Shown here: positions 1 to 64,000 of the stretch, one piece after another | How the letters are laid out: every line of letters begins with the position of its first letter | Numbering within the stretch: the stretch's first letter is position 1 | Made by a program: the position numbers and the translations under genes | DNA from: Actinomycetota bacterium | GTDB lineage: Bacteria > Actinomycetota > Thermoleophilia > Solirubrobacterales > JACPNS01 | NCBI GenBank assembly: GCA_016213645.1 | Contig: JACQZY010000010.1 | Location: 1-64,000, forward strand | Direction: 5' to 3' | DNA length: 64,000 bases | The notes under the pieces: model-generated | Seen by the model: the letters and a program-made list of their open reading frames with translations, nothing else | What the model was told of the DNA's origin: nothing | Databases searched by the model: none

Positions 1-25
1 AAAGGGGTCGCCGTCAGTTGAACCG

Positions 26-337
26 ATGACCGGCCCCTCCGGGGCCGGTCATGCAAGACTTGTTCACGAAGCACAAACCATTGCGGAGGGTGGGCCAAAT
101 CAGACCGGCACACCTGGGCCAGTGCAGACCGGTATTGCCACGCGCAAACGTCAGTCAGAATCCGTAACGGTCGAAGGCGACGACGGGAAGTTCATTCATG
201 CCGTCTGGTCTCGATCGGGCAAGCGTGTAATCATTAGCGTCGGTGGGGACTGGAACGACGCTAGACAGGTCGAATTGACACCCGAACCTGCGAGGGTCAT
301 CGCAGAATTCTTGACCGCCGAACCCAGTAGCGCATAG
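26..337 (+). CDS. small hypothetical protein, possibly cut by the left edge
   Basis: Not recognised. The reading frame stays open to the left edge of the window, so the true start may lie outside; the ATG at 26 is only the first one visible. The last 60 or so residues look protein-like, with alternating hydrophobic and polar strands around FIHAVWSRSGKRVIISVGG and a helix ending in ARVIAEFLTAEPSSA. The first 40 residues are rich in Gly, Thr and Gln and less convincing. No signal peptide or catalytic motif is visible. It could be a small cytoplasmic beta-rich protein. Confidence 0.4.
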   Translation: MTGPSGAGHARLVHEAQTIAEGGPNQTGTPGPVQTGIATRKRQSESVTVEGDDGKFIHAVWSRSGKRVIISVGGDWNDARQVELTPEPARVIAEFLTAEPSSA

Positions 338-672
338 GCGCCGTCAATTCAACGTCGTCCGTTTGCCGCGCGGCCCCAGGCTGCGGCCTGCGGTGCTCGC
401 GCTCCTTAGTCTGGATCGGCACGAGCTTCGGGTGTGAGCGCCGGTCGAAAAGTGCACCACTTTCGCCGGTTGAGAAACCAGTGTCCAGGGGTTGGGTCTG
501 GTCCGGATCAACGTGTCAGTTCCATTTTCGTTTTTCCCAACCATGCGCTCGAAATCGTTCCCGTCGCAGCGGTGTCCAGCGCAGTCTGCGCCCTATCAAG
601 TCAGGGCACAGACTGCGACGTGGAACACGGCTGTCAGTCACAACCAGAGGCGGAGAGCCGCAGCTGGTTCAA
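338..672. other. non-coding stretch, nothing firm
   Basis: No convincing gene lies here; the short frames on both strands have no protein-like composition. An imperfect inverted repeat at about 442-468 (CGAAA.GTG against CAC.TTTCG around a CAC centre) could form a hairpin, but no T-run follows. The stretch separates two convergent genes. Confidence 0.4.
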
Positions 673-1494
673 CTAGCTTGCAGGGGTAACCGATACCGGC
701 TGATCTGCTGTGCCGCGAACGAAGCCGGTGAAGACTCCGCCTACGACGACGAGCGATTTTGCGGGACCGTATCCGAGTCGAACGATTACGGTGGCCGCGC
801 CATCAGGTGCAATGCCGGTGACTCTCGATAGCCCGGCGGGGACGTCGTTCGAACTGTCTTCGGTGATCGTCTGTGTCGACGAAACTCCTCCATTGAAGAC
901 AGGCGAACACGATTCGACGTAGTCGTCGCCCCTCGACTTGGCCAGGCAGCGAGTGGTTATTCCTCTCGCGACGGCAAATTCGCCCGCAATGTCGTTACGC
1001 GCGATTGCCACGTCGGACGGCCCGATGCCAAACGACTTTGCGGTTGCGGCGAGACGCGATTGCGGGTCGAAGAGCGATGCGGCAGATGACCGTGCTCGCG
1101 GTGCCTTGCGCTTACCACCAAGTCGTGCGTTGTAGGGACCTGATGTGTACTCGAAGTAACCGTTGACGGTGTGGTTGGAGCCAGACGCGTTTGCCACAAA
1201 CGGCCTCGCCGTCCAATTCGATGAGTTGGTGGCCACGTAGTTGTCGGCGAACTTGCGGTTGACGGTCGAACCGTCGCTTTTCAGAATCTGCTTTATCCCC
1301 ACCCGAACCGTTCCGCCTCCCGGATAGGTCGCTCGGTTGTACGTAACGTCATAGTTGTAATACGTCCCACACCAAGAGTCCGGCCCGAGGACGTTGCCGC
1401 AATACGAATAACTGGCGGCCGACGCGCCGGACGGAAACACCGCTGCGGCCGAGCAGAGCGCGAGCGCGAACGCAAGAGCAAATTTGCTTTTCAC
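673..1494 (-). CDS. secreted hypothetical protein
   Basis: 273 residues with a clear Sec signal peptide: MKSKFALAFALALCSAAAV, then a likely cleavage after SGASA-A at about residue 26. The mature N-terminal half is rich in Tyr, Asn and Gly with two nearby Cys residues (YCGNVLGPDSWCGTYYNYD), consistent with a small disulphide-bonded beta domain. The C-terminal half has a strongly beta-type pattern ending near VVGGVFTGFV, preceded by another Cys pair. An AT-rich stretch (1505-1560) lies directly upstream and probably holds the promoter. No enzyme motif is visible and the family was not recognised. The protein is probably extracellular or wall-associated. Confidence 0.7.
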   Translation of the reverse strand: MKSKFALAFALALCSAAAVFPSGASAASYSYCGNVLGPDSWCGTYYNYDVTYNRATYPGGGTVRVGIKQILKSDGSTVNRKFADNYVATNSSNWTARPFVANASGSNHTVNGYFEYTSGPYNARLGGKRKAPRARSSAASLFDPQSRLAATAKSFGIGPSDVAIARNDIAGEFAVARGITTRCLAKSRGDDYVESCSPVFNGGVSSTQTITEDSSNDVPAGLSRVTGIAPDGAATVIVRLGYGPAKSLVVVGGVFTGFVRGTADQPVSVTPAS

Positions 1495-1564
1495 TGAAAC
1501 CCCCTTTAGATTAATATAAATCGCTACCCATAACAGAAGTAAACGATAGTATCGGTACGGGTGT

Positions 1565-2380
1565 CTAATGAATCATTGAAATCCTCGGAGGCACCGTGGC
1601 TGAGCCGTTGTATTCGAAGGTCACGATGTTGTCGGTCACGGTGGCCGTACCTTGGCTGGCCGGTTGAGCATCGGGGTGCGACTCATACCGAACCTCGTGA
1701 ATGCCGTCGGGAACCACGCCGATAGCCTGAGCAAGACCCGCCCGGCCGCCCGGCATGTCGTCGGCGAACGCGAATGCCTTGCCGGCACGAACTTGCCCGA
1801 TTCGCGCGCACAACTCGGTGCCGTTGGCGTTTTTCAGCTCACTCACGCAGACTTGAAACCCTCGCGGTCCTGGACTGCATGGATCCATCCCGTCGTTTGA
1901 CACCGCTGTCACCGCGTAGGAACGTCCGTCGCGCGCGTGAACCACGGTCTGGTGATCTATGTAGACAGTGCCCGAGCGAAAGCGATATGCGTTACGTTCG
2001 GCGTCGCCGGCGGGCGTGTCGCGTAGCACCGCCAGCTCTGAAACCAGTGCCTCTGGCGCGGGCCCGCTGACCGTTCGGTAGACGGGCGCGCACGGTTTCA
2101 CAGCGCTGGTGATGGTGTCAGGCTGTTCGTTGCGTGCCGCCGGCGAATCGACGACCGCTTCGTCGAAGTCGGCCACGATGCCGGCCCCCGGAGCCGGTTC
2201 GGGGGGCGAGGAGTCCCACGGTTGAGTGGCGGCCAGCGCCACGCCGGGCAGAAGCAACACCGCGAGCACGACGGCCACGGTCTTGCGCCGAGCCTTCCCG
2301 TGCGCGCTTTGAGAGTTCAGACGGTTAGCGGAGCCGACCAGCTCCTCGCGCAGTTGATTGATCCAGTTCATGTCAGGCAT
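1565..2380 (-). CDS. single-pass membrane protein coupled to the ECF sigma factor gene
   Basis: 271 residues: a cytoplasmic segment of about 30 residues (MPDMNWINQLREELVGSANR), one membrane span at about 34-52 (VAVVLAVLLLPGVALAA) and an extracellular domain of about 215 residues with four or more Cys. Its ATG overlaps the last 8 bases of the upstream sigma factor gene, which indicates translational coupling. By position and topology it resembles a membrane anti-sigma factor or sensor. The cytoplasmic part carries no zf-HC2 HxxxCxxC motif, so it could instead be an effector of the same regulon. Function is inferred from context only. Confidence 0.65.
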   Translation of the reverse strand: MPDMNWINQLREELVGSANRLNSQSAHGKARRKTVAVVLAVLLLPGVALAATQPWDSSPPEPAPGAGIVADFDEAVVDSPAARNEQPDTITSAVKPCAPVYRTVSGPAPEALVSELAVLRDTPAGDAERNAYRFRSGTVYIDHQTVVHARDGRSYAVTAVSNDGMDPCSPGPRGFQVCVSELKNANGTELCARIGQVRAGKAFAFADDMPGGRAGLAQAIGVVPDGIHEVRYESHPDAQPASQGTATVTDNIVTFEYNGSATVPPRISMIH

Positions 2381-2918
2381 TCGATACTCCTCCTAGGGCT
2401 TTTCGCAGTCGGCCGACAGACCTGGATACGCGCGCACGCGCGGTCGCTTCGTTGATCTTTAGCAACTCGGCGATTTCGGCGTAGCTGAGGTCCTCGCGAT
2501 ACCTCAGCGTCACCGCCTCTCGCCCCGATACGGGGAGACTGCCGACCGCGTCTTCGACTGCAAAAAGATCGTCGAATTCCCCGTCGGTCACCGGAGGGCG
2601 CTCCATCCTCAATCGCTGCATGGCTGATTTCGATGCTGCTCCACGTCGGTGGAAGTCAGCAAGCTGACGCTTCGCGATCGTGAAAACCCAGGCGGCGACT
2701 TCGCGGTCCGTGCGACCTTTGAATTGTCGGCGGCGCTCAAGCGCGAGCGCGAATGTCTCGGAAACCAGGTCGGCCGCGACATCATGCTGGTCGACGCGTC
2801 GTAGGAAGAACCGCAATACGGGAACTACAAGCGCGTCGTAAACGTTGCCAAACAGTTCGGCGTCGGCGGCGGAGTCACGAAGTGAGCAGGCCAGGTTCTC
2901 TGGGCGGACTGTCGTCAT
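2373..2918 (-). CDS. ECF-type RNA polymerase sigma factor
   Basis: Sigma-70 family protein of the extracytoplasmic-function class. Region 2 is seen in the segment DLVSETFALALERRRQF followed by AAWVFTIAKRQLADFHRR. Region 4 is the helix-turn-helix around SYAEIAELLKINEATARARV. The frame is open to 2993, but the ATG at 2918 is preferred: it gives 181 residues, normal for an ECF factor, removes a basic non-homologous leader, and has a weak purine-rich AAGAAA upstream. The next gene encodes a membrane protein overlapping by 8 bases, a typical ECF factor / membrane regulator pair. The target promoters are unknown. Confidence 0.88.
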   Translation of the reverse strand: MTTVRPENLACSLRDSAADAELFGNVYDALVVPVLRFFLRRVDQHDVAADLVSETFALALERRRQFKGRTDREVAAWVFTIAKRQLADFHRRGAASKSAMQRLRMERPPVTDGEFDDLFAVEDAVGSLPVSGREAVTLRYREDLSYAEIAELLKINEATARARVSRSVGRLRKALGGVSNA

Positions 2919-2998
2919 ACGTTTCTTATAGACGCGGGATGCAGCGTTTTTGTGACATCGCATTTCGCGAGACCGTTCGATCTCCTGATCCACCGTCT

Positions 2999-3511
2999 AT
3001 GCACGTAACTGAGCGGTGGATTTTCCCCGACCCCGATTCCTCCGGAAAGCTTGACGTGATGTTCTTGTCCGCTCAGCCCGGCCACACAAGTACGGCGATA
3101 TTCATCCGGCCCGGTAAGTACCGCACCGTCAAGAAGGTGTCGGACCCGTCGAAAGACGACACCGAGGGCAACCGGCTTTGCAAGTCGGGCGCCATCACCT
3201 CGACCACTTGTGGCGTGCTGAAGCGCAAGAATTACACCGTGACAAACAACGACAAGCCATTTTTGAGGGGGCAGCGGTATTCAAGCATCCTGTCACGTCA
3301 CGGTGACAGCGGAGGCGCGATCTTCCTTGTCAAAGGCAAGCACAGCGCATATGGGAACGGCATCGTCAGTTCAGCCGGCAACAAGCGGTCGCGGCTGAAG
3401 GCGTTCCCGAACACCGACGTATACGACACGATCTACGACCCGCTAAAGCGCGTTGAGAGCGAAACCGAGTTCACGATCTGCGTACACCCAACGATTGGGT
3501 GTGGGATGTGA
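2999..3511 (+). pseudogene. N-truncated trypsin-like (S1) serine protease fragment
   Basis: About 170 residues that match only the second half of a chymotrypsin-fold protease of the streptogrisin type. Visible are a DVMFLSA segment that may hold the catalytic Asp, the CKSG...TCG disulphide loop, and the active-site serine motif HGDSGGAIF. The region that should carry the catalytic His and the signal peptide is missing: upstream DNA is the ECF sigma gene on the other strand. The frame continues upstream to 2753, but that part is arginine-rich shadow sequence. Without His the fragment should be inactive. It stands directly before two other damaged genes. Confidence 0.6.
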
Positions 3512-4014
3512 TGACGAGATCGCAGGTCGTCTGAATCTGTGCGAGTGTCGCCGTCGGCGCGGCCATCATCTTCGTGGTGGCCGACCGATTGGCCGCCGAT
3601 GACCGGGATCAAGTGCTCACCAACGATCAGATTGAGGTCCGCGCCGGCAAAGAGCGGCTGATCGTCGAGCCGTGCAACATCTGCGCGAACGAACGTGGCG
3701 ACGGCTGCACGTTGAAGGGATGTCCGATATCGGCGCCGGAGGGGTTGGATCTCTTGAATGCGACGGTCAACACAGCCGTGCCTCAGCGGCGTGTCTACGT
3801 GAGGTACTCCGGCACCCGAGGGCGTGGGGCGACGTATTTGCGTCGGGCGACGGGGGCAAAGTGGGATCTCGGTCGAGCCCTGCGAGGAGTAGGCGAGATA
3901 CAAACGGTTCAGCTGATCGCGCGAACCGGTGCCGGCGACTATCGCGACTACGAGATAGGTTTCCCGCGCGGCGGCGGTTCCGCACCCTCGTTCGACGCGG
4001 CGCTGACGCTGTGA
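3511..4014 (+). pseudogene. membrane-anchored hypothetical protein with in-frame stop
   Basis: An ATG at 3511 overlaps the stop of the preceding frame (TGATG). It reads MTRSQVV, then an in-frame TGA at 3532, and continues in the same frame with a hydrophobic segment (ICASVAVGAAIIFVVAD) and about 140 further residues containing a Cys pair (CNIC) and CTLKGC. This looks like a short-cytoplasmic, single-span membrane protein killed by one nonsense codon. Alternatively translation begins at GTG 3574 and gives a 146-residue protein without the anchor. The family was not recognised; the Cys pattern suggests an extracellular disulphide domain. Confidence 0.5.
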
Positions 4015-4056
4015 CTTCGTCTCAATACCGACGGCAGAGCGACAGATACGGAAATC

Positions 4057-5026
4057 GTGATTTCTATTTCGGCTGATACCCAAACACGTCGGCCGGCTCT
4101 TCGCGCAGCTACGGTCCTTACCGCGACGGTCGTCGCATCGGCGGCACTTGCCACAGGCGGCTTCGCCGCGAAGTCACACGTCCAGAACTCACGCGTCACC
4201 GCGTCGACCCTCGTCAACTGCGCAGACGGCGGAAGTCTCCCATTTCGTTGGGGTGCGGTTCGTAAACGACCGCGGGTAGCGCAAGACGGTCGCACGAAGG
4301 CCGCCGCCGCTCTTCGCGAATACATCCGCGCAGAGCAGAAGTTTGAAGAGGTTCCGCGGCGCGGTTGGTTCGAGCTCGGGCGCGCGCAAGGTGTCGGCAA
4401 CCGCCGTTACATCGAGTTCGGTGTGGGGCGGCTCACGAACCTGTCGACGGTTTCGTTCGAACGACGCGGGCGGGGGCCGTGGTCGTACGACGGCTCCTCA
4501 TATTTCGGCACCTGCGTGCCGCGAGTGATGTCGCCGAACGGAGTGCCGGCGGTGGAGTGGTTTGTCGACCCGGCCAGACCGCCGCTGGATCCGAGCGACA
4601 CCGTATTGCACCTTGGTCGTATTCGAAGCCGACTGTGCCAGTGGCATGTCCGCCGACGGAAGGGTGAAGGTCACATCAATATCACGGACGCCGGTGTCGA
4701 TCGAGTTGGCGCTTGAGATCGAGCCGCAGGATGGTGCTCACACGTGCCCGAGCAATCCACCGACGTACGTGGACGTGCCTCTCTCAGAGCCGATCGGCGC
4801 GCGCGATTTGGTTGACGTCGGGTCGGTGCCGGCGAACACGCAGCTGAGCGTCCGCCAGCTTACGGCCATACGCTCCGGCGCGAACGTCGCAGACGAGCTG
4901 CTGTTTGACAAGACCGACAGGGAATTCTGCAAAGACCGTTTTGTCGGCATCGAAAGTCGGCAACTGCTCAGCCCGAGCGCCTCCCAATCTCGGCGTTTCG
5001 CCGCTCGCTCCCGGCAATGCCGTTAG
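4057..5026 (+). pseudogene. secreted hypothetical protein broken by a frameshift
   Basis: The first frame (GTG at 4057) encodes a basic leader and a hydrophobic segment (TVLTATVVASAALATGGFA), typical of a signal peptide, then a domain ending near DPSDTVLHL. Around 4605-4620 the protein-like reading moves to the next frame, continuing VVFEADCASGMSADG and later LSEPIGARDLVDV, and ends at 5026. The first frame after this point becomes arginine-rich nonsense. Both halves look like one extracellular beta-rich protein of about 320 residues. A single inserted or deleted base explains the break; this could be real decay or a sequencing error. No family was recognised. Confidence 0.6.
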
Positions 5027-5298
5027 CGTGGGGCGAACGCGCCATCGGGCTTGGCCGGGGGCTGCGCACCGGGAGCCTCGGTAGCGGGGAATGAACCGCC
5101 CCGGGCAAGCTGGAGACCAATCCGTTTGAGAGGACAAGGTCATGAAAAGAAATACGAGGTATCCGCAGGAAGTGCGCGAGCGCGCCGCCGCCGCACCTCG
5201 AGCGATATCGACTGAAGCGCTTCTACCCGGTATTGAGGTAGTTTGGCACTGCACGATTTTCGTCCCGCCCCGCCCTGACCCGCCCTGAAGGAGGAGTC

Positions 5299-5688
5299 AT
5301 GCCTAAAGCATCCAAGCAGTCTGCGTCGGAAGTTGTAGAGGTGGAAGGCTACGAAGGCCACATCGAGAACTTCGACGACGGTTACACCGTGGCGTTTGAG
5401 CGCTATACCGCCGACGTCGATCTTGCCCCGTTCTTCGACGGACTACCAAACGGCCAGTGCCAAGCGGCGCACTGGGGATACGTCATCTCGGGGAAGGTCA
5501 CGTTCAAGTACGACGACCGCGAGGAGACGTTCGAGGCCGGCGACGCCTATTACGTGCCGCCGGGCCACACGCCGATTCTCTTCGCCGGTACCGAGGTGGT
5601 CGAGTTCAGCCCAACTCGCGAGTTGCAGCAGACGATGGAAGCCGTCACCCGGAACATGGAAGCGGCGACAGCCGGCACATCCGCATAA
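5299..5688 (+). CDS. small cupin-domain protein
   Basis: 129 residues with one cupin beta-barrel. The first conserved motif lies around HWGYVISGKVTFKYDD, where one His is kept, and the second around GDAYYVPPGHTPILF, with the typical PPGH. A strong ribosome site (GAAGGAGG) sits 7 bases before the ATG. Cupins bind a metal and act as small dioxygenases, isomerases or sensors; nothing here decides which. The preceding 270 bases hold no gene. It appears to be a single-gene unit. Confidence 0.85.
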   Translation: MPKASKQSASEVVEVEGYEGHIENFDDGYTVAFERYTADVDLAPFFDGLPNGQCQAAHWGYVISGKVTFKYDDREETFEAGDAYYVPPGHTPILFAGTEVVEFSPTRELQQTMEAVTRNMEAATAGTSA

Positions 5689-5837
5689 AGCCTCTGGCCG
5701 GAATCCCCATCGGGCTCCACACGTAACAGCTCGCCGAGGTGTGTCAGGGCGAAGTAGTTCCGGCACCGGGCGTAGTTGTGCCAGCCGAGACGCCGTTGTT
5801 CCGACCGGCGTCTCGGCCGTCGTGAAGCGTCGCCGGG

Positions 5838-6152
5838 TCAGGCGTGGACGGGTGCGAAGTCGCGCGCAAGGGCAGCGTGTGCCTCGAAGATCTGCGGCGG
5901 GGCTATCTCCGTTGTAATGCCCAACTCCTGGGCGGCTTCTTGAAGCGCCGCACCGAGCTTGGACTCGACGAAGGCGCTGAACTGTTGCTCGGATTGCCAA
6001 ATGTCACAGACCAACCAGCCGGTCGGCGTGGCGCATGCGCCATGCGAGATCAGTCCGTCGGGGATTTCATCGGGGAAGCCGATCCGGTCGGTCACCGCGT
6101 CATAGAACTCGGCGCCGGTGCCCGACATTTCCATCTTGGTCATGATCGCCAT
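5838..6152 (-). CDS. small dimeric alpha/beta-barrel (ABM-like) protein
   Basis: 104 residues with the beta-alpha-beta-beta-alpha-beta pattern of the antibiotic biosynthesis monooxygenase / ferredoxin-like superfamily. An N-terminal strand (MAIMTKMEMSG) is followed by a helix (AEFYDAVTDRIG), two central strands (GLISHGACATPTGWLVCDIW) and a helix with QQFSAFVESKLGAALQEA. Such proteins form dimers and may be cofactor-free oxygenases or simply binding folds; the substrate cannot be told. It faces the cupin gene end to end with 149 bases between them. Confidence 0.7.
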   Translation of the reverse strand: MAIMTKMEMSGTGAEFYDAVTDRIGFPDEIPDGLISHGACATPTGWLVCDIWQSEQQFSAFVESKLGAALQEAAQELGITTEIAPPQIFEAHAALARDFAPVHA

Positions 6153-6171
6153 CGCAACCTGCCTTTCGTAG

Positions 6172-6591
6172 GGCCGTCCGTGGCGGATCGAATCTCCTTG
6201 CCTCTATGGAAACTACCGATCCGGCTGTGAAAATGTCGGCGCGGTCGGCGGCATCGCCGGACTGGGTGGATGCGGACTTGTCAAGCTGTACGCAGCCGCC
6301 GCCACGTCCATCAAGTCAATCGCCAAATGGTTTAGAGACGAAGCTGGACCACTTAACGCACTTCACGGTCAGTGGAACTCATTCGCGGGAATTGGTCGAA
6401 ATAGCCGGTTGAATTTGCTCTTCCCCGGTTGCCGGACGATCAAGAACTTAAAGTCGCTGATCACGCTTCACATCGACGTCGCGCGCAGGCAGCTCGAGAA
6501 CCGACCACGAAGCGCGGCTGCGCTGATCAACGGGATCGGCTTACAGATAGCTGAAGCCTTCGAGCCCGGAGTCCGAGCAGACCAGGAATAA
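6172..6591 (+). pseudogene. 140-codon open frame without a start codon, probable gene remnant
   Basis: The frame is open from just after a TAG at 6169 to TAA at 6589-6591. It reads protein-like: a Gly/Ala-rich hydrophobic segment (GAVGGIAGLGGCGLVKLYAA), then AKWFRDEAGPLNALHGQW and a C-terminal helical part ([16 protein letters not shown]). No ATG, GTG or TTG occurs in the first 75 codons, so a full product cannot be made from this copy. It is probably the 3' part of a decayed gene whose 5' end was lost where the ABM-like gene now begins. Family unknown. Confidence 0.35.
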
Positions 6592-6629
6592 TTCGGCTCT
6601 GCACGGCGCGGGGATTAATCTCCATTCCC

Positions 6630-6983
6630 ATGCCTGAAGCCACTCCGACCTGCCCGGCCTGCCAGAGCGAGTACACCTACGAGCTCAACGGTCTCCAAGT
6701 CTGCTCGATGTGCGCCCACGAATGGTCGCCGTCAGCCTCAGACGCGGCCGACTCCGCCGACGCGCCCGTGATCCGCGATGCAGCCGGCGAACCGCTGGCC
6801 GATGGCGACACGGTCACCGTGATCAAAGACCTCAAAGTCAAAGGCGCCACCGGCCCGATCAAGCGCGGCACGAAAGTGCGCAACATCCGCCTGGTCGATG
6901 GTGTGGGCGATCACGACATCGACTGCAAGGTCGATGGCTTTGGCCCGATGCAGCTGAAGTCGAGTGTGGTGAAGAAGGCCTGA
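6630..6983 (+). CDS. yjdM: YjdM/PhnA-family zinc-ribbon protein
   Basis: 117 residues. The N-terminal zinc ribbon shows CPAC...CSMC (residues about 8-31, four Cys ligands), followed by EWSPS. The C-terminal domain of about 70 residues has the family's V.KDLKVKG.....[33 protein letters not shown] pattern. The family was named PhnA (alkylphosphonate uptake) but that role is not established; some members are linked to phosphonoacetate hydrolysis. Length matches the family. A linker of about 15 acidic residues separates the domains. No phosphonate gene is nearby. Confidence 0.92.
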
Positions 6984-7308
6984 GCGGGCGGTCGCGTTGC
7001 GGCCGGCTTGCGGTGAAAGGTGATCAAAGCGGCCGACCGGGCGTAGGCCGCGAATGCATGCGAGGCGATAACCGAAGACCTGCCCGCCCCGCATTCGACA
7101 TAACTGTCGGCCCCCGCCGTCTGGACAAACGTTCCCTTTGCACCCCACGCCGGCCGCGCCGGTGCGGCACAATCGTGATGCCTCCGCAGGCACCCATTCG
7201 TTCGTCAAACATCGTTTCGAGCACGCCGGCCACGCAGGGTCCGACGGTGCCCGTCGCGTACCAAGCACCCGGCCGCTCGCCAGGCCGGCAACACCAGGGA
7301 GCCAAAAC
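6984..7308. other. GC-rich leader region before the glycoside hydrolase gene
   Basis: 325 bases with no convincing gene. It holds several GC-rich inverted repeats, for example CCGGCC...GGCCGG near 7271-7292 just before the hydrolase start, so the transcript leader may be structured. I looked for the core of the cyclic-di-GMP (GEMM) riboswitch and did not find it. Confidence 0.35.
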
Positions 7309-9621
7309 ATGACGTTCCGTCTCCGCACTCAGCTCAGAGCAACAGCCATCGGCGCCATCCACGCAAGGACCGCGCTGTCTCTTGCCGCAGCTGCACTGAT
7401 CATTGCCATGGCAGCGCTGCTGCTGACACCCTCCGCGGCGACCGCCGTCACCGGTCCGGCCCTCAACGTCGATGTCTCCCAAGATCGTCGTGCGATCAGC
7501 CCCGGCATTTACGGGATGAGCTTCGCCGACGCCACGCTGGCCGACCAGATCGGGCTGTCGGTGGATCGGTGGGGCGGCAACGCGACCGAGCGCTACAACT
7601 ACCTGGAAGGCGTCACCAACGTTGGATCGGACTGGTATTTCGAGAATCTCGCGGATTGCTTTGGCGGCGAGCACAACTGGTGCGGCGACGCCGACCACGC
7701 ATCGGTGCGTTCGTATCGCGAGTTCATCGCGAAGGACCGCGCGGCCGGCTCGGACACACTGATCGCGCTGCCGCTGGCGGGGTACGTCTCCACGAATCCC
7801 ACCTACGGTCACCCGCTGCGTTGCGGCTTCCCCAAGACTGCGCTCTCCACGCAGGACGGATTTGATTCGTGGGACGACAACTGCGGCAATGGCCAGCAAG
7901 GCGGCAACTGGCTGACGCCGCCGAATCCGTTGACCACGACCAGCCGCGCTTGGGCACCGGGCGACAACGCCGGTTGGGTGGACGACCTGAAAGCACGTTT
8001 CGGCGGCATCGGCTACTACGAGCTCGGCAACGAACCCTCGCTCTGGAATTACACCCACCACGATGTTCATCCGTCTCCCGTCACCTACGACGAGCTTTGG
8101 CAGCGCACGCGCGACAACGCGATCGCGGTTCGCGCGCGCGACGCCGACGCCCGGCTGCTTGCGCTCTCTGAGTGGGGTTGGCCGAACTATTTCTGCAGTG
8201 GCGCAGACACCGCCGTCGGCTACTGCTCCGCCTCTTCGCCCGACCGTGCGGCGCACGGCGGCACGCCGATCTCTCAGTGGATGTTGCAGCAGGCGAAGAG
8301 TTACGCCGACGCCAACGGCACCCGCCTGATCGACTACCTGGATCTGCACTACTACAACCAGGGCGGCGCCACGACCGATGTCACGCGCTCGTTGTGGGAT
8401 CCGAGCTTCACCGATCCCACCTGGATCAACGACAAGATCATGTTGGTCCCGCGCATGAAGCAGTGGATCGCTGCAGGCTATCCTGGCACCAAGATCGCGC
8501 TTAGCGAGTACGACCTTTCCGTCCCGGACGGCACGGCCAACAAGGCCACGCTGGACGTGCTGATCCAAGCCGACACGCTGGGGATCTTCGCGCGCGAGGG
8601 AGTGGATCTGGCTACGCGCTGGGGCGCGCCGAACTCGTCTGACCAACTTGCCAACGCATGGCGGATTTACCGCAACTACGACGGTCAGGGCGGGCGCTTT
8701 GGCGACACCTGGGTGCGCGCGGCGAGCGCGAACCAGTCGCAGCTGGCCGTCTATTCCGCTCAGCGAGCCACCGACGGAGCGCTTACGGCGGTGATCGTGA
8801 ACAAGACAGCTTCCGACCAGACCAGCTCGCTTACCCTGGCAGGATTCACGCCGGGCGCGGCCGCCGCCAAGGTGTATCGCTGGGCGGGCAGCGGCATCGT
8901 CGCCGCGCCTGATCAGGCGGTCGGTGCGAGCGGCTTCACAGCCACCTACCCGCCGCGGTCGGTCACGATGGTCGTGGTGAAGTCGGCAGACGGCCCGCCG
9001 CCGCCGGATCCGACGCCGGACCCGACACCGACACCGGACCCAACACCCACGCCGGACCCGCAGCCGCCCGACGACACAACCGCGCCGACGATCTCCAACC
9101 TAGCCTCAAGCGTCGGCACCGAGACCACAGCCAAGTCGACCATCATCACCTTCGCCGCCTCCGACGACTCCGGCGTGGCGCCCACCTGTAATCCGGCATC
9201 CGGCGCCAAGATCGCACTGGCGATCGGCCTCAACACAATTCCGGTCACCTGCCGCGACGCCGCCGGCAACACCGCGACCGCGTCGGTGACCGTGCGACGC
9301 CGCCGCGCGAAGAAGGCCTCGATCGTCAGCGCGCGGCTGAGCAAGAGCCGGGTCACGGCCTCGCGGGACTGCGCCGATTCGGTTGATCTTGATGTTGAGT
9401 TGACCGACCCGGCGCCGATCGACGTGCGGGTGAACAAGCGTCTGCGAGGGCACACGCTCACGCTTCGCCGGATTAAACCCAAGACGATTGACAGCGCCTA
9501 CCACTTGCGCCTGACCGGCTGCGCGAAGCGTCGGCCGCTGGCGCGCGGGCGTTACCGAGTGCTCCTCACCAGCGACGGCGGTGCAGACGCGCGAACACTT
9601 TTACTTCGAGTCAGTCGCTAA
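7309..9621 (+). CDS. secreted glycoside hydrolase family 44 (endoglucanase/xyloglucanase type)
   Basis: 770 residues. The ATG at 7309 has GGGAG 8 bases upstream; the frame extends further up but without homology. A long signal peptide ends near TPSAATA. The catalytic domain (about residues 45-560) carries family 44 hallmarks: YGMSFAD, RWGGNATERYNY, SDWYFEN, the acid/base Glu242 in YELGNEP and the nucleophile Glu400 in IALSEYD. A beta-sandwich subdomain follows, then a linker of repeated PDPTPTPDP (about 565-585), a HYR-like Ig domain with DAAGNTATASV, and a basic C-terminal beta domain. Family 44 enzymes cleave beta-1,4-glucan backbones such as CMC and xyloglucan outside the cell. No other polysaccharide gene is adjacent. 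Confidence 0.93.
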   Translation: MTFRLRTQLRATAIGAIHARTALSLAAAALIIAMAALLLTPSAATAVTGPALNVDVSQDRRAISPGIYGMSFADATLADQIGLSVDRWGGNATERYNYLEGVTNVGSDWYFENLADCFGGEHNWCGDADHASVRSYREFIAKDRAAGSDTLIALPLAGYVSTNPTYGHPLRCGFPKTALSTQDGFDSWDDNCGNGQQGGNWLTPPNPLTTTSRAWAPGDNAGWVDDLKARFGGIGYYELGNEPSLWNYTHHDVHPSPVTYDELWQRTRDNAIAVRARDADARLLALSEWGWPNYFCSGADTAVGYCSASSPDRAAHGGTPISQWMLQQAKSYADANGTRLIDYLDLHYYNQGGATTDVTRSLWDPSFTDPTWINDKIMLVPRMKQWIAAGYPGTKIALSEYDLSVPDGTANKATLDVLIQADTLGIFAREGVDLATRWGAPNSSDQLANAWRIYRNYDGQGGRFGDTWVRAASANQSQLAVYSAQRATDGALTAVIVNKTASDQTSSLTLAGFTPGAAAAKVYRWAGSGIVAAPDQAVGASGFTATYPPRSVTMVVVKSADGPPPPDPTPDPTPTPDPTPTPDPQPPDDTTAPTISNLASSVGTETTAKSTIITFAASDDSGVAPTCNPASGAKIALAIGLNTIPVTCRDAAGNTATASVTVRRRRAKKASIVSARLSKSRVTASRDCADSVDLDVELTDPAPIDVRVNKRLRGHTLTLRRIKPKTIDSAYHLRLTGCAKRRPLARGRYRVLLTSDGGADARTLLLRVSR

Positions 9622-9743
9622 GTAGGCGGCGCGCCGTCGTTGGCGGCATGTTGTTTGGACTCTCGACTATTTTGGGTTATGCGATCAGCGTCGGCGGGGA
9701 GGTAAATCCGAAATTCTCGACCTTCGGATCGCGCTTTTTTCCT

Positions 9744-9818
9744 TCACTCTGCGGACGGCGTATCCGCTCCGTCGGTCTGGCCGGCGGACGGCTCGGCCGC
9801 AACTGGGCAAATAGGCCG
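9744..9818 (-). pseudogene. 3'-end remnant of a paralog of the 350-residue gene downstream
   Basis: The last 25 codons before a TGA at 9744-9746 read RP......ADTPSAE, almost the same as the C-terminus of the intact minus-strand gene at 12536-13588 (RP....GADTPAAE). DNA identity continues into the 3' flank (TTTC.TTCACTC.GC before the stop). Upstream coding similarity is lost. The fragment lies between the family 44 hydrolase and the next secreted protein gene, as if an ancestral duplicate was replaced except for its tail. Confidence 0.55.
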
Positions 9819-9859
9819 TCGAGTCCGAACAGAGATTTGCCCTGAAGGCAACAAAATAG

Positions 9860-12505
9860 TTGGTAGATTCATCCTTCGTGGACAGCGGATTTCGATACCG
9901 GCCGCGGCTCGAATGTTTGTTGACGGTGCTATTTGCATGCTGCCTCCTCGCATCGCCGTCGGCGCTTGGGAGTGCGAACGCCGCCGACTCTTCTGTTTCG
10001 CGCGGAATTGCGCGACAAAACGTGCAGACCGCCGCCGCGCTTGCGAATGGGATTCCGAGCGCGAAATTCGCCCATCATCGTCGGGCACGCGTTCTTCGCG
10101 CCGCCCGTCGCGCCAGGCGCCTCGCCGGTTCGCGAAACACCTGCGCCTCGCTCGCGGCCGCGGACGCTCTGCTTGGTGTGCTTGCCACACCCGCGACCTG
10201 GCGTAAAAACAAGATTCCGCAAAGCAAAGTACGCCGCCCCCTGAAACTGCTGGGCGCGGCGGAGCGGGTGCTGTTGCGGTCGGCCTCACGCAAGTGCGCA
10301 CGGTCGGCCGCTGACCACCGGCTCAAATCGCACAAAGGCGGGAGCGGCGCCGCCGTCGTGCAGCCGCCCGATCAAAATCCCGATCAGGGGGAGGACGAGG
10401 AAGAGCCGATACCGCAGGGCAAGCTGAGGCGGCCGAAGGGACTCGGCGACGCGAGCGGGGCAGGCGCCGATCGCTATACGGGAACGGCTGCGTCGTCTAT
10501 GGCGTACGCGTCAAAAAGGTCTTCGGTGTCTACGGCCGCTTCTCGCAATCTCGCCCGCATCGCCGTTGACCCGTTCAACATCTTCCGCAACGCCGATGTC
10601 GGCGTGCCGCCACGTCAAGCCAGTCCACAGGAGCCGACCACAGCGATCGCGCCGAGTTCCGGAGTGGCTTGGTACACCGGCAACTCGTCAGTTGCGCTTT
10701 CCACAGACAACGGTCGCAGCTGGAATATGTTCAATCCGTCGAACGTGCTGCCCGATCAAGGGCTGGCGTTTTGCTGCGATCAGCTTGTTTCGTACTCGCC
10801 CACCTACAACTTGTTCGTGTGGGTCAGCCAGTACTGGTGCGACCGTTCGTGCCTGATCTCCAACGGCGCTACCCCTCCGCGCATGGTCTGCCGCCCGCAG
10901 TCGGACGCCGTTTACAACCGCGTGCGGATCGCTGTCGCCCGCCCGGAGGACCTGCGTACGAACGCCTCCAATCCAGGCGCGGCCTGGACCTATTGGGACG
11001 TGACGCCGGGGACGGTGGGTCAACCACGAAGCACCTGGTTCGACCGCAGTGATCTCGCGGTCAACGCCACGAGCATCAATTGGAACGTGGACTCGGTGTG
11101 TGGAAGCAGCGGATCGGTGCTCGGGCGCATTTCGCTTGCGCAGCTTGCCGCCCGCGGCACGGTGACATTGCAGTACATGAACGAGAACGCCCGGATGAGC
11201 TCCACGCAGGGCGTCGCAAGCGCAACCACGTACTACTCCGGCGCCAACACTATGGGCCAGGCGCGAATCTGGTCTTGGGCGCCGTCGTCCGGCACGCTGT
11301 TTCGGCACGACATCAACCACTCGACCGTGCCGGTGTACGACAACGCGATAAACGGCACAGACTCCAGCAACTGGTACGACCGTTACGGAATCTTCCCGGG
11401 CGAGGTGGAAAGCTCCACGCTCAGCGGCAACACGCTGTACCTGGCACAGGGCACGGGCCGCGCATACTGCACCGCGCGATGCGACACGGCCACCCCGACG
11501 CTCTCACATTTCCTCGATCAGCCGGCGGTCTTCATCTCCAAATTCGACGTCAACACTTGGCGGCTTGCGGGTGAGCGCTGGATCTGGAACCCGACCATCG
11601 CGATGACGTGGCCGGCGCTGCAGACCGACGGTGTGGGTGACGTGGGACTTGCGATGCGCTCGTCTACGAACAACCACAACGCGCGTCCGGTCGCGGGCTT
11701 TTTGACTCCGGACGAGCAGTTTTCATTTACCAATCCGGAGGGTTCCCCCCATGAGGCCGGCGATTACTACAGCCTGCGACCGGGCCGCACTTCGCGTTCG
11801 TTTGTGATGCCTGGGCAGACCGTGCAAAACGACTCCGGAGTCTCGAACATGCACTGGCTGTTCATCGAATACGGCCTGGGCGCGGCTCCGTACGTGGCGC
11901 CGCCGACGGTCCACATCACGGCGCCCGCGACGTTGACGCGCTACGCCCAGGGGGCGACCGCGCACTACACGGCCGACGTCAGCGATCCGATCGACGGCAC
12001 GCTGCCGGCCGCCGCAATCCGCTGGACCGAAGATGGCAGTGCGATCGGCACCGGCGCGAGTCTTAATCACGTTGAGTCGTCACCGGGCACGCACACGATC
12101 ACGGTGACCGCGACCAACGGCGACGGCCGCTCCGTATCGGATTCGATCACGATACGTGTGAACTCGTCGCTGAGTTCGATCAGCGCGGCGATCTCTACGC
12201 CGGTGGACAACGCGTGGCTGGGTTACAGCACGTACAACCCAACGTACGGCGAGTACTGCCAGGACGTCGATTTCGGCGCGACGGCCTCCGGCGGGTCCGG
12301 GCCGCTGAGCTACAGCTGGACCGACTCCCAGGACGGCGGCGCGCCGAAGACGGTCTCGTCGGCGCTGTCACCGACGCTTACGCTCTGCGCGGGAACGGCG
12401 CCGAATCACACGGCCACCCACGATCTCACTCTGACCGTCACCGACGGCAAGGACACCACGGAAGTGTTCGTCCGTGTTTTCGTTTTGAGCTGGAAGCTGG
12501 CGTAA
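9860..12505 (+). CDS. large secreted protein with BNR-like motif and two Ig/PKD-like domains
   Basis: 881 residues. Start taken at TTG 9860, with GAAGG about 12 bases upstream; GTG 9878 is an alternative. A hydrophobic signal segment (LLTVLFACCLLASPSALG) is followed by a basic Ala/Arg-rich helical region (about 45-150) and an acidic linker. The central 450 residues look like a propeller-type domain: a BNR/Asp-box-like VALSTDNGRSWNMF, many aromatic strands and Cys pairs. Two C-terminal domains of about 90 residues follow (TVHITAPATLTRYAQG..., then SAAISTPVDNAWLGY...), the first ending in a typical TITVTATNGDG. No catalytic residues are assigned; a sialidase-like fold does not prove enzyme activity. 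Confidence 0.75.
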   Translation: MVDSSFVDSGFRYRPRLECLLTVLFACCLLASPSALGSANAADSSVSRGIARQNVQTAAALANGIPSAKFAHHRRARVLRAARRARRLAGSRNTCASLAAADALLGVLATPATWRKNKIPQSKVRRPLKLLGAAERVLLRSASRKCARSAADHRLKSHKGGSGAAVVQPPDQNPDQGEDEEEPIPQGKLRRPKGLGDASGAGADRYTGTAASSMAYASKRSSVSTAASRNLARIAVDPFNIFRNADVGVPPRQASPQEPTTAIAPSSGVAWYTGNSSVALSTDNGRSWNMFNPSNVLPDQGLAFCCDQLVSYSPTYNLFVWVSQYWCDRSCLISNGATPPRMVCRPQSDAVYNRVRIAVARPEDLRTNASNPGAAWTYWDVTPGTVGQPRSTWFDRSDLAVNATSINWNVDSVCGSSGSVLGRISLAQLAARGTVTLQYMNENARMSSTQGVASATTYYSGANTMGQARIWSWAPSSGTLFRHDINHSTVPVYDNAINGTDSSNWYDRYGIFPGEVESSTLSGNTLYLAQGTGRAYCTARCDTATPTLSHFLDQPAVFISKFDVNTWRLAGERWIWNPTIAMTWPALQTDGVGDVGLAMRSSTNNHNARPVAGFLTPDEQFSFTNPEGSPHEAGDYYSLRPGRTSRSFVMPGQTVQNDSGVSNMHWLFIEYGLGAAPYVAPPTVHITAPATLTRYAQGATAHYTADVSDPIDGTLPAAAIRWTEDGSAIGTGASLNHVESSPGTHTITVTATNGDGRSVSDSITIRVNSSLSSISAAISTPVDNAWLGYSTYNPTYGEYCQDVDFGATASGGSGPLSYSWTDSQDGGAPKTVSSALSPTLTLCAGTAPNHTATHDLTLTVTDGKDTTEVFVRVFVLSWKLA

Positions 12506-12535
12506 TACCCGAACCGCAGATCCTGTCGCTTTCGT

Positions 12536-13588
12536 TCACTCCGCCGCCGGCGTATCCGCTCCATTGGCTTGGTTGGCGGCTGGCGCCGCCGCGGCTGGGC
12601 GAGTGAGTTCCTCCTCGTAAAACACGTTAGTCTCGCCGTGCTTACGCCTGAACGCGGCGAGGTCGGCCATCATCGTCGGCACGGTTGATTCTGAAATCTG
12701 GTCGGGCGGTACGACGTCGCCGAGCTCGATGATCGTCGGGCCCTTTCCCCGGCCGAACTTCGTGTACACGACCACCAATCCGCAGCCCATCTCCTGCATC
12801 AATCGCACGGTCGCCGGCTCGATCGCCTTGGTCAGCAGTTTGCCTTCGTGCTCGCCCTCTCCACGCATGTCGGGCGTGCCGCCGGGCGAGATCGACCACA
12901 GCGTCCGGTAGCCCTTCGGGTGGTCGGTGGGCGCATTGGCCACCGCAACGGTCTCCTCGCGGAGCTTCGCGTTGTAAGCCTTCCTGAAGTCCTGCGGTAT
13001 TCCGGACTCGATCATCTGCTTGTTGATCGGGAAGGACAGGTGTGGGTTCACCACGAGCTGTTGCACGCGAACGAAAGTAATTCTCCCCGGGAGCTTCGGG
13101 CGGCCGATCACGATCGGCGCAAGCCCCCTGGTCGCCACGCCATGCGTCACCTTGATCATGGTTTCGAGCGTCTGCTGGTATCTGCCTTGTGAGTCGGCGC
13201 TGGCGATGCCCATGCTCGCCGACAACAACGACAGCGCGGCTTGCAGATCGATGTCATGGCCGTTGACCAGCGCCAATGGAAAATCAGGAAGCGCCCGTGT
13301 GAAGTCCGCCGCTTTGGCCGTGAACGGAGCGACAAACAGGTCGTCGATGTCCTTGCTGCTCATGTGGTGCGTCTTCCCCAGGATTCCTTTACCGACGGGG
13401 ACGCTGAATCTGTTCGGCTTGGCTTCCCACCAGGTCCTGTCGTAATCGCACAGCGGGTCGTTGGGGTCAAATGGCACCGAATAGGCGAAGCGATTGAAGC
13501 CGGACCTGCGCAGGTACCGGTCCGTAAATTCGCTGGCCAGAATTTCGTGGGCGGTTTGTGCTTGTGAGACCAGCTCGCCGTTACTCAC
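12536..13588 (-). CDS. hypothetical protein, 350 residues
   Basis: Not recognised. The GTG start at 13588 has AAGGAG 8 bases upstream. No signal peptide or membrane span is seen. The N-terminal third contains Trp/Tyr-rich segments (CDYDRTWWEAKPNRFSVP). The middle is helical with many Ala/Leu. A conserved-looking core around GLVVVYTKFGRGKGPTIIELG suggests an alpha/beta fold. The C-terminus is a low-complexity Ala/Pro tail ending GADTPAAE. It converges on the large secreted protein gene with 30 bases between. A fragment of its 3' end is repeated at 9744-9818. It is probably cytoplasmic. Confidence 0.65.
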   Translation of the reverse strand: MSNGELVSQAQTAHEILASEFTDRYLRRSGFNRFAYSVPFDPNDPLCDYDRTWWEAKPNRFSVPVGKGILGKTHHMSSKDIDDLFVAPFTAKAADFTRALPDFPLALVNGHDIDLQAALSLLSASMGIASADSQGRYQQTLETMIKVTHGVATRGLAPIVIGRPKLPGRITFVRVQQLVVNPHLSFPINKQMIESGIPQDFRKAYNAKLREETVAVANAPTDHPKGYRTLWSISPGGTPDMRGEGEHEGKLLTKAIEPATVRLMQEMGCGLVVVYTKFGRGKGPTIIELGDVVPPDQISESTVPTMMADLAAFRRKHGETNVFYEEELTRPAAAAPAANQANGADTPAAE

Positions 13589-13750
13589 TGATTCGCTCCT
13601 TGCCGGATTGTGCCTGATTGCTCAACTGGGACTCACTCTGCTTTATAGACGACGCTTGGATGCGGCCCAACGGATCTGCCGAGCTTGAATACTTGCGTAA
13701 CCGGCGGCCGACGATCACCTTTGATGAATTTACCTGCGACGATTTCGGCG

Positions 13751-15597
<1,847 letters not shown>

Positions 15598-15615
15598 ACC
15601 GTCTCGCCCGGGATC

Positions 15616-18282
15616 TCAGCGGTAAACGGGGACGAACCCGCTTCCGCCCAGGCCCACGCCTTTGTCGCTGATCAGTTTCATGCCGGATTGCAGCGTGGCG
15701 CCATCAAGGCCGATCAAGCTGCTTCCGGCGATCGAGGTGAGTGTCGCTCCATCTTGGCCGATCAACGTGGCGCCGTCCTGCCCGATCAGCGAACTGCCGT
15801 CATTGCCCACGAGCGTGGCGCCGTCAAGACCGATCAACGTTGCGCCGTCCTGCCCGATCAACGTTGCCGAATCGACGTCTCCAACCTTAGGCAGTAGGGC
15901 CACGGGCATCGTGGTTGGCAGAAAGCCGCCGCCAACAAGTTTGACGGCCGGTGCCTCGGCAATCGAAGCGGCCGTGATCCTGCCGTCTGGCTTTGATCCA
16001 GAAAGCACCGCTCCGGGCAGCAGGCCTACGTTGTTCGCGACGTCCTGAAGCAACTGCTGCGGGGTGACGGAGCTGTTTGCGAGCATCTCCGCGGCGGTGG
16101 CGAACGCCGGATTCTTACCGGTCAGACCCTGGACCACCTGACGCATGCGATCGGCGATCTGAGCATGCACCTGTGAAACCGTCGGCGGCGGCGTGGCGGG
16201 TAGATAGCGGTTCTTTTTTGACGACCACTTGAAGTAACGGCCGGACTTCGTGTAGAAAGGCTTTTGCTTGCGATCGATCACGTCGATCGAATGCCACGCT
16301 TCAAGTGCCTCCAAGCCGCCCGCGTTGACGGGCTCCAGGTAAACGCGAATGTCCAGCTCGCCGGTGAAGTCCACCGGCACGGTGAAGGTCAGCCCGCCGG
16401 TATTGCCGGTTTTCGTGGACGCCAGCACGACGCCGTCCGATCGAACAATCTGCACCTCAAGTGAGCGCACCGCACGTCCGGTCAGCGCCTCGTACAGATC
16501 CAGGTGAATCACCGCTGGAGCCAATCCGGCCGTAAGTTTGCCGTCGGTGCCGATCCCGATCTCCTTGGCGAAGTTCGGGTAGGCCTTGATTTCGGCCGGA
16601 GGCCGTTCGGTGAGATTGATGCGGAAGTCCTGCCGCGGTGGGCGATCGACGACGAGCGCCACGGCGAGATCGCGGCCCTTGCTCGTCTTGATATTGCGGA
16701 TGCTGGCTCCGCGAACTGAGGAGTTGACGGCGCTCTTGACCACGACTTCCTTGATGATCACCACCTTGCAACCGCGCTTCTTCAAATACGACTGCGCAAA
16801 TCCCAGAGGACCGTCTGTGATCGAGTCGAGCATTGGCTTGTACTTCTTGGAATCGCCGTATGGGCAGCGCTTGCCCTTGTAGTCGAGGGCTTCTTCATAT
16901 ACGGAAAGCTGGAACTGCGGGTAGGGCTTTGACAGCGTCGAGCTGACGGTCGATCCCGGCGCAAGCGACTGTGCGAAGATTTCTCCGTCCTCGATGTCCT
17001 TTCGAAAATCGGACTTGACAGCGGTGAGCGGCAGGCGTCGCATGTACAGATCGAGATTGACTCCGGAACGATCGAGTTGATTCTTGGCGTTGTCAATCGA
17101 CGTGAAGCGAAAAGTGCGACCTTTCTTGTAGGGCTTGAAGTTCGGAATCGTCAGGCTCTTCGTGGGATCGAGGACGCCGGCGAGCGGGTCGCTTCCGCCG
17201 CTTCCGCCGCCGGGCGTGAAAGCACCGCGATCGAGCGTCTCGCAATCGGAGGCGGTAACCACGTCGGTGGCCGTCTCGTCGAGCTGAGCGCTGTCTGTGC
17301 CACCGCCGCAGCTGAAAAGCTCGTCGTAGTGACCGTCGCGAAGCAGAATTGTGTCGTTGCCGGTTCCGCCGCCGCCGGCGTTGTCGCCGTCGACCTGGTC
17401 GTGGCCGCCGCCGCCGGTGATCGTGTCGTCGCCCAGTCCACCTAAGAGCTGGTCTGTGGCGTCACCGCCGTCCATCACGTCGTTGCCGCCCTTGCCGTAC
17501 AGCACGCTGCTGCCGCCGTCGGCGGTGAGCGTGTCGTTGCCGTCGGTGCCCTGCATGCCATCCATGCCCTGGGAAGTGCAACCGGCGTTTTCAAGACCGC
17601 CGTCAAAGCCGGCGTTGCCGTCGTTTGCCACACAGTCAAAGGTGACATTTACGGGGTTGGCGGTACCGCGCGCCGCGTCGTAGTAGTTGACTACGTCGTA
17701 GGCGTTTGTGCTTGGCGCGTACTGGTCTACGCCGTCGCCGCCCTGTAGATAGTTCGCGCCGACGGCTGTGTCATCGCCTGCGGCGGTGTTGAAGTAGTCG
17801 TTGCCGTCACCGCCGATGACTTGCTGCGTGCCGCTGCCGTCGCGCAGAAATATTGCGGCCGGTGCGGTCGATCCGTTGGACGTGACGGAAACGCTGTCTA
17901 CGCCGTCACCCGTCCAGATCTCGATGCCGTTCTGAAGGTCGGCGTTCGTTGAGACCGGACACTCGATGGAATCCGGCCCAAGGCTTGTGTTGAGTGCGCA
18001 CGGAGCGCTGATCGTGCCGGGTGAAGTCTCATTGATCCCCGTGAATGTCATCACCCACTTCGGAGTTGAGGGCGATTCGACGGCCTCAACGCTGAGCGAC
18101 AGGTCTCCCGTGCCTTCGGGCCAGGAGATGATCGCGTGCGAAGTAGCGCTGTAGTCGCTGGTACCCAGGCGAGCGCCGACCGATGGAGCCGCGCCAAGCG
18201 CCGAGGCGGGAAATAGGGCGATTGCGAGCAGGCCCGCAGTCACAGAAAGTGTGCGGAAAACTACAGCGGTGAGCCGCGGCAT
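15616..18282 (-). CDS. secreted RTX-type protein with octapeptide-repeat C-terminus
   Basis: 888 residues from ATG 18282, which has GGAGG 8 bases upstream (the frame is open further). A signal peptide (LSVTAGLLAIALFPASALG-A) is followed by a beta domain and two blocks of glycine/aspartate-rich RTX-like repeats (GGDGNDYFNTAAGDD; later GKGGNDVMDGGDATDQ and GGLGDDTITGGGG), which in known proteins bind Ca2+. After a Gly/Ser linker come a PASTA-like segment (about 415-480), a beta domain near 650-720, a basic segment, a helical region, and then seven or eight tandem eight-residue repeats of the form ATLIGxDG (about residues 806-867) before the last 21 residues. No catalytic motif is visible. It is likely a cell-surface or matrix protein. 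Confidence 0.8.
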   Translation of the reverse strand: MPRLTAVVFRTLSVTAGLLAIALFPASALGAAPSVGARLGTSDYSATSHAIISWPEGTGDLSLSVEAVESPSTPKWVMTFTGINETSPGTISAPCALNTSLGPDSIECPVSTNADLQNGIEIWTGDGVDSVSVTSNGSTAPAAIFLRDGSGTQQVIGGDGNDYFNTAAGDDTAVGANYLQGGDGVDQYAPSTNAYDVVNYYDAARGTANPVNVTFDCVANDGNAGFDGGLENAGCTSQGMDGMQGTDGNDTLTADGGSSVLYGKGGNDVMDGGDATDQLLGGLGDDTITGGGGHDQVDGDNAGGGGTGNDTILLRDGHYDELFSCGGGTDSAQLDETATDVVTASDCETLDRGAFTPGGGSGGSDPLAGVLDPTKSLTIPNFKPYKKGRTFRFTSIDNAKNQLDRSGVNLDLYMRRLPLTAVKSDFRKDIEDGEIFAQSLAPGSTVSSTLSKPYPQFQLSVYEEALDYKGKRCPYGDSKKYKPMLDSITDGPLGFAQSYLKKRGCKVVIIKEVVVKSAVNSSVRGASIRNIKTSKGRDLAVALVVDRPPRQDFRINLTERPPAEIKAYPNFAKEIGIGTDGKLTAGLAPAVIHLDLYEALTGRAVRSLEVQIVRSDGVVLASTKTGNTGGLTFTVPVDFTGELDIRVYLEPVNAGGLEALEAWHSIDVIDRKQKPFYTKSGRYFKWSSKKNRYLPATPPPTVSQVHAQIADRMRQVVQGLTGKNPAFATAAEMLANSSVTPQQLLQDVANNVGLLPGAVLSGSKPDGRITAASIAEAPAVKLVGGGFLPTTMPVALLPKVGDVDSATLIGQDGATLIGLDGATLVGNDGSSLIGQDGATLIGQDGATLTSIAGSSLIGLDGATLQSGMKLISDKGVGLGGSGFVPVYR
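15682..15867 (-). repeat. 24-bp coding tandem repeat (octapeptide ATLIGxDG, about 8 units)
   Basis: Units in protein order: ATLIGQDG, ATLIGLDG, ATLVGNDG, SSLIGQDG, ATLIGQDG, ATLTSIAG, SSLIGLDG, ATLQSG. Six of eight keep L-[IV]-G-x-D-G; the sixth and last are degenerate. At DNA level the units keep a CCGATCA-type core on the + strand but vary elsewhere, so the repeat is conserved as protein more than as DNA. Confidence 0.9.
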
Positions 18283-18570
18283 ATTTCGATCCTCCGTGAT
18301 GAAGTTGAATCGGCGACTTGGACCTCGCGTGTCCCGTTTGTCCAGTCGTCGTGTAAATAAAGGAGCTGCTGCCGATCGTACAGGACGGAATCGTCGGTGA
18401 TCGGCTCGATCGTGGACGTACGTTGCTTGATCTGGAGGAATTGAAATAGCGGCGATGCCGGACGCTCGGCCTGGCAAGCTGACACTTTCGTAATAGTTTC
18501 GTATATACTTCCGTAAGCGATTCGTAACTATTGAACGATTGCCGCCAGCGGTGGTCGTGCCGTTGTCCAA

Positions 18571-19410
18571 ATGCCTTCCACGAGAAACCTCACCACCGCC
18601 GAGTTGCTGCTTGAGCTACTCGAACTCGCCAGTCTCGGTGAGCTGCCGGCCGATCAGGCCGTGCGGCAAATGCGCAGATCGCATCGGTTCACGCGAGTCG
18701 CCACGCGGGTCGATCAGGCGCTGGCGTCATTGGAGCAGGAGGGCCTGCTGACGCGCACCGGATCGACGGGCCGTCCGGCCTACCGCGTGACCGAATCCGG
18801 GCTGGACGCACTTGAGCGGCAGGGTCGCTATCCGGCGGGAGCCGCTGTGATCTTCACGGATATCGTCGGCTCCACCGGCATGATCGCCGAGTTCGGCGAG
18901 GACGGCGCGCATCAGCGCCGCCAGCGCCACTTCGCGTTGCTGCATGAAGCCGTCGCATCGCGCGGCGGGCGGGTGGTCAAGAACCTCGGTGACGGTCTGA
19001 TGATCGTGTTCGCGGATCCCACTGCCGCGCTGGATTGCGCGCTGGCGATGCAGCGCGACGTGGCCGCTGACGCAGATCGCCTGGGGTTGCGCGTGGGCCT
19101 GCACGCGGGCGAACTGCTGCGCGAGGAGGGCGACTTCTTCGGCAGCACGGTGATTGTGGCGCAGCGTCTTTGCGAACGCGCGGAGTCCGGGCAGGTGATC
19201 GTTTCCGAAGATGTTCAGGTTGCCGCCGGCGATCGTTTGGGCGCGGGCGTCGGCGTCGGCTTCGGCGCGGGCGTCGGCACGCGCATGTTCGAGCTGGGGC
19301 AGATCGACCTAAAAGGACTTCGGGATCCGATCGGCGCATACGCGTTCGAGTTGCCGACGCCGGGGCCGCGGGACCCCGAGAGTCAACCCTTGACCGCGGG
19401 GGCAAGCTAG
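18571..19410 (+). CDS. winged-helix / class III nucleotide cyclase fusion protein
   Basis: 279 residues. The first 85 form a winged helix-turn-helix-like domain (LLLELLELASLGELPADQA, then LEQEGLLTR...AYRVTESGLDALE). A class III adenylate/guanylate cyclase homology domain follows: metal ligands Asp97 in IFTDIVGST and Asp141 in NLGDGLMIVF, and the conserved HAGELL and GSTVIVAQRLCE segments. Both metal Asp residues are present, so activity is plausible, but substrate choice (ATP or GTP) cannot be decided. A Gly/Val-rich insertion (GAGVGVGFGAGVG) interrupts the last part. It is soluble. It stands 9 bases before a PadR regulator gene on the same strand, so both may be co-transcribed. Confidence 0.88.
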   Translation: MPSTRNLTTAELLLELLELASLGELPADQAVRQMRRSHRFTRVATRVDQALASLEQEGLLTRTGSTGRPAYRVTESGLDALERQGRYPAGAAVIFTDIVGSTGMIAEFGEDGAHQRRQRHFALLHEAVASRGGRVVKNLGDGLMIVFADPTAALDCALAMQRDVAADADRLGLRVGLHAGELLREEGDFFGSTVIVAQRLCERAESGQVIVSEDVQVAAGDRLGAGVGVGFGAGVGTRMFELGQIDLKGLRDPIGAYAFELPTPGPRDPESQPLTAGAS

Positions 19411-19419
19411 GAACGGGCC

Positions 19420-19893
19420 GTGTCACGACGTTTCTTCAAACACGGAGAACTGCCGCTGGTGCTGCTTGCGCTGGTGGCGCAGCGGCCGCGCCACGGCTAC
19501 GAGATCATGTCCGAGCTGTCGCGACTTTTCGGACCGCGTTATCGCGCCTCGCCGGGAAGTGTGTATCCGGCGATCGAGGCGCTTCAGTTGGAAGAGCTGA
19601 TCGACGGCCAGGCAATTGAAGGGCGAACTGTCTACACGGTGACGTCGCCGGGCCGACAGGCGCTTCAGGATCGCGCCGAACTGCTGGCCGCCCTTGAACT
19701 TCGCCTCGACGTGCGCCTCGATAGCGAGGACACGTTCGACGCCGCACTTACACGATTCAAGGCCCGGCTTGCGCCCCTGAACGGCCGCGTGGATCCGCTG
19801 GACGCCGAACCGATCCTCGAGCGCGCCGCGCTCGAGTTGGAACAGCTTGAGGAATCTCGAAACCGCAAACAGAGGAGAAGAAATGAACGATGA
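19420..19893 (+). CDS. PadR-family transcriptional regulator
   Basis: 157 residues from GTG 19420. The N-terminal winged helix shows the family pattern: LPLVLLALVAQRPRHGYEIM, then SPGSVYPAIEALQLEELI and a wing TVYTVTSPGRQALQ. The C-terminal half is a helical dimerisation region rich in Leu and Glu. PadR proteins repress neighbouring genes, often membrane or stress genes, and are released by small ligands. The next gene (2TM/SHOCT membrane protein) overlaps its 3' end by 11 bases, so they are translationally linked and the membrane protein is a likely target or partner. Confidence 0.9.
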   Translation: MSRRFFKHGELPLVLLALVAQRPRHGYEIMSELSRLFGPRYRASPGSVYPAIEALQLEELIDGQAIEGRTVYTVTSPGRQALQDRAELLAALELRLDVRLDSEDTFDAALTRFKARLAPLNGRVDPLDAEPILERAALELEQLEESRNRKQRRRNER

Positions 19894-20368
19894 TCCATTC
19901 GCTCGCGCCGTGCAACGAGTGCAGGCGGCCGAACAGGCCGAACAGGCAACCAAACGCAACCGTCGAAACGAACGGATTTCATCCACCAGTCGCTCGGGTT
20001 TTCGCATTCACGCGAGCGTCTACGTGGCCACAAACCTAATGCTGATCATGATCTGGCTAGCGACGTGGCTGATCAACGGCATCACCGGTTACCCATGGTT
20101 CATCTACCCGCTGCTCGGCTGGGGCATCGGTCTCGCCGCCCACTTCGCCGCCGTGCAGCATCACCTCACAAGGAGACCACGGAGTTCGCAAGGCGATCAA
20201 CCGTTGCCGCAAGCGGGTGGACAAGGGGTCGCAGCGTCTGCCACTGCCGGACCCGCACGACCAGAGTCTTCAACAGCTGAAGAACTTACGCGCCTGGCGG
20301 AGCTTCATCGCAGCGGAGCATTGAGCGACGAAGAATTCAGCGCCGCAAAAGGGAAGTTGCTGAAGTAG
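19883..20368 (+). CDS. 2TM-domain membrane protein with C-terminal SHOCT motif
   Basis: 161 residues from ATG 19883, preceded by GAGGAG; it overlaps the PadR gene by 11 bases. A charged N-terminal helix (about 1-40) precedes two membrane spans (VYVATNLMLIMIWLATWLI and YPWFIYPLLGWGIGLAAHF), as in the 2TM domain family. After a flexible Gln/Gly/Pro linker the protein ends in a short helical hairpin, LAELHRSGALSDEEFSAAKGKLLK, cited here in part as LHRSGALSDEEFSAAK, which is the SHOCT oligomerisation motif. It probably acts as a small membrane partner in the PadR-controlled unit; the precise role is unknown. Confidence 0.87.
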   Translation: MNDDPFARAVQRVQAAEQAEQATKRNRRNERISSTSRSGFRIHASVYVATNLMLIMIWLATWLINGITGYPWFIYPLLGWGIGLAAHFAAVQHHLTRRPRSSQGDQPLPQAGGQGVAASATAGPARPESSTAEELTRLAELHRSGALSDEEFSAAKGKLLK

Positions 20369-20391
20369 CTCGCCACGCGTTCTCGGCGGCG

Positions 20392-21156
20392 TCAGTGCCG
20401 CACTCGCGTCAGCACGACCTTCACCGTCGGGTCAACCGATGCCGTGGCGTTGTAGGTGACGCCATCGGGACAGGGCTGTTGCAGGTTCGAGCAGGTCTCG
20501 ATGGCTGACTCGTTTGAACCGCCGGTCGCCGTCACACGACGCTTACCCGCTTTCAACTGACTGCGCCGCACTTTCAGTTCGACGTCACGGTATTCCGGGC
20601 CGGGCAGGCTGTTGCCCGATGACGCCTCATTGGCACCTTCGAAATATGGACAGTCCTTAAAGTCGGGCGTCGGATCGCTGCCCCAGTGAAGAATCAACCG
20701 CGAACGACTGAGCTTGAGTGTCGGAAAACTCGTCTTGGGATTCTTCGGTCCGCAGCCCACGTTCGGCTCGGACATCGTCACCGTGCCGGCCGTTTGCGTC
20801 ACCAGCGACCAGGTACTCGGAAAGACGGCCGACGGAGCACACTCGGCACCGGAAACGGTGTGGGTTTCGATCCCCGTTCGCGTGTGCTTGCCGGTCAAAT
20901 CGAGCACTGCCACGCCGCCATTGGATATGCCGAGCTTGCCCGTGCCGCTCAACTTCACCACATCCTGCCCGTTGCCGTCGTCGGTGCGAACGCAGTCCGT
21001 AGACACCTGCTCGTAGTGATGAGTCCATGGCCGCGTCTGCGTAAACGTCACTTTGGCGCGATACACGAAAGGCTTGGCCAGAGCGTCAGGAACGCATACG
21101 AAAAAGGCAAGCACAAGGACCAACATGGACGACCGTGCGGGAAGCGTGGGATGCAT
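20392..21156 (-). CDS. secreted hypothetical protein
   Basis: 254 residues. The start is placed at ATG 21156, which has GGAG 8 bases upstream and begins directly before a signal peptide (MLVLVLAFFVCVPDALA); the frame itself is open to 21219. The mature protein is beta-rich with eight or so Cys residues and segments such as VKLSGTGKLGISNGGVAVLDL and LKLSRSRLILHWG, compatible with an extracellular beta-sandwich held by disulphides. No enzymatic motif. It converges on the 2TM/SHOCT gene with 23 bases between. Unknown family. Confidence 0.7.
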   Translation of the reverse strand: MHPTLPARSSMLVLVLAFFVCVPDALAKPFVYRAKVTFTQTRPWTHHYEQVSTDCVRTDDGNGQDVVKLSGTGKLGISNGGVAVLDLTGKHTRTGIETHTVSGAECAPSAVFPSTWSLVTQTAGTVTMSEPNVGCGPKNPKTSFPTLKLSRSRLILHWGSDPTPDFKDCPYFEGANEASSGNSLPGPEYRDVELKVRRSQLKAGKRRVTATGGSNESAIETCSNLQQPCPDGVTYNATASVDPTVKVVLTRVRH

Positions 21157-21305
21157 CGTTAGGACTCCAACCTTCGGGCGTTCCGATTGTGCACAAACCT
21201 TTGGTGCCGAGCAACGCAAGGCAACAAGCCTGACGTTCAGATCATCCTAGGTGAATTCCGGAAGCAAAAAGCGCGAACCCCGGCGGTCTACCTCCAAGTA
21301 ACCCC

Positions 21306-21328
21306 GCGCAGGCACCGGTGATCTGCGC
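21306..21328. repeat. 23-bp near-palindromic repeat, copy 1
   Basis: GCGCAGGCACCGGT followed by GATCTGCGC. The ends (GCGCA / TGCGC) and the centre (ACCGGT) are inverted repeats. An identical copy starts 54 bases downstream. Confidence 0.8.
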
Positions 21329-21359
21329 ACCATGTCCCCGCAGCGCAATGCGGTTCTCT

Positions 21360-21382
21360 GCGCAGGCACCGGTGATCTGCGC
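21360..21382. repeat. 23-bp near-palindromic repeat, copy 2
   Basis: Exact second copy of the 23-bp element. The 31 bases between the copies are unrelated to either. No further copy was found in the window by eye. Confidence 0.8.
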
Positions 21383-21646
21383 GTGGTGATTGGTGGGGTT
21401 CGGCCGTTTGGCGTGCTTCAATAGATTCACCAGAGAGAGGAGGTGGTCCGACTGAATCATTTGTTTTTCGGGACTCTGGAGGTGCGGGGCCGCTAGGCGG
21501 CCGCGTGTTTCGCCCGTCGCGTGAGCGGCGGTCCGGGGCAGGCAGGGGTGAGCCGCTTGGCGGAATCCAACCCTGGCGCCGGTGAGGGGTCGTGCCGGAC
21601 TTTGTCCCATCCGGCGTGTTTTGCGACGCCTCGCTTCAAATCGCAC

Positions 21647-21680
21647 CGCGAAGAGCCGCCCGTGAGGGTGGCTCTTCGCG
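21647..21680 (+). other. 15-bp stem hairpin in the hydrolase leader
   Basis: CGCGAAGAGCC pairs perfectly with GGCTCTTCGCG, and the inner GCCC/GGGT pair extends the stem to 15 bp around a GTGA tetraloop. No T-run follows, so it is not a classical terminator. It lies about 140 bases before the hydrolase start and may be part of a cis-acting RNA. Confidence 0.65.
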
Positions 21681-21817
21681 CTTACGGGACGCGACGAGTG
21701 CCGGTCGTCGGCAATCCACGGCTCGGTGCGGACCAAGATCCGTCCGTCCGCCGCGTAACTTGTCTGTGCATCAAGTGTTTTGCCATGTACTCGGCAATTC
21801 AAGGAGTCTCAAGCGCC

Positions 21818-22765
21818 ATGGTCACAGCAGTCGAAGCGCCAACAGTGCAGGTTCGCGAAGCCAACCTGCACGGTCACAAAGTCGCCTACCGCATCGCCGG
21901 TAGTGGTCCCGCGATCATGCTCGTGCACGGGATCGCTGGTACCGGCGCCACCTGGGAAGACGTGATGGAGCGACTCGCAGGCGATTTCACGCTGATTGCC
22001 CCCGACCTGCCTGGCCACGGCGACTCCGATAAGCCCGTCGGCGATTACTCGCTCGGCTCGCTTGCCAGCATGCTGCGCGACTTGATGGTGACGATCGGCG
22101 TGGAGCAGGCCACGATGGTGGGCCACTCGCTGGGCGGCGGCGTGGTGATGCAGTTCGTGTACCAGTTTCCGCAGCGTTGTGACCGGTTGGTGCTGGTCTC
22201 CAGTGGCGGTCTGGGCCGCGACGTCAACATGCTGCTGCGCGCCGCTTGTCTGCCCGGTGCCGACATGTTTCTGGCCGCGACCGCGGCGCCGATCGCAACG
22301 ATTGGCAGTGTCGTGGGCAGCACGCTGGGGCGCTTTGGCTGGCGTCCGGGACCGGACCTTGAAGAGGTCGCCCGCGGCTTCGCCTCGCTGGCGGACACGG
22401 AAACGCGCACGGCGTTTCTGCACACGCTTAAGAGCGTCGTCGGAGTAGAGGGTCAGCGCGTCAACGCGAGCGATCGCCTTTATCTGGCGTCGGAGATGCC
22501 AACGCTGCTTATCTCCGGCGAACGCGATCCGATCATCCCGGCAAGCCACGCCGAGGAGGCTCACGAGATCATGGCCGGCAGTCGCCTGGTGATTTTTCAG
22601 AAGTCGGGCCACATGCCGCACGTGGACCAGCCGTCCACATTCGCCCGCACGCTTCGGGAGTTCATGGAGAACACCGAGCCGGCGGAGATCACGACCGAGC
22701 GATGGAGCGAGGTACTTCGCGGCACAAAAAGCACAAAGCCTCGGCGAAGAGCGGCTACTCAATAG
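21818..22765 (+). CDS. alpha/beta-fold hydrolase
   Basis: 315 residues from ATG 21818, chosen because AAGGAG lies 11 bases upstream and the alpha/beta fold begins soon after; an ATG at 21785 is also possible. Signatures: oxyanion strand LVHGIAGTGATW, nucleophile Ser104 in GHSLGGG, acid Asp in SGERDPIIP, and the base His in SGHMPHVDQP. The lid region (about 130-210) is Ala/Gly-rich and hydrophobic. A basic tail (KSTKPRRRAATQ) ends the protein. The family covers esterases, epoxide hydrolases and haloperoxidase-like enzymes; the substrate cannot be inferred. No signal peptide, so it is cytoplasmic. It has a long, structured leader upstream. Confidence 0.92.
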   Translation: MVTAVEAPTVQVREANLHGHKVAYRIAGSGPAIMLVHGIAGTGATWEDVMERLAGDFTLIAPDLPGHGDSDKPVGDYSLGSLASMLRDLMVTIGVEQATMVGHSLGGGVVMQFVYQFPQRCDRLVLVSSGGLGRDVNMLLRAACLPGADMFLAATAAPIATIGSVVGSTLGRFGWRPGPDLEEVARGFASLADTETRTAFLHTLKSVVGVEGQRVNASDRLYLASEMPTLLISGERDPIIPASHAEEAHEIMAGSRLVIFQKSGHMPHVDQPSTFARTLREFMENTEPAEITTERWSEVLRGTKSTKPRRRAATQ

Positions 22766-22872
22766 TAAGTAAGTTAAATCGCTAAAACCGATACGGTTTC
22801 AGCTTTCGTGGATTCGCATGGACGCGGACCGAAAGCTCATCACAGGGTTGTGAAAGCCGAAAGGTTGACAAG

Positions 22873-23811
22873 TTGATTTATACGTCGAAAGTGGCGATTC
22901 CGGCCGCGTTGCGCACGCTTGCGATCGCCGCCTCATTTTGCTTGGCGATCCTCTTCCCGTCTACCGCAAGCGCCGAAGTGGTGCCGAATCCGAGCACGTG
23001 GACGATCGACCAGAATACGTTGACGGCCGTCGACGCGCAAGAGGAAAGCTGGCTTTCCGACGGCGACGAGCCGTATATCGCCGTGATCAGGTTTCGCTCG
23101 CGCTTCGGGCAGGCCGGTTCTACCCAGGCAACGTTCCTCGGTGGGCTAAAGGAGCTTCATAGCGGCGCCGACGACGGCGACTCGATGACAATCCCCGACT
23201 CGATGGGGCGTTCCGATTTTGCGGACGTGACCAGGCTCGACGGCCTCGCCCTCTTCAACGGCCAGAATCCCGAGATCGTTGGCACGATCACCGTGGCGAT
23301 GGAAAGCGACGCCACACCGTTTTCGTTTATGGCCACCGGATTCCGCAGGGCCGCCGAGGTCGCAAGAAAGGAGATCGCCTCGATTGTCGAGACGACCACG
23401 GTCGCACAAATCATCGCCGATCCCGCGGCATTTCAAGCCAAAGTGACGGACGTCGCCACGCGCGTTCGCAAGCGCGCTCAACTCAGCGTGTGGGAAGACA
23501 TCGGTCTCACGCTCGTGTCCCTCGGCGACCCGGACGATCGAATCGGCGCAAAGGTCTCGCTGTTCATAGGCATCGACGAGAAGATGTTCACCAACGAACT
23601 GCTGGCATTCCTAAAGGGATTGGCAACGCCGGAGGGTGACCTTTGGCTCGATCAGCTGCAGGCCCTGCCGCAGACAATCGACAGCCAGCTCGCGGCCGCG
23701 GTTCCGCCGTCGCAGGGTGTGGCGGGCACGCTTCGCCGACGCAACTACTCGCTCGATTTTGCGGGAGACGGCGCCACATATCGCGTGTCGCACAAGGTCT
23801 TCCCAAACTAG
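22873..23811 (+). CDS. secreted hypothetical protein
   Basis: 312 residues from TTG 22873, with AAAGG about 11 bases upstream. The signal peptide is clear (LAIAASFCLAILFPSTASA-E). The mature protein is almost free of Cys and mixes beta strands (EPYIAVIRFRSRFGQAGST) with a helical middle (EVARKEIASIVETTTVAQII). The segment EPYIAVIRFRS and the residues after it suggest a beta-sandwich. The family was not recognised; by composition it is a soluble exported protein. A hairpin at 23827-23866 lies between it and the convergent membrane protein gene. Confidence 0.7.
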   Translation: MIYTSKVAIPAALRTLAIAASFCLAILFPSTASAEVVPNPSTWTIDQNTLTAVDAQEESWLSDGDEPYIAVIRFRSRFGQAGSTQATFLGGLKELHSGADDGDSMTIPDSMGRSDFADVTRLDGLALFNGQNPEIVGTITVAMESDATPFSFMATGFRRAAEVARKEIASIVETTTVAQIIADPAAFQAKVTDVATRVRKRAQLSVWEDIGLTLVSLGDPDDRIGAKVSLFIGIDEKMFTNELLAFLKGLATPEGDLWLDQLQALPQTIDSQLAAAVPPSQGVAGTLRRRNYSLDFAGDGATYRVSHKVFPN

Positions 23812-23826
23812 TTCGAAATTCGGTTG

Positions 23827-23866
23827 CCGCGACGACACGGAGCACCTTCGCTTCGGGTCGTCGCGG
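23827..23866. terminator. probable bidirectional hairpin terminator
   Basis: A 10-bp perfect stem (CCGCGACGAC / GTCGTCGCGG) with a 20-base loop that itself contains an inverted CTTCG element. It lies between two convergent genes. No T-run follows, as is usual in GC-rich actinobacteria. Confidence 0.5.
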
Positions 23867-23920
23867 TGATTGTCGAGTTGCGAGGCGGTCAGCGACTCGC
23901 GGTCCGCAGCTGTTTAACCG

Positions 23921-25654
23921 CTATCGCCCGATCTCGTCTCGCAGGTCTTCAAGCTGATTCAGAATCTCGCGTTGGCGGCGAATCAGCTCGTCCAGCCGTT
24001 CTTGCTGATCCTTCTTCGTTCCGGTGGCACCGGCTGTTCCGGTAGATCCCGCCTCGCCGGTCGATCCCACCGCGCCTGTGGCCCCAGAGGCCTGGCCGCC
24101 CGTCGCCGCGCCGTCGGCGCCCGGCCCGGCCCCACCCCGCACATAACGCTCGATCTTCTCGTCCGCCTGCGAGTCGGAGTCGTTGTCGAACACTGCGGCG
24201 ACACGATTGGTCGCGGCGTCGATGAACACGGTCTTAGAGACATTGTTCGCGCTGTCGGGCACGATCGACGTCATAAACACCAACTTTCCGTTCACGACCA
24301 GCGGGCGAGGCTCGATCACGCGAAAGCCGCCGCGGTCGCCCGATGTGTTGCGCGTCGTCTCGGTGAACACGATTCCGGGAATCGAAAGCGAACGCACCGT
24401 TTCAAGCACCCTGCGATTGCCGGTCAGATCGGACTTGCTGCCCGGTTGCCAGAGCCGAGTTCTGCCGCTGAGTGAATCGGTCAGGAAGATCGCGTTGACG
24501 GCGAAAGCCTTGCCGTACGGCTCTGCCGCGCTCACAAACTGCAACCCGCCTTTTCCGAAATCCATCAGGTACGGCTGGGGATTGGTTTCCGTGTGGGAGA
24601 TCTGTGTCTGATCCTCATGCGAAAACCACTTGTTGAAGAGACCGTTCTTGTAGGCGTACGACTCCTGAAGCCGACGGGCGAGACTGTCGGGGAAAGCGCG
24701 TCCGGCCGCTTGTAGGGCCGGGTGCCGCTGGGCCTGTGCGGGGGAGAGGTCGTCGATCTTGCCGTCCGGGCGAACGATGAACACGCCACCAAACGCCGGC
24801 CGACGGATCAGCCACCCCTTGTATTTCATGTACGGCACGGCGATCAACGGCTTACCCTTCGTGTCGGCCAGCGCGATCGGATCGTCCAGCTCCGCGAAGA
24901 AGCGCTTCTTCCGCAGCCGCCAAGTGAGATTGTCGGTGAAATACATCCCCGGCGCTGTCTTGAATTCAGCGTCCACCAGCTTCGTCTGGCGCGTCGAAGC
25001 CGACGCGTTCAACTCGAGGATTCCGGCGGTGCGCTGCGCCAGCGAGCGGTACGCGCCGTCCGGTGTGCGCAGGGCAGTCCAGTACAGATGGCCGTCGCGG
25101 CGAATCAGGTGAAAGTCCGTCAGATGTTCGGTGGGTGAGTTGAAACCCGAGCCGGCGACGCGCTCGCCGACCTCTTTCGGAGTCAAGCGCACGGCGCCGG
25201 CCGCCGGGAGTTTCTCGATTGACTGGAAATCCGTGTGCGAGTAGAGCTGCAGCGACACAAGCGGGCCGTTGAGTATGCCCATCACGAAAAAGACCGCAAA
25301 GGCAAGCACCGCTGAAGCCATCAGCACGCCGGCCGCCCGGCCGAGCGACTGCGCCAGCCGCCTGAGCGGATGCCCGGGCGGCAGCATGCTGACGAACGAG
25401 GCCGTTCGCTCGTCAATGATGTCCATCTTCGGCGTTCGCCGGTACGTGCGCGCGGCCAGGGCCCCGCCACCCGCGAAGATCAACAGCGGCAACAGCCAGA
25501 CCACCGGTGCCGCATAAAACCTGAAAAGCAACGGGTAAAGCAGCGGCCGCAGCCAAAACAGCGCCGCGAGCAGAATGATCGCGAACGCGATACGCGGAAT
25601 CGACTTTCGCCGTGGGGCGGGCTTTGCCGGTAAACGGCGTGGTGGCGAACTCAT
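23921..25654 (-). CDS. membrane protein with large extracellular domain and collagen-like tail
   Basis: 577 residues. The basic Pro/Arg N-terminus is followed by two spans (about 22-45 and 50-68), a cytoplasmic loop containing DERTASFVSMLPPGHPLRR, and a third span (GVLMASAVLAFAVFFVMGIL) around 110-130. The rest, about 370 residues, is extracellular with repeated aromatic strands (GHLYWTALRTPDGAY; WLIRRPAFGGVFIVRPDG). Near the C-terminus a run of Gly-X-Thr/Ser-like triplets (GAVGSTGEAGSTGTAGATGT) resembles collagen-like sequence and leads into a coiled coil (RLDELIRRQREILNQLEDL). The extracellular core contains PYMKYKGWLI, reminiscent of CvpA-independent permuted cell-surface domains, but no family was firmly recognised. 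Confidence 0.65.
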   Translation of the reverse strand: MSSPPRRLPAKPAPRRKSIPRIAFAIILLAALFWLRPLLYPLLFRFYAAPVVWLLPLLIFAGGGALAARTYRRTPKMDIIDERTASFVSMLPPGHPLRRLAQSLGRAAGVLMASAVLAFAVFFVMGILNGPLVSLQLYSHTDFQSIEKLPAAGAVRLTPKEVGERVAGSGFNSPTEHLTDFHLIRRDGHLYWTALRTPDGAYRSLAQRTAGILELNASASTRQTKLVDAEFKTAPGMYFTDNLTWRLRKKRFFAELDDPIALADTKGKPLIAVPYMKYKGWLIRRPAFGGVFIVRPDGKIDDLSPAQAQRHPALQAAGRAFPDSLARRLQESYAYKNGLFNKWFSHEDQTQISHTETNPQPYLMDFGKGGLQFVSAAEPYGKAFAVNAIFLTDSLSGRTRLWQPGSKSDLTGNRRVLETVRSLSIPGIVFTETTRNTSGDRGGFRVIEPRPLVVNGKLVFMTSIVPDSANNVSKTVFIDAATNRVAAVFDNDSDSQADEKIERYVRGGAGPGADGAATGGQASGATGAVGSTGEAGSTGTAGATGTKKDQQERLDELIRRQREILNQLEDLRDEIGR

Positions 25655-25790
25655 CGTTGGGAGTATGGCCGATCTCGGCGGCGGATAGCTCGCAGGCCGG
25701 CCGGCGCCGCCTGACCGCTCGTCGCTCTCCGACGACGGCCACGGGTCTTACGATTTCCCTGCCGGTTCACGGCCGCGAGCGCGCACAGCA

Positions 25791-27017
25791 ATGAATCCGA
25801 TGCGACCGATCAAGACCTCACCGCAACTCCGAGCCCAGCCCGGCGACAACGTCGAAATCGCCTCGTCGTTTATCGAACTGTTCTTCGACCTGGTCTTCGT
25901 GTTCGCGGTCACGCAGCTCTCGAATCACCTGCTTGGCCACCTGGACCTGCGCGGCGTGGCGCAAACGACGTTTCTGCTGATGGTCCTTTGGTGGGCCTGG
26001 ATCTACACGACCTGGACCACCAACTGGATGGATCCTGACCTGCCGCTGGTGCGATTGATGCTGATGGCGTCGATGCTCTGCGGCCTACTGATGGCGGTAG
26101 CCATCCCGGATGCCTTCGGCGATCGCGCGCTGCTGTTCGCCGGCGCTTATGTTGCGCTGCAGTTGATCGTGAACGGCTTCAAACTCGTCGCCACGCCCGA
26201 GGGGCACGAATTTCAGCCGATCTTCGCGCGCATCTTCATCTGGTACGTGTGGGTGAGCGCGCTCTGGATCGCCGGCGCGCTGGCGGGAGGCGACGCGCTC
26301 TACGTGATCTGGGCAATCGCGTTGGTTGCCGATTATGCCGGGCCGTACTACCGCTACTGGAACCCCTGGCACGGCAACGCCGAAACGACCGAGTGGCGCA
26401 TCACGCCGTCACACTTTGTCGAGCGATTCCAGCTTTTCGTGATCATCGCGCTGGGCGAATCAGTCGTCGTCACCGGCGCGGCAACGGCTAACGCCGGACT
26501 CGACACCGAGTCGCTGCTCGCGCTGGTCGGCGCGTTCGTTTTTACGGCGACGATGTGGTGGCTTTACTTCGACGAGGTCGCGGTGTACGCCTTGCGGCAC
26601 ATGAACCGCGCGGAAGATCCGGGTCGGCTCGGCCGCGACGCGTATACCTATGGTCACATTCCGATAATCGCCGGGATCATCGTCAGCGCCGTGGGGGACA
26701 AGCTGGTGATCGAGGACCCGGCAAACACGCTTGCCACCGCGGAATTGCTCGTGGTTTTTGGCGGACCGATGCTGTATCTCGCGGGGCACACGGTTTTTCG
26801 CTGGGCGATGATTCGCAGCGTGAGCCGGAAGCGTGTGCTGGCAATCGCCGCGCTGGGCGCATTTGCGGTTGTCGCGTGGCTCGTGGAGATTCGTGCCGAT
26901 GCCTCCGCCGCGATCACCACCGCGGTGTTGGTTCTGCTTGCGATCTGGGAGTATCGCCCGTCAGAAAAGCGCGAGGAGCGTTATCGGGAAACGATCCTCG
27001 CTGCGAAGGGACCGTGA
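25791..27017 (+). CDS. ltrA: LtrA-family (low temperature requirement A) membrane protein
   Basis: 408 residues with about ten or eleven membrane spans. The family signature is at the N-terminus: VEIASSFIELFFDLVFVFAV followed by TQLSNHLL. Other family segments are LWWAWIYTTWTTNWMDPD, RFQLFVIIALGESVVVTGAA and YGHIPIIAGIIVSAVG. Length matches the family. LtrA was named for cold growth in Listeria, but the molecular function of the family is not known. The short gap to the upstream membrane protein gene on the opposite strand (136 bases) should contain a divergent promoter region. A charged tail (EKREERYRETI) ends the protein. Confidence 0.95.
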   Translation: MNPMRPIKTSPQLRAQPGDNVEIASSFIELFFDLVFVFAVTQLSNHLLGHLDLRGVAQTTFLLMVLWWAWIYTTWTTNWMDPDLPLVRLMLMASMLCGLLMAVAIPDAFGDRALLFAGAYVALQLIVNGFKLVATPEGHEFQPIFARIFIWYVWVSALWIAGALAGGDALYVIWAIALVADYAGPYYRYWNPWHGNAETTEWRITPSHFVERFQLFVIIALGESVVVTGAATANAGLDTESLLALVGAFVFTATMWWLYFDEVAVYALRHMNRAEDPGRLGRDAYTYGHIPIIAGIIVSAVGDKLVIEDPANTLATAELLVVFGGPMLYLAGHTVFRWAMIRSVSRKRVLAIAALGAFAVVAWLVEIRADASAAITTAVLVLLAIWEYRPSEKREERYRETILAAKGP

Positions 27018-27074
27018 CGAAGCGCAGGGATCGCCGGTGGAATCCGCCGGTGCGTTGTGGGATACTTCCGGGCA

Positions 27075-27446
27075 ATGAGCGGTGACGGCGATTCGACATT
27101 GCGCCTGGTCGGCGTGGACGAACTAGGCGACTCTCAGGTCACCGTGGTTTCGGACACGCCTCACGGCGATCTGGCGGTGGGAATCAGCGACGGACGGCCG
27201 TTTGCTGTTTCAAACCGTTGTCGGCACCTTTTTGCGTCACTGGGCAAGGGCGAGGTGACCGACGACGGGCGCCTCCGATGCCCAGCTCACTCGGCGCTGT
27301 ACGACGTGATATCCGGCAAGATGCAGGTGGGTCCGCAGGGAGTGTTCAGGCCTTTGGCCGGTCCGGTCAAAGCAACTGTGGGCTCACGGCCATTGAAGGT
27401 GTATCCGGTCGAAATTCGCGACGATGCGATCTGGCTGGTGCGCTGA
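27075..27446 (+). CDS. Rieske-type [2Fe-2S] ferredoxin protein
   Basis: 123 residues from ATG 27075 (GTG 27057 possible). The cluster ligands are visible as CRH in SNRCRHLFASLGKG and CPAH in RLRCPAHSALYD, spaced about 19 residues apart, matching the C-x-H...C-x-x-H pattern. The rest is a single Rieske beta fold ending VYPVEIRDDAIWLVR. As a stand-alone domain it is probably an electron carrier for an oxygenase or a nitrite-reductase-like small subunit. No oxygenase gene is adjacent; LtrA is 57 bases upstream on the same strand. Confidence 0.92.
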   Translation: MSGDGDSTLRLVGVDELGDSQVTVVSDTPHGDLAVGISDGRPFAVSNRCRHLFASLGKGEVTDDGRLRCPAHSALYDVISGKMQVGPQGVFRPLAGPVKATVGSRPLKVYPVEIRDDAIWLVR

Positions 27447-27552
27447 ACGCGGCGTGAAACCGCATTGCAATCAAGCGTGCGATGCGCGGTGGCTTATGCG
27501 AACCCAACCGCGTCCGCGAAATACGTATTCGACCCGCTAGACTTCTGCCATC

Positions 27553-27582
27553 CTCGCGCCGATTGGCGGGGGATTTTTCTTT
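27553..27582 (+). terminator. possible hairpin with T-run before rpmG
   Basis: CTCGCGCC pairs imperfectly with GGCGGGGG around GATT, followed by ATTTTTCTTT. It ends transcription from the Rieske gene or acts as a leader hairpin of the rpmG-secE operon. Confidence 0.4.
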
Positions 27583-27667
27583 GCCCGCCCGCACGTCTCG
27601 GTAGTCGCTGTGGCGATCCGGCGGACGCGCGACGCGGGGCAACCCTTACTGCAGTAAACCTAGAGAT

Positions 27668-27832
27668 ATGGCACGCGGAGACGTAAGAATCGCTGTGACG
27701 CTGGCTTGCGAAGAGTGCAAGCGCCACAACTACCAAACAAATAAATCGAAGCGGAACAATCCGGACCGCATCGAGATGAAAAAGCACTGCCGCTGGTGCG
27801 GTCGGCACACGCCCCACAAGGAGACGAGGTAG
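27668..27832 (+). CDS. rpmG: 50S ribosomal protein L33
   Basis: 54 residues, [18 protein letters not shown] through TPHKETR. It shows the four zinc-ligand cysteines of the C+ form (CEEC and CRWC), the conserved NY.T.K and NP.R.EMKK.C segments, and the usual length of about 50-55. L33 sits at the E-site region of the large subunit. It is the first gene of the rpmG-secE-nusG operon, six bases before secE, the order usual in actinobacteria; the tRNA-Trp gene that often precedes this operon in other bacteria is not seen here. Confidence 0.95.
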
Positions 27833-27838
27833 CTCCGA

Positions 27839-28267
27839 ATGGCGCGCAATCGCCAGAAAGCCAAGCAGCGCAAGGCCCGCCGGGAACGGCAGGGCGTCGC
27901 CCCCGTTCAGGCGCGTTCCGACGCTGCCAGCTCGGCCGGTGAGGCGCCGCCGCAGGACGCCGGTTTCGCCAACACCGACGCGGTCGAGGTCAAAGACGAG
28001 CTCAAGCGCGAGGCCAAGGTCGCGAAGAAGCAGCCGGCCGCTCCGGCAAAGGCTCAGACCAAAGGCGCCGCCCCGCAGCCGAAGGAACGCGGGCGATTGA
28101 TGGCGTTTCTGCGTTCGTCGTGGGCGGAGCTTCGCCGTGTGCAATGGCCGGACCGCAAGCAGATGACGACGATGACTTCGATCGTGATCGGCTTTGTGAT
28201 CATCGCCGGTGTTTATCTCGGCGTGATCGACTGGGTCGCCAACAAGGTCGTCAACCTGATCATCTGA
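27839..28267 (+). CDS. secE: preprotein translocase subunit SecE
   Basis: 142 residues. The C-terminal 60 carry the SecE signature: LRSSWAELRRVQWPDRKQM followed by one membrane span (TSIVIGFVIIAGVYLGVIDW). The N-terminal 80 residues are a low-complexity basic and Ala/Pro/Gln-rich extension, longer than in Escherichia coli-type single-span forms but common in actinobacteria. SecE clamps SecY in the SecYEG channel. It is 6 bases after rpmG and 40 bases before nusG, clearly one operon. Confidence 0.95.
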   Translation: MARNRQKAKQRKARRERQGVAPVQARSDAASSAGEAPPQDAGFANTDAVEVKDELKREAKVAKKQPAAPAKAQTKGAAPQPKERGRLMAFLRSSWAELRRVQWPDRKQMTTMTSIVIGFVIIAGVYLGVIDWVANKVVNLII

Positions 28268-28307
28268 TCAGGGCAGCCCCCGCCCCCCGAGAAGAGACGT
28301 AAATCAA

Positions 28308-28886
28308 ATGTTTTCCTGGTATGCAATCAACACTTATTCCGGTCACGAGAACAAGGTCAAACAGAACCTTGAGCACCGCGTCGTCTCGATGAACCAGAAG
28401 ACCGCGATCCGCAGGATCGTGATCCCTACGGAGACCGTCACCGAGATGAAGGACAACCAGAAGGTCGAGAAGGAAGTCCGCACGATGCCGGGCTACCTCT
28501 TGGTCAACATGGAGCTCAACGAAGATTCTTGGGGCGTTGTCAAGGGCACGCCCGGCGTGACCGGGTTTGTCGGTTCCCAGACCGATCCCGTGCCGCTGGC
28601 GCAGAGCGAGGTCGACCGACTGCTGGCCAACGCCGATCTTCAGGTCAGCGTGGGTGCGGGCGCCGGTGGAGGCGCCGGTGGAGGCGCGGCTTCGCGTCAG
28701 ACTCCCGTGGTCGCGGCCTTCTCGATCGGCGAGACTGTGAAAGTGGTCTCCGGCCCGCTGTCCGATTTCTCGGGCGAGATTGCCGAGATCAACGAGGACG
28801 CGCACAAGCTCAAAGTGCTGGTTTCGATCTTCGGCCGTGAAACACCGGTCGAGGTCGGTTACGACCAGGTCAAGAAGGTTTCGTAA
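28308..28886 (+). CDS. nusG: transcription termination/antitermination protein NusG
   Basis: 192 residues. The NGN domain begins WYAINTYSGHENKVKQNLEHR and includes MPGYLLVNMELNEDSW and TPGVTGFVG. A Gly/Ala linker (GAGAGGGAGGGAA) separates it from the KOW domain (IGETVKVVSGPLSDFSGEIAEI). Both domains are intact and of normal size; the glycine linker is a lineage feature. NusG binds the beta' clamp helices of RNA polymerase and links it to Rho or the ribosome. It lies 22 bases before rplK. Confidence 0.97.
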   Translation: MFSWYAINTYSGHENKVKQNLEHRVVSMNQKTAIRRIVIPTETVTEMKDNQKVEKEVRTMPGYLLVNMELNEDSWGVVKGTPGVTGFVGSQTDPVPLAQSEVDRLLANADLQVSVGAGAGGGAGGGAASRQTPVVAAFSIGETVKVVSGPLSDFSGEIAEINEDAHKLKVLVSIFGRETPVEVGYDQVKKVS

Positions 28887-28908
28887 AAGGTTTTAGAGAG
28901 GCGTAGCG

Positions 28909-29331
28909 ATGGCCAAGAAGGTAATGACACTGATCAAGCTGCAGGTCCCCGGCGGACAGGCAAATCCGGCTCCGCCGGTCGGCCCCGCGCTCGGTCAGCA
29001 CGGCGTCAACATCATGGACTTCTGCAAGGCGTTCAACGCCCAGACGCAGCAGGACAACGGCACGATCATCCCGGTCGAGATCACGGTCTTCGAGGACCGC
29101 TCGTTCACCTTCATCACGAAGACGCCTCCGGCCGCCGTGCTGATCAAGCAGGCGATCAAGATTCAGAAGGGCTCCGGCGTGCCGCACCTCGAAAAGGTCG
29201 GCAAGATCACCGAAGCCCAGCTTCGCGAGATCGCCGAGATGAAGATGCAAGATTTGAACGCGAACGACGTGGACGCGGCGATCAAGATCATCGCCGGCAC
29301 CGCGCGTTCGATGGGAGTGGAGGTCGTCTGA
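28909..29331 (+). CDS. rplK: 50S ribosomal protein L11
   Basis: 140 residues, full length. The N-terminal domain shows [20 protein letters not shown] and [16 protein letters not shown]; the C-terminal RNA-binding domain shows RSMGVEVV at the end and [19 protein letters not shown]11 binds 23S rRNA at the GTPase-associated centre. The stop overlaps the rplA start by 1 base (TGATGG), showing tight coupling. Confidence 0.97.
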
Positions 29332-30044
29332 TGGCGCGAGGCAAGACTTACAACGAGGCATACGGCAAAGTCAACCGCGAGCACGAGTACGACCCGCGCG
29401 AGGCGATCGAACTTGTGAAGGGCTCGCAGCGCGCGAAGTTCACCGAGAGTGTCGAGGTTCACATTCGCACCGGCCTGAACGTGCGCCATGCCGACGAGCA
29501 ACTGCGTGGCACGATCACCTTCCCACAAGGTTTGGGCAAAGAAGTGAAGGTGGCCGTCTTCGCCAAGGGCGACGCCGCTTCTGACGCGGAGGCTGCAGGC
29601 GCCGACTACGTAGGCGCCGAAGACCTCGCCAAGCAGATGGAGGAAGGCCTGACCGACTTCGACGTCGTCATCGCCACGCCCGACATGATGCCGGTCGTCG
29701 GTGGCCTGGGCCGCGTGCTCGGCCCGATGGGCAAGATGCCAAACCCGAAGGTCGGCACCGTCACACCCGACGTGCAGAAGGCGATCAACGAGGCCAAGGC
29801 CGGCAAGGTCGAGTACCGCACCGACCGCCAGGGCATCGTGCACATGACGATCGGCAAGACCAGCTTCGAAGCACAGGCCTTGCTTGAGAATTACGCCGCC
29901 CTGATCGACGAGATCGTCCGCGCAAAGCCCAGCGCCGCCAAAGGCAAGTACCTGCGCACGATCACGATCGCCAGCACGATGGGTCCCGGTGTCCGCGTGG
30001 ACACCAGCAAGACTCGCGACATTCTCGAAGAACAAGCTGCGTAG
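29331..30044 (+). CDS. rplA: 50S ribosomal protein L1
   Basis: 237 residues. Conserved segments: [53 protein letters not shown] and [15 protein letters not shown]1 forms the mobile L1 stalk and in many bacteria represses its own operon. In most bacteria rplJ follows directly; here the next gene is on the opposite strand and rplJ lies 2.2 kb away, so co-transcription of rplKA with rplJL is unlikely. Confidence 0.97.
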
Positions 30045-30082
30045 ACGCCGGCGCGTATTGCCGGCCACTGGGACGGTTGCGA

Positions 30083-31900
30083 CTACGCGGATGCCGCGTC
30101 GTATAGATCTCGCTGGGGTGGATTGGAAAGGATCTTACGAACCTCAGAGGCTCTGGAGCGTGGATGTAGGTCGGTGAAGCGGAAGCGCTTACCTTCGATG
30201 TTGAAGGTGATTCCGTGACGGCCGATGCCGATCGGTTTCACGCTTTCGACAGCGTGACGTGGGAAGTTGAGAAATTCTTCCTTGCGCAAACCGGCGTATA
30301 GAAAGAGCAGCCGCCGGTCGGTGACGACGAGCAATCCTGCCTTGATACCTCGTGAGGCCTCGGCGAGTGTGAGTGGCAACTCGCCGTCCTCGAGCACGTT
30401 CGGTAGCAGCGAGAGCTCTGTCGAGACGACCCAGCGACGCCTGAGCTTCTCGTCTACAAGCTTGTCCACAATGGCGATCCGATCGTTTTTCAGCTGCTGC
30501 AAACCTCCGGGAGCGAGTGCCTCGATCACTCGCCCGATCTCGTCCGACTGCTTGAAACTGCTCGGTTTAAAAGTCATCCAGAGCAGATCCTCCCCGAGGA
30601 CCGTAATCTCGCCATTGTCTGCGCATGTAATTAGCGCGATCCGATCGGCCGGTACGGCATGGATGGTCCCCTTGCGCTCAAGCGCGACTCCCTCTTTTCC
30701 GACAATCAGCGAATCCTTTCCGAGCAGCCCCTTCTGCGCGAAACGCTGACCACAAACGGGATACGTCGGGGGGTCCCACTCTCGCAGGCGCGGGTCCGGC
30801 TTCGCAACGTGTGGTGGCGCCACGAGGATCGCACGGTCCGAGGAATCCGAGAACTGCTCACGGATTGTGTCGATTGTGACTGCCGTCAGTTCCGTTTTCA
30901 ACTCGATCTCGGATTGGAATCCGCTGCCGAGAAGTTCCTCGTTGACGGCACGGTTGAGCGCCGATCGTTCCGGAGTTGTGTTTTCAGCGAAATCCCGGAG
31001 CGCTCTCTGCTTCACGGAGGTGAGCTCCGCCTCAGACGGACCGTGTTCCGCGATATTTCTAAGTTCCTCCCAGACAGCGGCGGTAACGTGCTCAGAGTCC
31101 CGATCGAGGCACTCCGCTCCAAGCACAACGTGCGCTTGTTCTCCTCCAATTGCCTGGTAGTCGTCGAGGATTGAATACACCACGCCGTCACGCCGCCGAA
31201 GGCGTTCGAAAAGCCGATCATGCATGATCCTGAGCGTGAGCGTGGCTTCAAATGATCGTGGCATCTGCAATCCCACCGCAGAGGCGCCGCCGATTTCCGG
31301 ATTGAACGACGGAAAAGCGACGCCGTCAAGCGGCCGTGTTTCAGGCAATTGCCATCGTTCACCATCGCGGAATGGCAGCTCCCACCGCGGTAACACCGGC
31401 CCGTGCACCCATAACGCGGCGTTGCCTCGCGTGAAACCTGAGCGGCACCAGGCGGCAAGGTCCGTCTCCTTTATCCACTCGAGACCCAGCTCCGGCAGAG
31501 CGATGACGCCGTAATCGCGATACCCGTAGCGCAGCGAAAGGAGATGCTGGTCGACAGTCATCCCCGTACCGGCCGCCTCTGCGGTCAACACCTTCGTTTC
31601 GGTCGCGAACCGGTCGAGTGGCGGTGCGTTTAGAGCGCCGACGACATGCGAGAAGAAGCCTTCTAATTCGGTCATCGTCCCGGCTGCGAAGAAGTTCGTC
31701 GAGGTCAGGTCGACCATTGCATTGAAATCGTGTTTCGTCTCGACGAATGAGTGCAATGCGAGATGCTCAACGAGGTGTGTGATGCCGCGATGGATTGGCC
31801 GCTCATCGGCTATCCCGACGCGGAATTGAAGGCTAGCCATCGCCGGTTCTGGCCCCTCCGTGTAGAACAACGGAATTCCCGAGAGTTCCCCCCTAATCAT
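30083..31900 (-). CDS. M16-family (insulinase-type) metallopeptidase with C-terminal PH-like domain
   Basis: 605 residues from ATG 31900; the frame is open to 32122 but homology starts at GELSGIPLFYTEGPEPAMAS. The inverted zinc motif HLVEH (His42, Glu45, His46) is followed about 75 residues later by a candidate third ligand in FATETKVLTAEA. The second half domain of M16 proteins is present around TLRIMHDRLFERLRRRDGVVY. The last 100 residues (GIKAGLLVVTDRRLLFLYAG... FNIEGKRFRF) match the bacterial PH fold. The active-site residues are complete, so activity is plausible. It has no signal peptide. It is inserted antisense between rplA and rplJ. The function is unknown; related soluble M16 peptidases process peptides. 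Confidence 0.85.
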   Translation of the reverse strand: MIRGELSGIPLFYTEGPEPAMASLQFRVGIADERPIHRGITHLVEHLALHSFVETKHDFNAMVDLTSTNFFAAGTMTELEGFFSHVVGALNAPPLDRFATETKVLTAEAAGTGMTVDQHLLSLRYGYRDYGVIALPELGLEWIKETDLAAWCRSGFTRGNAALWVHGPVLPRWELPFRDGERWQLPETRPLDGVAFPSFNPEIGGASAVGLQMPRSFEATLTLRIMHDRLFERLRRRDGVVYSILDDYQAIGGEQAHVVLGAECLDRDSEHVTAAVWEELRNIAEHGPSEAELTSVKQRALRDFAENTTPERSALNRAVNEELLGSGFQSEIELKTELTAVTIDTIREQFSDSSDRAILVAPPHVAKPDPRLREWDPPTYPVCGQRFAQKGLLGKDSLIVGKEGVALERKGTIHAVPADRIALITCADNGEITVLGEDLLWMTFKPSSFKQSDEIGRVIEALAPGGLQQLKNDRIAIVDKLVDEKLRRRWVVSTELSLLPNVLEDGELPLTLAEASRGIKAGLLVVTDRRLLFLYAGLRKEEFLNFPRHAVESVKPIGIGRHGITFNIEGKRFRFTDLHPRSRASEVRKILSNPPQRDLYDAASA

Positions 31901-32256
31901 GTGGACCAGATTAACTTCACCGAAGACGACGATTTGAGTGAAAGGAGCATCCTGTACAGGTTCGGCAATGAGCCGCGGAATCTGAAGACTGAGTCTGAAG
32001 ACTGAGGATTCGCAAATTCGCTTTGCCGATCGGGGAAGGCCGGAATCTCTTTCTCGAGCCATGGCGTGCCATTGCGGCCCTGATACATTCAACCCCTCGC
32101 CCGAGACACCGGGGCGCGGCATCGCGGCTTACCGTCGCAATCACTCGCCGCACAACTCCCGGTCAGGTGTGACGCCGCCGAGCTTCGGTGTGCTCGTCTC
32201 ACCTTTTTGTCGTGTGCGCACCAGCCCGGGCGGGACCTACGCACAGGAGACTTAAA
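31901..32256. other. divergent intergenic region between the M16 gene and rplJ
   Basis: 356 bases with no convincing gene. It should hold two opposite promoters and the rplJ leader. In other bacteria the rplJ leader binds the L10/L12 complex for autoregulation, and there is room for this here (about 150 bases of leader), but I could not identify the conserved kink-turn with confidence. AGGAG lies just before the rplJ GTG. Confidence 0.4.
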
Positions 32257-33054
32257 GTGAACAGAGACCAGAAAGCAGCCTTCATCGACAACGTGGCCGA
32301 GCGTGTCGAGGGGTCGAGCGCGATCTTCGCGGTCGACTATCGCGGCATCAGCGTGCCGCAGGTCGCCGAGCTGCGCGCCAAGTTGGGCGAGGCAGACGCA
32401 AGTTTCCAGGTGGTCAAGAACACCTTGACCCGCCTGGCGCTCGACAGGGCCGACGGCGCCGGTAAGACCGGCAGCACCGACCTCAAGGAGTTTCTCGAAG
32501 GTCCGACCGCATTCACTTACGTGAAGGGCGATGTCGCCCTTGCCGTGAAGGCGATCGCGAACTTCACCAAGGAATACGAGCTGCTTGAGTTCAAGGGCGG
32601 CATCATGGACGGTCAGATCATCACGATCGACCAGTTCAAGGCACTCACCAAGCTGCCCAGCCGCGACGTGCTCAACGGCCAACTTGTGGGCATGATCGCT
32701 ACGCCGATCACCGGCGTCGTGCGCACGCTTAATGCGCTGATCAGCGGTCTGGCGATTCAGCTCGGTCAGATTGCGGAAAAGGGCTTGGTCAGTGGCGAGG
32801 CCAAACCGGCCGCCGCGACACCCGCTGCGCAGGAAGCCGCTGCGGAGGAAGCCGCGGAACCGGAAGCTGAAGTCGCGTCCGCCGATGACGCCGAAGTAGC
32901 TGAAGCAGCACCCGAAGCCGAAGCGGCACCCGAGGCTGAAGCAGCCCCGGCCGACGAGGCATCAACGGAGGATTCCGCTGAAGACGGACCCGCTGAGGAT
33001 GCACCCGCCGAGGACGCTCCGGCCGAAGACCCCCCGGCTGAAGACGCCGAGTAA
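32257..33054 (+). CDS. rplJ: 50S ribosomal protein L10 with long acidic tail
   Basis: 265 residues from GTG 32257, preceded by AGGAG. Residues 1-175 are a normal L10: MNRDQKAAFIDNVAE, FAVDYRGISVPQVAELR, FQVVKNTLTRLA and the L12-binding helix near VRTLNALISGLAIQL. After about residue 178 comes a low-complexity tail of about 85 residues rich in Ala, Glu, Asp and Pro, with repeats such as EAAPEAEAAPEAEA and AEDAPAEDAPAED. Normal L10 proteins end near 165-180 residues. L10 anchors L7/L12 dimers on the ribosome stalk. Confidence 0.95.
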   Translation: MNRDQKAAFIDNVAERVEGSSAIFAVDYRGISVPQVAELRAKLGEADASFQVVKNTLTRLALDRADGAGKTGSTDLKEFLEGPTAFTYVKGDVALAVKAIANFTKEYELLEFKGGIMDGQIITIDQFKALTKLPSRDVLNGQLVGMIATPITGVVRTLNALISGLAIQLGQIAEKGLVSGEAKPAAATPAAQEAAAEEAAEPEAEVASADDAEVAEAAPEAEAAPEAEAAPADEASTEDSAEDGPAEDAPAEDAPAEDPPAEDAE

Positions 33055-33105
33055 TCCCATTCCACACCAATTTCAAGAGTTAGACAACTAAAGGAGACAA
33101 ACAAC

Positions 33106-33486
33106 ATGGCAACTTCAACCGCAGAGTGGATCGAAGAGCTGAAGGGCATTTCCGTGCTTGAGCTTTCCGAGCGCATCAAGGCCCTGGAAGAGGAGTTCGG
33201 CGTTTCGGCCACGGCGGTCGCCGCGGCGGCGCCCGCCGCCGGCGGCGGCGGTGACGCGGGCGGCGAGGAAGAATCCTCGACGGTCGACGTGATCCTCACC
33301 GGTGGTGGCGACAAGAAGATCCAGGTGATCAAGGTTGTGCGTGCCGCGACCGGCTTGGGCCTCAAGGAGGCCAAGGCGATCGTGGACGACGCCCCTCAGC
33401 CCGTCAAGGAAGGCATCGAGCGCGACGAGGCCGAGAAGCTGAAGACCGAGATCGAAGAGGCCGGCGGAAGCGTCGAGCTGAAGTAG
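33106..33486 (+). CDS. rplL: 50S ribosomal protein L7/L12
   Basis: 126 residues. N-terminal dimerisation helix ([18 protein letters not shown]), an Ala/Gly-rich hinge ([16 protein letters not shown]), and the C-terminal domain that contacts translation factors ([35 protein letters not shown]). Strong ribosome site AAGGAG upstream of ATG. It follows rplJ by 51 bases and is ended by a strong terminator, so the usual read-through to rpoB does not occur here. Confidence 0.98.
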
Positions 33487-33521
33487 TCGTCTTCGAAATC
33501 GCGTACTGAAAAATACGCAGC

Positions 33522-33553
33522 AAAAAGGCCCCTTCAGCGAAGGGGCCTTTTTT
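33522..33553 (+). terminator. Rho-independent terminator after rplL
   Basis: AAAAAGGCCCCTT pairs with AAGGGGCCTTTTTT around a short CAGCG loop; a T-run ends the stem. It is the clearest intrinsic terminator in the window and separates rplJL from everything downstream. Confidence 0.92.
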
Positions 33554-33700
33554 GTGGCAGGCGAATCAACGTGAGGCCGCACCGCGAGGGGAGCCGCATA
33601 CGCGACCATACGAAAATGGTCCAACCACTACTTTCGATGTCAAGAATATCGATATTGCGGCGATAATTCAATTCACCGCCGATTCTTGATGATGGACTAA

Positions 33701-34489
33701 GTGGAGATACGACAAAATAAGCGCGCACCGCTGCCCGATCAGGTTTTTGCCCACTTCGCGCACCGCATCATCAACGGCGACCTGAAGGCCGGTGATTCAT
33801 TGCCGCCAGAGCGTGAACTGGCCGAGCAGTTCGGAGTCAACCGGCATGTAGTACGCGAGGCGATCAAGCGCGCGCAGCAGGTGGGCCTGGTCACCGTGGT
33901 TCACGGCGGCGGCACCAAAGTGCTCGACGTGCGAGAGCATGCCGGTCTCGGCCTGCTCGAGTTACTGGCTCAGCACGCTGAGGAAGGCACGCTCACCTAC
34001 AAGTATTGGCTTTCAGTTGTCGAGATGCGCGTGGCGATCGCTGCCGACATCGCGCGGTTATGCGCCGAGCGTGCGCCGCGGGAGATCAAGGACGAGCTGA
34101 TTGATCTGGTCGATGCCATGCGAAACGCGAACGACGACATTGAACTACTCGAACTCGACGAGCAGTTCTGGTCGCGGGCCACTCGCGGATCGGACAATTT
34201 CGTCTACCGCCTTGCGTTCAACACATTGCTGACCGTTTCCGAGGTGATGCGCGACGCCTCCGCGTGGTGGACGGCCCAGGAGCTACGAAACTGCGATTTC
34301 AACTGCGCGATCGCGGACGCGATCTCAAAAGGGGATGGAGAAGCAGCGCGGCTGGCGGCCAGGCGTTCAATCGGAACGACACTCGAGGCACTGCGCGCGA
34401 TGAGCGAAGCGGAGGTCACTCACGCGATCGCGGAAACGCGCGGTGGCCGGAACGCCGGCACCGAACGGGCGGCTCGCCCGGAACGATAA
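33701..34489 (+). CDS. GntR-family regulator, FadR subfamily
   Basis: 262 residues from GTG 33701. The N-terminal winged helix has FAHRIINGDLKAGDSLPPER followed by ELAEQFGVNRHVVREAIKR and GLVTVVHGGGTKV. The C-terminal helical FCD-like effector domain follows, with Asp/His-type residues expected to bind metal or ligand. A charged tail ends in RGGRNAGTERAARPER. It lies 200 bases before pckG on the same strand. Because many FadR-type proteins respond to organic acids or acyl compounds, control of central carbon flux at pckG is a reasonable guess, but only by proximity. Confidence 0.9.
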   Translation: MEIRQNKRAPLPDQVFAHFAHRIINGDLKAGDSLPPERELAEQFGVNRHVVREAIKRAQQVGLVTVVHGGGTKVLDVREHAGLGLLELLAQHAEEGTLTYKYWLSVVEMRVAIAADIARLCAERAPREIKDELIDLVDAMRNANDDIELLELDEQFWSRATRGSDNFVYRLAFNTLLTVSEVMRDASAWWTAQELRNCDFNCAIADAISKGDGEAARLAARRSIGTTLEALRAMSEAEVTHAIAETRGGRNAGTERAARPER

Positions 34490-34689
34490 ACCCACGTTGG
34501 CGGAGGTACGCGCCGCAACCCGCACAGTTAAGTATGTTGCATGCGAGAGGTCTGCCGATCTCGCCAAATCGGGCGATAATTCTCGCCGCTATGCTGACTT
34601 CCCGCAGATCGGCATCAGACGCGCGCCAGTTGCGCCGCGCCGCCGGCATATACGACACCACACGATATTTATAGGGAGTACTCCTCGCC

Positions 34690-36501
34690 ATGAGCAATTC
34701 AACCGTTGAGGCCGCGACCGAGTCGATCACACACGCCAAGTTGCGCGCGTGGGTGGAGCAGATCGCCGAGCTGACCAAGCCCGCCGCGATCCGCGTCTGC
34801 GACGGTTCGGCCGAGGAGTACGACGAACTCTGCAACCTGCTGGTCGAAAACGGCACATTCCGCAAGCTCGACGAGGCCAAGCGCCCGAACTCGTACCTGG
34901 CGTGGTCCAACCCGGCCGATGTGGCGCGGGTAGAGGACCGCACCTTCATCTGTTCCGCCACAGAGGCCGAGGCCGGCCCCACCAACAACTGGACCGAGCC
35001 AGCCGAGATGCGCGAAACGCTGAACGGCATCTTCGACGGCTGCATGGCCGGCCGCACGATGTACGTGATCCCGTTTTGCATGGGTCCGCTGGGTAGCGAC
35101 AAAAGCTACGTCGGTGTAGAGATCTCGGACTCTCCGTACGTGGCGGTGAGCATGCGCATCATGGCGCGCATGGGCGCCAAGGCGCTGGAGCAGCTCGGCG
35201 CCGACGGCGAGTTCGTGCCCTGCGTGCACAGTGTGGGTGCCCCCCTGGAGGATGGTCAGGAAGACGTCACTTGGCCCTGCAACGACGAGAAGTACATCGT
35301 CCACTTTCCCGACACGCGCGAGATTTGGAGCTACGGCAGCGGCTACGGCGGTAATGCCCTGCTGGGCAAGAAGTGCTTTGCTCTACGCATTGCAAGCGTG
35401 ATGGCGCGCGACGAGGGCTGGATGGCCGAGCACATGCTGATTCTCAAGCTCACCTCGCCGCAGGGCAAAGTCAAGTACGTGACGGCAGCCTTCCCCAGTG
35501 CCTGTGGCAAGACCAACCTCGCGATGCTGATTCCCACGCTTGAAGGCTGGAAGGTCGAGACGATCGGCGACGACATCGCCTGGATGAAGTTCGGCGACGA
35601 CGGCCGCCTCTACGCGATCAACCCGGAGGCCGGATTCTTCGGCGTAGCCCCCGGCACCGGCGACGACACCAACCCCAACGCGATGGCGTCGATCACAAAG
35701 AACACGGTTTTCACGAACTGCGCCCTGACCGACGACGGCGACATCTGGTGGGAGGGCATGACCGACGAGTCGCCCGCGCACCTGATCGACTGGCACGGCA
35801 ACGACTGGACGCCGGGTTCAGACACGCCCGCCGCTCACCCGAACGCCCGCTTCGCCGTGTCCGCCGCCCAGGCGCCGTGTATCGCCGACGAGTGGGAGGA
35901 CCCGGCCGGTGTGCCGATCGACGCGATCCTGTTTGGCGGCCGCCGCGCCACGGTTGTGCCGCTGGTTCGCGAAGCATTCGACTGGACCCACGGCACCTTC
36001 CTCGGCGCGACGATGTCATCCGAGACCACGGCCGCTGCCGCCGGAGCCGTCGGAGCCCTGCGCTTCGACCCGTTCGCGCAGCTGCCGTTTGCCGGCTACA
36101 ACGTGGGTGACTACATGGCCCACTGGCTCAAACTCGGCGCCAAGCCCGGCGCCAAGCTGCCGAAGATCTTCTACGTCAACTGGTTCCGCAAGGACGACGA
36201 CGGCAAGTTCCTCTGGCCGGGCTACGGCGAGAACAGTCGCGTACTGGAGTGGGTCTGCCGCCGCGTTGACGGCGAGGCCGAAGCGGTCGAGACGCCCGTC
36301 GGCTTTGTGCCGGCCGCCGGCGACCTGAATCTCGAAGGTCTGGAGATCGACGACGCTGCACTGGAGGAGCTGCTCTCGGTCGACGCCGATCGTCTAAAGG
36401 CAGAGCTCCCGCAGGTCAAGGAGTTCCTCGGCAAGTTCGGTGACCACCTGCCGGCGGAGATTCAGGCGCAGCTGGATGCGCTTGAGGCGAAGTTGGGCTG
36501 A
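34690..36501 (+). CDS. pckG: phosphoenolpyruvate carboxykinase (GTP)
   Basis: 603 residues, the usual size of the GTP-dependent class. It converts oxaloacetate and GTP to phosphoenolpyruvate, CO2 and GDP, the first step of gluconeogenesis. Conserved parts: [20 protein letters not shown], the substrate loop near [21 protein letters not shown]-loop [12 protein letters not shown] with the active-site Cys, [10 protein letters not shown] metal site, [13 protein letters not shown], and the guanine-binding part [22 protein letters not shown] lies upstream as ribosome site. An AT-rich TATTTATA element at about 34666 may be the -10 box. A hairpin follows the gene at 36539. Confidence 0.98.
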
Positions 36502-36538
36502 AAAAAGTCCTCATAGCTTTCGCGGTTCGCGCATTAGG

Positions 36539-36568
36539 TGACTGCGGTCTCATCCGAGGCCGCAGTCA
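36539..36568 (+). terminator. hairpin after pckG
   Basis: TGACTGCGGTCTC pairs with GAGGCCGCAGTCA (one T-G wobble) around ATCC: a 13-bp stem with a 4-base loop, about 40 bases after the pckG stop. No T-run follows. It probably ends the pckG transcript before the next gene. Confidence 0.65.
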
Positions 36569-36594
36569 TTCGAATGAAAAAGGAGATTGTTCCT

Positions 36595-37608
36595 ATGCGT
36601 GAACGATTGATTACAGGGCGTAAGGCTTGGTTCGGGATTGTGCGGGCGGCGCTGCTTGTTGTGGCCGCCATGGCATTGACAGCGGGCACTGCCCAGGCTG
36701 CAGCGGTTAGCGTGGAGTCCGGCGTCATGACCTACGTGACGGATTCCGGCGCCGACAACGAAATAGTCATTTCGGACTACGGCTCCGAGTATCTCATCAC
36801 CGACAGTGAGTCTGCGGCGACGACGGATGACCCAAACTGTTGGGCTGATTTCGGCGGAGTTTTGTGCGACGCAGCGAGTGTTGACTCCTTCTACGTCGAT
36901 AGCGCCGACGGAAACGATTCGATCGCTATGGCCAACTCATACCTCACCAAGCCAGTCGTGTTCAATGGCGGTGGTGGTAACGACAACATCACCGGTTCTG
37001 CCGGAAACGACACGCTCAACGGCGGAGCAGGCGATGACCTGTTGTCCGGTCGCGACGGAAACAACTCCCTCAACGGCAACGACGACAACGACACGCTTAG
37101 GGGCGGAAACAATGCCGACGATCTCAATGGCGGCACCGGCTTTGACACCGTCGACTACAGCTGGCGGACGGCGAATCTCAATCTCAACGCCGCCGACAAC
37201 CTCCCGTACGACGGAGCGGATGGGGAGGGTGACAACATCCGTTACTCGTCGGAGGTCATCAAGGCCGGATCCGGAAACGACGTCGTGATCGTCTCGCCGA
37301 GCGCGGTGCTCGGACAAACCTACGGTAACGGCGGAAATGACACGATTTACGGAAGTAACAACTCGTGGGACGAGTACATCTACGGCGGTGCCGGAACCGA
37401 CACGATCTACGGCAACAACGGTTCGGATCGGATCGACGGCGGAAGCGGCGCCGACACGATTTACGGCGGCACCCACTCAGACACCATCCTCATTCGCGAT
37501 TCGGAAAACGATGTCGTGGATTGTGGCGCCGGAAGCGAAACCGTGACGGCCGATCTTTTGCCTCTGGACTCGAACCTCACCGGCTGTGAGACCGTCAACA
37601 GAGGTTGA
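36595..37608 (+). CDS. secreted RTX-type calcium-binding repeat protein
   Basis: 337 residues from ATG 36595, chosen for AAAGGAG 10 bases upstream. The signal peptide has a basic start (MRERLITGRK) and ends near GTAQA-A. After a beta domain of about 85 residues there are two blocks of nonapeptide repeats of the GGxGxDxxx type: NGGGGNDNITGSAGNDTLNG, GAGDDLLSG, GGNNADDLNGG, and later GNGGNDTIYG, GGAGTDTIYG and GSGADTIYGG, which in RTX proteins form a Ca2+-filled parallel beta roll. No type I secretion gene is near; the N-terminal signal peptide indicates Sec export. It is probably a surface or matrix protein. It is similar in style to the 15616-18282 protein. Confidence 0.9.
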   Translation: MRERLITGRKAWFGIVRAALLVVAAMALTAGTAQAAAVSVESGVMTYVTDSGADNEIVISDYGSEYLITDSESAATTDDPNCWADFGGVLCDAASVDSFYVDSADGNDSIAMANSYLTKPVVFNGGGGNDNITGSAGNDTLNGGAGDDLLSGRDGNNSLNGNDDNDTLRGGNNADDLNGGTGFDTVDYSWRTANLNLNAADNLPYDGADGEGDNIRYSSEVIKAGSGNDVVIVSPSAVLGQTYGNGGNDTIYGSNNSWDEYIYGGAGTDTIYGNNGSDRIDGGSGADTIYGGTHSDTILIRDSENDVVDCGAGSETVTADLLPLDSNLTGCETVNRG

Positions 37609-37663
37609 CGAAGCATCTGCGATTTGCCGCATGCCACCAAAGTTTTTGGTTGCGGATCAAGCG

Positions 37664-37695
37664 AGCACCCGACCGTGTTTTTACGGTCGGGTGCT
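37664..37695 (+). terminator. hairpin after the RTX gene
   Basis: AGCACCCGACCGT pairs perfectly with ACGGTCGGGTGCT around GTTTTT, a 13-bp stem. The loop, not the tail, carries the T-run, so on the + strand it is a strong but atypical terminator. Confidence 0.7.
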
Positions 37696-37929
37696 TGTCG
37701 TTCGCGAATCCGCGGTGGTCACTGTCCGGCCCGCCGTCGTCCGTTCACCGTTTTGTCGAGTTCGCGGTAGGCGGCTTTCGCGGTACCTTCGAAGTGTGCG
37801 GCGTTAGTTCTTTAGTTCGCTGGCTCATATACTCGATGAATCGGTTCGGGAGTAGCAACGGTCTTGGCGGCTCTGCGCATGCTTGTTTTCCGGTCATGAA
37901 GAATCCTTTGCGTTAGGGGGCGCGGGGAA
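37696..37929. other. upstream region of the fused sigma factor gene
   Basis: 234 bases with no gene. This must contain the promoter of the sigma factor operon. The segment CTTTAGTTCGCTGGCTCATATACT (about 37811-37834; only parts are significant: GGCTCATATACT) has an AT-rich -10-like centre. The ribosome site before TTG 37930 is a G-rich run (TTAGGGGGCGCGGGG). Confidence 0.35.
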
Positions 37930-39207
37930 TTGAAACGCGATCAACTCGCTGTTTCCGCCGCTCGTTCAGCGAGTCGGCCGCAAACAAACGGTTCGGCCGT
38001 AGAACCACTACTGGCCGAACACGGCGCGGCAATCCTGAGCGTCGCACGGCGCAACAGCCGAAGTGCCGCCGATGCCGAAGACGCGTTTCAGCGTGCGTTC
38101 GAGAAACTGATCGCAAAAGCACCTTCGCTGACTGGCGATGAGTTGCTCGCGTGGATGTTGACCGTCGTACGCAATGAGGCGCTGATGATCGTGAGATCGC
38201 AGAACCGGCTCGCCGCTGAAGCCGTGGAAGAGCATCTCGCTTATACAGCCGATGAGTCACCGACCCCGGCCGAGCTCGTAGCGGATCGCGAAACGGTGCT
38301 GCACGGCCAGGACGCGCTAAGGCGTCTTCGGCCGGACCAACTGCGATGTCTACTGCTTCGGGCCGAGGGACTAAATTACGCTGCGATCCAGTCTGCAACG
38401 GGGTTCTCGTACGCGAAGGTCAATCGCTGTCTGAGCGAGGGACGCTCCGCGTTGCGTGAGGGCTACCAACGCATCAGCTCTGGTGCCGAGTGCCGACGTT
38501 TGCAGAATTCACTCTCGCTGATGGCCGACGGAATGCTTGAGTCTTCGCTTCGGCGAGAAGTCAAAGGGCATCTGCGTGGATGCGTCGCCTGTAGAGCCAC
38601 GCTTCGCGAATACCGTCTTGCGCCCAACAGGGTCGCGGTCGCGATGCCTCTTGCAATTCTTTCATCTGGCGCAGCCGGTGGTACGGGATCGCGGTTCGCA
38701 AGTGCCGCCCGTCAGGCCGCCGAGAACATCCAGACGGCTTGTAGTTCACTGCTAGACCGAATCGGCGGTATCGCGACGATTCACCAAGGTTTGGAAACTG
38801 CCGCCGTCAAGAAGGCCGTCGCGGTCGCCGCCGTCTCGGCCTCGCTTGTCGCGGGTGGGGTTGCCGCGGAGCATGCGGTCGATCTACCGGAACCCGCCGG
38901 CGAGACGAATCAGATCGGTGCCACCGGAATTGTCGGACACGAACTCAAAACCGATCTGCGGGAGACCGGTGGTTCCGGTCTGAGCGACTTGGCCGCCGAT
39001 GCCTCGGTGGGCGTGGATATTCCGCGCGAGCCGCGTGCCTCGGACCTGATCGGTGAAGGCGCGATGGTGCAGATTCCCGCTGACGCCGAACCCGGTTCGG
39101 TGCTTCGCGGCGATTCGGTCGACGGACCCGAAGCGTTTGCGGCCCCGCTTTCCGGTGACGCAGGTTCGGACGGATCGAGCGACCGCTCCGGAGAGCTGGC
39201 TCCTTAG
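37930..39207 (+). CDS. sigma-70 family factor fused to zf-HC2 zinc finger and a possible membrane anchor
   Basis: 425 residues from TTG 37930. Sigma region 2 at about 25-95 (DAEDAFQRAFEKLIAKAPS, AWMLTVVRNEALMIVR), region 4 at about 125-180 (LRRLRPDQLRCLLLRAEGLN, YAAIQSATGFSYAKVNRCLS). Then an anti-sigma-type zinc-binding motif: Cys188, His214, Cys218, Cys221 (GHLRGCVACRATL), as in zf-HC2 proteins. A hydrophobic, Ala/Val-rich segment (about 295-314) may span the membrane, followed by about 110 acidic Gly/Asp-rich residues. Sigma and anti-sigma elements thus sit on one polypeptide. The stop is 3 bases before the next gene, which strongly suggests an operon with the two secreted paralogs. Release by proteolysis or redox is a possible mechanism (inference). 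Confidence 0.88.
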   Translation: MKRDQLAVSAARSASRPQTNGSAVEPLLAEHGAAILSVARRNSRSAADAEDAFQRAFEKLIAKAPSLTGDELLAWMLTVVRNEALMIVRSQNRLAAEAVEEHLAYTADESPTPAELVADRETVLHGQDALRRLRPDQLRCLLLRAEGLNYAAIQSATGFSYAKVNRCLSEGRSALREGYQRISSGAECRRLQNSLSLMADGMLESSLRREVKGHLRGCVACRATLREYRLAPNRVAVAMPLAILSSGAAGGTGSRFASAARQAAENIQTACSSLLDRIGGIATIHQGLETAAVKKAVAVAAVSASLVAGGVAAEHAVDLPEPAGETNQIGATGIVGHELKTDLRETGGSGLSDLAADASVGVDIPREPRASDLIGEGAMVQIPADAEPGSVLRGDSVDGPEAFAAPLSGDAGSDGSSDRSGELAP

Positions 39208-39210
39208 CCA

Positions 39211-42096
39211 ATGAGCGAAATCGCCGCTAAATCGAAGGTCGCGTTAATAACGATCCTTGTGCTGATCGCGATTGTCGCGGTTTGCCCGTCCGCGCGCGCC
39301 GCCGAACGACTGGTTAGCGCGTGTAGTGAAGGCTTCATGTTTATGCCGGATCCATTCCTCGCCTCACAGCCCGAAGACGCGTGGCGATTCTCACCGATCT
39401 GCCGGGGCCCGATGATGTTGAGCACAGTCGATCCGGCAGGCAGTCGGTGGTCTAATTCGTGGCGTTTTCCGGTAACGCCGTTTGGTGCGAATCTTCGCTT
39501 TAAAGCCGTATCGTTCCGGCTGAGCGGCAGTGACGGAAGCGATGGCGGGGCGGGCAACCGCGTCCAGGGAGTCACTACTTGCGCCGCCGGCCAATGCAGT
39601 CCGCCCGTGCGTCCCTCGGGTCCCGACGTACTGACGCCGGAGCATCACGAATTGCGCGTTGACGACGGCACACTCGCCGAGAACACGGATGAATTTCGCG
39701 TTGTCGGGGCGTGTTCGGCTGTGGATGGGATGCCTGAACCGGCCGGGTGCGAACCTGGTCGCCCTCTCTATATCTGGGACTTGGCTTTTGTGCTCGAAGA
39801 CAACGAACCGCCAACGATCTCGAGGATCGATGACGGGGACGCCCCTTCCGCGACACCGCTAGTGGAGAACGGGTGGAATGGGATCGGAGACCACTTGATC
39901 ACGGTCAACGCCCAGGACGCCGGTCTCGGTGTGCACGATCTTCAATTCATGTTCAACGCCACTCTCGGCCAAAACGGCACGCGTTATTACCGCGATACGG
40001 GTTGCGGCGATCACGACCACTTGTTCGACGAACTCATCCGCTACTGCGAATTGTCAGCCGACGTGGCTTTCGTGTTCGGCTCCACAGCTTTCGGCGTTCA
40101 GCCTGGCGCAAACGTACTCAACGTCTCGGCGTTCGACGCAGCGGGAAACCAGTCGGCCGGCACCGATATTCACTTCAAGCTCGACCGCTCGCTTCCGGTC
40201 CCGGCGAAGCTTGCTGAGACAACATCGTTCCTGAACGGCTGGCAAGCCAACCCGGTCGTGAACCTGACGTGGAGCAACGGCCAGGACTCCTATGAGACGG
40301 CGACCAATTCGCCAGTCGTCCGTGCTACCGCGTGGGTGGTCAAGTACGGCAATATAAATGCGGGGTCGTCGGTGATAAAAACCGTTTCTGGCACGAACGT
40401 GGAGGCGATTAACGGGCTGCGTCTGCCGAGCGAGGGTCTGTGGCGCATTCGCTTTCGCGTATGGGACGAGGCGGGGAACGCAAGCGACCACCACGAGGTT
40501 CAAGTTGGCGTCGATTACACGGTTCCGGGCGCTCCGGAGATTACCTTGCCAAGCACGGTTGGAGGCGCAGAATTGGCTGCGGGATCTAAGGTCGAGTGGA
40601 CGCCTCCGCCGCTACCACCGGCCGGAATATGTGGATACGCGATGGCATTCGACCAGTCGCCGGCGGCGGACCCAGGGACCGAAATCGAGTATCCGGCCAG
40701 AGCTGCGTTCGGATTGATGCCGCGTTCGCTTCCTCACGGTGAGAACTTCGCGCACCTCCGCGCGATCAGCTGTGCAGGGGTCCCTGGTGAGATCGTTCAT
40801 GCTGCATTCGAAGTCGATTCGGAAGGTCCTGAGATCCGGACCACATCTCCCGCCGCCAGCGGCTGGTACGACCGCGAAAATCCGCTGGTCGCCGAGATTA
40901 GTGACGAGGTGGGCGCGCGGCTCGCGTTGGCGGTCGACGGCGGGCCGTCGGCGTGGTATGAAGGTTCTCGGGTGCCGATCTCGCTCGAAGATGGAATTCA
41001 CCAGATCACCCTCCTTGCGGAAGACGCTCGAGGAAATCGAACTCAGCGCACGTTGAAAGCCGAAAGTGACTCCTCTCCACCGCTCGCCGAGCTTGATCCG
41101 ATCGATTGGGCTGATCCCACGCTCGTGATAGCAAGAGTGCGCGACCGTGGCTCGGGGGTGGCGGCGGTGCTGTTTGAATATCGCCGCGTCGGCGAGGCCG
41201 ACTGGCGTGGTTTCGGCACGCCGACGTACGCGTCGCAAAACACATCGTCGTTGACGGTTGGGCTTCGATTTCCCGATGAAACGCTCGCCGACGGCGTTTA
41301 CGACCTGCGGGTGATTGCGTACGACGCGACTGGACAGCGAATAGTCACCGGAACACGTTCTGACGGTTCTCCCGCGACCCTAACGCTGCCGCTCCGTGCG
41401 CGGGCAAACATCCAGGCTGGCTTTGCGACGACGATCCGCGAACGCAAATGCAGGAGCCATGGAAAAGGCAAGAGATGTCGCCGGATAAAGAACACGACCG
41501 TCAAGCCGCGCCTAAAGGTCGGCTTCGGTGCCTCCGCTGTGCTCCAGGGCACGCTGCGGGATTCTGCCGGTACCGCCATTGATGGCGCAATGCTTAAGGT
41601 CTACGAGTCTGTTCTTGGCGGATCACGTCGCCTTACGGCGACTGTTTCGTCGGATCGTGAAGGTGCTTTCAGTCTCCGGCTGATGGCTGGTCCATCACGC
41701 AGGGTCACCATTCACTTTGATGGCTCGGAGACGGTTGCACCGGTTGAAACGGAGGTGAAACTGTTGGCCGAAGGCAAGGTGGTGTTTGACCGGTACCCGG
41801 CGCGCGTACGCGGTGGCACTTTGACCACACTTGGCGGTCGTGTGTTCTCGCCCGGAGTCTCGATTCCGCAGGACCTTAACGTTGAATTTCAGTATTTTGC
41901 CCGCGGCTCATGGCAACAACTTTTGGTTGCCGGCATGGTGGCTGACATAAACGGTGAGTTTGTCGCCAAAGTGAGATTCCCGGTTACACGACGAAGTGTC
42001 GTTTACCGAATGCGAGCGCGTGTGCCATCGCCACAATCGGGCTGGCCGTATGAAGCCGGCGTTTCGACAGCTCACACGCTGGTGGTAACTCGATGA
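39211..42096 (+). CDS. large secreted Ig-like multidomain protein (paralog A)
   Basis: 961 residues. Signal peptide VALITILVLIAIVAVCPSARA-A. It consists of repeated extracellular beta domains: an N-terminal domain with several Cys (about 35-200), then Ig-like units starting DNEPPTISRIDDG, DRSLPVPAKLAE, DYTVPGAPEITLPS and DSEGPEIRTTSP, each with an AxDxAGN-type turn (SAFDAAGNQ, VWDEAGNAS, AEDARGNRT). The last 220 residues include a carboxypeptidase-regulatory-like unit (LQGTLRDSAGTAIDGAMLKV). A conserved ICGYAMAFD and FAHLRAISC are shared with the next gene. It starts 3 bases after the sigma factor gene and overlaps the next start by 4 bases. It is probably a cell-wall or surface protein; the ligand is unknown. 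Confidence 0.8.
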   Translation: MSEIAAKSKVALITILVLIAIVAVCPSARAAERLVSACSEGFMFMPDPFLASQPEDAWRFSPICRGPMMLSTVDPAGSRWSNSWRFPVTPFGANLRFKAVSFRLSGSDGSDGGAGNRVQGVTTCAAGQCSPPVRPSGPDVLTPEHHELRVDDGTLAENTDEFRVVGACSAVDGMPEPAGCEPGRPLYIWDLAFVLEDNEPPTISRIDDGDAPSATPLVENGWNGIGDHLITVNAQDAGLGVHDLQFMFNATLGQNGTRYYRDTGCGDHDHLFDELIRYCELSADVAFVFGSTAFGVQPGANVLNVSAFDAAGNQSAGTDIHFKLDRSLPVPAKLAETTSFLNGWQANPVVNLTWSNGQDSYETATNSPVVRATAWVVKYGNINAGSSVIKTVSGTNVEAINGLRLPSEGLWRIRFRVWDEAGNASDHHEVQVGVDYTVPGAPEITLPSTVGGAELAAGSKVEWTPPPLPPAGICGYAMAFDQSPAADPGTEIEYPARAAFGLMPRSLPHGENFAHLRAISCAGVPGEIVHAAFEVDSEGPEIRTTSPAASGWYDRENPLVAEISDEVGARLALAVDGGPSAWYEGSRVPISLEDGIHQITLLAEDARGNRTQRTLKAESDSSPPLAELDPIDWADPTLVIARVRDRGSGVAAVLFEYRRVGEADWRGFGTPTYASQNTSSLTVGLRFPDETLADGVYDLRVIAYDATGQRIVTGTRSDGSPATLTLPLRARANIQAGFATTIRERKCRSHGKGKRCRRIKNTTVKPRLKVGFGASAVLQGTLRDSAGTAIDGAMLKVYESVLGGSRRLTATVSSDREGAFSLRLMAGPSRRVTIHFDGSETVAPVETEVKLLAEGKVVFDRYPARVRGGTLTTLGGRVFSPGVSIPQDLNVEFQYFARGSWQQLLVAGMVADINGEFVAKVRFPVTRRSVVYRMRARVPSPQSGWPYEAGVSTAHTLVVTR

Positions 42097-44945
42097 GGCG
42101 GAAGGAGTCGGTGATACGCGGGGTTTTTGCGATCACCTTCGTCGTGCTTTCGGCTTTTGGCATGATCAATGCACCGATTGCCGCTGGACAGCAGATCGAA
42201 CTCCGCAGCTGTCACGAGGGCGCGATCGAACTGGCCGAAACGAGCTTCGGTTGGAATCCGTATGCATCCGACGGTCCGATCCGGCCGATTCGCGCCTGTC
42301 CGCGGGAGTTGGGCTTCGACGTGGTCGAGCCGGTCAGATACGGCATTGGTTCTAAGCTCCAGTTTGACGCCGGTTTGCAACAGATAAGCAACATCCGGCT
42401 GACGGTCGCCGCGGGCGAGACGGTTGCAGGCCTGGCATATCAGATTGTGTCCTGCGAGCGTGGGGTGTGCCTTCCGCTGCGTCGCATCGCACCGCGCGTT
42501 GCCGGCGACAGTGAAGAGCAGATTTCAATGCCGCACAGCGGTGAAATCGGCATTTTGGAGGTACGCGCAACCTGCGAGATCTCCGAATGCCTGCCGGGTC
42601 GCGGTCTGCGCTTTAACAACGTTGAGCTTGATGTCGTCGACGATCAGGGGCCGTTAACCAGCGTCTACCGATATCCGAATCTGCCGTGGGTCAAGCCGAG
42701 CAACGTGATGCTGGACATAACAGTGCGTGATCCCGGCGTCGGTCTGGGCCGGGGTGGGGCGTATCTGGACGCACAATCAAACCGATTCTGGGATTTCTAC
42801 GGTTGTGACGAGTCCGCCGCCCCGGTTGTGTTTCTGCCGCTTAGGGTGCACTGCGACCTGGGCGGCAAACAGTCCTTCACCGGTCTGCTCGATCTACGGC
42901 AGGCGGCTGACGGTGAGCACTCCGTCGTCTTTGAGGCAAAGGACGCGGCCGGCAACGTCGCGCCGCCGTCGGTAGTGAAATTCAAAATTGACGGTACACC
43001 CCCAGAGGCTCCGGCAAATCTGACTGCCGATGCGCTAAACGCCGACGGCTGGACGAGAGACGACGTAACAATTATCCGCTGGACAAACGTCGCTCCGACG
43101 AGGGATTCGGAGTCGAATGCCGGCATAGCAAGGGTGTTTGTCGACTGGCGACCGCGGTCAGGGCAGGCGAATGACCCACCGGCCCGCCAAGGGGGCATCG
43201 GCGGGCCGAACGGTGATTGGGGAGGCCCGTACATAATCCCGGGGGAGGGCTTGTGGGATCTGTACTTCTGGGTCGAAGACAAGGCCGGAAATCCAAGCTC
43301 TAAGATAAAAATCGCTGTTGGTCGCGACGTCGACGCGCCTCCGTCTCCTCAGCTTGACGCAGTACCGTGGCTCAATCGCTCGGCGCTTCAATTCGGTCGC
43401 TATTTGACGGGCACCCAGCCAACAGGTGCGGACATCGAGTCCGGGATCTGTGGCTATTCGACATCCTTCGACGCCACACCGGACGCGGTGCCGCCTCCGA
43501 CTGCCAATTCAAGGGGTTTACTTGCGGCGGTGCGATTGCCGGCTGACTTGCCGGTTGGCGACTCATTTGCGCACCTTCGCGCCATCTCTTGCAGCGGTGT
43601 CGCGTCCTCGGTCGCCTCCGTCGGGGTCCGTGTGGATGACCGACCGCCGTTTGTTCGGATTTCGGAAAGCGGTCGTGCCGGCTGGATGAACCGGCCGACG
43701 GGAGTGTCGATTTCAGCCGCCGACGACCGCTCGGGCGTAAATGAACTTCATTGGCGCCTTGGGTCGGAATCGACAGTCTCCAGCGCGGGCGAAAGCGCCG
43801 TCGTAACATTTGGCGAGGGCCGCCATCGCCTGCGGTATTGGGCAACCGACCGTGCCGGCAACGAGTCAGATCCCGAAACTAGAGACTTCTACGTCGACCT
43901 CACGCCGCCAGACGGGCGGTTCGCGTCGATCGATTTCGCTCGCCCAGGCCACGTCGTGGCGGCTGTCACCGATTCGATGTCCGGGATTGACACTGCGCAG
44001 ATTCAGTATCGAAGGATCGACATCGAGGGCGACGACTGGCACGGGTTGCCGACGTCCGCAACAGCAAATCCTGCTCGGGAGTCGAGTTTGTGGCTTGCTG
44101 CCGACATGCCCGATTCGCGCTTGGCAAACGGCATCTACGCCCTTCGGGTGCTTTCGTCGGATCGCGCCGGCAACTCCGTTGCGTTCGACACTAACGCCGA
44201 ACACGAGCCGATGCGGATGACGCTGCCACTGCGCGAACGCTGGTCGGTGACCGCAGGAACGAGTGACGTCGTGCCGGCTGTGTGCGCCCGAAAGCGGCGC
44301 GATCGTCGTTCGCAATGCGTTCGCGCCAGGGGCGGTGCTGACGCAAAAACGGTGAGGCTCGTCAACTTCTCAAATGCCGTGATGCTCACCGGCGACCTTC
44401 GAGGCGCGGCTGGTGAACCCCGCCCAGGGGTGCCACTGAAAGTTTTTGCCACAGTCAAGGGATTTCCGGCCGAACCGCTTGCCGACGTGATCACGGACAG
44501 CGACGGCCGTTATGAGCTCAAGCTTCCGCGGGGCCCATCGCGCCGACTCACCGTTGTGTATGAGGGCGACGATCGCACCATGGCCGCGCGTGCCAATGCC
44601 GACCTGCGAGTGCGGTCGGCGGCGACCCTTTCTGCGAGCACAACCGCGCCAAGTGTTGGTAAACGTGTTTTTTTCACCGGCAGGCTTGCGGGCGGCGACA
44701 GATGGCTGTCCGACGTCGGCAAGCTCATCGAGTTGCAGTTCAAAAACGGCGACGTGTGGCAGCCGGGTATCGGTAGTGTCTGGACGCTCCCGGGCCAAAA
44801 CGGCCGGTTCAGCGCTTCTTACAAATTCCGCGCGGTTCGCAGGCGGAACGCCCGCATCAAGATTCGCGCGCTGATTCGCCACGAGGCGGCTTGGCCGTTT
44901 GAAGACGGAGTTTCGAACACCTTGATCGTGGCGATAAGGCACTGA
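42093..44945 (+). CDS. large secreted Ig-like multidomain protein (paralog B)
   Basis: 950 residues, beginning in the ATGA overlap with paralog A. Signal peptide near GVFAITFVVLSAFGMINAPIA. Domain order follows paralog A: N-terminal Cys-rich domain, Ig-like units (DDQGPLTSVYRYP, DGTPPEAPANLTA, DVDAPPSPQLDAVP, DDRPPFVRISESG, DLTPPDGRFASID), then a C-terminal regulatory-like domain (LTGDLRGAAGEPRPGVPLKV). Shared motifs are ICGYSTSFD and FAHLRAISC. The two proteins are therefore tandem duplicates that have diverged widely. The gene ends the sigma operon; no later gene is in the same close spacing. Confidence 0.8.
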   Translation: MRRKESVIRGVFAITFVVLSAFGMINAPIAAGQQIELRSCHEGAIELAETSFGWNPYASDGPIRPIRACPRELGFDVVEPVRYGIGSKLQFDAGLQQISNIRLTVAAGETVAGLAYQIVSCERGVCLPLRRIAPRVAGDSEEQISMPHSGEIGILEVRATCEISECLPGRGLRFNNVELDVVDDQGPLTSVYRYPNLPWVKPSNVMLDITVRDPGVGLGRGGAYLDAQSNRFWDFYGCDESAAPVVFLPLRVHCDLGGKQSFTGLLDLRQAADGEHSVVFEAKDAAGNVAPPSVVKFKIDGTPPEAPANLTADALNADGWTRDDVTIIRWTNVAPTRDSESNAGIARVFVDWRPRSGQANDPPARQGGIGGPNGDWGGPYIIPGEGLWDLYFWVEDKAGNPSSKIKIAVGRDVDAPPSPQLDAVPWLNRSALQFGRYLTGTQPTGADIESGICGYSTSFDATPDAVPPPTANSRGLLAAVRLPADLPVGDSFAHLRAISCSGVASSVASVGVRVDDRPPFVRISESGRAGWMNRPTGVSISAADDRSGVNELHWRLGSESTVSSAGESAVVTFGEGRHRLRYWATDRAGNESDPETRDFYVDLTPPDGRFASIDFARPGHVVAAVTDSMSGIDTAQIQYRRIDIEGDDWHGLPTSATANPARESSLWLAADMPDSRLANGIYALRVLSSDRAGNSVAFDTNAEHEPMRMTLPLRERWSVTAGTSDVVPAVCARKRRDRRSQCVRARGGADAKTVRLVNFSNAVMLTGDLRGAAGEPRPGVPLKVFATVKGFPAEPLADVITDSDGRYELKLPRGPSRRLTVVYEGDDRTMAARANADLRVRSAATLSASTTAPSVGKRVFFTGRLAGGDRWLSDVGKLIELQFKNGDVWQPGIGSVWTLPGQNGRFSASYKFRAVRRRNARIKIRALIRHEAAWPFEDGVSNTLIVAIRH

Positions 44946-45086
44946 AAGTCCGGCGCGACAAGTTCTGCGCCCCTTGCATTGAGTGTCAGTAGAAGACAAA
45001 GCGCGGCAACGCTTGGACGAATGCCCATTGTGTGCCCGGTCCCATCTATGCGCCGACACAAAGCCGATCACGCGTACGCTTCGCCG

Positions 45087-46163
45087 ATGAACTCCTCACA
45101 GACCACTTCACTCACATTCACAAAAACGCTGCCGCTCGCACTCGCCGCGATTGCGTTTGTCCTCGCCGTCATCGCCCCCACCGCCTCCGCCCAAGCCACC
45201 CGCACCTGGGTCTCCGGCACCGGCGACGATGTCAATCCATGCTCCCGTACCGCCCCGTGCAAGACCTTCGCCGGGGCGATCTCTAAAACCGCCGAGGGCG
45301 GCGAAATCAACGCCATCGACTCTGGCGGATACGGTGCCGTCACGATTTCCAAGGCGATCACGATTGATGGTCTGGGGGCTCAGTCCTCGATCCTGAACTC
45401 CGGTGCCAATGGTGTGATCGTCAACGCCGGCGCCGACGACGATGTGATTCTGCGCAACCTCGAGATCGTCGGCTCGGGAGTGGCGGCGGCTTGCCCCTGG
45501 ACCGGACTCAGCGGGATCAGGGTCTTGGCCGCGCGCACGCTGCGCGTGGAAAACGTCACGATCAACAATCAGTCGATCGGTGTGGAGGTGGTTGCCTCCG
45601 GTACAAACCCGGACATCTTCTTCGACATCCTGCTGAACAACGTCAACATCAGCAACACCTGCAATTACGGCATCAAGTCCGTCCCGGCGGCGGGGCATCC
45701 CGTGCGGATGGCTTTGAACAACAACACGATCAGCAACGCCAACACCGCCTTTCACGCGGCGGCCGGCACGGAAGCGTGGGTGACCGGCAGCAACTTCTTT
45801 CTCAACAACCTCGGACTGGACACCAGCGAGGGCGGCTTGATTCACAGCCTCGGCGGCAACCAAGTGGTCGGCAACGCGACCAACGGCGCGTTCACCGATC
45901 TCGTTGACGGCGACCCAAGCTCGCCGCCTGCGGCTCCCTCACCGCCTGCAACCGCCACCACATACTGCGTGGTGCCCAAACTCAAGGGCAAAACCCGCGC
46001 CGCGGCTTCGGCGTCGCTCACCGCCGGCAATTGCGCTTTGGGCAACGTCCGGTCCGTCAAGGTCAGCCGGAAATCCCAGCGTAAAAAGGTGCTTTCGCAG
46101 ACAGTTCCGGCCGGCGTGGAGGCGAAAGCCGGTACCAAGGTCGGCGTATTAATCGGCAAATAG
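45087..46163 (+). CDS. secreted right-handed beta-helix protein with C-terminal PASTA domain
   Basis: 358 residues from ATG 45087. Signal peptide LPLALAAIAFVLAVIAPTASA-Q. The start of the mature protein (TWVSGTGDDVNPCSRTAPCKTFAGAI, only partly conserved) is the typical entry of pectate-lyase-like beta-helix proteins. Regular strands follow (GGYGAVTISKAITIDGLGA, ILRNLEIVGSG, RTLRVENVTINN, NNNTISNANTAF). After a Pro-rich linker (PPAAPSPPATATT) a PASTA domain (CVVPKLKGKTRAAASASL ... AGTKVGVLIG) ends the protein; PASTA units often bind peptidoglycan or glycopeptides. No catalytic residues are assigned. A hairpin (46174-46199) follows it. Confidence 0.85.
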   Translation: MNSSQTTSLTFTKTLPLALAAIAFVLAVIAPTASAQATRTWVSGTGDDVNPCSRTAPCKTFAGAISKTAEGGEINAIDSGGYGAVTISKAITIDGLGAQSSILNSGANGVIVNAGADDDVILRNLEIVGSGVAAACPWTGLSGIRVLAARTLRVENVTINNQSIGVEVVASGTNPDIFFDILLNNVNISNTCNYGIKSVPAAGHPVRMALNNNTISNANTAFHAAAGTEAWVTGSNFFLNNLGLDTSEGGLIHSLGGNQVVGNATNGAFTDLVDGDPSSPPAAPSPPATATTYCVVPKLKGKTRAAASASLTAGNCALGNVRSVKVSRKSQRKKVLSQTVPAGVEAKAGTKVGVLIGK

Positions 46164-46479
46164 CACCCGCCGTGGCCCGCGCCGGTTGCGGTGCGGGCCT
46201 TAAACGGCGAGACCGCCGCCGAATTGTCCGTTGCAGACCGGAACACTGCTTCATTCCGTTGTAACCCCTGATACAATCACGCTTTCCCGGCCTATACCCG
46301 CAGCCAGCGACCGGCCGAACGCCGTCGTAGGGGTCCGTGATGGTCCGGGACGAAGTCTTCGTAACCCCCACTTTCTTCTAACCGAATAACGCCAGGGCGT
46401 GCTGTCACACGCGTGCTGCGACACGTCACCGACGACACGCGTCCTGAATCAACCGCGAGCCAAAGAAGGAGCTGCCACC
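46164..46479. other. rpoB upstream region
   Basis: 316 bases without a gene. A 7-bp stem hairpin (GGCCCGC / GCGGGCC, 46174-46199) directly follows the beta-helix gene. A TACAAT at about 46272 is a candidate -10 box for rpoB, with a weak -35. The rest is a leader of about 200 bases with several short inverted repeats (for example CGGCCTATACCCGCAGCC and following). AAGGAG lies 8 bases before the chosen rpoB start. Confidence 0.4.
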
Positions 46480-50037
<3,558 letters not shown>

Positions 50038-50072
50038 CCAGCCAGGCCACTTACGGAGAGAAAAGACACCAA

Positions 50073-54086
<4,014 letters not shown>

Positions 54087-54210
54087 GGCGCCGACTCAGG
54101 CGAAGCCGGACGCACCGGCGAGACGCGCTTTTCCAGGCGTCGCCGACAAGAGTCGTCAGCCGGCTCAGACAGCCGGCTCAGTCAGCCAGATCCATTCGCC
54201 AGATCAATTA

Positions 54211-54246
54211 GAACGGGCGCCCGGGGCATTCTCCGGGCGCCCGTTC
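54211..54246. terminator. strong hairpin after rpoC
   Basis: GAACGGGCGCCCGG pairs perfectly with CCGGGCGCCCGTTC, a 14-bp stem with an 8-base loop. It lies between rpoC and the convergent GGDEF gene. No T-run follows on either strand, but stability should be very high. Confidence 0.75.
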
Positions 54247-54296
54247 GCACATTTAGAGGTCATCGCCGTGCCTCATCGCCGCCTCATCGCCGCGCC

Positions 54297-55307
54297 TCAG
54301 CGCCGCGCAAGTTCGTAGCGCGCCGAATGGTGCTTTGCTTCGTACATCGCGGCGTCGGCTTCGCGCATTAGTTTTTCCGGCGCCGTCGTCGGCGTGCGCG
54401 CGATTGCGACGCCGATCGACAGCTCTACCGGGATCTCCACTTGGATCGAGGTCTGCTGCGCTTCTACGGGCTCGGTAGTGACCGTTTCCCAGATGCGTTT
54501 CGCCACCCGGGCCGCGTCCTGCTCGCCGCCGATGCTTTGGCAGATCACGACGAACTCGTCACCGCCGAGGCGGGCGAGCGTGTCGTCGGCACGCAGCAAC
54601 GCGTCTATCCGGCGGGAGGTTTCGAGCAGCACGGCGTCTCCGGCCGCGTGTCCGTACGTGTCGTTCACCTGTTTGAAATTGTCGAGGTCCATGAACAGCA
54701 CGGCGTACGGTTCGCTGGTGCGCTGAAACCGGATGTGAGCCTGACTGAGCCGGTCTTCAAACAGCCTGCGGTCCGCGACGCCGGTGAGCGGGTCCCGGAA
54801 GGCGCTTTTCTGTGCTCGGGCGTCGGTCTCCGTGCGCTCGATCGCGTACCTGATCGTGCGATTGAGGATCTGCGAGTCGATGTAGTTCTTGGACAAATAG
54901 TCCTGCGCGCCGATCTTCAGCGCGCTCACGGCCGTCGGTTCGTCGTCCAGACCGGTCAGCACCACGACCGGAAGCCCGGGGGCGCGCGCCATCACCATGT
55001 TCAGGCCCTCAAGCAGGTGCGAATCCGGCAGCGAGAGATCGAGCAGAACACACGCGGCGCCATGCATCATCAACCATTCGGCCGCGGGCGTGACGCGCGG
55101 AAAGTGCCTGATCTCGAACTTTGCGGTCCATCCTTCTTTCAGGAACTCGCGAATCAGCGCGGCGTCGGCGAGCGAATCCTCCACCAGAACTAATCCCGGT
55201 TCGCCTTTCCAGTCCGCGACGGCCGCGGCCAGCGCGTGGCCTGATTGCGACTCTGCGTCCGGAGTGCTCTCAACGGAAGCGCGGTTGTTTGGATCCGCTT
55301 CGGGCAT
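54297..55307 (-). CDS. response regulator with GGDEF diguanylate cyclase domain
   Basis: 336 residues. A short disordered leader precedes a receiver domain (LVLVEDSLADAALIREFL; phospho-Asp in CVLLDLSLPDSHLLEG; Lys in GAQDYLSKNYIDS). A linker helix joins to the cyclase domain: DPLTGVADRRLFEDRL, FMDLDNFKQVNDTYGHAAGD, active site LGGDEFVVI and SIGVAIA. An inhibitory RxxD site (RADD, five residues before GGDEF) is present. It therefore should make cyclic-di-GMP from two GTP when phosphorylated, with product inhibition. A sensor kinase/response regulator pair starts 230 bases away on the other strand; its kinase is a candidate donor. Confidence 0.95.
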   Translation of the reverse strand: MPEADPNNRASVESTPDAESQSGHALAAAVADWKGEPGLVLVEDSLADAALIREFLKEGWTAKFEIRHFPRVTPAAEWLMMHGAACVLLDLSLPDSHLLEGLNMVMARAPGLPVVVLTGLDDEPTAVSALKIGAQDYLSKNYIDSQILNRTIRYAIERTETDARAQKSAFRDPLTGVADRRLFEDRLSQAHIRFQRTSEPYAVLFMDLDNFKQVNDTYGHAAGDAVLLETSRRIDALLRADDTLARLGGDEFVVICQSIGGEQDAARVAKRIWETVTTEPVEAQQTSIQVEIPVELSIGVAIARTPTTAPEKLMREADAAMYEAKHHSARYELARR

Positions 55308-55537
55308 CCTCTGGTCCCTTGAATCTCCCTTGACTTGGTCGATGATTGAGCGCTGGATGACGTACTGGCGACGGTCTGACGGACCTGGTGTACGAGTGGT
55401 GTACGAGGCGAAGCGTCTCTAACGCATATTCGGTACTCAGCCTACCGCCAATCGCGTGTGGATGCGGCACGGTCGCGGCCGGCCGCCAACCTTGGCCGGT
55501 CGCCGCGCCCGGTGGTCACTTGCCGTACATTGAGGGA

Positions 55538-57769
55538 ATGAGCAGTGTTGTACCGAAGCCGGTTGTTGAAACTCCGCCGTCGGCCGAACCGATGGGGCGT
55601 CAGTCGGCCGACATGCCGCCCGCCGCGGCGGCCGCGACGGTCGCGACGGAGAAGATCACTCGCGCCACCGGCGGGCTTGGCCGATCGGCGCAAATCGCCT
55701 ACGGCGTGCTCGCCGCCGCGTCCTTGCTCACGCTGGCGGTCGCGATGTCCGCGCGCAACCCGTTCTGGTGGCTGAATGCATCGTGGACCAGCTCGGGTGC
55801 GTTCGCGATGATCGCCGCCTGGCACGCGACGCGTCACTCGGCCGGCGCATGGAGACGCATGTGGTGGATGCTCGCCGTGGCGAACGCCGCCTGGGTGTTC
55901 GGCGAAGCGGTGTGGATCTATTACGGCCAAACCGCATACCCGTCTTCACCGAACATCGCGGACTTCTCGTGGTATCTGTTCGGAGCGATCGGCGTGGTGG
56001 CGATGTACCAGGTTCTTGCCGCGTCCCGCGGCCGGCGCTGGTCGAGGTGGACGGAAACGGCGCTGCTGATCGTGGCGGTCGGCGCCGGAGCGACCGCCAC
56101 GTTGTTTGAGACGGCCGATGCCTCAACGCTCTCGTTCTCGGCAAAGGCGGCCGCAATCGCCTATCCGGTGGTTTTCGTGTCGGTACCGGTTGTACTGGCC
56201 CAGGCCATGCTGTCAAGCCCGCGCACGGTGCGTACCAGGATCGATGTTCTGACGCTGTTTGCCGGAATGCTCGTGGAGGCCGTGGCTTTCATCATTTGGG
56301 CCCCGCAAATACTCAAGCTCACTTACGTGCCCGGCGACTCGCCGGCGGACGTGCTCTGGACTCTTGGCATGGTGATGATCGGCCTTTCCGCGATTCTGGC
56401 GCGGTCGGGCGATTTGCCGAAAGCCCCGCCCGGCGATCTGCCGGAAAGTACGCGCGGAATACTGCCTTCGGCGGCGTTTCTGGGTTTGCTGGCGGCGCTC
56501 ATGTTTGCTGAGATCGCCGACGCTCCCGAGACGGTGGACATGATCCTCGTCCTCGGACTGACGCCGGTCAGTTTGATCCTTGTCGGCAACTTGATCTCCA
56601 CTGTCCGATCGCAGGGCGCGCTGATCGTGAAGGAACGCGCCGCTCGCGCCGACATGTCCAGCGCGCGCGCGATCACGGAACGGTTTTTCAACATATCGCG
56701 TGACCTGATGGTGATGATCGGGGCCAATCGCGAACTTGTGCGGATCAATCCCGCATGGACCCGCATTCTCGGCCTGGACAGCGACGCGGTCACGGACAAG
56801 CGCCTGATCGATTTTGTCCATCCGGACGACGTCGAGCGAACGGAGGAGGCCGTATCGAAACTGTTTGAAGGCGAGGCGATGAGCGGCTTCTCGAACCGGT
56901 TCCATGCGTCGGACGGTACATGGCGCTGGCTCACATGGCAGGCCGTCTACGACCCCGAGGAGCAGCTTGTATTCGCAAGCGCCTCCGACACCACGGAAAC
57001 TCGGCGGATCTCACGCCTGCTGGCAGATCTCAACGACCAGCTTGAAAAACGCGCCGTCGAGCTTGAGCATTCGAACACGGACCTTCAGCAGTTTGCGTCG
57101 ATCGCCTCGCACGAGTTGCGCGAGCCGCTGCGTACGGTTTCGGGCTTTGCCCATCTGATCGAACGGCGTTACGCCGGTCAGCTCGACGAGCGCGCCGATT
57201 CCTACATCGAATTCATCGTGCAGGGAGTCGATCGCATGAACAGCCTGATCGAGGCGTTGCTCAGGTACTCCCGGGTGGGGCAGTCGGCGGCGCAACCGGT
57301 TGAGGTGGACACGGATGCGCTGGTCGGTGAAGTGATTAGCGACATGCAATCCGTCATATGGTCCAGCAATGCTCAGGTGACCGTGGGTCCACTGCCCGCG
57401 ATCGAAGCAGATCCGCATCTGATTGCGTGGGTCTTTCAGAATCTCATCGCCAACGGAATCAAATACTGCAAGGAGCCGAGCCCTCAGGTAACGATCGAGG
57501 GGGCGGTAGTTGGCGATGGCTGGGAGTTCATCGTTACCGACAACGGCATCGGCATCGAACCGCAACACGCGGATCGCATCTTCACGATTTTCCAGCGTCT
57601 CTACAGCCGGGACGAATACGGCGGCACCGGCATCGGCCTGGCCGTCACAAGGCGCGCGGTCGAACTGCACGGCGGCGCGATTCGAGTGGAGCCGGCGGAC
57701 GGCGGAGGTTCAAAATTCATATTCACAATTCCGTGTCCGGCCAATACGAACGGCGGCGGTGCAAAGTGA
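55538..57769 (+). CDS. multi-span sensor histidine kinase with PAS domain
   Basis: 743 residues from ATG 55538. About nine or ten membrane spans form the N-terminal 330 residues (for example IAYGVLAAASLLTLAVAM, AIGVVAMYQVLAA, GLLAALMFAEIADAP), an integral sensor module. A PAS domain follows (ERFFNISRDLMVMIGANREL; NPAWTRILGLDS; FVHPDDVERTEEAV). The HisKA box has the phosphorylatable His525 in ASHELREPLRTV, and the HATPase domain has N-box NLIANGIKYCKE, G1 VTDNGIGIE and G2 YGGTGIGLAVTRR. It resembles bacteriophytochrome-type kinases paired with Rcp1-like regulators. The stop overlaps the next gene by 4 bases (GTGA). Confidence 0.93.
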   Translation: MSSVVPKPVVETPPSAEPMGRQSADMPPAAAAATVATEKITRATGGLGRSAQIAYGVLAAASLLTLAVAMSARNPFWWLNASWTSSGAFAMIAAWHATRHSAGAWRRMWWMLAVANAAWVFGEAVWIYYGQTAYPSSPNIADFSWYLFGAIGVVAMYQVLAASRGRRWSRWTETALLIVAVGAGATATLFETADASTLSFSAKAAAIAYPVVFVSVPVVLAQAMLSSPRTVRTRIDVLTLFAGMLVEAVAFIIWAPQILKLTYVPGDSPADVLWTLGMVMIGLSAILARSGDLPKAPPGDLPESTRGILPSAAFLGLLAALMFAEIADAPETVDMILVLGLTPVSLILVGNLISTVRSQGALIVKERAARADMSSARAITERFFNISRDLMVMIGANRELVRINPAWTRILGLDSDAVTDKRLIDFVHPDDVERTEEAVSKLFEGEAMSGFSNRFHASDGTWRWLTWQAVYDPEEQLVFASASDTTETRRISRLLADLNDQLEKRAVELEHSNTDLQQFASIASHELREPLRTVSGFAHLIERRYAGQLDERADSYIEFIVQGVDRMNSLIEALLRYSRVGQSAAQPVEVDTDALVGEVISDMQSVIWSSNAQVTVGPLPAIEADPHLIAWVFQNLIANGIKYCKEPSPQVTIEGAVVGDGWEFIVTDNGIGIEPQHADRIFTIFQRLYSRDEYGGTGIGLAVTRRAVELHGGAIRVEPADGGGSKFIFTIPCPANTNGGGAK

Positions 57770-58245
57770 TCGACTACCCCGTGCAAATTCTGCTTGTCGA
57801 AGACAACCCGGCCGACGCCGAGCTGGTTCGCGAGGCGTTTCAAGAGGCCGCGATCCCGAACGAGATCCAGCATGTGTCAGACGGCGAGCAGGCGATGTCG
57901 TATCTCCGGGCGGAGGGCGGTTTTTCGGTTCGCGCGCGTCCCGATGTCATTCTGCTGGACCTCAACCTTCCGCGCATGGATGGTCGTGAGGTGCTGAGAG
58001 CCGTTAAGTCGGACCCCGAACTGCACCTGATTCCCGTGGTGGTGCTAACCACGTCCTCGGCGGACACCGACGTCAGCCTGGCCTACCGGAACCACGCGAA
58101 CGCCTACATCAAGAAGCCGGTCGATTTCAACGACTTCATCAACGTGATCAAGTCGTTCGAGTCTTTCTGGTTGTCCGCGGCCATCCTGCCGCCGCAAAAC
58201 GGCGGCTCCGATCAAACTCGGTCGGAGACGCCGGTCACGCGCTGA
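57766..58245 (+). CDS. CheY-like response regulator, Rcp1 type
   Basis: 159 residues from GTG 57766 in the GTGA overlap with the kinase gene. A single receiver domain: acidic pair in LLVEDNPADAELVREAF, phospho-acceptor Asp65 in VILLDLNLPRMDG, Thr in VVLTTSSADTD, and Lys in AYIKKPVDFNDF. The insertion typical of Rcp1-like regulators (MSYLRAEGG) is present. It has no output domain, so it probably relays phosphate by protein contact, perhaps to the REC-GGDEF protein encoded nearby. Confidence 0.94.
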   Translation: MIDYPVQILLVEDNPADAELVREAFQEAAIPNEIQHVSDGEQAMSYLRAEGGFSVRARPDVILLDLNLPRMDGREVLRAVKSDPELHLIPVVVLTTSSADTDVSLAYRNHANAYIKKPVDFNDFINVIKSFESFWLSAAILPPQNGGSDQTRSETPVTR

Positions 58246-58373
58246 CCGGCGGCGTGTTCTCGGGGGCGGGGCCGCGGGCGGACGAACTTCTACCGACGTG
58301 CCGCAGGGAGTGAGCCGGCGATCGTTCGGTTTGGAGACAGTTCCGCGTATCGCCGCGCTATCGTCAGCGCGCG

Positions 58374-58649
58374 ATGGCCACCTTCGAAGAACTTGACGCT
58401 CTAAGCGCGGAAGAGCTGCACGACCAAGCGATCGCGCGGGCGACCAAACACGTCGATTTGAGGTTCTTCTGGAACCTGCTCGCGGAGATTCCCGCCGCCG
58501 AGGCCGCCGCGGGCAACATGGACCAAAGCACCGCCGACATTTTCAAAGTCGGTTCGCTCGTGCGCGAGATCTTCGAAGCGGACGAGGGCGAGCTGGCCGA
58601 AGGGCTGCGGCCGTTTTACATCGATTATCTGCAAACGCACGGCGAGTAA
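58374..58649 (+). CDS. small hypothetical helical protein
   Basis: 91 residues, mostly helical and acidic: TFEELDALSAEELHDQAIAR at the start, a central WNLLAEIPAAEAAAG, and an acidic end (FEADEGELAEGLRPFYIDYL). It is soluble and has no Cys. The family was not recognised; sequence order and composition look genuine and a minor ribosome site is absent, so the start is not certain. It lies between the two-component pair and the toxin-antitoxin locus. Confidence 0.65.
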   Translation: MATFEELDALSAEELHDQAIARATKHVDLRFFWNLLAEIPAAEAAAGNMDQSTADIFKVGSLVREIFEADEGELAEGLRPFYIDYLQTHGE

Positions 58650-58660
58650 ACGTCGCGCGT

Positions 58661-58710
58661 TTGGGCGCGGCTGCGTGCGGCTGCGTGCGACTGGGCGCGA
58701 CGGCGCGCGA
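58661..58710. repeat. degenerate 10-bp tandem repeat (5 units)
   Basis: Units TTGGGCGCGG, CTGCGTGCGG, CTGCGTGCGA, CTGGGCGCGA and CGGCGCGCGA follow one another without gaps between the small hypothetical gene and the 3' end of the nucleotidyltransferase gene. Confidence 0.75.
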
Positions 58711-58715
58711 CGGCA

Positions 58716-59273
58716 TCAGGCCGCGTCGCCATCCGAGTCATCAAGCAACCGAGCGAGACGATCGGCGAGAGGATCTTGCGGGCCGAGCATTTCGCGCAGC
58801 GCGGCGAGCGCGTCGGCCGGGCCTTCGGCGTCGGATTCCACGATCGCCTCGATGTCGGCCCAGTCTTTCGTGCGGTTGAAGAGCGCCTTGAAGACGACCA
58901 GAGACGCGCAGTTCAGCACCGGAATATCGCGCCCGGCAAGAGGCACCCAGCGCACGCTTTTCGCAACTTTACGGTGGTAAGGGTGATTGTTTAGGAAGAC
59001 GTCGACCGGCGTTTCGTCCCACCACAGTCGGGCCTGGCCGTCGCGTAGTACCTGGTCCACATCCTTGGCGCTGACGGCGACCCCGGCGGGAAGCGCGGCC
59101 AACGCCTCGCGCGCGTTGCCGGAGTCGGTGAAGATGTTCACGTCGAGATCGCGCGTACCGCGCGGTTCCTGGGTGCAGTAGGCCAGAGCGATGGCGCCGC
59201 CAAAGGCGTGGGGCAACTTCGCGGCGGTCAGCGCGTCGTGCACGGCGAGTAGGCGTTCGACAAGCAGGCTCAA
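58716..59273 (-). CDS. nucleotidyltransferase-fold toxin candidate
   Basis: 185 residues with the minimal nucleotidyltransferase fold. The motif is HAFGGAIALAY followed by GTRDLDVNIF, where Asp42 and Asp44 would bind metal. Further motifs: TPVDVFLNNHPYHR, with a third Asp, and LVVFKALFNRTKDWADIEAI, typical of AbiEii/DUF-type nucleotidyltransferase toxins. The XRE-type regulator gene lies upstream on the same strand, 150 bases away, the order of known antitoxin-toxin pairs. The substrate (tRNA or other) cannot be read from the sequence. No TM or signal. Confidence 0.85.
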   Translation of the reverse strand: MSLLVERLLAVHDALTAAKLPHAFGGAIALAYCTQEPRGTRDLDVNIFTDSGNAREALAALPAGVAVSAKDVDQVLRDGQARLWWDETPVDVFLNNHPYHRKVAKSVRWVPLAGRDIPVLNCASLVVFKALFNRTKDWADIEAIVESDAEGPADALAALREMLGPQDPLADRLARLLDDSDGDAA

Positions 59274-59300
59274 GGCGTACCACCGCTCGATCGGATTGTC

Positions 59301-59420
59301 GGCACGCTCGCGGCGCGCGGCCCAGGCACCGGCACGCTCGCGACGCGCGGCCCGGGCATCGGCAGGCTCGCGACACGCCGGCCATTCGCCCGCAGGCTCG
59401 CGACACGCCGGCCAAACATA
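59301..59420. repeat. 30-bp tandem repeat, 4 units, between antitoxin and toxin genes
   Basis: Four units of exactly 30 bp starting at 59301, 59331, 59361 and 59391, each built on GGCA[CG]GCTCGCG then [AG]C[AG]CGC followed by GGCC. Units 1-2 and 3-4 are most alike. It fills almost the whole spacer between the two genes and all three frames on the minus strand encode decapeptide repeats, but the toxin frame itself is closed here. Confidence 0.85.
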
Positions 59421-59423
59421 AGC

Positions 59424-59759
59424 TCAGCCCGATGCAGCCGGCGGAGTCGGGAGGCCGGGAAAACCAAGGATGCGGCGAGGCTTGTACGGCAGTGCCTCGG
59501 CGAGGTCGAGCACCTGCTGAAGCAGGCGACCGGCGCGCGACGGATCGATCGTCTCCACGCGTGGTTGTAGCGCCAGCCGCATGCCACCCGCGGCCGCGAT
59601 TCGCGCCAGCGCGTCCACGCCGGGCTGGCGCGTGCCGTGCTCATAGGCGTTGACGACCGATCGCGAAAGCCCCGCCCGCCGCGCCAGCTCGGCCTGAGAA
59701 AGACCGGCGGCGGTGCGGATGCCACGAATCAAGTCCGCTGCTTCACGCTCGGAAGCCAT
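59424..59759 (-). CDS. XRE-type helix-turn-helix protein, antitoxin candidate
   Basis: 111 residues. The HTH is canonical: IRTAAGLSQAELARRAGLSR, SVVNAYEHGTRQPGVDALAR, in residues about 13-55. The C-terminal half (MRLALQPRVETIDPSRAGRL) is a short helical extension that could neutralise the partner, ending in a flexible Pro/Ala tail. The ATG at 59759 starts directly next to a strong palindromic operator (59764-59789), indicating autoregulation. The downstream gene encodes a nucleotidyltransferase. Confidence 0.9.
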   Translation of the reverse strand: MASEREAADLIRGIRTAAGLSQAELARRAGLSRSVVNAYEHGTRQPGVDALARIAAAGGMRLALQPRVETIDPSRAGRLLQQVLDLAEALPYKPRRILGFPGLPTPPAASG

Positions 59760-59763
59760 GGTT

Positions 59764-59789
59764 ATATGTTAGCGAATACGCTGACATAT
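59764..59789 (-). promoter_or_regulatory. palindromic operator before the XRE/nucleotidyltransferase genes
   Basis: ATATGTTAGCG, 4-base centre AATA, CGCTGACATAT: arms match in 10 of 11 positions. It ends 5 bases before the antitoxin ATG and is AT-rich in an otherwise GC-rich region, so it overlaps a plausible -10 and start region. The XRE protein is the natural ligand, giving repression of its own operon. Confidence 0.85.
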
Positions 59790-59945
59790 TGCACGTTCGA
59801 TGACTTGGCCCGGCGACGCGCCGGCACGTGAGCGAAACCGACCCGCAACCCCATGACTTCAGACGTAGGAGGATGTCAAGTTTCGGCCCACGCGGTCGGG
59901 TTCGAGCGGCGCGTACCGGTCATTCGCGGGCGTAGACTGCGATTC

Positions 59946-60275
59946 ATGGCCTACGACGAAGCCCTCGGCGATCGCATTCGCGACATCCTGGTGGATCAGC
60001 CCGGTGTGACGGAGAGGCTGATGTTTGGTGGCCTCGGCTTCATGGTCAACGGCAACATGGCCTGCGGGCCAAACGGCGACGTGCTGATCGTGCGCGTCGG
60101 ACCGGCCGCCTACGAAAACGCGCTCGCCGAACCCGAGGCCACCGAGATGAAATTCACCGGCAGGCCAATGCGGGGCTTCGTGGAGATCGACGGCGCCGAG
60201 CTGGCATCCGACGCCACGCTGGCCAAGTGGATAGAGCGCGGCGTCGCTTTCGCAGCGTCACTACCGCCGAAGTAG
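59946..60275 (+). CDS. TfoX N-terminal domain protein
   Basis: 109 residues from ATG 59946. The family pattern is seen: LGDRIRDILVDQPGVTERLM, FGGLGFMVNGNMACG, DVLIVRVGPAAYENAL and MKFTGRPMRGFVEI. Only the N-terminal TfoX domain is present, as in stand-alone actinobacterial members (the Sxy/TfoX competence activators have a second domain). No DNA-binding helix-turn-helix is seen. Its function is unknown. It is transcribed away from the toxin-antitoxin pair. Confidence 0.93.
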   Translation: MAYDEALGDRIRDILVDQPGVTERLMFGGLGFMVNGNMACGPNGDVLIVRVGPAAYENALAEPEATEMKFTGRPMRGFVEIDGAELASDATLAKWIERGVAFAASLPPK

Positions 60276-60308
60276 TCGGCCGGCTGGTGCGGAGTCCGTT
60301 TCGGCCTG

Positions 60309-60412
60309 GGTGCGTGCGCGCCCGCGTCCGTGTGCGCGCCTGTGCGCGTCCGCGCCCGTGTGCGCGCCTGCGCGCCTGTGCGCCCGCACGCTTGCCCGCG
60401 CGCCTGGCGAGC
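60309..60412. repeat. GC-rich alternating purine-pyrimidine tract
   Basis: About 100 bases composed of imperfect short units of the type GTGCGCGCC and TGTGCGCGTCC, strongly alternating G/C and G/T. Such tracts can adopt Z-DNA. They lie just after the TfoX-like gene. The short open frames over it are arginine-rich and not coding. Confidence 0.7.
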
Positions 60413-60471
60413 GTCCGCGTCAACTTTTGCCCGAGTGCCTGTCTGCCCACACACCCGCGCGCAGACCGCTA

Positions 60472-60504
60472 GGGATTTTTATGCCATGGCGGCATAAAAA
60501 TCCC
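60472..60504. terminator. perfect bidirectional hairpin terminator
   Basis: GGGATTTTTATGCC pairs perfectly with GGCATAAAAATCCC around ATGGC, a 14-bp stem. The A/T tract in the stem gives a T-run on either strand. It lies between the convergent TfoX-like and HAD-like genes. Confidence 0.85.
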
Positions 60505-60522
60505 CACCAGTCTGAAAAGGGG

Positions 60523-61131
60523 TCAGGGTCCCGCGATTGCCCCAGGGGAGGCTTCGCCCGCGCCCGCATCCGCGCCACCAGCAGCGCCAGCACCCGCACC
60601 CGACGCCCAGGCCACCAGTTCGTCCACGTGATCGTCCGTCAGTCCCACGTAGGGGTCGGTTGACACCAGCAACGTCGGTTCGCCGCCGGTCCGGCGGGTC
60701 GCCGCCCAGTCCGCACAGGCGCTGTTGTGGCCGTCGTCAATCCATGCGACCGCCCGCCCGCGCGCCCGCGCGCCGAGCGCGTCGAGTTTCCAGTGCCCGC
60801 TGCCGTCGGTGCTCGGCGCCACTGCAAACTCCACCACCTCCAACTCTCCCGGCAGACTAAGCAGATGTACGAGGTGCTCGTTCGCGCGTTCGCCCCAGCC
60901 GGTCGCCCAAACAGCCTCAAAATGCGGTATCAGCGCGCCCAGCCGACGATCCATCCCCGCTCCGATGTGATGGATGATTCCCTCAATGTTGTGCAGCGTG
61001 CCCGCCGCCGCGCCGCCGGCCACCGAGCCAAGTGGTCTGGAACCACTAGGAACACCGGCATTTCCAGCGAATCCATAGGTGCTGATAACACCGTCGACGT
61101 CGACAAACAGGAGTGGTTTAAGCGAATTCAT
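60523..61131 (-). CDS. HAD-like hydrolase domain protein
   Basis: 202 residues from ATG 61131 (the frame extends to 61494 without homology). The start LLFVDVDGVIS has the HAD motif I (Asp11, Asp13). Motif II/III are less plain: VWATGWGERANEHL provides a Thr/Gly, and AWIDDGHNSACADWA an Asp pair consistent with motif IV. A low-complexity Gly/Ala tail ends the protein. The actinobacterial 'HAD domain in Swiss army knife RNA repair' type has the same VWATGW motif, so it may belong there. The substrate is unknown. Confidence 0.75.
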   Translation of the reverse strand: MNSLKPLLFVDVDGVISTYGFAGNAGVPSGSRPLGSVAGGAAAGTLHNIEGIIHHIGAGMDRRLGALIPHFEAVWATGWGERANEHLVHLLSLPGELEVVEFAVAPSTDGSGHWKLDALGARARGRAVAWIDDGHNSACADWAATRRTGGEPTLLVSTDPYVGLTDDHVDELVAWASGAGAGAAGGADAGAGEASPGAIAGP

Positions 61132-61372
61132 GGAAGTGGCGTGGCGCTCGCGGACGCGGCAATCGGACGGAACGGCTTGAACGTTTCGGCCGGCCGGCGG
61201 TCTATCGTTGCGCCTCAGCGTAGTTGTGTTGCGCACGGCTTGGTTCCGTTTCGACCGAAGGTTTTTAAAGGTCACGCGGTCTGCGTTCGATATGAACACA
61301 GACGCAAAGGAACGGCAGGGAGGCCAGTCCGCGTCACCTCGAAACGCCCGCTCGTTTCGCTCGACATCAGGG

Positions 61373-62248
61373 ATGAATCTGGAACTAGGCATATTTCTCG
61401 CGCTTCTTTGCGCCGCAGCCACAAATCTGGGCTTTCTGCTTAAGCACCGTGGCGCCTGTGAAGCGCCCGCCGTGGACATGCGCCGACCGCTCAAAAGCGC
61501 GGCCGCGCTGTTTCGTTCGCGCGCGTTTCTCGCCGGATACGGCGTGGCGGCGGTTGCGTTTACGCTGCACGTCGCGGCGCTCTGGATGGCGCCGATCTCA
61601 GTGGTTCAGTCCACGATCTCAGGCGGCTTGGTGTTTCTCGCGGTGCTCGCGGAGCGGATCTTCGGATACCGGCTTGGCACGCGTCAATGGATCGGCGTGA
61701 TTCTGACGGCGGTCGGCCTGATGCTGCTGGCGATCACGCTGCCACACGGTGGTGGCAACAGTTATTCGGCCGCCGCGCTTGTCGCGTTTGAGGGTTGCGC
61801 TCTGGTGATCGGGCTGCTGCTGCTGATCGGTCCGAGGTTTGGCGCGGGTATTCAGCACCACGGCGTGATGCTGGGCGCGGCTTCCGGCGTGCTGATCGGC
61901 GTCTCCGACATCGCGATCAAGGCGATGACCAATATTTCCGCCGTCTCCGGCACCGTTGACGCGTTGCTGACGCCGTGGCTGCCGCTGGCACTGGCGATGG
62001 CGATCATTTCGTTTTACTCGGTGGCCCGCGGACTTCAGCTCGGCGAGGCCGTGCCGGTGATCACGGTGATCGGCGTCGCCGCGAATCTGTTGCAGATCGT
62101 CGGCGGCATCGTCGTCTTCGGCGACCCGATGCCCAGCGGCGCAGTGGGCATCGTCGCCCAGTCCTTCGGTTTCGCGCTGGTGTGCGTTGCCGCCGCGCTG
62201 ATTCCCGCGCCCACGCGCGCGGCGAATGTGGCGCCGCAGGCCGTCTGA
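61373..62248 (+). CDS. DMT-superfamily (EamA-like) membrane transporter
   Basis: 291 residues with about nine or ten hydrophobic spans: [126 protein letters not shown] and [17 protein letters not shown]. Two half-repeats are visible, as in EamA/NIPA-like proteins. The ATG at 61373 is chosen because the first span starts there; 61292 is an alternative. The substrate cannot be inferred. It lies 83 bases before rpsL on the same strand. Confidence 0.8.
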
Positions 62249-62290
62249 TCCCCACTGGAACCGGCCGTCACGAACCGTTTGCGTATTGCA

Positions 62291-62321
62291 TTGCAAGCGC
62301 GCGAACCCGCATTGCTACCAT
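62291..62321 (+). promoter_or_regulatory. candidate rpsL promoter
   Basis: TTGCAA at 62291 and TACCAT at 62316 are -35 and -10 candidates separated by 19 bases. Transcription would then start about 4 bases before the rpsL ATG, giving an almost leaderless mRNA. No Shine-Dalgarno sequence precedes the ATG. Confidence 0.35.
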
Positions 62322-62331
62322 CCGCCTTCGT

Positions 62332-62727
62332 ATGCCAAGCATCAATCAGCTGGTCCGCAAGGGACGCAAGGCCCCGAAGAAGAAGATTTCGACTCCGGGT
62401 CTGAAGAACATCAAGGGCGGTCACGCCAAGCAGGTCGCGCCGCAGCGGCGTGGAGTCTGCACGCGTGTCTACACGACCACGCCGAAGAAGCCGAACTCGG
62501 CGCTTCGCAAGGTCGCCCGTGTGCGGCTCACCAACCAGATGGAAGTCACGGCGTACATCCCCGGCGAGGGCCACAACCTGCAGGAGCACTCCGTTGTGCT
62601 CGTACGTGGTGGCCGAGTCAAGGACCTGCCGGGAGTTCGATACAAGATAATTCGCGGCACGCTGGACACCGCCGGCGTCTCAGACCGCAAGCAGGCCCGC
62701 TCACGCTACGGCGTGAAGGTCAGCTAG
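62332..62727 (+). CDS. rpsL: 30S ribosomal protein S12
   Basis: 131 residues, [13 protein letters not shown]... Conserved: [20 protein letters not shown] with the Lys equal to K42 in the streptomycin site and [17 protein letters not shown] followed by [10 protein letters not shown]. The N-terminal loop ([18 protein letters not shown]) is several residues longer than in the E. coli protein, a form known from some actinobacterial and other lineages. S12 acts at the decoding centre. Confidence 0.98.
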
Positions 62728-62777
62728 CCGGACCGCCGAACAGCCGCCGCCTCTCAGAAAGACTTAGACTCAAACTC

Positions 62778-63248
62778 ATGCCACGCCGCAACGCCGCAAC
62801 GATCCGCGAAATTCAGCCCGATGGCGTCTACAACAGCCGCCTCGTGCAGCAGGTCATCAACAAGGTGATGCTCGACGGCAAAAAGAGCACCGCCGAGCGA
62901 ATCGTCTACAGCGCGTTGGACACGCTTTCCACCAAGACCGGCTCGTCGCCCGTCGAGGCGCTGGAAAGCTCGATCAAGGCGATCACGCCCAATCTTGAAG
63001 TGCGCTCGCGCCGTGTCGGTGGCGCCAGTTACCAGGTACCGGTAGAGGTGCCGCAGCGCCGCGCCCGCACACTTGCGATCCGCTGGCTTGTGGAGGCCTC
63101 ACGCTCGCGCCGCGAGAAGTCGATGGCCGACCGCCTCGCCTACGAATTGATCGACGCCCAAAACGACGCCGGCGGCGCCTTCAAGAAAAAGGAAGACATC
63201 TTCCGCATGGCGAAGGCGAACCAGGCGTTTTCGCACTATCGCTGGTAG
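62778..63248 (+). CDS. rpsG: 30S ribosomal protein S7
   Basis: 156 residues from ATG 62778. Conserved segments: PRRNAATIREIQPDGVYNSR, VQQVINKVMLDGKKSTAERI, GGASYQVPVEVPQRRARTL, AIRWLVEASRSRREKSMADR and AKANQAFSHYRW at the end. S7 nucleates assembly of the 30S head. It follows rpsL by 50 bases. The usual next genes fusA and tuf are absent; the next gene lies on the other strand, behind a small hairpin (63261-63278, AGTCCGG/CCGGACT). Confidence 0.98.
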   Translation: MPRRNAATIREIQPDGVYNSRLVQQVINKVMLDGKKSTAERIVYSALDTLSTKTGSSPVEALESSIKAITPNLEVRSRRVGGASYQVPVEVPQRRARTLAIRWLVEASRSRREKSMADRLAYELIDAQNDAGGAFKKKEDIFRMAKANQAFSHYRW

Positions 63249-63325
63249 TTCGGCGCTGGTAGTCCGGTCATCCGGACTGCCGGTAAGTACCGTCGGACCA
63301 TCGTCCTGACGACTCGGCTCGCGCC

Positions 63326-64000
63326 CTACAACTTCTCAGTCACCATCGGTGCGAACCGCTTGAACACGAGCGGTCCAATCACGATCACGGCCGTATAGAC
63401 CAGCGCGCTCGCCGCCAGTGCATAAGGTGAGTAGACCTGACCGAGCGTGGGTGCGGTGTCGTCGATGATCAGACGGCGAGAGAGTGTCAGCAGCGGCGAG
63501 AGCGGATTGAAGGCGAGGACATCGCGCAAAGGCTTGCCGAACCGATCGGCCACGTAGATGATCGGTGTCGCCCAGAAGAGCACCTGCGCAAGCACTTCCC
63601 AGATCGGCCCGACGTCGCGGAAGTACACGTATGCGATTGCCAGAATCCACCCAATCGCCGAAGCAAACAGTCCCACGCAGATGGCGATCAGCGGCAGCGC
63701 AAGCCAGCCGACCTGTGGATCAACGCCGGAGCCGAGCAGGAATCCGAAAAACACCGCCAACGTGGCCAGAAACTGCACCGAGCTCACGATCACGGCGGCA
63801 AGCGGAATCGAGAAGATCGGCACCTTGATTTTCAGCAGAATGCCGCCGCGTTCGACGAGGCAGGCGACGCTCGAGGTGGTGATCTCCACAAACAGACCCC
63901 AGAAGGTGAATGCCATCAACAAGTAGACCGGGTAGTTCCGGATGCCCTCGGCGATTCCGATGATCCTCGTGAACACCGTGTACAGAACGCCAAACAGCAA
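63326..64000 (-). CDS. ABC-2 type transporter permease, truncated by the right edge
   Basis: At least 224 residues; the N-terminus lies outside the window. Six or so hydrophobic spans: YPVYLLMAFTFWGLFVEIT, LLKIKVPIFSIPLAAVIVSS, LALPLIAICVGLFASAIGWI, WEVLAQVLFWATPIIYVADR and a C-terminal span LVYTAVIVIGPLVF. The pattern WATPIIY and FNPLSPLL is typical of permeases exporting polysaccharides or teichoic acid (Wzm/TagG/RfbA type). The ATP-binding partner would lie beyond the right edge or elsewhere. Confidence 0.87.
   Translation of the reverse strand: MLFGVLYTVFTRIIGIAEGIRNYPVYLLMAFTFWGLFVEITTSSVACLVERGGILLKIKVPIFSIPLAAVIVSSVQFLATLAVFFGFLLGSGVDPQVGWLALPLIAICVGLFASAIGWILAIAYVYFRDVGPIWEVLAQVLFWATPIIYVADRFGKPLRDVLAFNPLSPLLTLSRRLIIDDTAPTLGQVYSPYALAASALVYTAVIVIGPLVFKRFAPMVTEKL

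Follow-up and report, generated by a model that had tools for sequence, protein, structure and literature searches.

A probable M16B-type peptidase with PH-like C-terminal domains encoded between rplA and rplJ in an actinobacterial genome

The results described below reveal an intact gene for an M16B-type peptidase between rplA and rplJ in the window, that is, the whole 64,000-nucleotide stretch of actinobacterial DNA analysed here. The protein is a member of an M16B family that has no name so far and occurs mainly in actinobacteria, and the explanation that we favour, and consider probable, is that it is a cytoplasmic, probably homodimeric M16B peptidase in which PH-like docking domains replace the membrane tail usual in the family.

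Gene and genomic setting

The open reading frame predicted in the earlier note is present exactly where it was placed, running from an ATG at 31900 to the stop codon at 30083–30085 through 605 uninterrupted codons.

30083–31900, minus strand: M16B-type peptidase gene, 605 aa, intact (open reading frame, homologues, AlphaFold model and VIA structure comparison).

The frame stays open for 74 further codons upstream of this ATG (to 32122), an extension unlikely to be used because the homologue alignments begin at about residues 1–7 of the protein as started at 31900. Since the homologues reach E-values down to 4e-72 in the profile search of genome contigs, the gene is far beyond chance. It stands tail to tail with rplA (29331–30044) and head to head with rplJ, which starts with a GTG at 32257 preceded by AGGAG. 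The gene had been described as antisense between the two; its position and its direction, opposite to both, are as described, whereas it overlaps neither of them and is not antisense to a ribosomal protein gene. Contamination was set aside, with rplA and rplJ flanking the peptidase gene on one 107-kb contig. The G+C content at third codon positions is 67.5%, against 73–88% in the neighbouring genes, which is in keeping with a later arrival. NCBIfam gave no match for the window peptidase and just two weak matches, far under the cut-offs, for four family or partner proteins, and a sequence search of the PDB with the window peptidase returned a single match (E 0.24).

Peptidase domains

The N-terminal part of the protein comprises two M16 domains carrying the following elements.

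31316–31900, minus strand: M16 domain D1, predicted catalytic, residues ~1–195 (AlphaFold model, VIA, hhalign).
31763–31777, minus strand: HxxEH zinc motif, H42-L-V-E45-H46 (H42, E45 and H46 invariant in the 60-row family alignment).
31577–31579, minus strand: E108, proposed distal zinc ligand (invariant in the same alignment; paired by hhalign with E123 of canonical M16 proteins).
30779–31315, minus strand: M16 domain D2, Peptidase_M16_C, residues ~196–374 (Pfam, AlphaFold model, VIA).
31175–31198, minus strand: R235...Y242, R/Y pair (both invariant in the same alignment; aligned with R273...Y280 of canonical M16 proteins).

In the AlphaFold model of the whole protein the mean pLDDT is 85.7, and values exceed 90 over most of the first 470 residues; residues 1–374 of this model correspond to an M16B subunit, the comparison with the PDB by VIA giving 3hdi_A at Z 33.3 (rmsd 2.6, 362 residues aligned). 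An hhalign comparison with five canonical M16 proteins encoded in related genomes (99.2%) set E108 on their E123 and R235/Y242 on R273/Y280 (A4 for the latter pair). By Pfam, Peptidase_M16_C scored 22.9 bits in the window protein (cut-off 23) and 42.6 bits in a relative (L132), and Peptidase_M16 scored 13.7 bits (cut-off 22.3). According to a 2025 review (PMC12731061), HxxEH, the distal Glu and the R/Y pair are the catalytic motifs of M16 enzymes, and all six residues concerned (H42, E45, H46, E108, R235 and Y242) are invariant in the 60-row alignment; the patterns used in finding relatives included the HxxEH stretch, so that its conservation is partly due to selection, whereas E108, R235 and Y242 were not selected for. 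Both the complete HxxEH motif and the assignment to the M16 peptidases, claimed earlier from the DNA, are borne out by these results, and, as to the general remark that two or four half-domains are normal in M16 proteins, the window protein has two M16 domains, the number usual for an M16B subunit. One relative (L008:1237-2559) has HLIQH instead of HLVEH and is perhaps inactive.

The closest known counterpart in fold is 3hdi, BHP of Bacillus halodurans, a homodimeric M16B enzyme that likewise has HxxEH, the distal Glu and the R/Y pair in one chain of two domains. In PMC12731061, homodimeric enzymes such as BHP are described as carrying HxxEH in both subunits, and the window protein, with a zinc site as well as an R/Y pair in its single chain, would fit this type. 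The window protein differs from BHP in the additional C-terminal PH-like domains and in a shorter stretch after HxxEH, the spacing from H46 to E108 being 62, as compared with 76 in BHP and with the H-to-E spacings of 72–76 that the same review gives for its two-chain M16B examples.

C-terminal PH-like domains

The earlier note had read a single PH-like pattern at the C-terminus. Its PH-like character is upheld, by the bPH_3 scores and by the structural model of the tail that had been suggested as a check; its number is not, the tail probably consisting of two such domains, in which a family-wide one that the earlier note understated precedes the bPH_3 domain.

30515–30748, minus strand: PH-like domain 1 as judged from the model, residues 385–462, family-wide (seven strands and a helix, block pLDDT ~88–96; PH-superfold matches).
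30122–30382, minus strand: probable PH-like domain 2, bPH_3, residues ~507–593 (Pfam bPH_3, models, double-PH matches by Foldseek).

The first domain, whose model of seven strands and a helix has high confidence and which is present in the family alignment, appears to be a real PH-like fold. Searched with VIA, residues 10–99 of the tail model, which hold this domain, yielded a list full of PH-superfold entries (best Z 7.9), including the bacterial PHb structure 3dcx_B (Z 7.3, 2.5 Å over 77 residues), where a Z below 8 may stand for a common arrangement; the same search barely tests the second domain. A Pfam scan of 68 members gave a match of bPH_6 to this first domain in 4 of them, the best at E 0.038, and no Pfam cut-off was reached.

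The second domain, at residues ~507–593, is predicted with lower confidence. Residues 509–592 have the same order of elements as domain 1 at pLDDT ~52–77, whether the full protein or the tail alone is modelled, and the bPH_3 element set, seven strands and a C-terminal helix, is present in both models at moderate pLDDT. The bPH_3 profile (PF14470) scored 20.9 and 21.2 bits on the window protein, just under the cut-off of 23 bits, and 23.4 bits, over the cut-off, in a genome-wide search, where it was the only bPH_3 match in the window's genome. When the tail was modelled alone (residues 372–605), the best Foldseek matches were the double-PH proteins SSRP1, Rtt106, Pob3 and Spt16 (E ~3e-4, TM-scores 0.2–0.3); what these histone chaperones share with the tail is the tandem PH-like arrangement, but they are eukaryotic, the TM-scores are low, and the resemblance shown is one of fold and not of sequence. 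With the bacterial PH domains (bPH_3, PF14470; PHb, PF08000, 3dcx) the likeness consists in the seven strands and C-terminal helix of the models and in the bPH_3 profile of the second domain, whereas those of the window protein are attached to a peptidase and the first of them lies below every Pfam cut-off.

The second PH domain was found in four genomes, all of one class, and the architecture of the window protein is repeated in L057 (on the same contig as G797; bPH_3 36.5 bits), in G763 and, with two frame changes, in G207. The G763 protein is homologous to the window protein over residues 3–591 (tblastn), with no Pfam PH match in its tail at E ≤ 1; the G207 gene lies in three parts in three frames, its tail scoring 15.6 bits with bPH_3, and its frame changes may be decay or assembly error. 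A single origin of the second PH domain is not supported: in a tree of 86 core sequences the four bPH-bearing rows do not form one clade and four changes are needed, at least two of them forced by well-supported branches, the bPH branches being long. Next to the peptidase gene lie what we take to be a CaCA-type antiporter gene in L057 and, presumably, a biotin-dependent carboxylase gene in G207.

Family distribution, tails and TPR-like partner

A single-sequence search of the genome contigs found no relatives. When an alignment of ten relatives was used instead, 369 of 454 candidate stretches proved to encode relatives, the best 80 of which were kept. Among the relatives listed, Actinomycetota predominate as hosts, the others being a few Chloroflexota and a single Eisenbacteria MAG. 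Distribution is sporadic: of 399 genomes sampled in the class, 9 contain a family member at about E 3e-42 or better, in two cases as partial matches only, and in a phylum sample the family is present in 6 of 396 genomes at E ≤ 1e-35; the much weaker matches in the class sample are ordinary M16 proteins that match mainly in the second domain. One genome (G108) carries two divergent members, L006 and L015, which would suit an unequal subunit pair. In the open-licence literature searched, neither this M16B family nor any M16 peptidase bearing a PH domain is described.

The tails vary among the best 80 of the 369 relatives. By our own hydropathy rule (19 residues, mean at least 1.6), 52 have at least one transmembrane segment and 19 are short without one, and the latter count as a counterpoint to membrane tethering, which is not universal; seven are fused to a TPR-like domain, one carries bPH and one is of another kind. 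By the same rule, none of the 80 has an N-terminal hydrophobic segment. A TPR-like partner gene lies adjacent in 47 of these 80 loci. This neighbour family comprises 49 open reading frames under 24 genus labels, 44 of them on the same strand as the peptidase gene and mostly touching it; its DUF4034 and TPR matches in Pfam are both sub-threshold. The seven fused tails, from Actinomadura/Actinocorallia (L063, L071, L077, L115, L116, L121 and L127), are C-terminal copies of this partner (E ~1e-72 or better). A search for the partner was negative in G000 (the genome of the window), G797, G763, G207, G211, G727 and G800 and positive in both controls (G107 and G108); in the window the PH tail coincides with the absence of both a membrane tail and the partner. 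The next neighbour cluster is an ABC ATPase, seen under eight genus labels and usually kilobases away.

The rplA–rplJ junction

None of the four further genomes available for the genus has the peptidase gene; the space between rplA and rplJ holds an RCC1/OmpA protein (G002), topoisomerase I (G004) or giant proteins with Ig repeats (G003 and, presumably, G001). An epimerase and a glycosyltransferase occupy the place in G010, a member of another family. Both rplA and rplJ were found in 58 of the 61 genomes searched, in 56 of them on the same contig, and the gap between them measures 81–400 bp in 41 of these 56 and 1340–32206 bp in the other 15, window included. Within the order, insertion or rearrangement has recurred at this junction. 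The giant repeat proteins next to rplA in two genus genomes (L178:3131-9547 and L179:1548-9326) have 2138 and 2592 residues, respectively, the former with Ig-like and thrombospondin type 3 matches.

31901–32256, no strand assigned: divergent gap to rplJ, its rplJ-proximal part conserved in the genus (genus comparison).
32081–32167, plus strand: rplJ promoter-like element TGNTANNNT at 32081–32089 and leader-like block at 32096–32167 (five of five genus genomes).

The block at 32081–32167 is kept in all five genus genomes whatever precedes it upstream, with the pattern CTCGCC...CGGGG...GCGGC...GCCGC...CCCGG following TGNTANNNT, and it has the appearance of a promoter and leader belonging to rplJ itself. 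The control of rplJ looks self-contained for this reason, which speaks against the earlier proposal that the two genes share a promoter region and are oppositely regulated. The block could be an L10-type leader, although no Rfam family, the L10 leader included, matched in 28000–34000 at E ≤ 1 or in 31880–32300 at E ≤ 10.

Discussion

The motifs and the M16B fold of the model suggest a zinc metallopeptidase of M16B type, which is probably cytoplasmic and each chain of which would contribute an HxxEH...E zinc site from D1 and an R/Y substrate-binding pair from D2. Because each chain has both sites, two identical chains could form a closed clamshell "peptidasome", as in BHP, into which short polypeptides would be admitted and there cleaved. 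As a docking module, the C-terminal part would combine the family's own PH-like domain with a second (bPH_3) that, in this branch, occupies the place where most relatives have transmembrane helices or a fused TPR-like partner. Such a tail would most likely keep the enzyme at the membrane, on its cytoplasmic face, or bound to a protein complex. Bacterial PHb domains, which belong to another family, were argued from their structure to be unfit for direct lipid binding and suited to protein contacts (PMC2817789), so a protein is no less likely than lipid to be the docking target.

A protein of this fold might instead have degenerated into a scaffold without catalytic function, for which the bc1 core proteins are the M16 model, as the weak Peptidase_M16 score and the HLIQH of one relative would allow; we consider this unlikely, given that the catalytic, zinc-ligand and R/Y residues are all invariant in the 60-row alignment, including the three that the search patterns did not favour. 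Still less room is left for a link with translation, in which the peptidase would be placed against rplJ for opposite regulation or would act on ribosomal or nascent peptides. The divergent arrangement with a gap of 356 nt is what recommends it, and it is very improbable in view of the gene's absence from the rest of the genus, the different genes that occupy the junction there, the location of other bPH relatives elsewhere (L057 and G207) and the separate conserved block of rplJ, to which a consensus scan adds that the gap has no sigma-70-like site, other promoter types being possible. The earlier note had itself named occurrence in unrelated places in relatives as evidence against such a link, and this is what was found; the gene does not behave as a member of the translation operon.

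Two further functions were considered, each of which we rate as improbable and to a like degree. Maturation of a ribosomal peptide natural product is the role of AlbE/AlbF (subtilosin processing), M16B subunits of the same fold and similar size that PMC12731061 counts among the prokaryotic M16B enzymes, and many of the named hosts among the best 80 of the 369 relatives are actinomycetes; however, AlbE/AlbF form a heterodimer in a peptide-antibiotic pathway, no such neighbourhood was seen at the loci of this family, and the TPR-like protein is their only conserved neighbour, followed by the usually distant ABC ATPase. The patchy distribution, the variable tails as docking modules and the lower third-position G+C content would also suit part of a conflict or defence system, against which stand the absence of PADLOC matches, whether for the window protein at E ≤ 10 or, at E ≤ 1, for four proteins drawn from the family and its partners, and of any match in phages, plasmids or viral contigs. 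An origin from a mobile element or phage was rejected on the latter result.

Returning to the docked M16B peptidase as the preferred reading, its wider form is more tentative, and we hold it to be somewhat short of an even chance: the family may represent an undescribed actinobacterial system, in which an M16B peptidasome with a PH-like domain of its own has a TPR-like partner, either as a separate protein or as a fusion, and is anchored to the membrane on the cytoplasmic side; the window would hold a partner-free form of this system with a second PH domain replacing the anchor. The position between rplA and rplJ is incidental to the function, rearrangement at this junction being recurrent in the order, which gives a negative answer to the question raised by the earlier note. 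According to PMC12731061, the functions of bacterial M16B peptidases are mostly unknown, and the combination of PH-like domains, membrane modules and a partner gene would provide a handle on site and substrate. Since the two are fused in Actinomadura, the peptidase–partner pairing can be tested directly in the genetically tractable Streptomyces.

Follow-up and report, generated by a model that had tools for sequence, protein, structure and literature searches.

The window, by which we mean the whole 64,000-nucleotide stretch analysed, encodes a single-chain protein in which an ECF sigma factor is joined to a zinc anti-sigma domain, a predicted transmembrane segment and a tail, and this gene is followed almost without spacing by two large secreted paralogs. 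Our analysis makes it fairly probable that the protein is a membrane-tethered, self-inhibited sigma factor that would be freed by regulated proteolysis, with the tail and the co-made secreted protein serving as the outside sensor. Fusions of this family often end in a common short C-terminal tag.

Domain structure of the fusion protein

The fusion gene (37930..39207, forward strand, as are all features below) starts with TTG and encodes 425 residues. Sigma region 2 occupies residues 28-93 (38011..38208; Pfam PF04542, Sigma70_r2, E 4.9e-10) and region 4 residues 127-175 (38308..38454; PF08281, Sigma70_r4_2); the latter scored 20.9 bits, just below the cut-off of 25.7, and its helices were predicted by AF2 with pLDDT>90. 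With region 2 above its cut-off, region 4 slightly below, no region 3 and an NCBIfam sigma70-ECF match above its cut-off, we assigned the N-terminal part to the ECF sigma factors. It is followed by a C188-x25-HxxxCxxC motif (residues 188-222; 38491..38595), which matched PF13490 (zf-HC2) above the cut-off (E 1.2e-5); the match, the four invariant ligands and the AF2 helices place it among the class I zinc anti-sigma (ZAS) domains. The ligands C188, H214, C218 and C221 are intact in the fusion and invariant in alignments of 33 and 44 sequences. Invariance over 44 sequences that diverge down to 25% identity shows strong selection on the zinc site.

The AF2 model, built with 44 sequences, showed sigma region 2, sigma region 4 and the first three anti-sigma helices, a three-helix bundle, with pLDDT>90. 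Residues 185-320, for which the sequence-only reading of this DNA had called for a structure prediction, were modelled as the anti-sigma helices, a fourth anti-sigma-like helix at residues 254-285 (38689..38784; moderate confidence, pLDDT ~62-83) and then the transmembrane helix (pLDDT near 50). Foldseek matched the model to ECF sigma factors and to chains from sigma/anti-sigma complexes, including RslA/sigma4 and SigW/RsiW.

The predicted single transmembrane segment (residues 296-314; 38815..38871) has KK on its N-terminal side and a mean Kyte-Doolittle value of 1.75. A segment of this kind recurred in 65 complete fusions, with a median hydropathy of 1.69 versus 0.76 for the best cytosolic-core window, at a median distance of 70 residues past the last zinc ligand (quartiles 62-73). 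It is Ala/Gly rich and modest in strength, and the positive-inside bias is weak (K/R-richer on the N side in 29 and on the C side in 17 of the 65). From these features the fusion likely spans the membrane with its tail outside the cell.

The putatively extracytoplasmic tail (residues 317-425; 38878..39204) was disordered in the model (pLDDT 40-54) and unconserved in the alignment. It holds 21 D/E versus 6 K/R among ~110 residues, in agreement with the acidic tail previously noted for this protein; as a family feature acidity was rejected, since the net charge of the tail has a median of 0 in 65 fusions. The other elements noted in the 425 residues (sigma regions 2 and 4, a zf-HC2 motif and a hydrophobic segment) agree with the coordinates and with Pfam and NCBIfam. 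Chance, a missed stop, a frameshift or a sequencing artefact as the origin of the fusion was ruled out by dozens of single-frame relatives, found elsewhere in the same genome and in most related genomes.

The secreted proteins and operon layout

The sigma stop codon (TAG, 39205-39207) is separated by 3 bases from the ATG of protein A at 39211. Protein A (39211..42096; 961 aa) and protein B (42093..44945; 950 aa) both carry signal peptides, and the start of B overlaps the stop of A in an ATGA. They are paralogs (25% identity, E 2.4e-75), each a string of Ig-like beta-sandwich domains. Spacing, overlap, lengths, secretion and paralogy are thus as the sequence-only reading had given them. Foldseek searches with protein A returned only generic multi-Ig matches of low TM-score, and no strong Pfam match was obtained for the C-terminal GWPYExGxS part or the N-terminal GTYxVxxC part of the secreted partners. 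Two flanking genes, an RTX-like gene (36538-37608) and a PASTA/beta-helix gene (44979-46163), were rejected as cassette members as both are absent beside the paralogous cassettes.

Distribution and duplication of the cassette

Under strict cut-offs, a homolog of the sigma fusion was detected in 34 of 41 near relatives and in 45 of 150 class genomes. In a sample of the phylum every match at 1e-16 fell within Thermoleophilia, and a second collection of 80 loci, nearly all from Thermoleophilia or unclassified actinobacterial MAGs, agreed. By these searches the family is found only in Thermoleophilia, and it is ancient there. Outside the genus it is normally present as a single copy, and a few species retain the sigma part alone.

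Sequence downstream was sufficient for assessment in 61 complete fusions; the secreted family lay directly behind the fusion in 28 of these, with a 4-base overlap in 21. A topology prediction without a membrane segment, together with absence of the gene order in all relatives, had been named as an outcome that would weaken the idea of a tethered factor; the segment recurred and the order was kept. The secreted family was also present in 59 of 61 genomes of the order, often away from this sigma fusion. There it frequently stood behind another, very divergent sigma/transmembrane fusion and sometimes alone.

The source genome, 2.4 Mb in 28 contigs, belongs to Thermoleophilia. It contains five fusion cassettes, if the two partial copies at the contig edges of C16 and C28 belong to a single gene, as their adjoining residue ranges (11-215 and 217-318) suggest. 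The order sigma-A-B was also found on contigs C1, C26 and C28, with B on C26 cut by the contig end; on C24, a single secreted member comes after sigma, and a large secreted protein of another kind comes next. In the tree, sigma proteins from the genus split into two old clades. Within the expanded clade, the first-position secreted proteins grouped apart from those in second position (A clade with 10 rows and support 100/97, B clade with 9 rows and 99/97). Across the genus A and B are reciprocally monophyletic, so the sigma-A-B unit is older than the divergence of the species and was duplicated whole. End branches in this clade were 1.0-2.0 for A and B, about twice the 0.4-1.0 of sigma, and by this measure the secreted partners evolve fast. 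Several of these branches are long, and the tree resolves the clades but not the order inside them.

A conserved C-terminal tag

Apart from their C-terminal end, the tails were conserved neither in length nor in sequence. EF(G/A/S/D/L)P-COOH was present in 31 of 64 complete fusions, against 0.008 on average when tails were shuffled. A looser form fitted 48 of the 64 (0.44 expected); the sequences are related, and these counts are therefore not independent events. Internal copies of the motif were enriched about seven-fold (26 versus 3.6 expected), and glutamate preceded 78 of the 106 tail phenylalanines. In the DNA of the 61 genomes of the order, the pattern for EFGP-stop occurred 28 times and its reversal 4 times; 17 of the 28 hits terminate such fusions. 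A general actinobacterial C-terminus was rejected as an explanation, since outside the class EFGP-stop occurred 12 times versus 15 for the reversed control.

In the Miltoncostaeales-like family the end reads LEFGP. EFGP-like ends were also carried by very divergent other fusion types beside the secreted family and by two membrane proteins without any Pfam domain. Within the genus the cassettes have drifted from EFxP to LAP, and the ELAP of the window (39193..39204) is the variant of the expanded clade.

Promoter and regulation

The sequence-only reading had asked whether the operon is autoregulated. Upstream regions of the expanded subfamily showed no shared dyad, motif or ECF-like promoter, and no sigma-70-type promoter or terminator was seen at 37560-37960. 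Known RNA elements were found neither in the window nor in seven loci. All five members of the sister subfamily carry a housekeeping-type promoter, TTGNNN-N17-TATACA; the leader behind it is predicted to form two hairpins, with some compensatory changes (five sequences only). Taken together, the sister-clade promoter and the lack of a shared ECF-like one argue against autoregulation as a general rule.

Proposed mechanism and alternative explanations

We propose that the class I zinc anti-sigma domain of the fusion would keep the N-terminal sigma domain inactive in cis, and that the single membrane helix would place the disordered tail outside the cell. Its terminal tag, which for most of the class is EF(G/A)P and for the clade of the window x-LAP, would serve as a handle on the outside. 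The tail would be cut by a site-1 protease, perhaps a tail-specific enzyme of the S41/PDZ type, and an M50 site-2 protease would then release the cytoplasmic part to act on its putative target genes. The co-translated A and B may be the cognate envelope component being monitored, or a shield for the tail. A single S41 protease, which has a PDZ-like stretch, and M50 homologs are encoded in the genome; such proteases are widespread, and their presence is weak evidence for proteolysis of the fusion. Against this model counts that about half of the loci have no adjacent secreted partner and often keep the tag, from which it follows that partner and tail need not interact. The Ala/Gly richness and weak positive-inside bias of the hydrophobic segment also count against it, as does the drift of the tag to LAP in this genus.

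The tag could instead be mainly a DNA-level feature, GGNGAG ahead of ATGA serving as the Shine-Dalgarno sequence of the overlapping secreted gene, with a functionless tail. Often the sequence in overlapping loci is GGGGAGTTCGGACCATGA; it provides, 8 bases ahead of the start, a good ribosome site that very likely contributes to conservation of the tag in those loci. We rejected it as the full explanation and hold a functionless tail to be improbable, on account of the internal motif copies and of 12 fusions without an adjacent partner gene, which often have TAG stops and still end in EF(A/G)P. Among the last four positions of these 12, three have an identity of 1.0, versus 0.20 over the preceding 36; the 12 were picked for the motif, so that positions rather than counts are to be compared. 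Zinc anti-sigma domains can act as redox sensors, as in the RsrA type, and a further alternative is that the domain senses cytoplasmic redox or zinc, with the membrane segment and tail setting location only and the secreted proteins being co-expressed cargo. The modest strength of the hydrophobic segment would suit this reading as well. We nevertheless judge it unlikely: without some input from the envelope it is hard to account for a recurrent transmembrane-like segment and a conserved tag beyond it, and zinc sites of membrane-bound anti-sigma factors, it has been argued, can be structural (PMC7406223).

What the tag would do if it acts at the envelope was weighed between two possibilities. 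It might be a docking peptide for the co-encoded secreted protein, which would shield the fusion from proteolysis until a ligand binds. This is a version of the proteolysis model above, and the confidences placed in the two overlap. The tight co-translation of fusion and partner speaks for it, as does the occurrence of this one secreted family beside several fusion types that are very divergent; by analogy, protection of an anti-sigma factor by a partner in the envelope is seen with FoxA/FoxR, the FoxA signalling domain protecting FoxR (PMC11637429). We nonetheless regard docking as rather doubtful, because loci lacking an adjacent partner retain the tag, which also occurs on the two membrane proteins without a Pfam domain. 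These same occurrences somewhat favour a shared reader, such as the single S41 protease, over direct docking. More broadly, and tentatively, EF-x-P-COOH may be a class-wide extracytoplasmic tag of Thermoleophilia, borne on the disordered tails of several very divergent fusions and of a few other membrane proteins; one envelope reader, either a tail-specific protease or a scaffold, would trigger sigma release, and the co-translated secreted proteins would time exposure of the tail.

Thermoleophilia are common soil and freshwater actinobacteria for which, to our knowledge, there is almost no genetics. The findings suggest that Solirubrobacterales and Miltoncostaeales share a large set of lineage-specific switches linking the envelope to transcription. 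The recurrence of the tag at the end of the presumed outside tail suggests a shared way of activation, as yet a proposal, and the tag offers a concrete peptide for testing it. As far as we know, activation of single-chain sigma/anti-sigma fusions in actinobacteria has been proposed and little tested; if the tag is a recognition site for a protease or partner, it would become directly testable with a short peptide.

Comparison with known systems

The notion of a tethered or self-inhibited sigma factor encoded with secreted proteins fits the domains, the recurrent segment and the gene order. The sequence-only reading had also taken the fusion to be unusual, which does not stand: the sigma/anti-sigma/transmembrane architecture is already known from ECF48, ECF52, ECF53 and IutY, and the fusion alone is not new. 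The part of the literature that our search covered yielded no description of the class-wide pairing with a secreted family, of the cassette expansion or of the C-terminal tag. The likeness of the secreted partners to OmpL47/SiiE-type bacterial Ig-like surface proteins is at the domain level only.

ECF48 and ECF53, compared here by their description (PMC8999054), are groups of Actinobacteria with a C-terminal zinc anti-sigma domain and one or two transmembrane helices, whereas the present family was found in Thermoleophilia only; proteolytic activation is expected for ECF48, ECF52 and ECF53 alike (PMC8999054). ECF52, exemplified by SCO4117 of Streptomyces coelicolor, likewise combines an ECF sigma factor, zf-HC2, a transmembrane segment and a long low-complexity extracytoplasmic tail in one protein, the last two being predicted features in the window fusion, and its activation by proteolysis has been proposed (PMC5826349, PMC8999054). 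ECF52 has in addition a fused carbohydrate-binding domain after a proline-rich region; no such domain was detected by Pfam or NCBIfam in the tail of the window fusion, which AF2 left disordered, so that the protein falls outside the ECF52 description. Unlike ECF52, the window fusion has separate secreted Ig-like proteins downstream in its operon and a tail that ends in a tag of the EF-x-P type.

IutY of Pseudomonas putida (ECF243) shares with the window fusion a single-chain sigma/anti-sigma arrangement; it has one transmembrane segment and is coupled to an envelope partner, as is predicted for the window fusion, and the IutY hybrid is cut by Prc and then by RseP (PMC5411451). The anti-sigma domain of IutY is periplasmic and its system includes an outer-membrane receptor, whereas in the window fusion the zinc anti-sigma domain would lie on the sigma side of the membrane.

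Upstream region of the sister-clade sigma genes

In the sister clade, the second old clade of the genus's sigma fusions, a TTGNNN-N17-TATACA promoter is kept upstream of the sigma genes at five loci (L009, L045, L058, L059 and L060). Downstream of this promoter, the same five loci carry a conserved leader of approximately 110 bases with two predicted hairpins. The leader had no match in Rfam and is possibly a cis-acting RNA.

Sigma homologs and EFGP tails

Five homologs (L073, L074, L076, L077 and L078) stop directly past sigma region 4, and lack the anti-sigma domain, the transmembrane segment and the tail. Some species with such sigma-only homologs have instead a second, divergent fusion bearing the EFGP tail. 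Disordered tails ending in EFGP were also found on two membrane proteins without a Pfam domain, both encoded on the reverse strand (L182:1504-2250 and L177:1504-2364). The gene overlapped by the former is putatively TcpC-like (conjugation), by eye only.

Thermoleophilia-type sigma fusion genes were also present in four public MAG records titled Bifidobacterium breve (L110, L112, L130 and L153), which are probably mislabelled.

Genes surrounding the cassettes

After the C24-type cassette, with its single secreted partner, a second conserved secreted family of 1045-1142 residues is encoded (L009_9, L045_3, L059_5 and L060_6). A small secreted or membrane protein with an RRHLTYANVxATLALF-like N-terminus is often encoded directly after the secreted partner, and this type was seen at L203, L206, L209, L211, L213, L214 and L215.

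In the window, the cassette is flanked by genes for an RTX-type calcium-repeat secreted protein (36538-37608) and a beta-helix-like secreted protein with a weak PASTA match (44979-46163), neither of which is conserved with the cassette. At the L041 locus, as in the window, A- and B-type secreted genes and then an rpoB-like gene lie downstream of the sigma gene; a second A and B pair lies upstream of it. L041 carries a tandem cassette, apparently at the same site as the window cassette.
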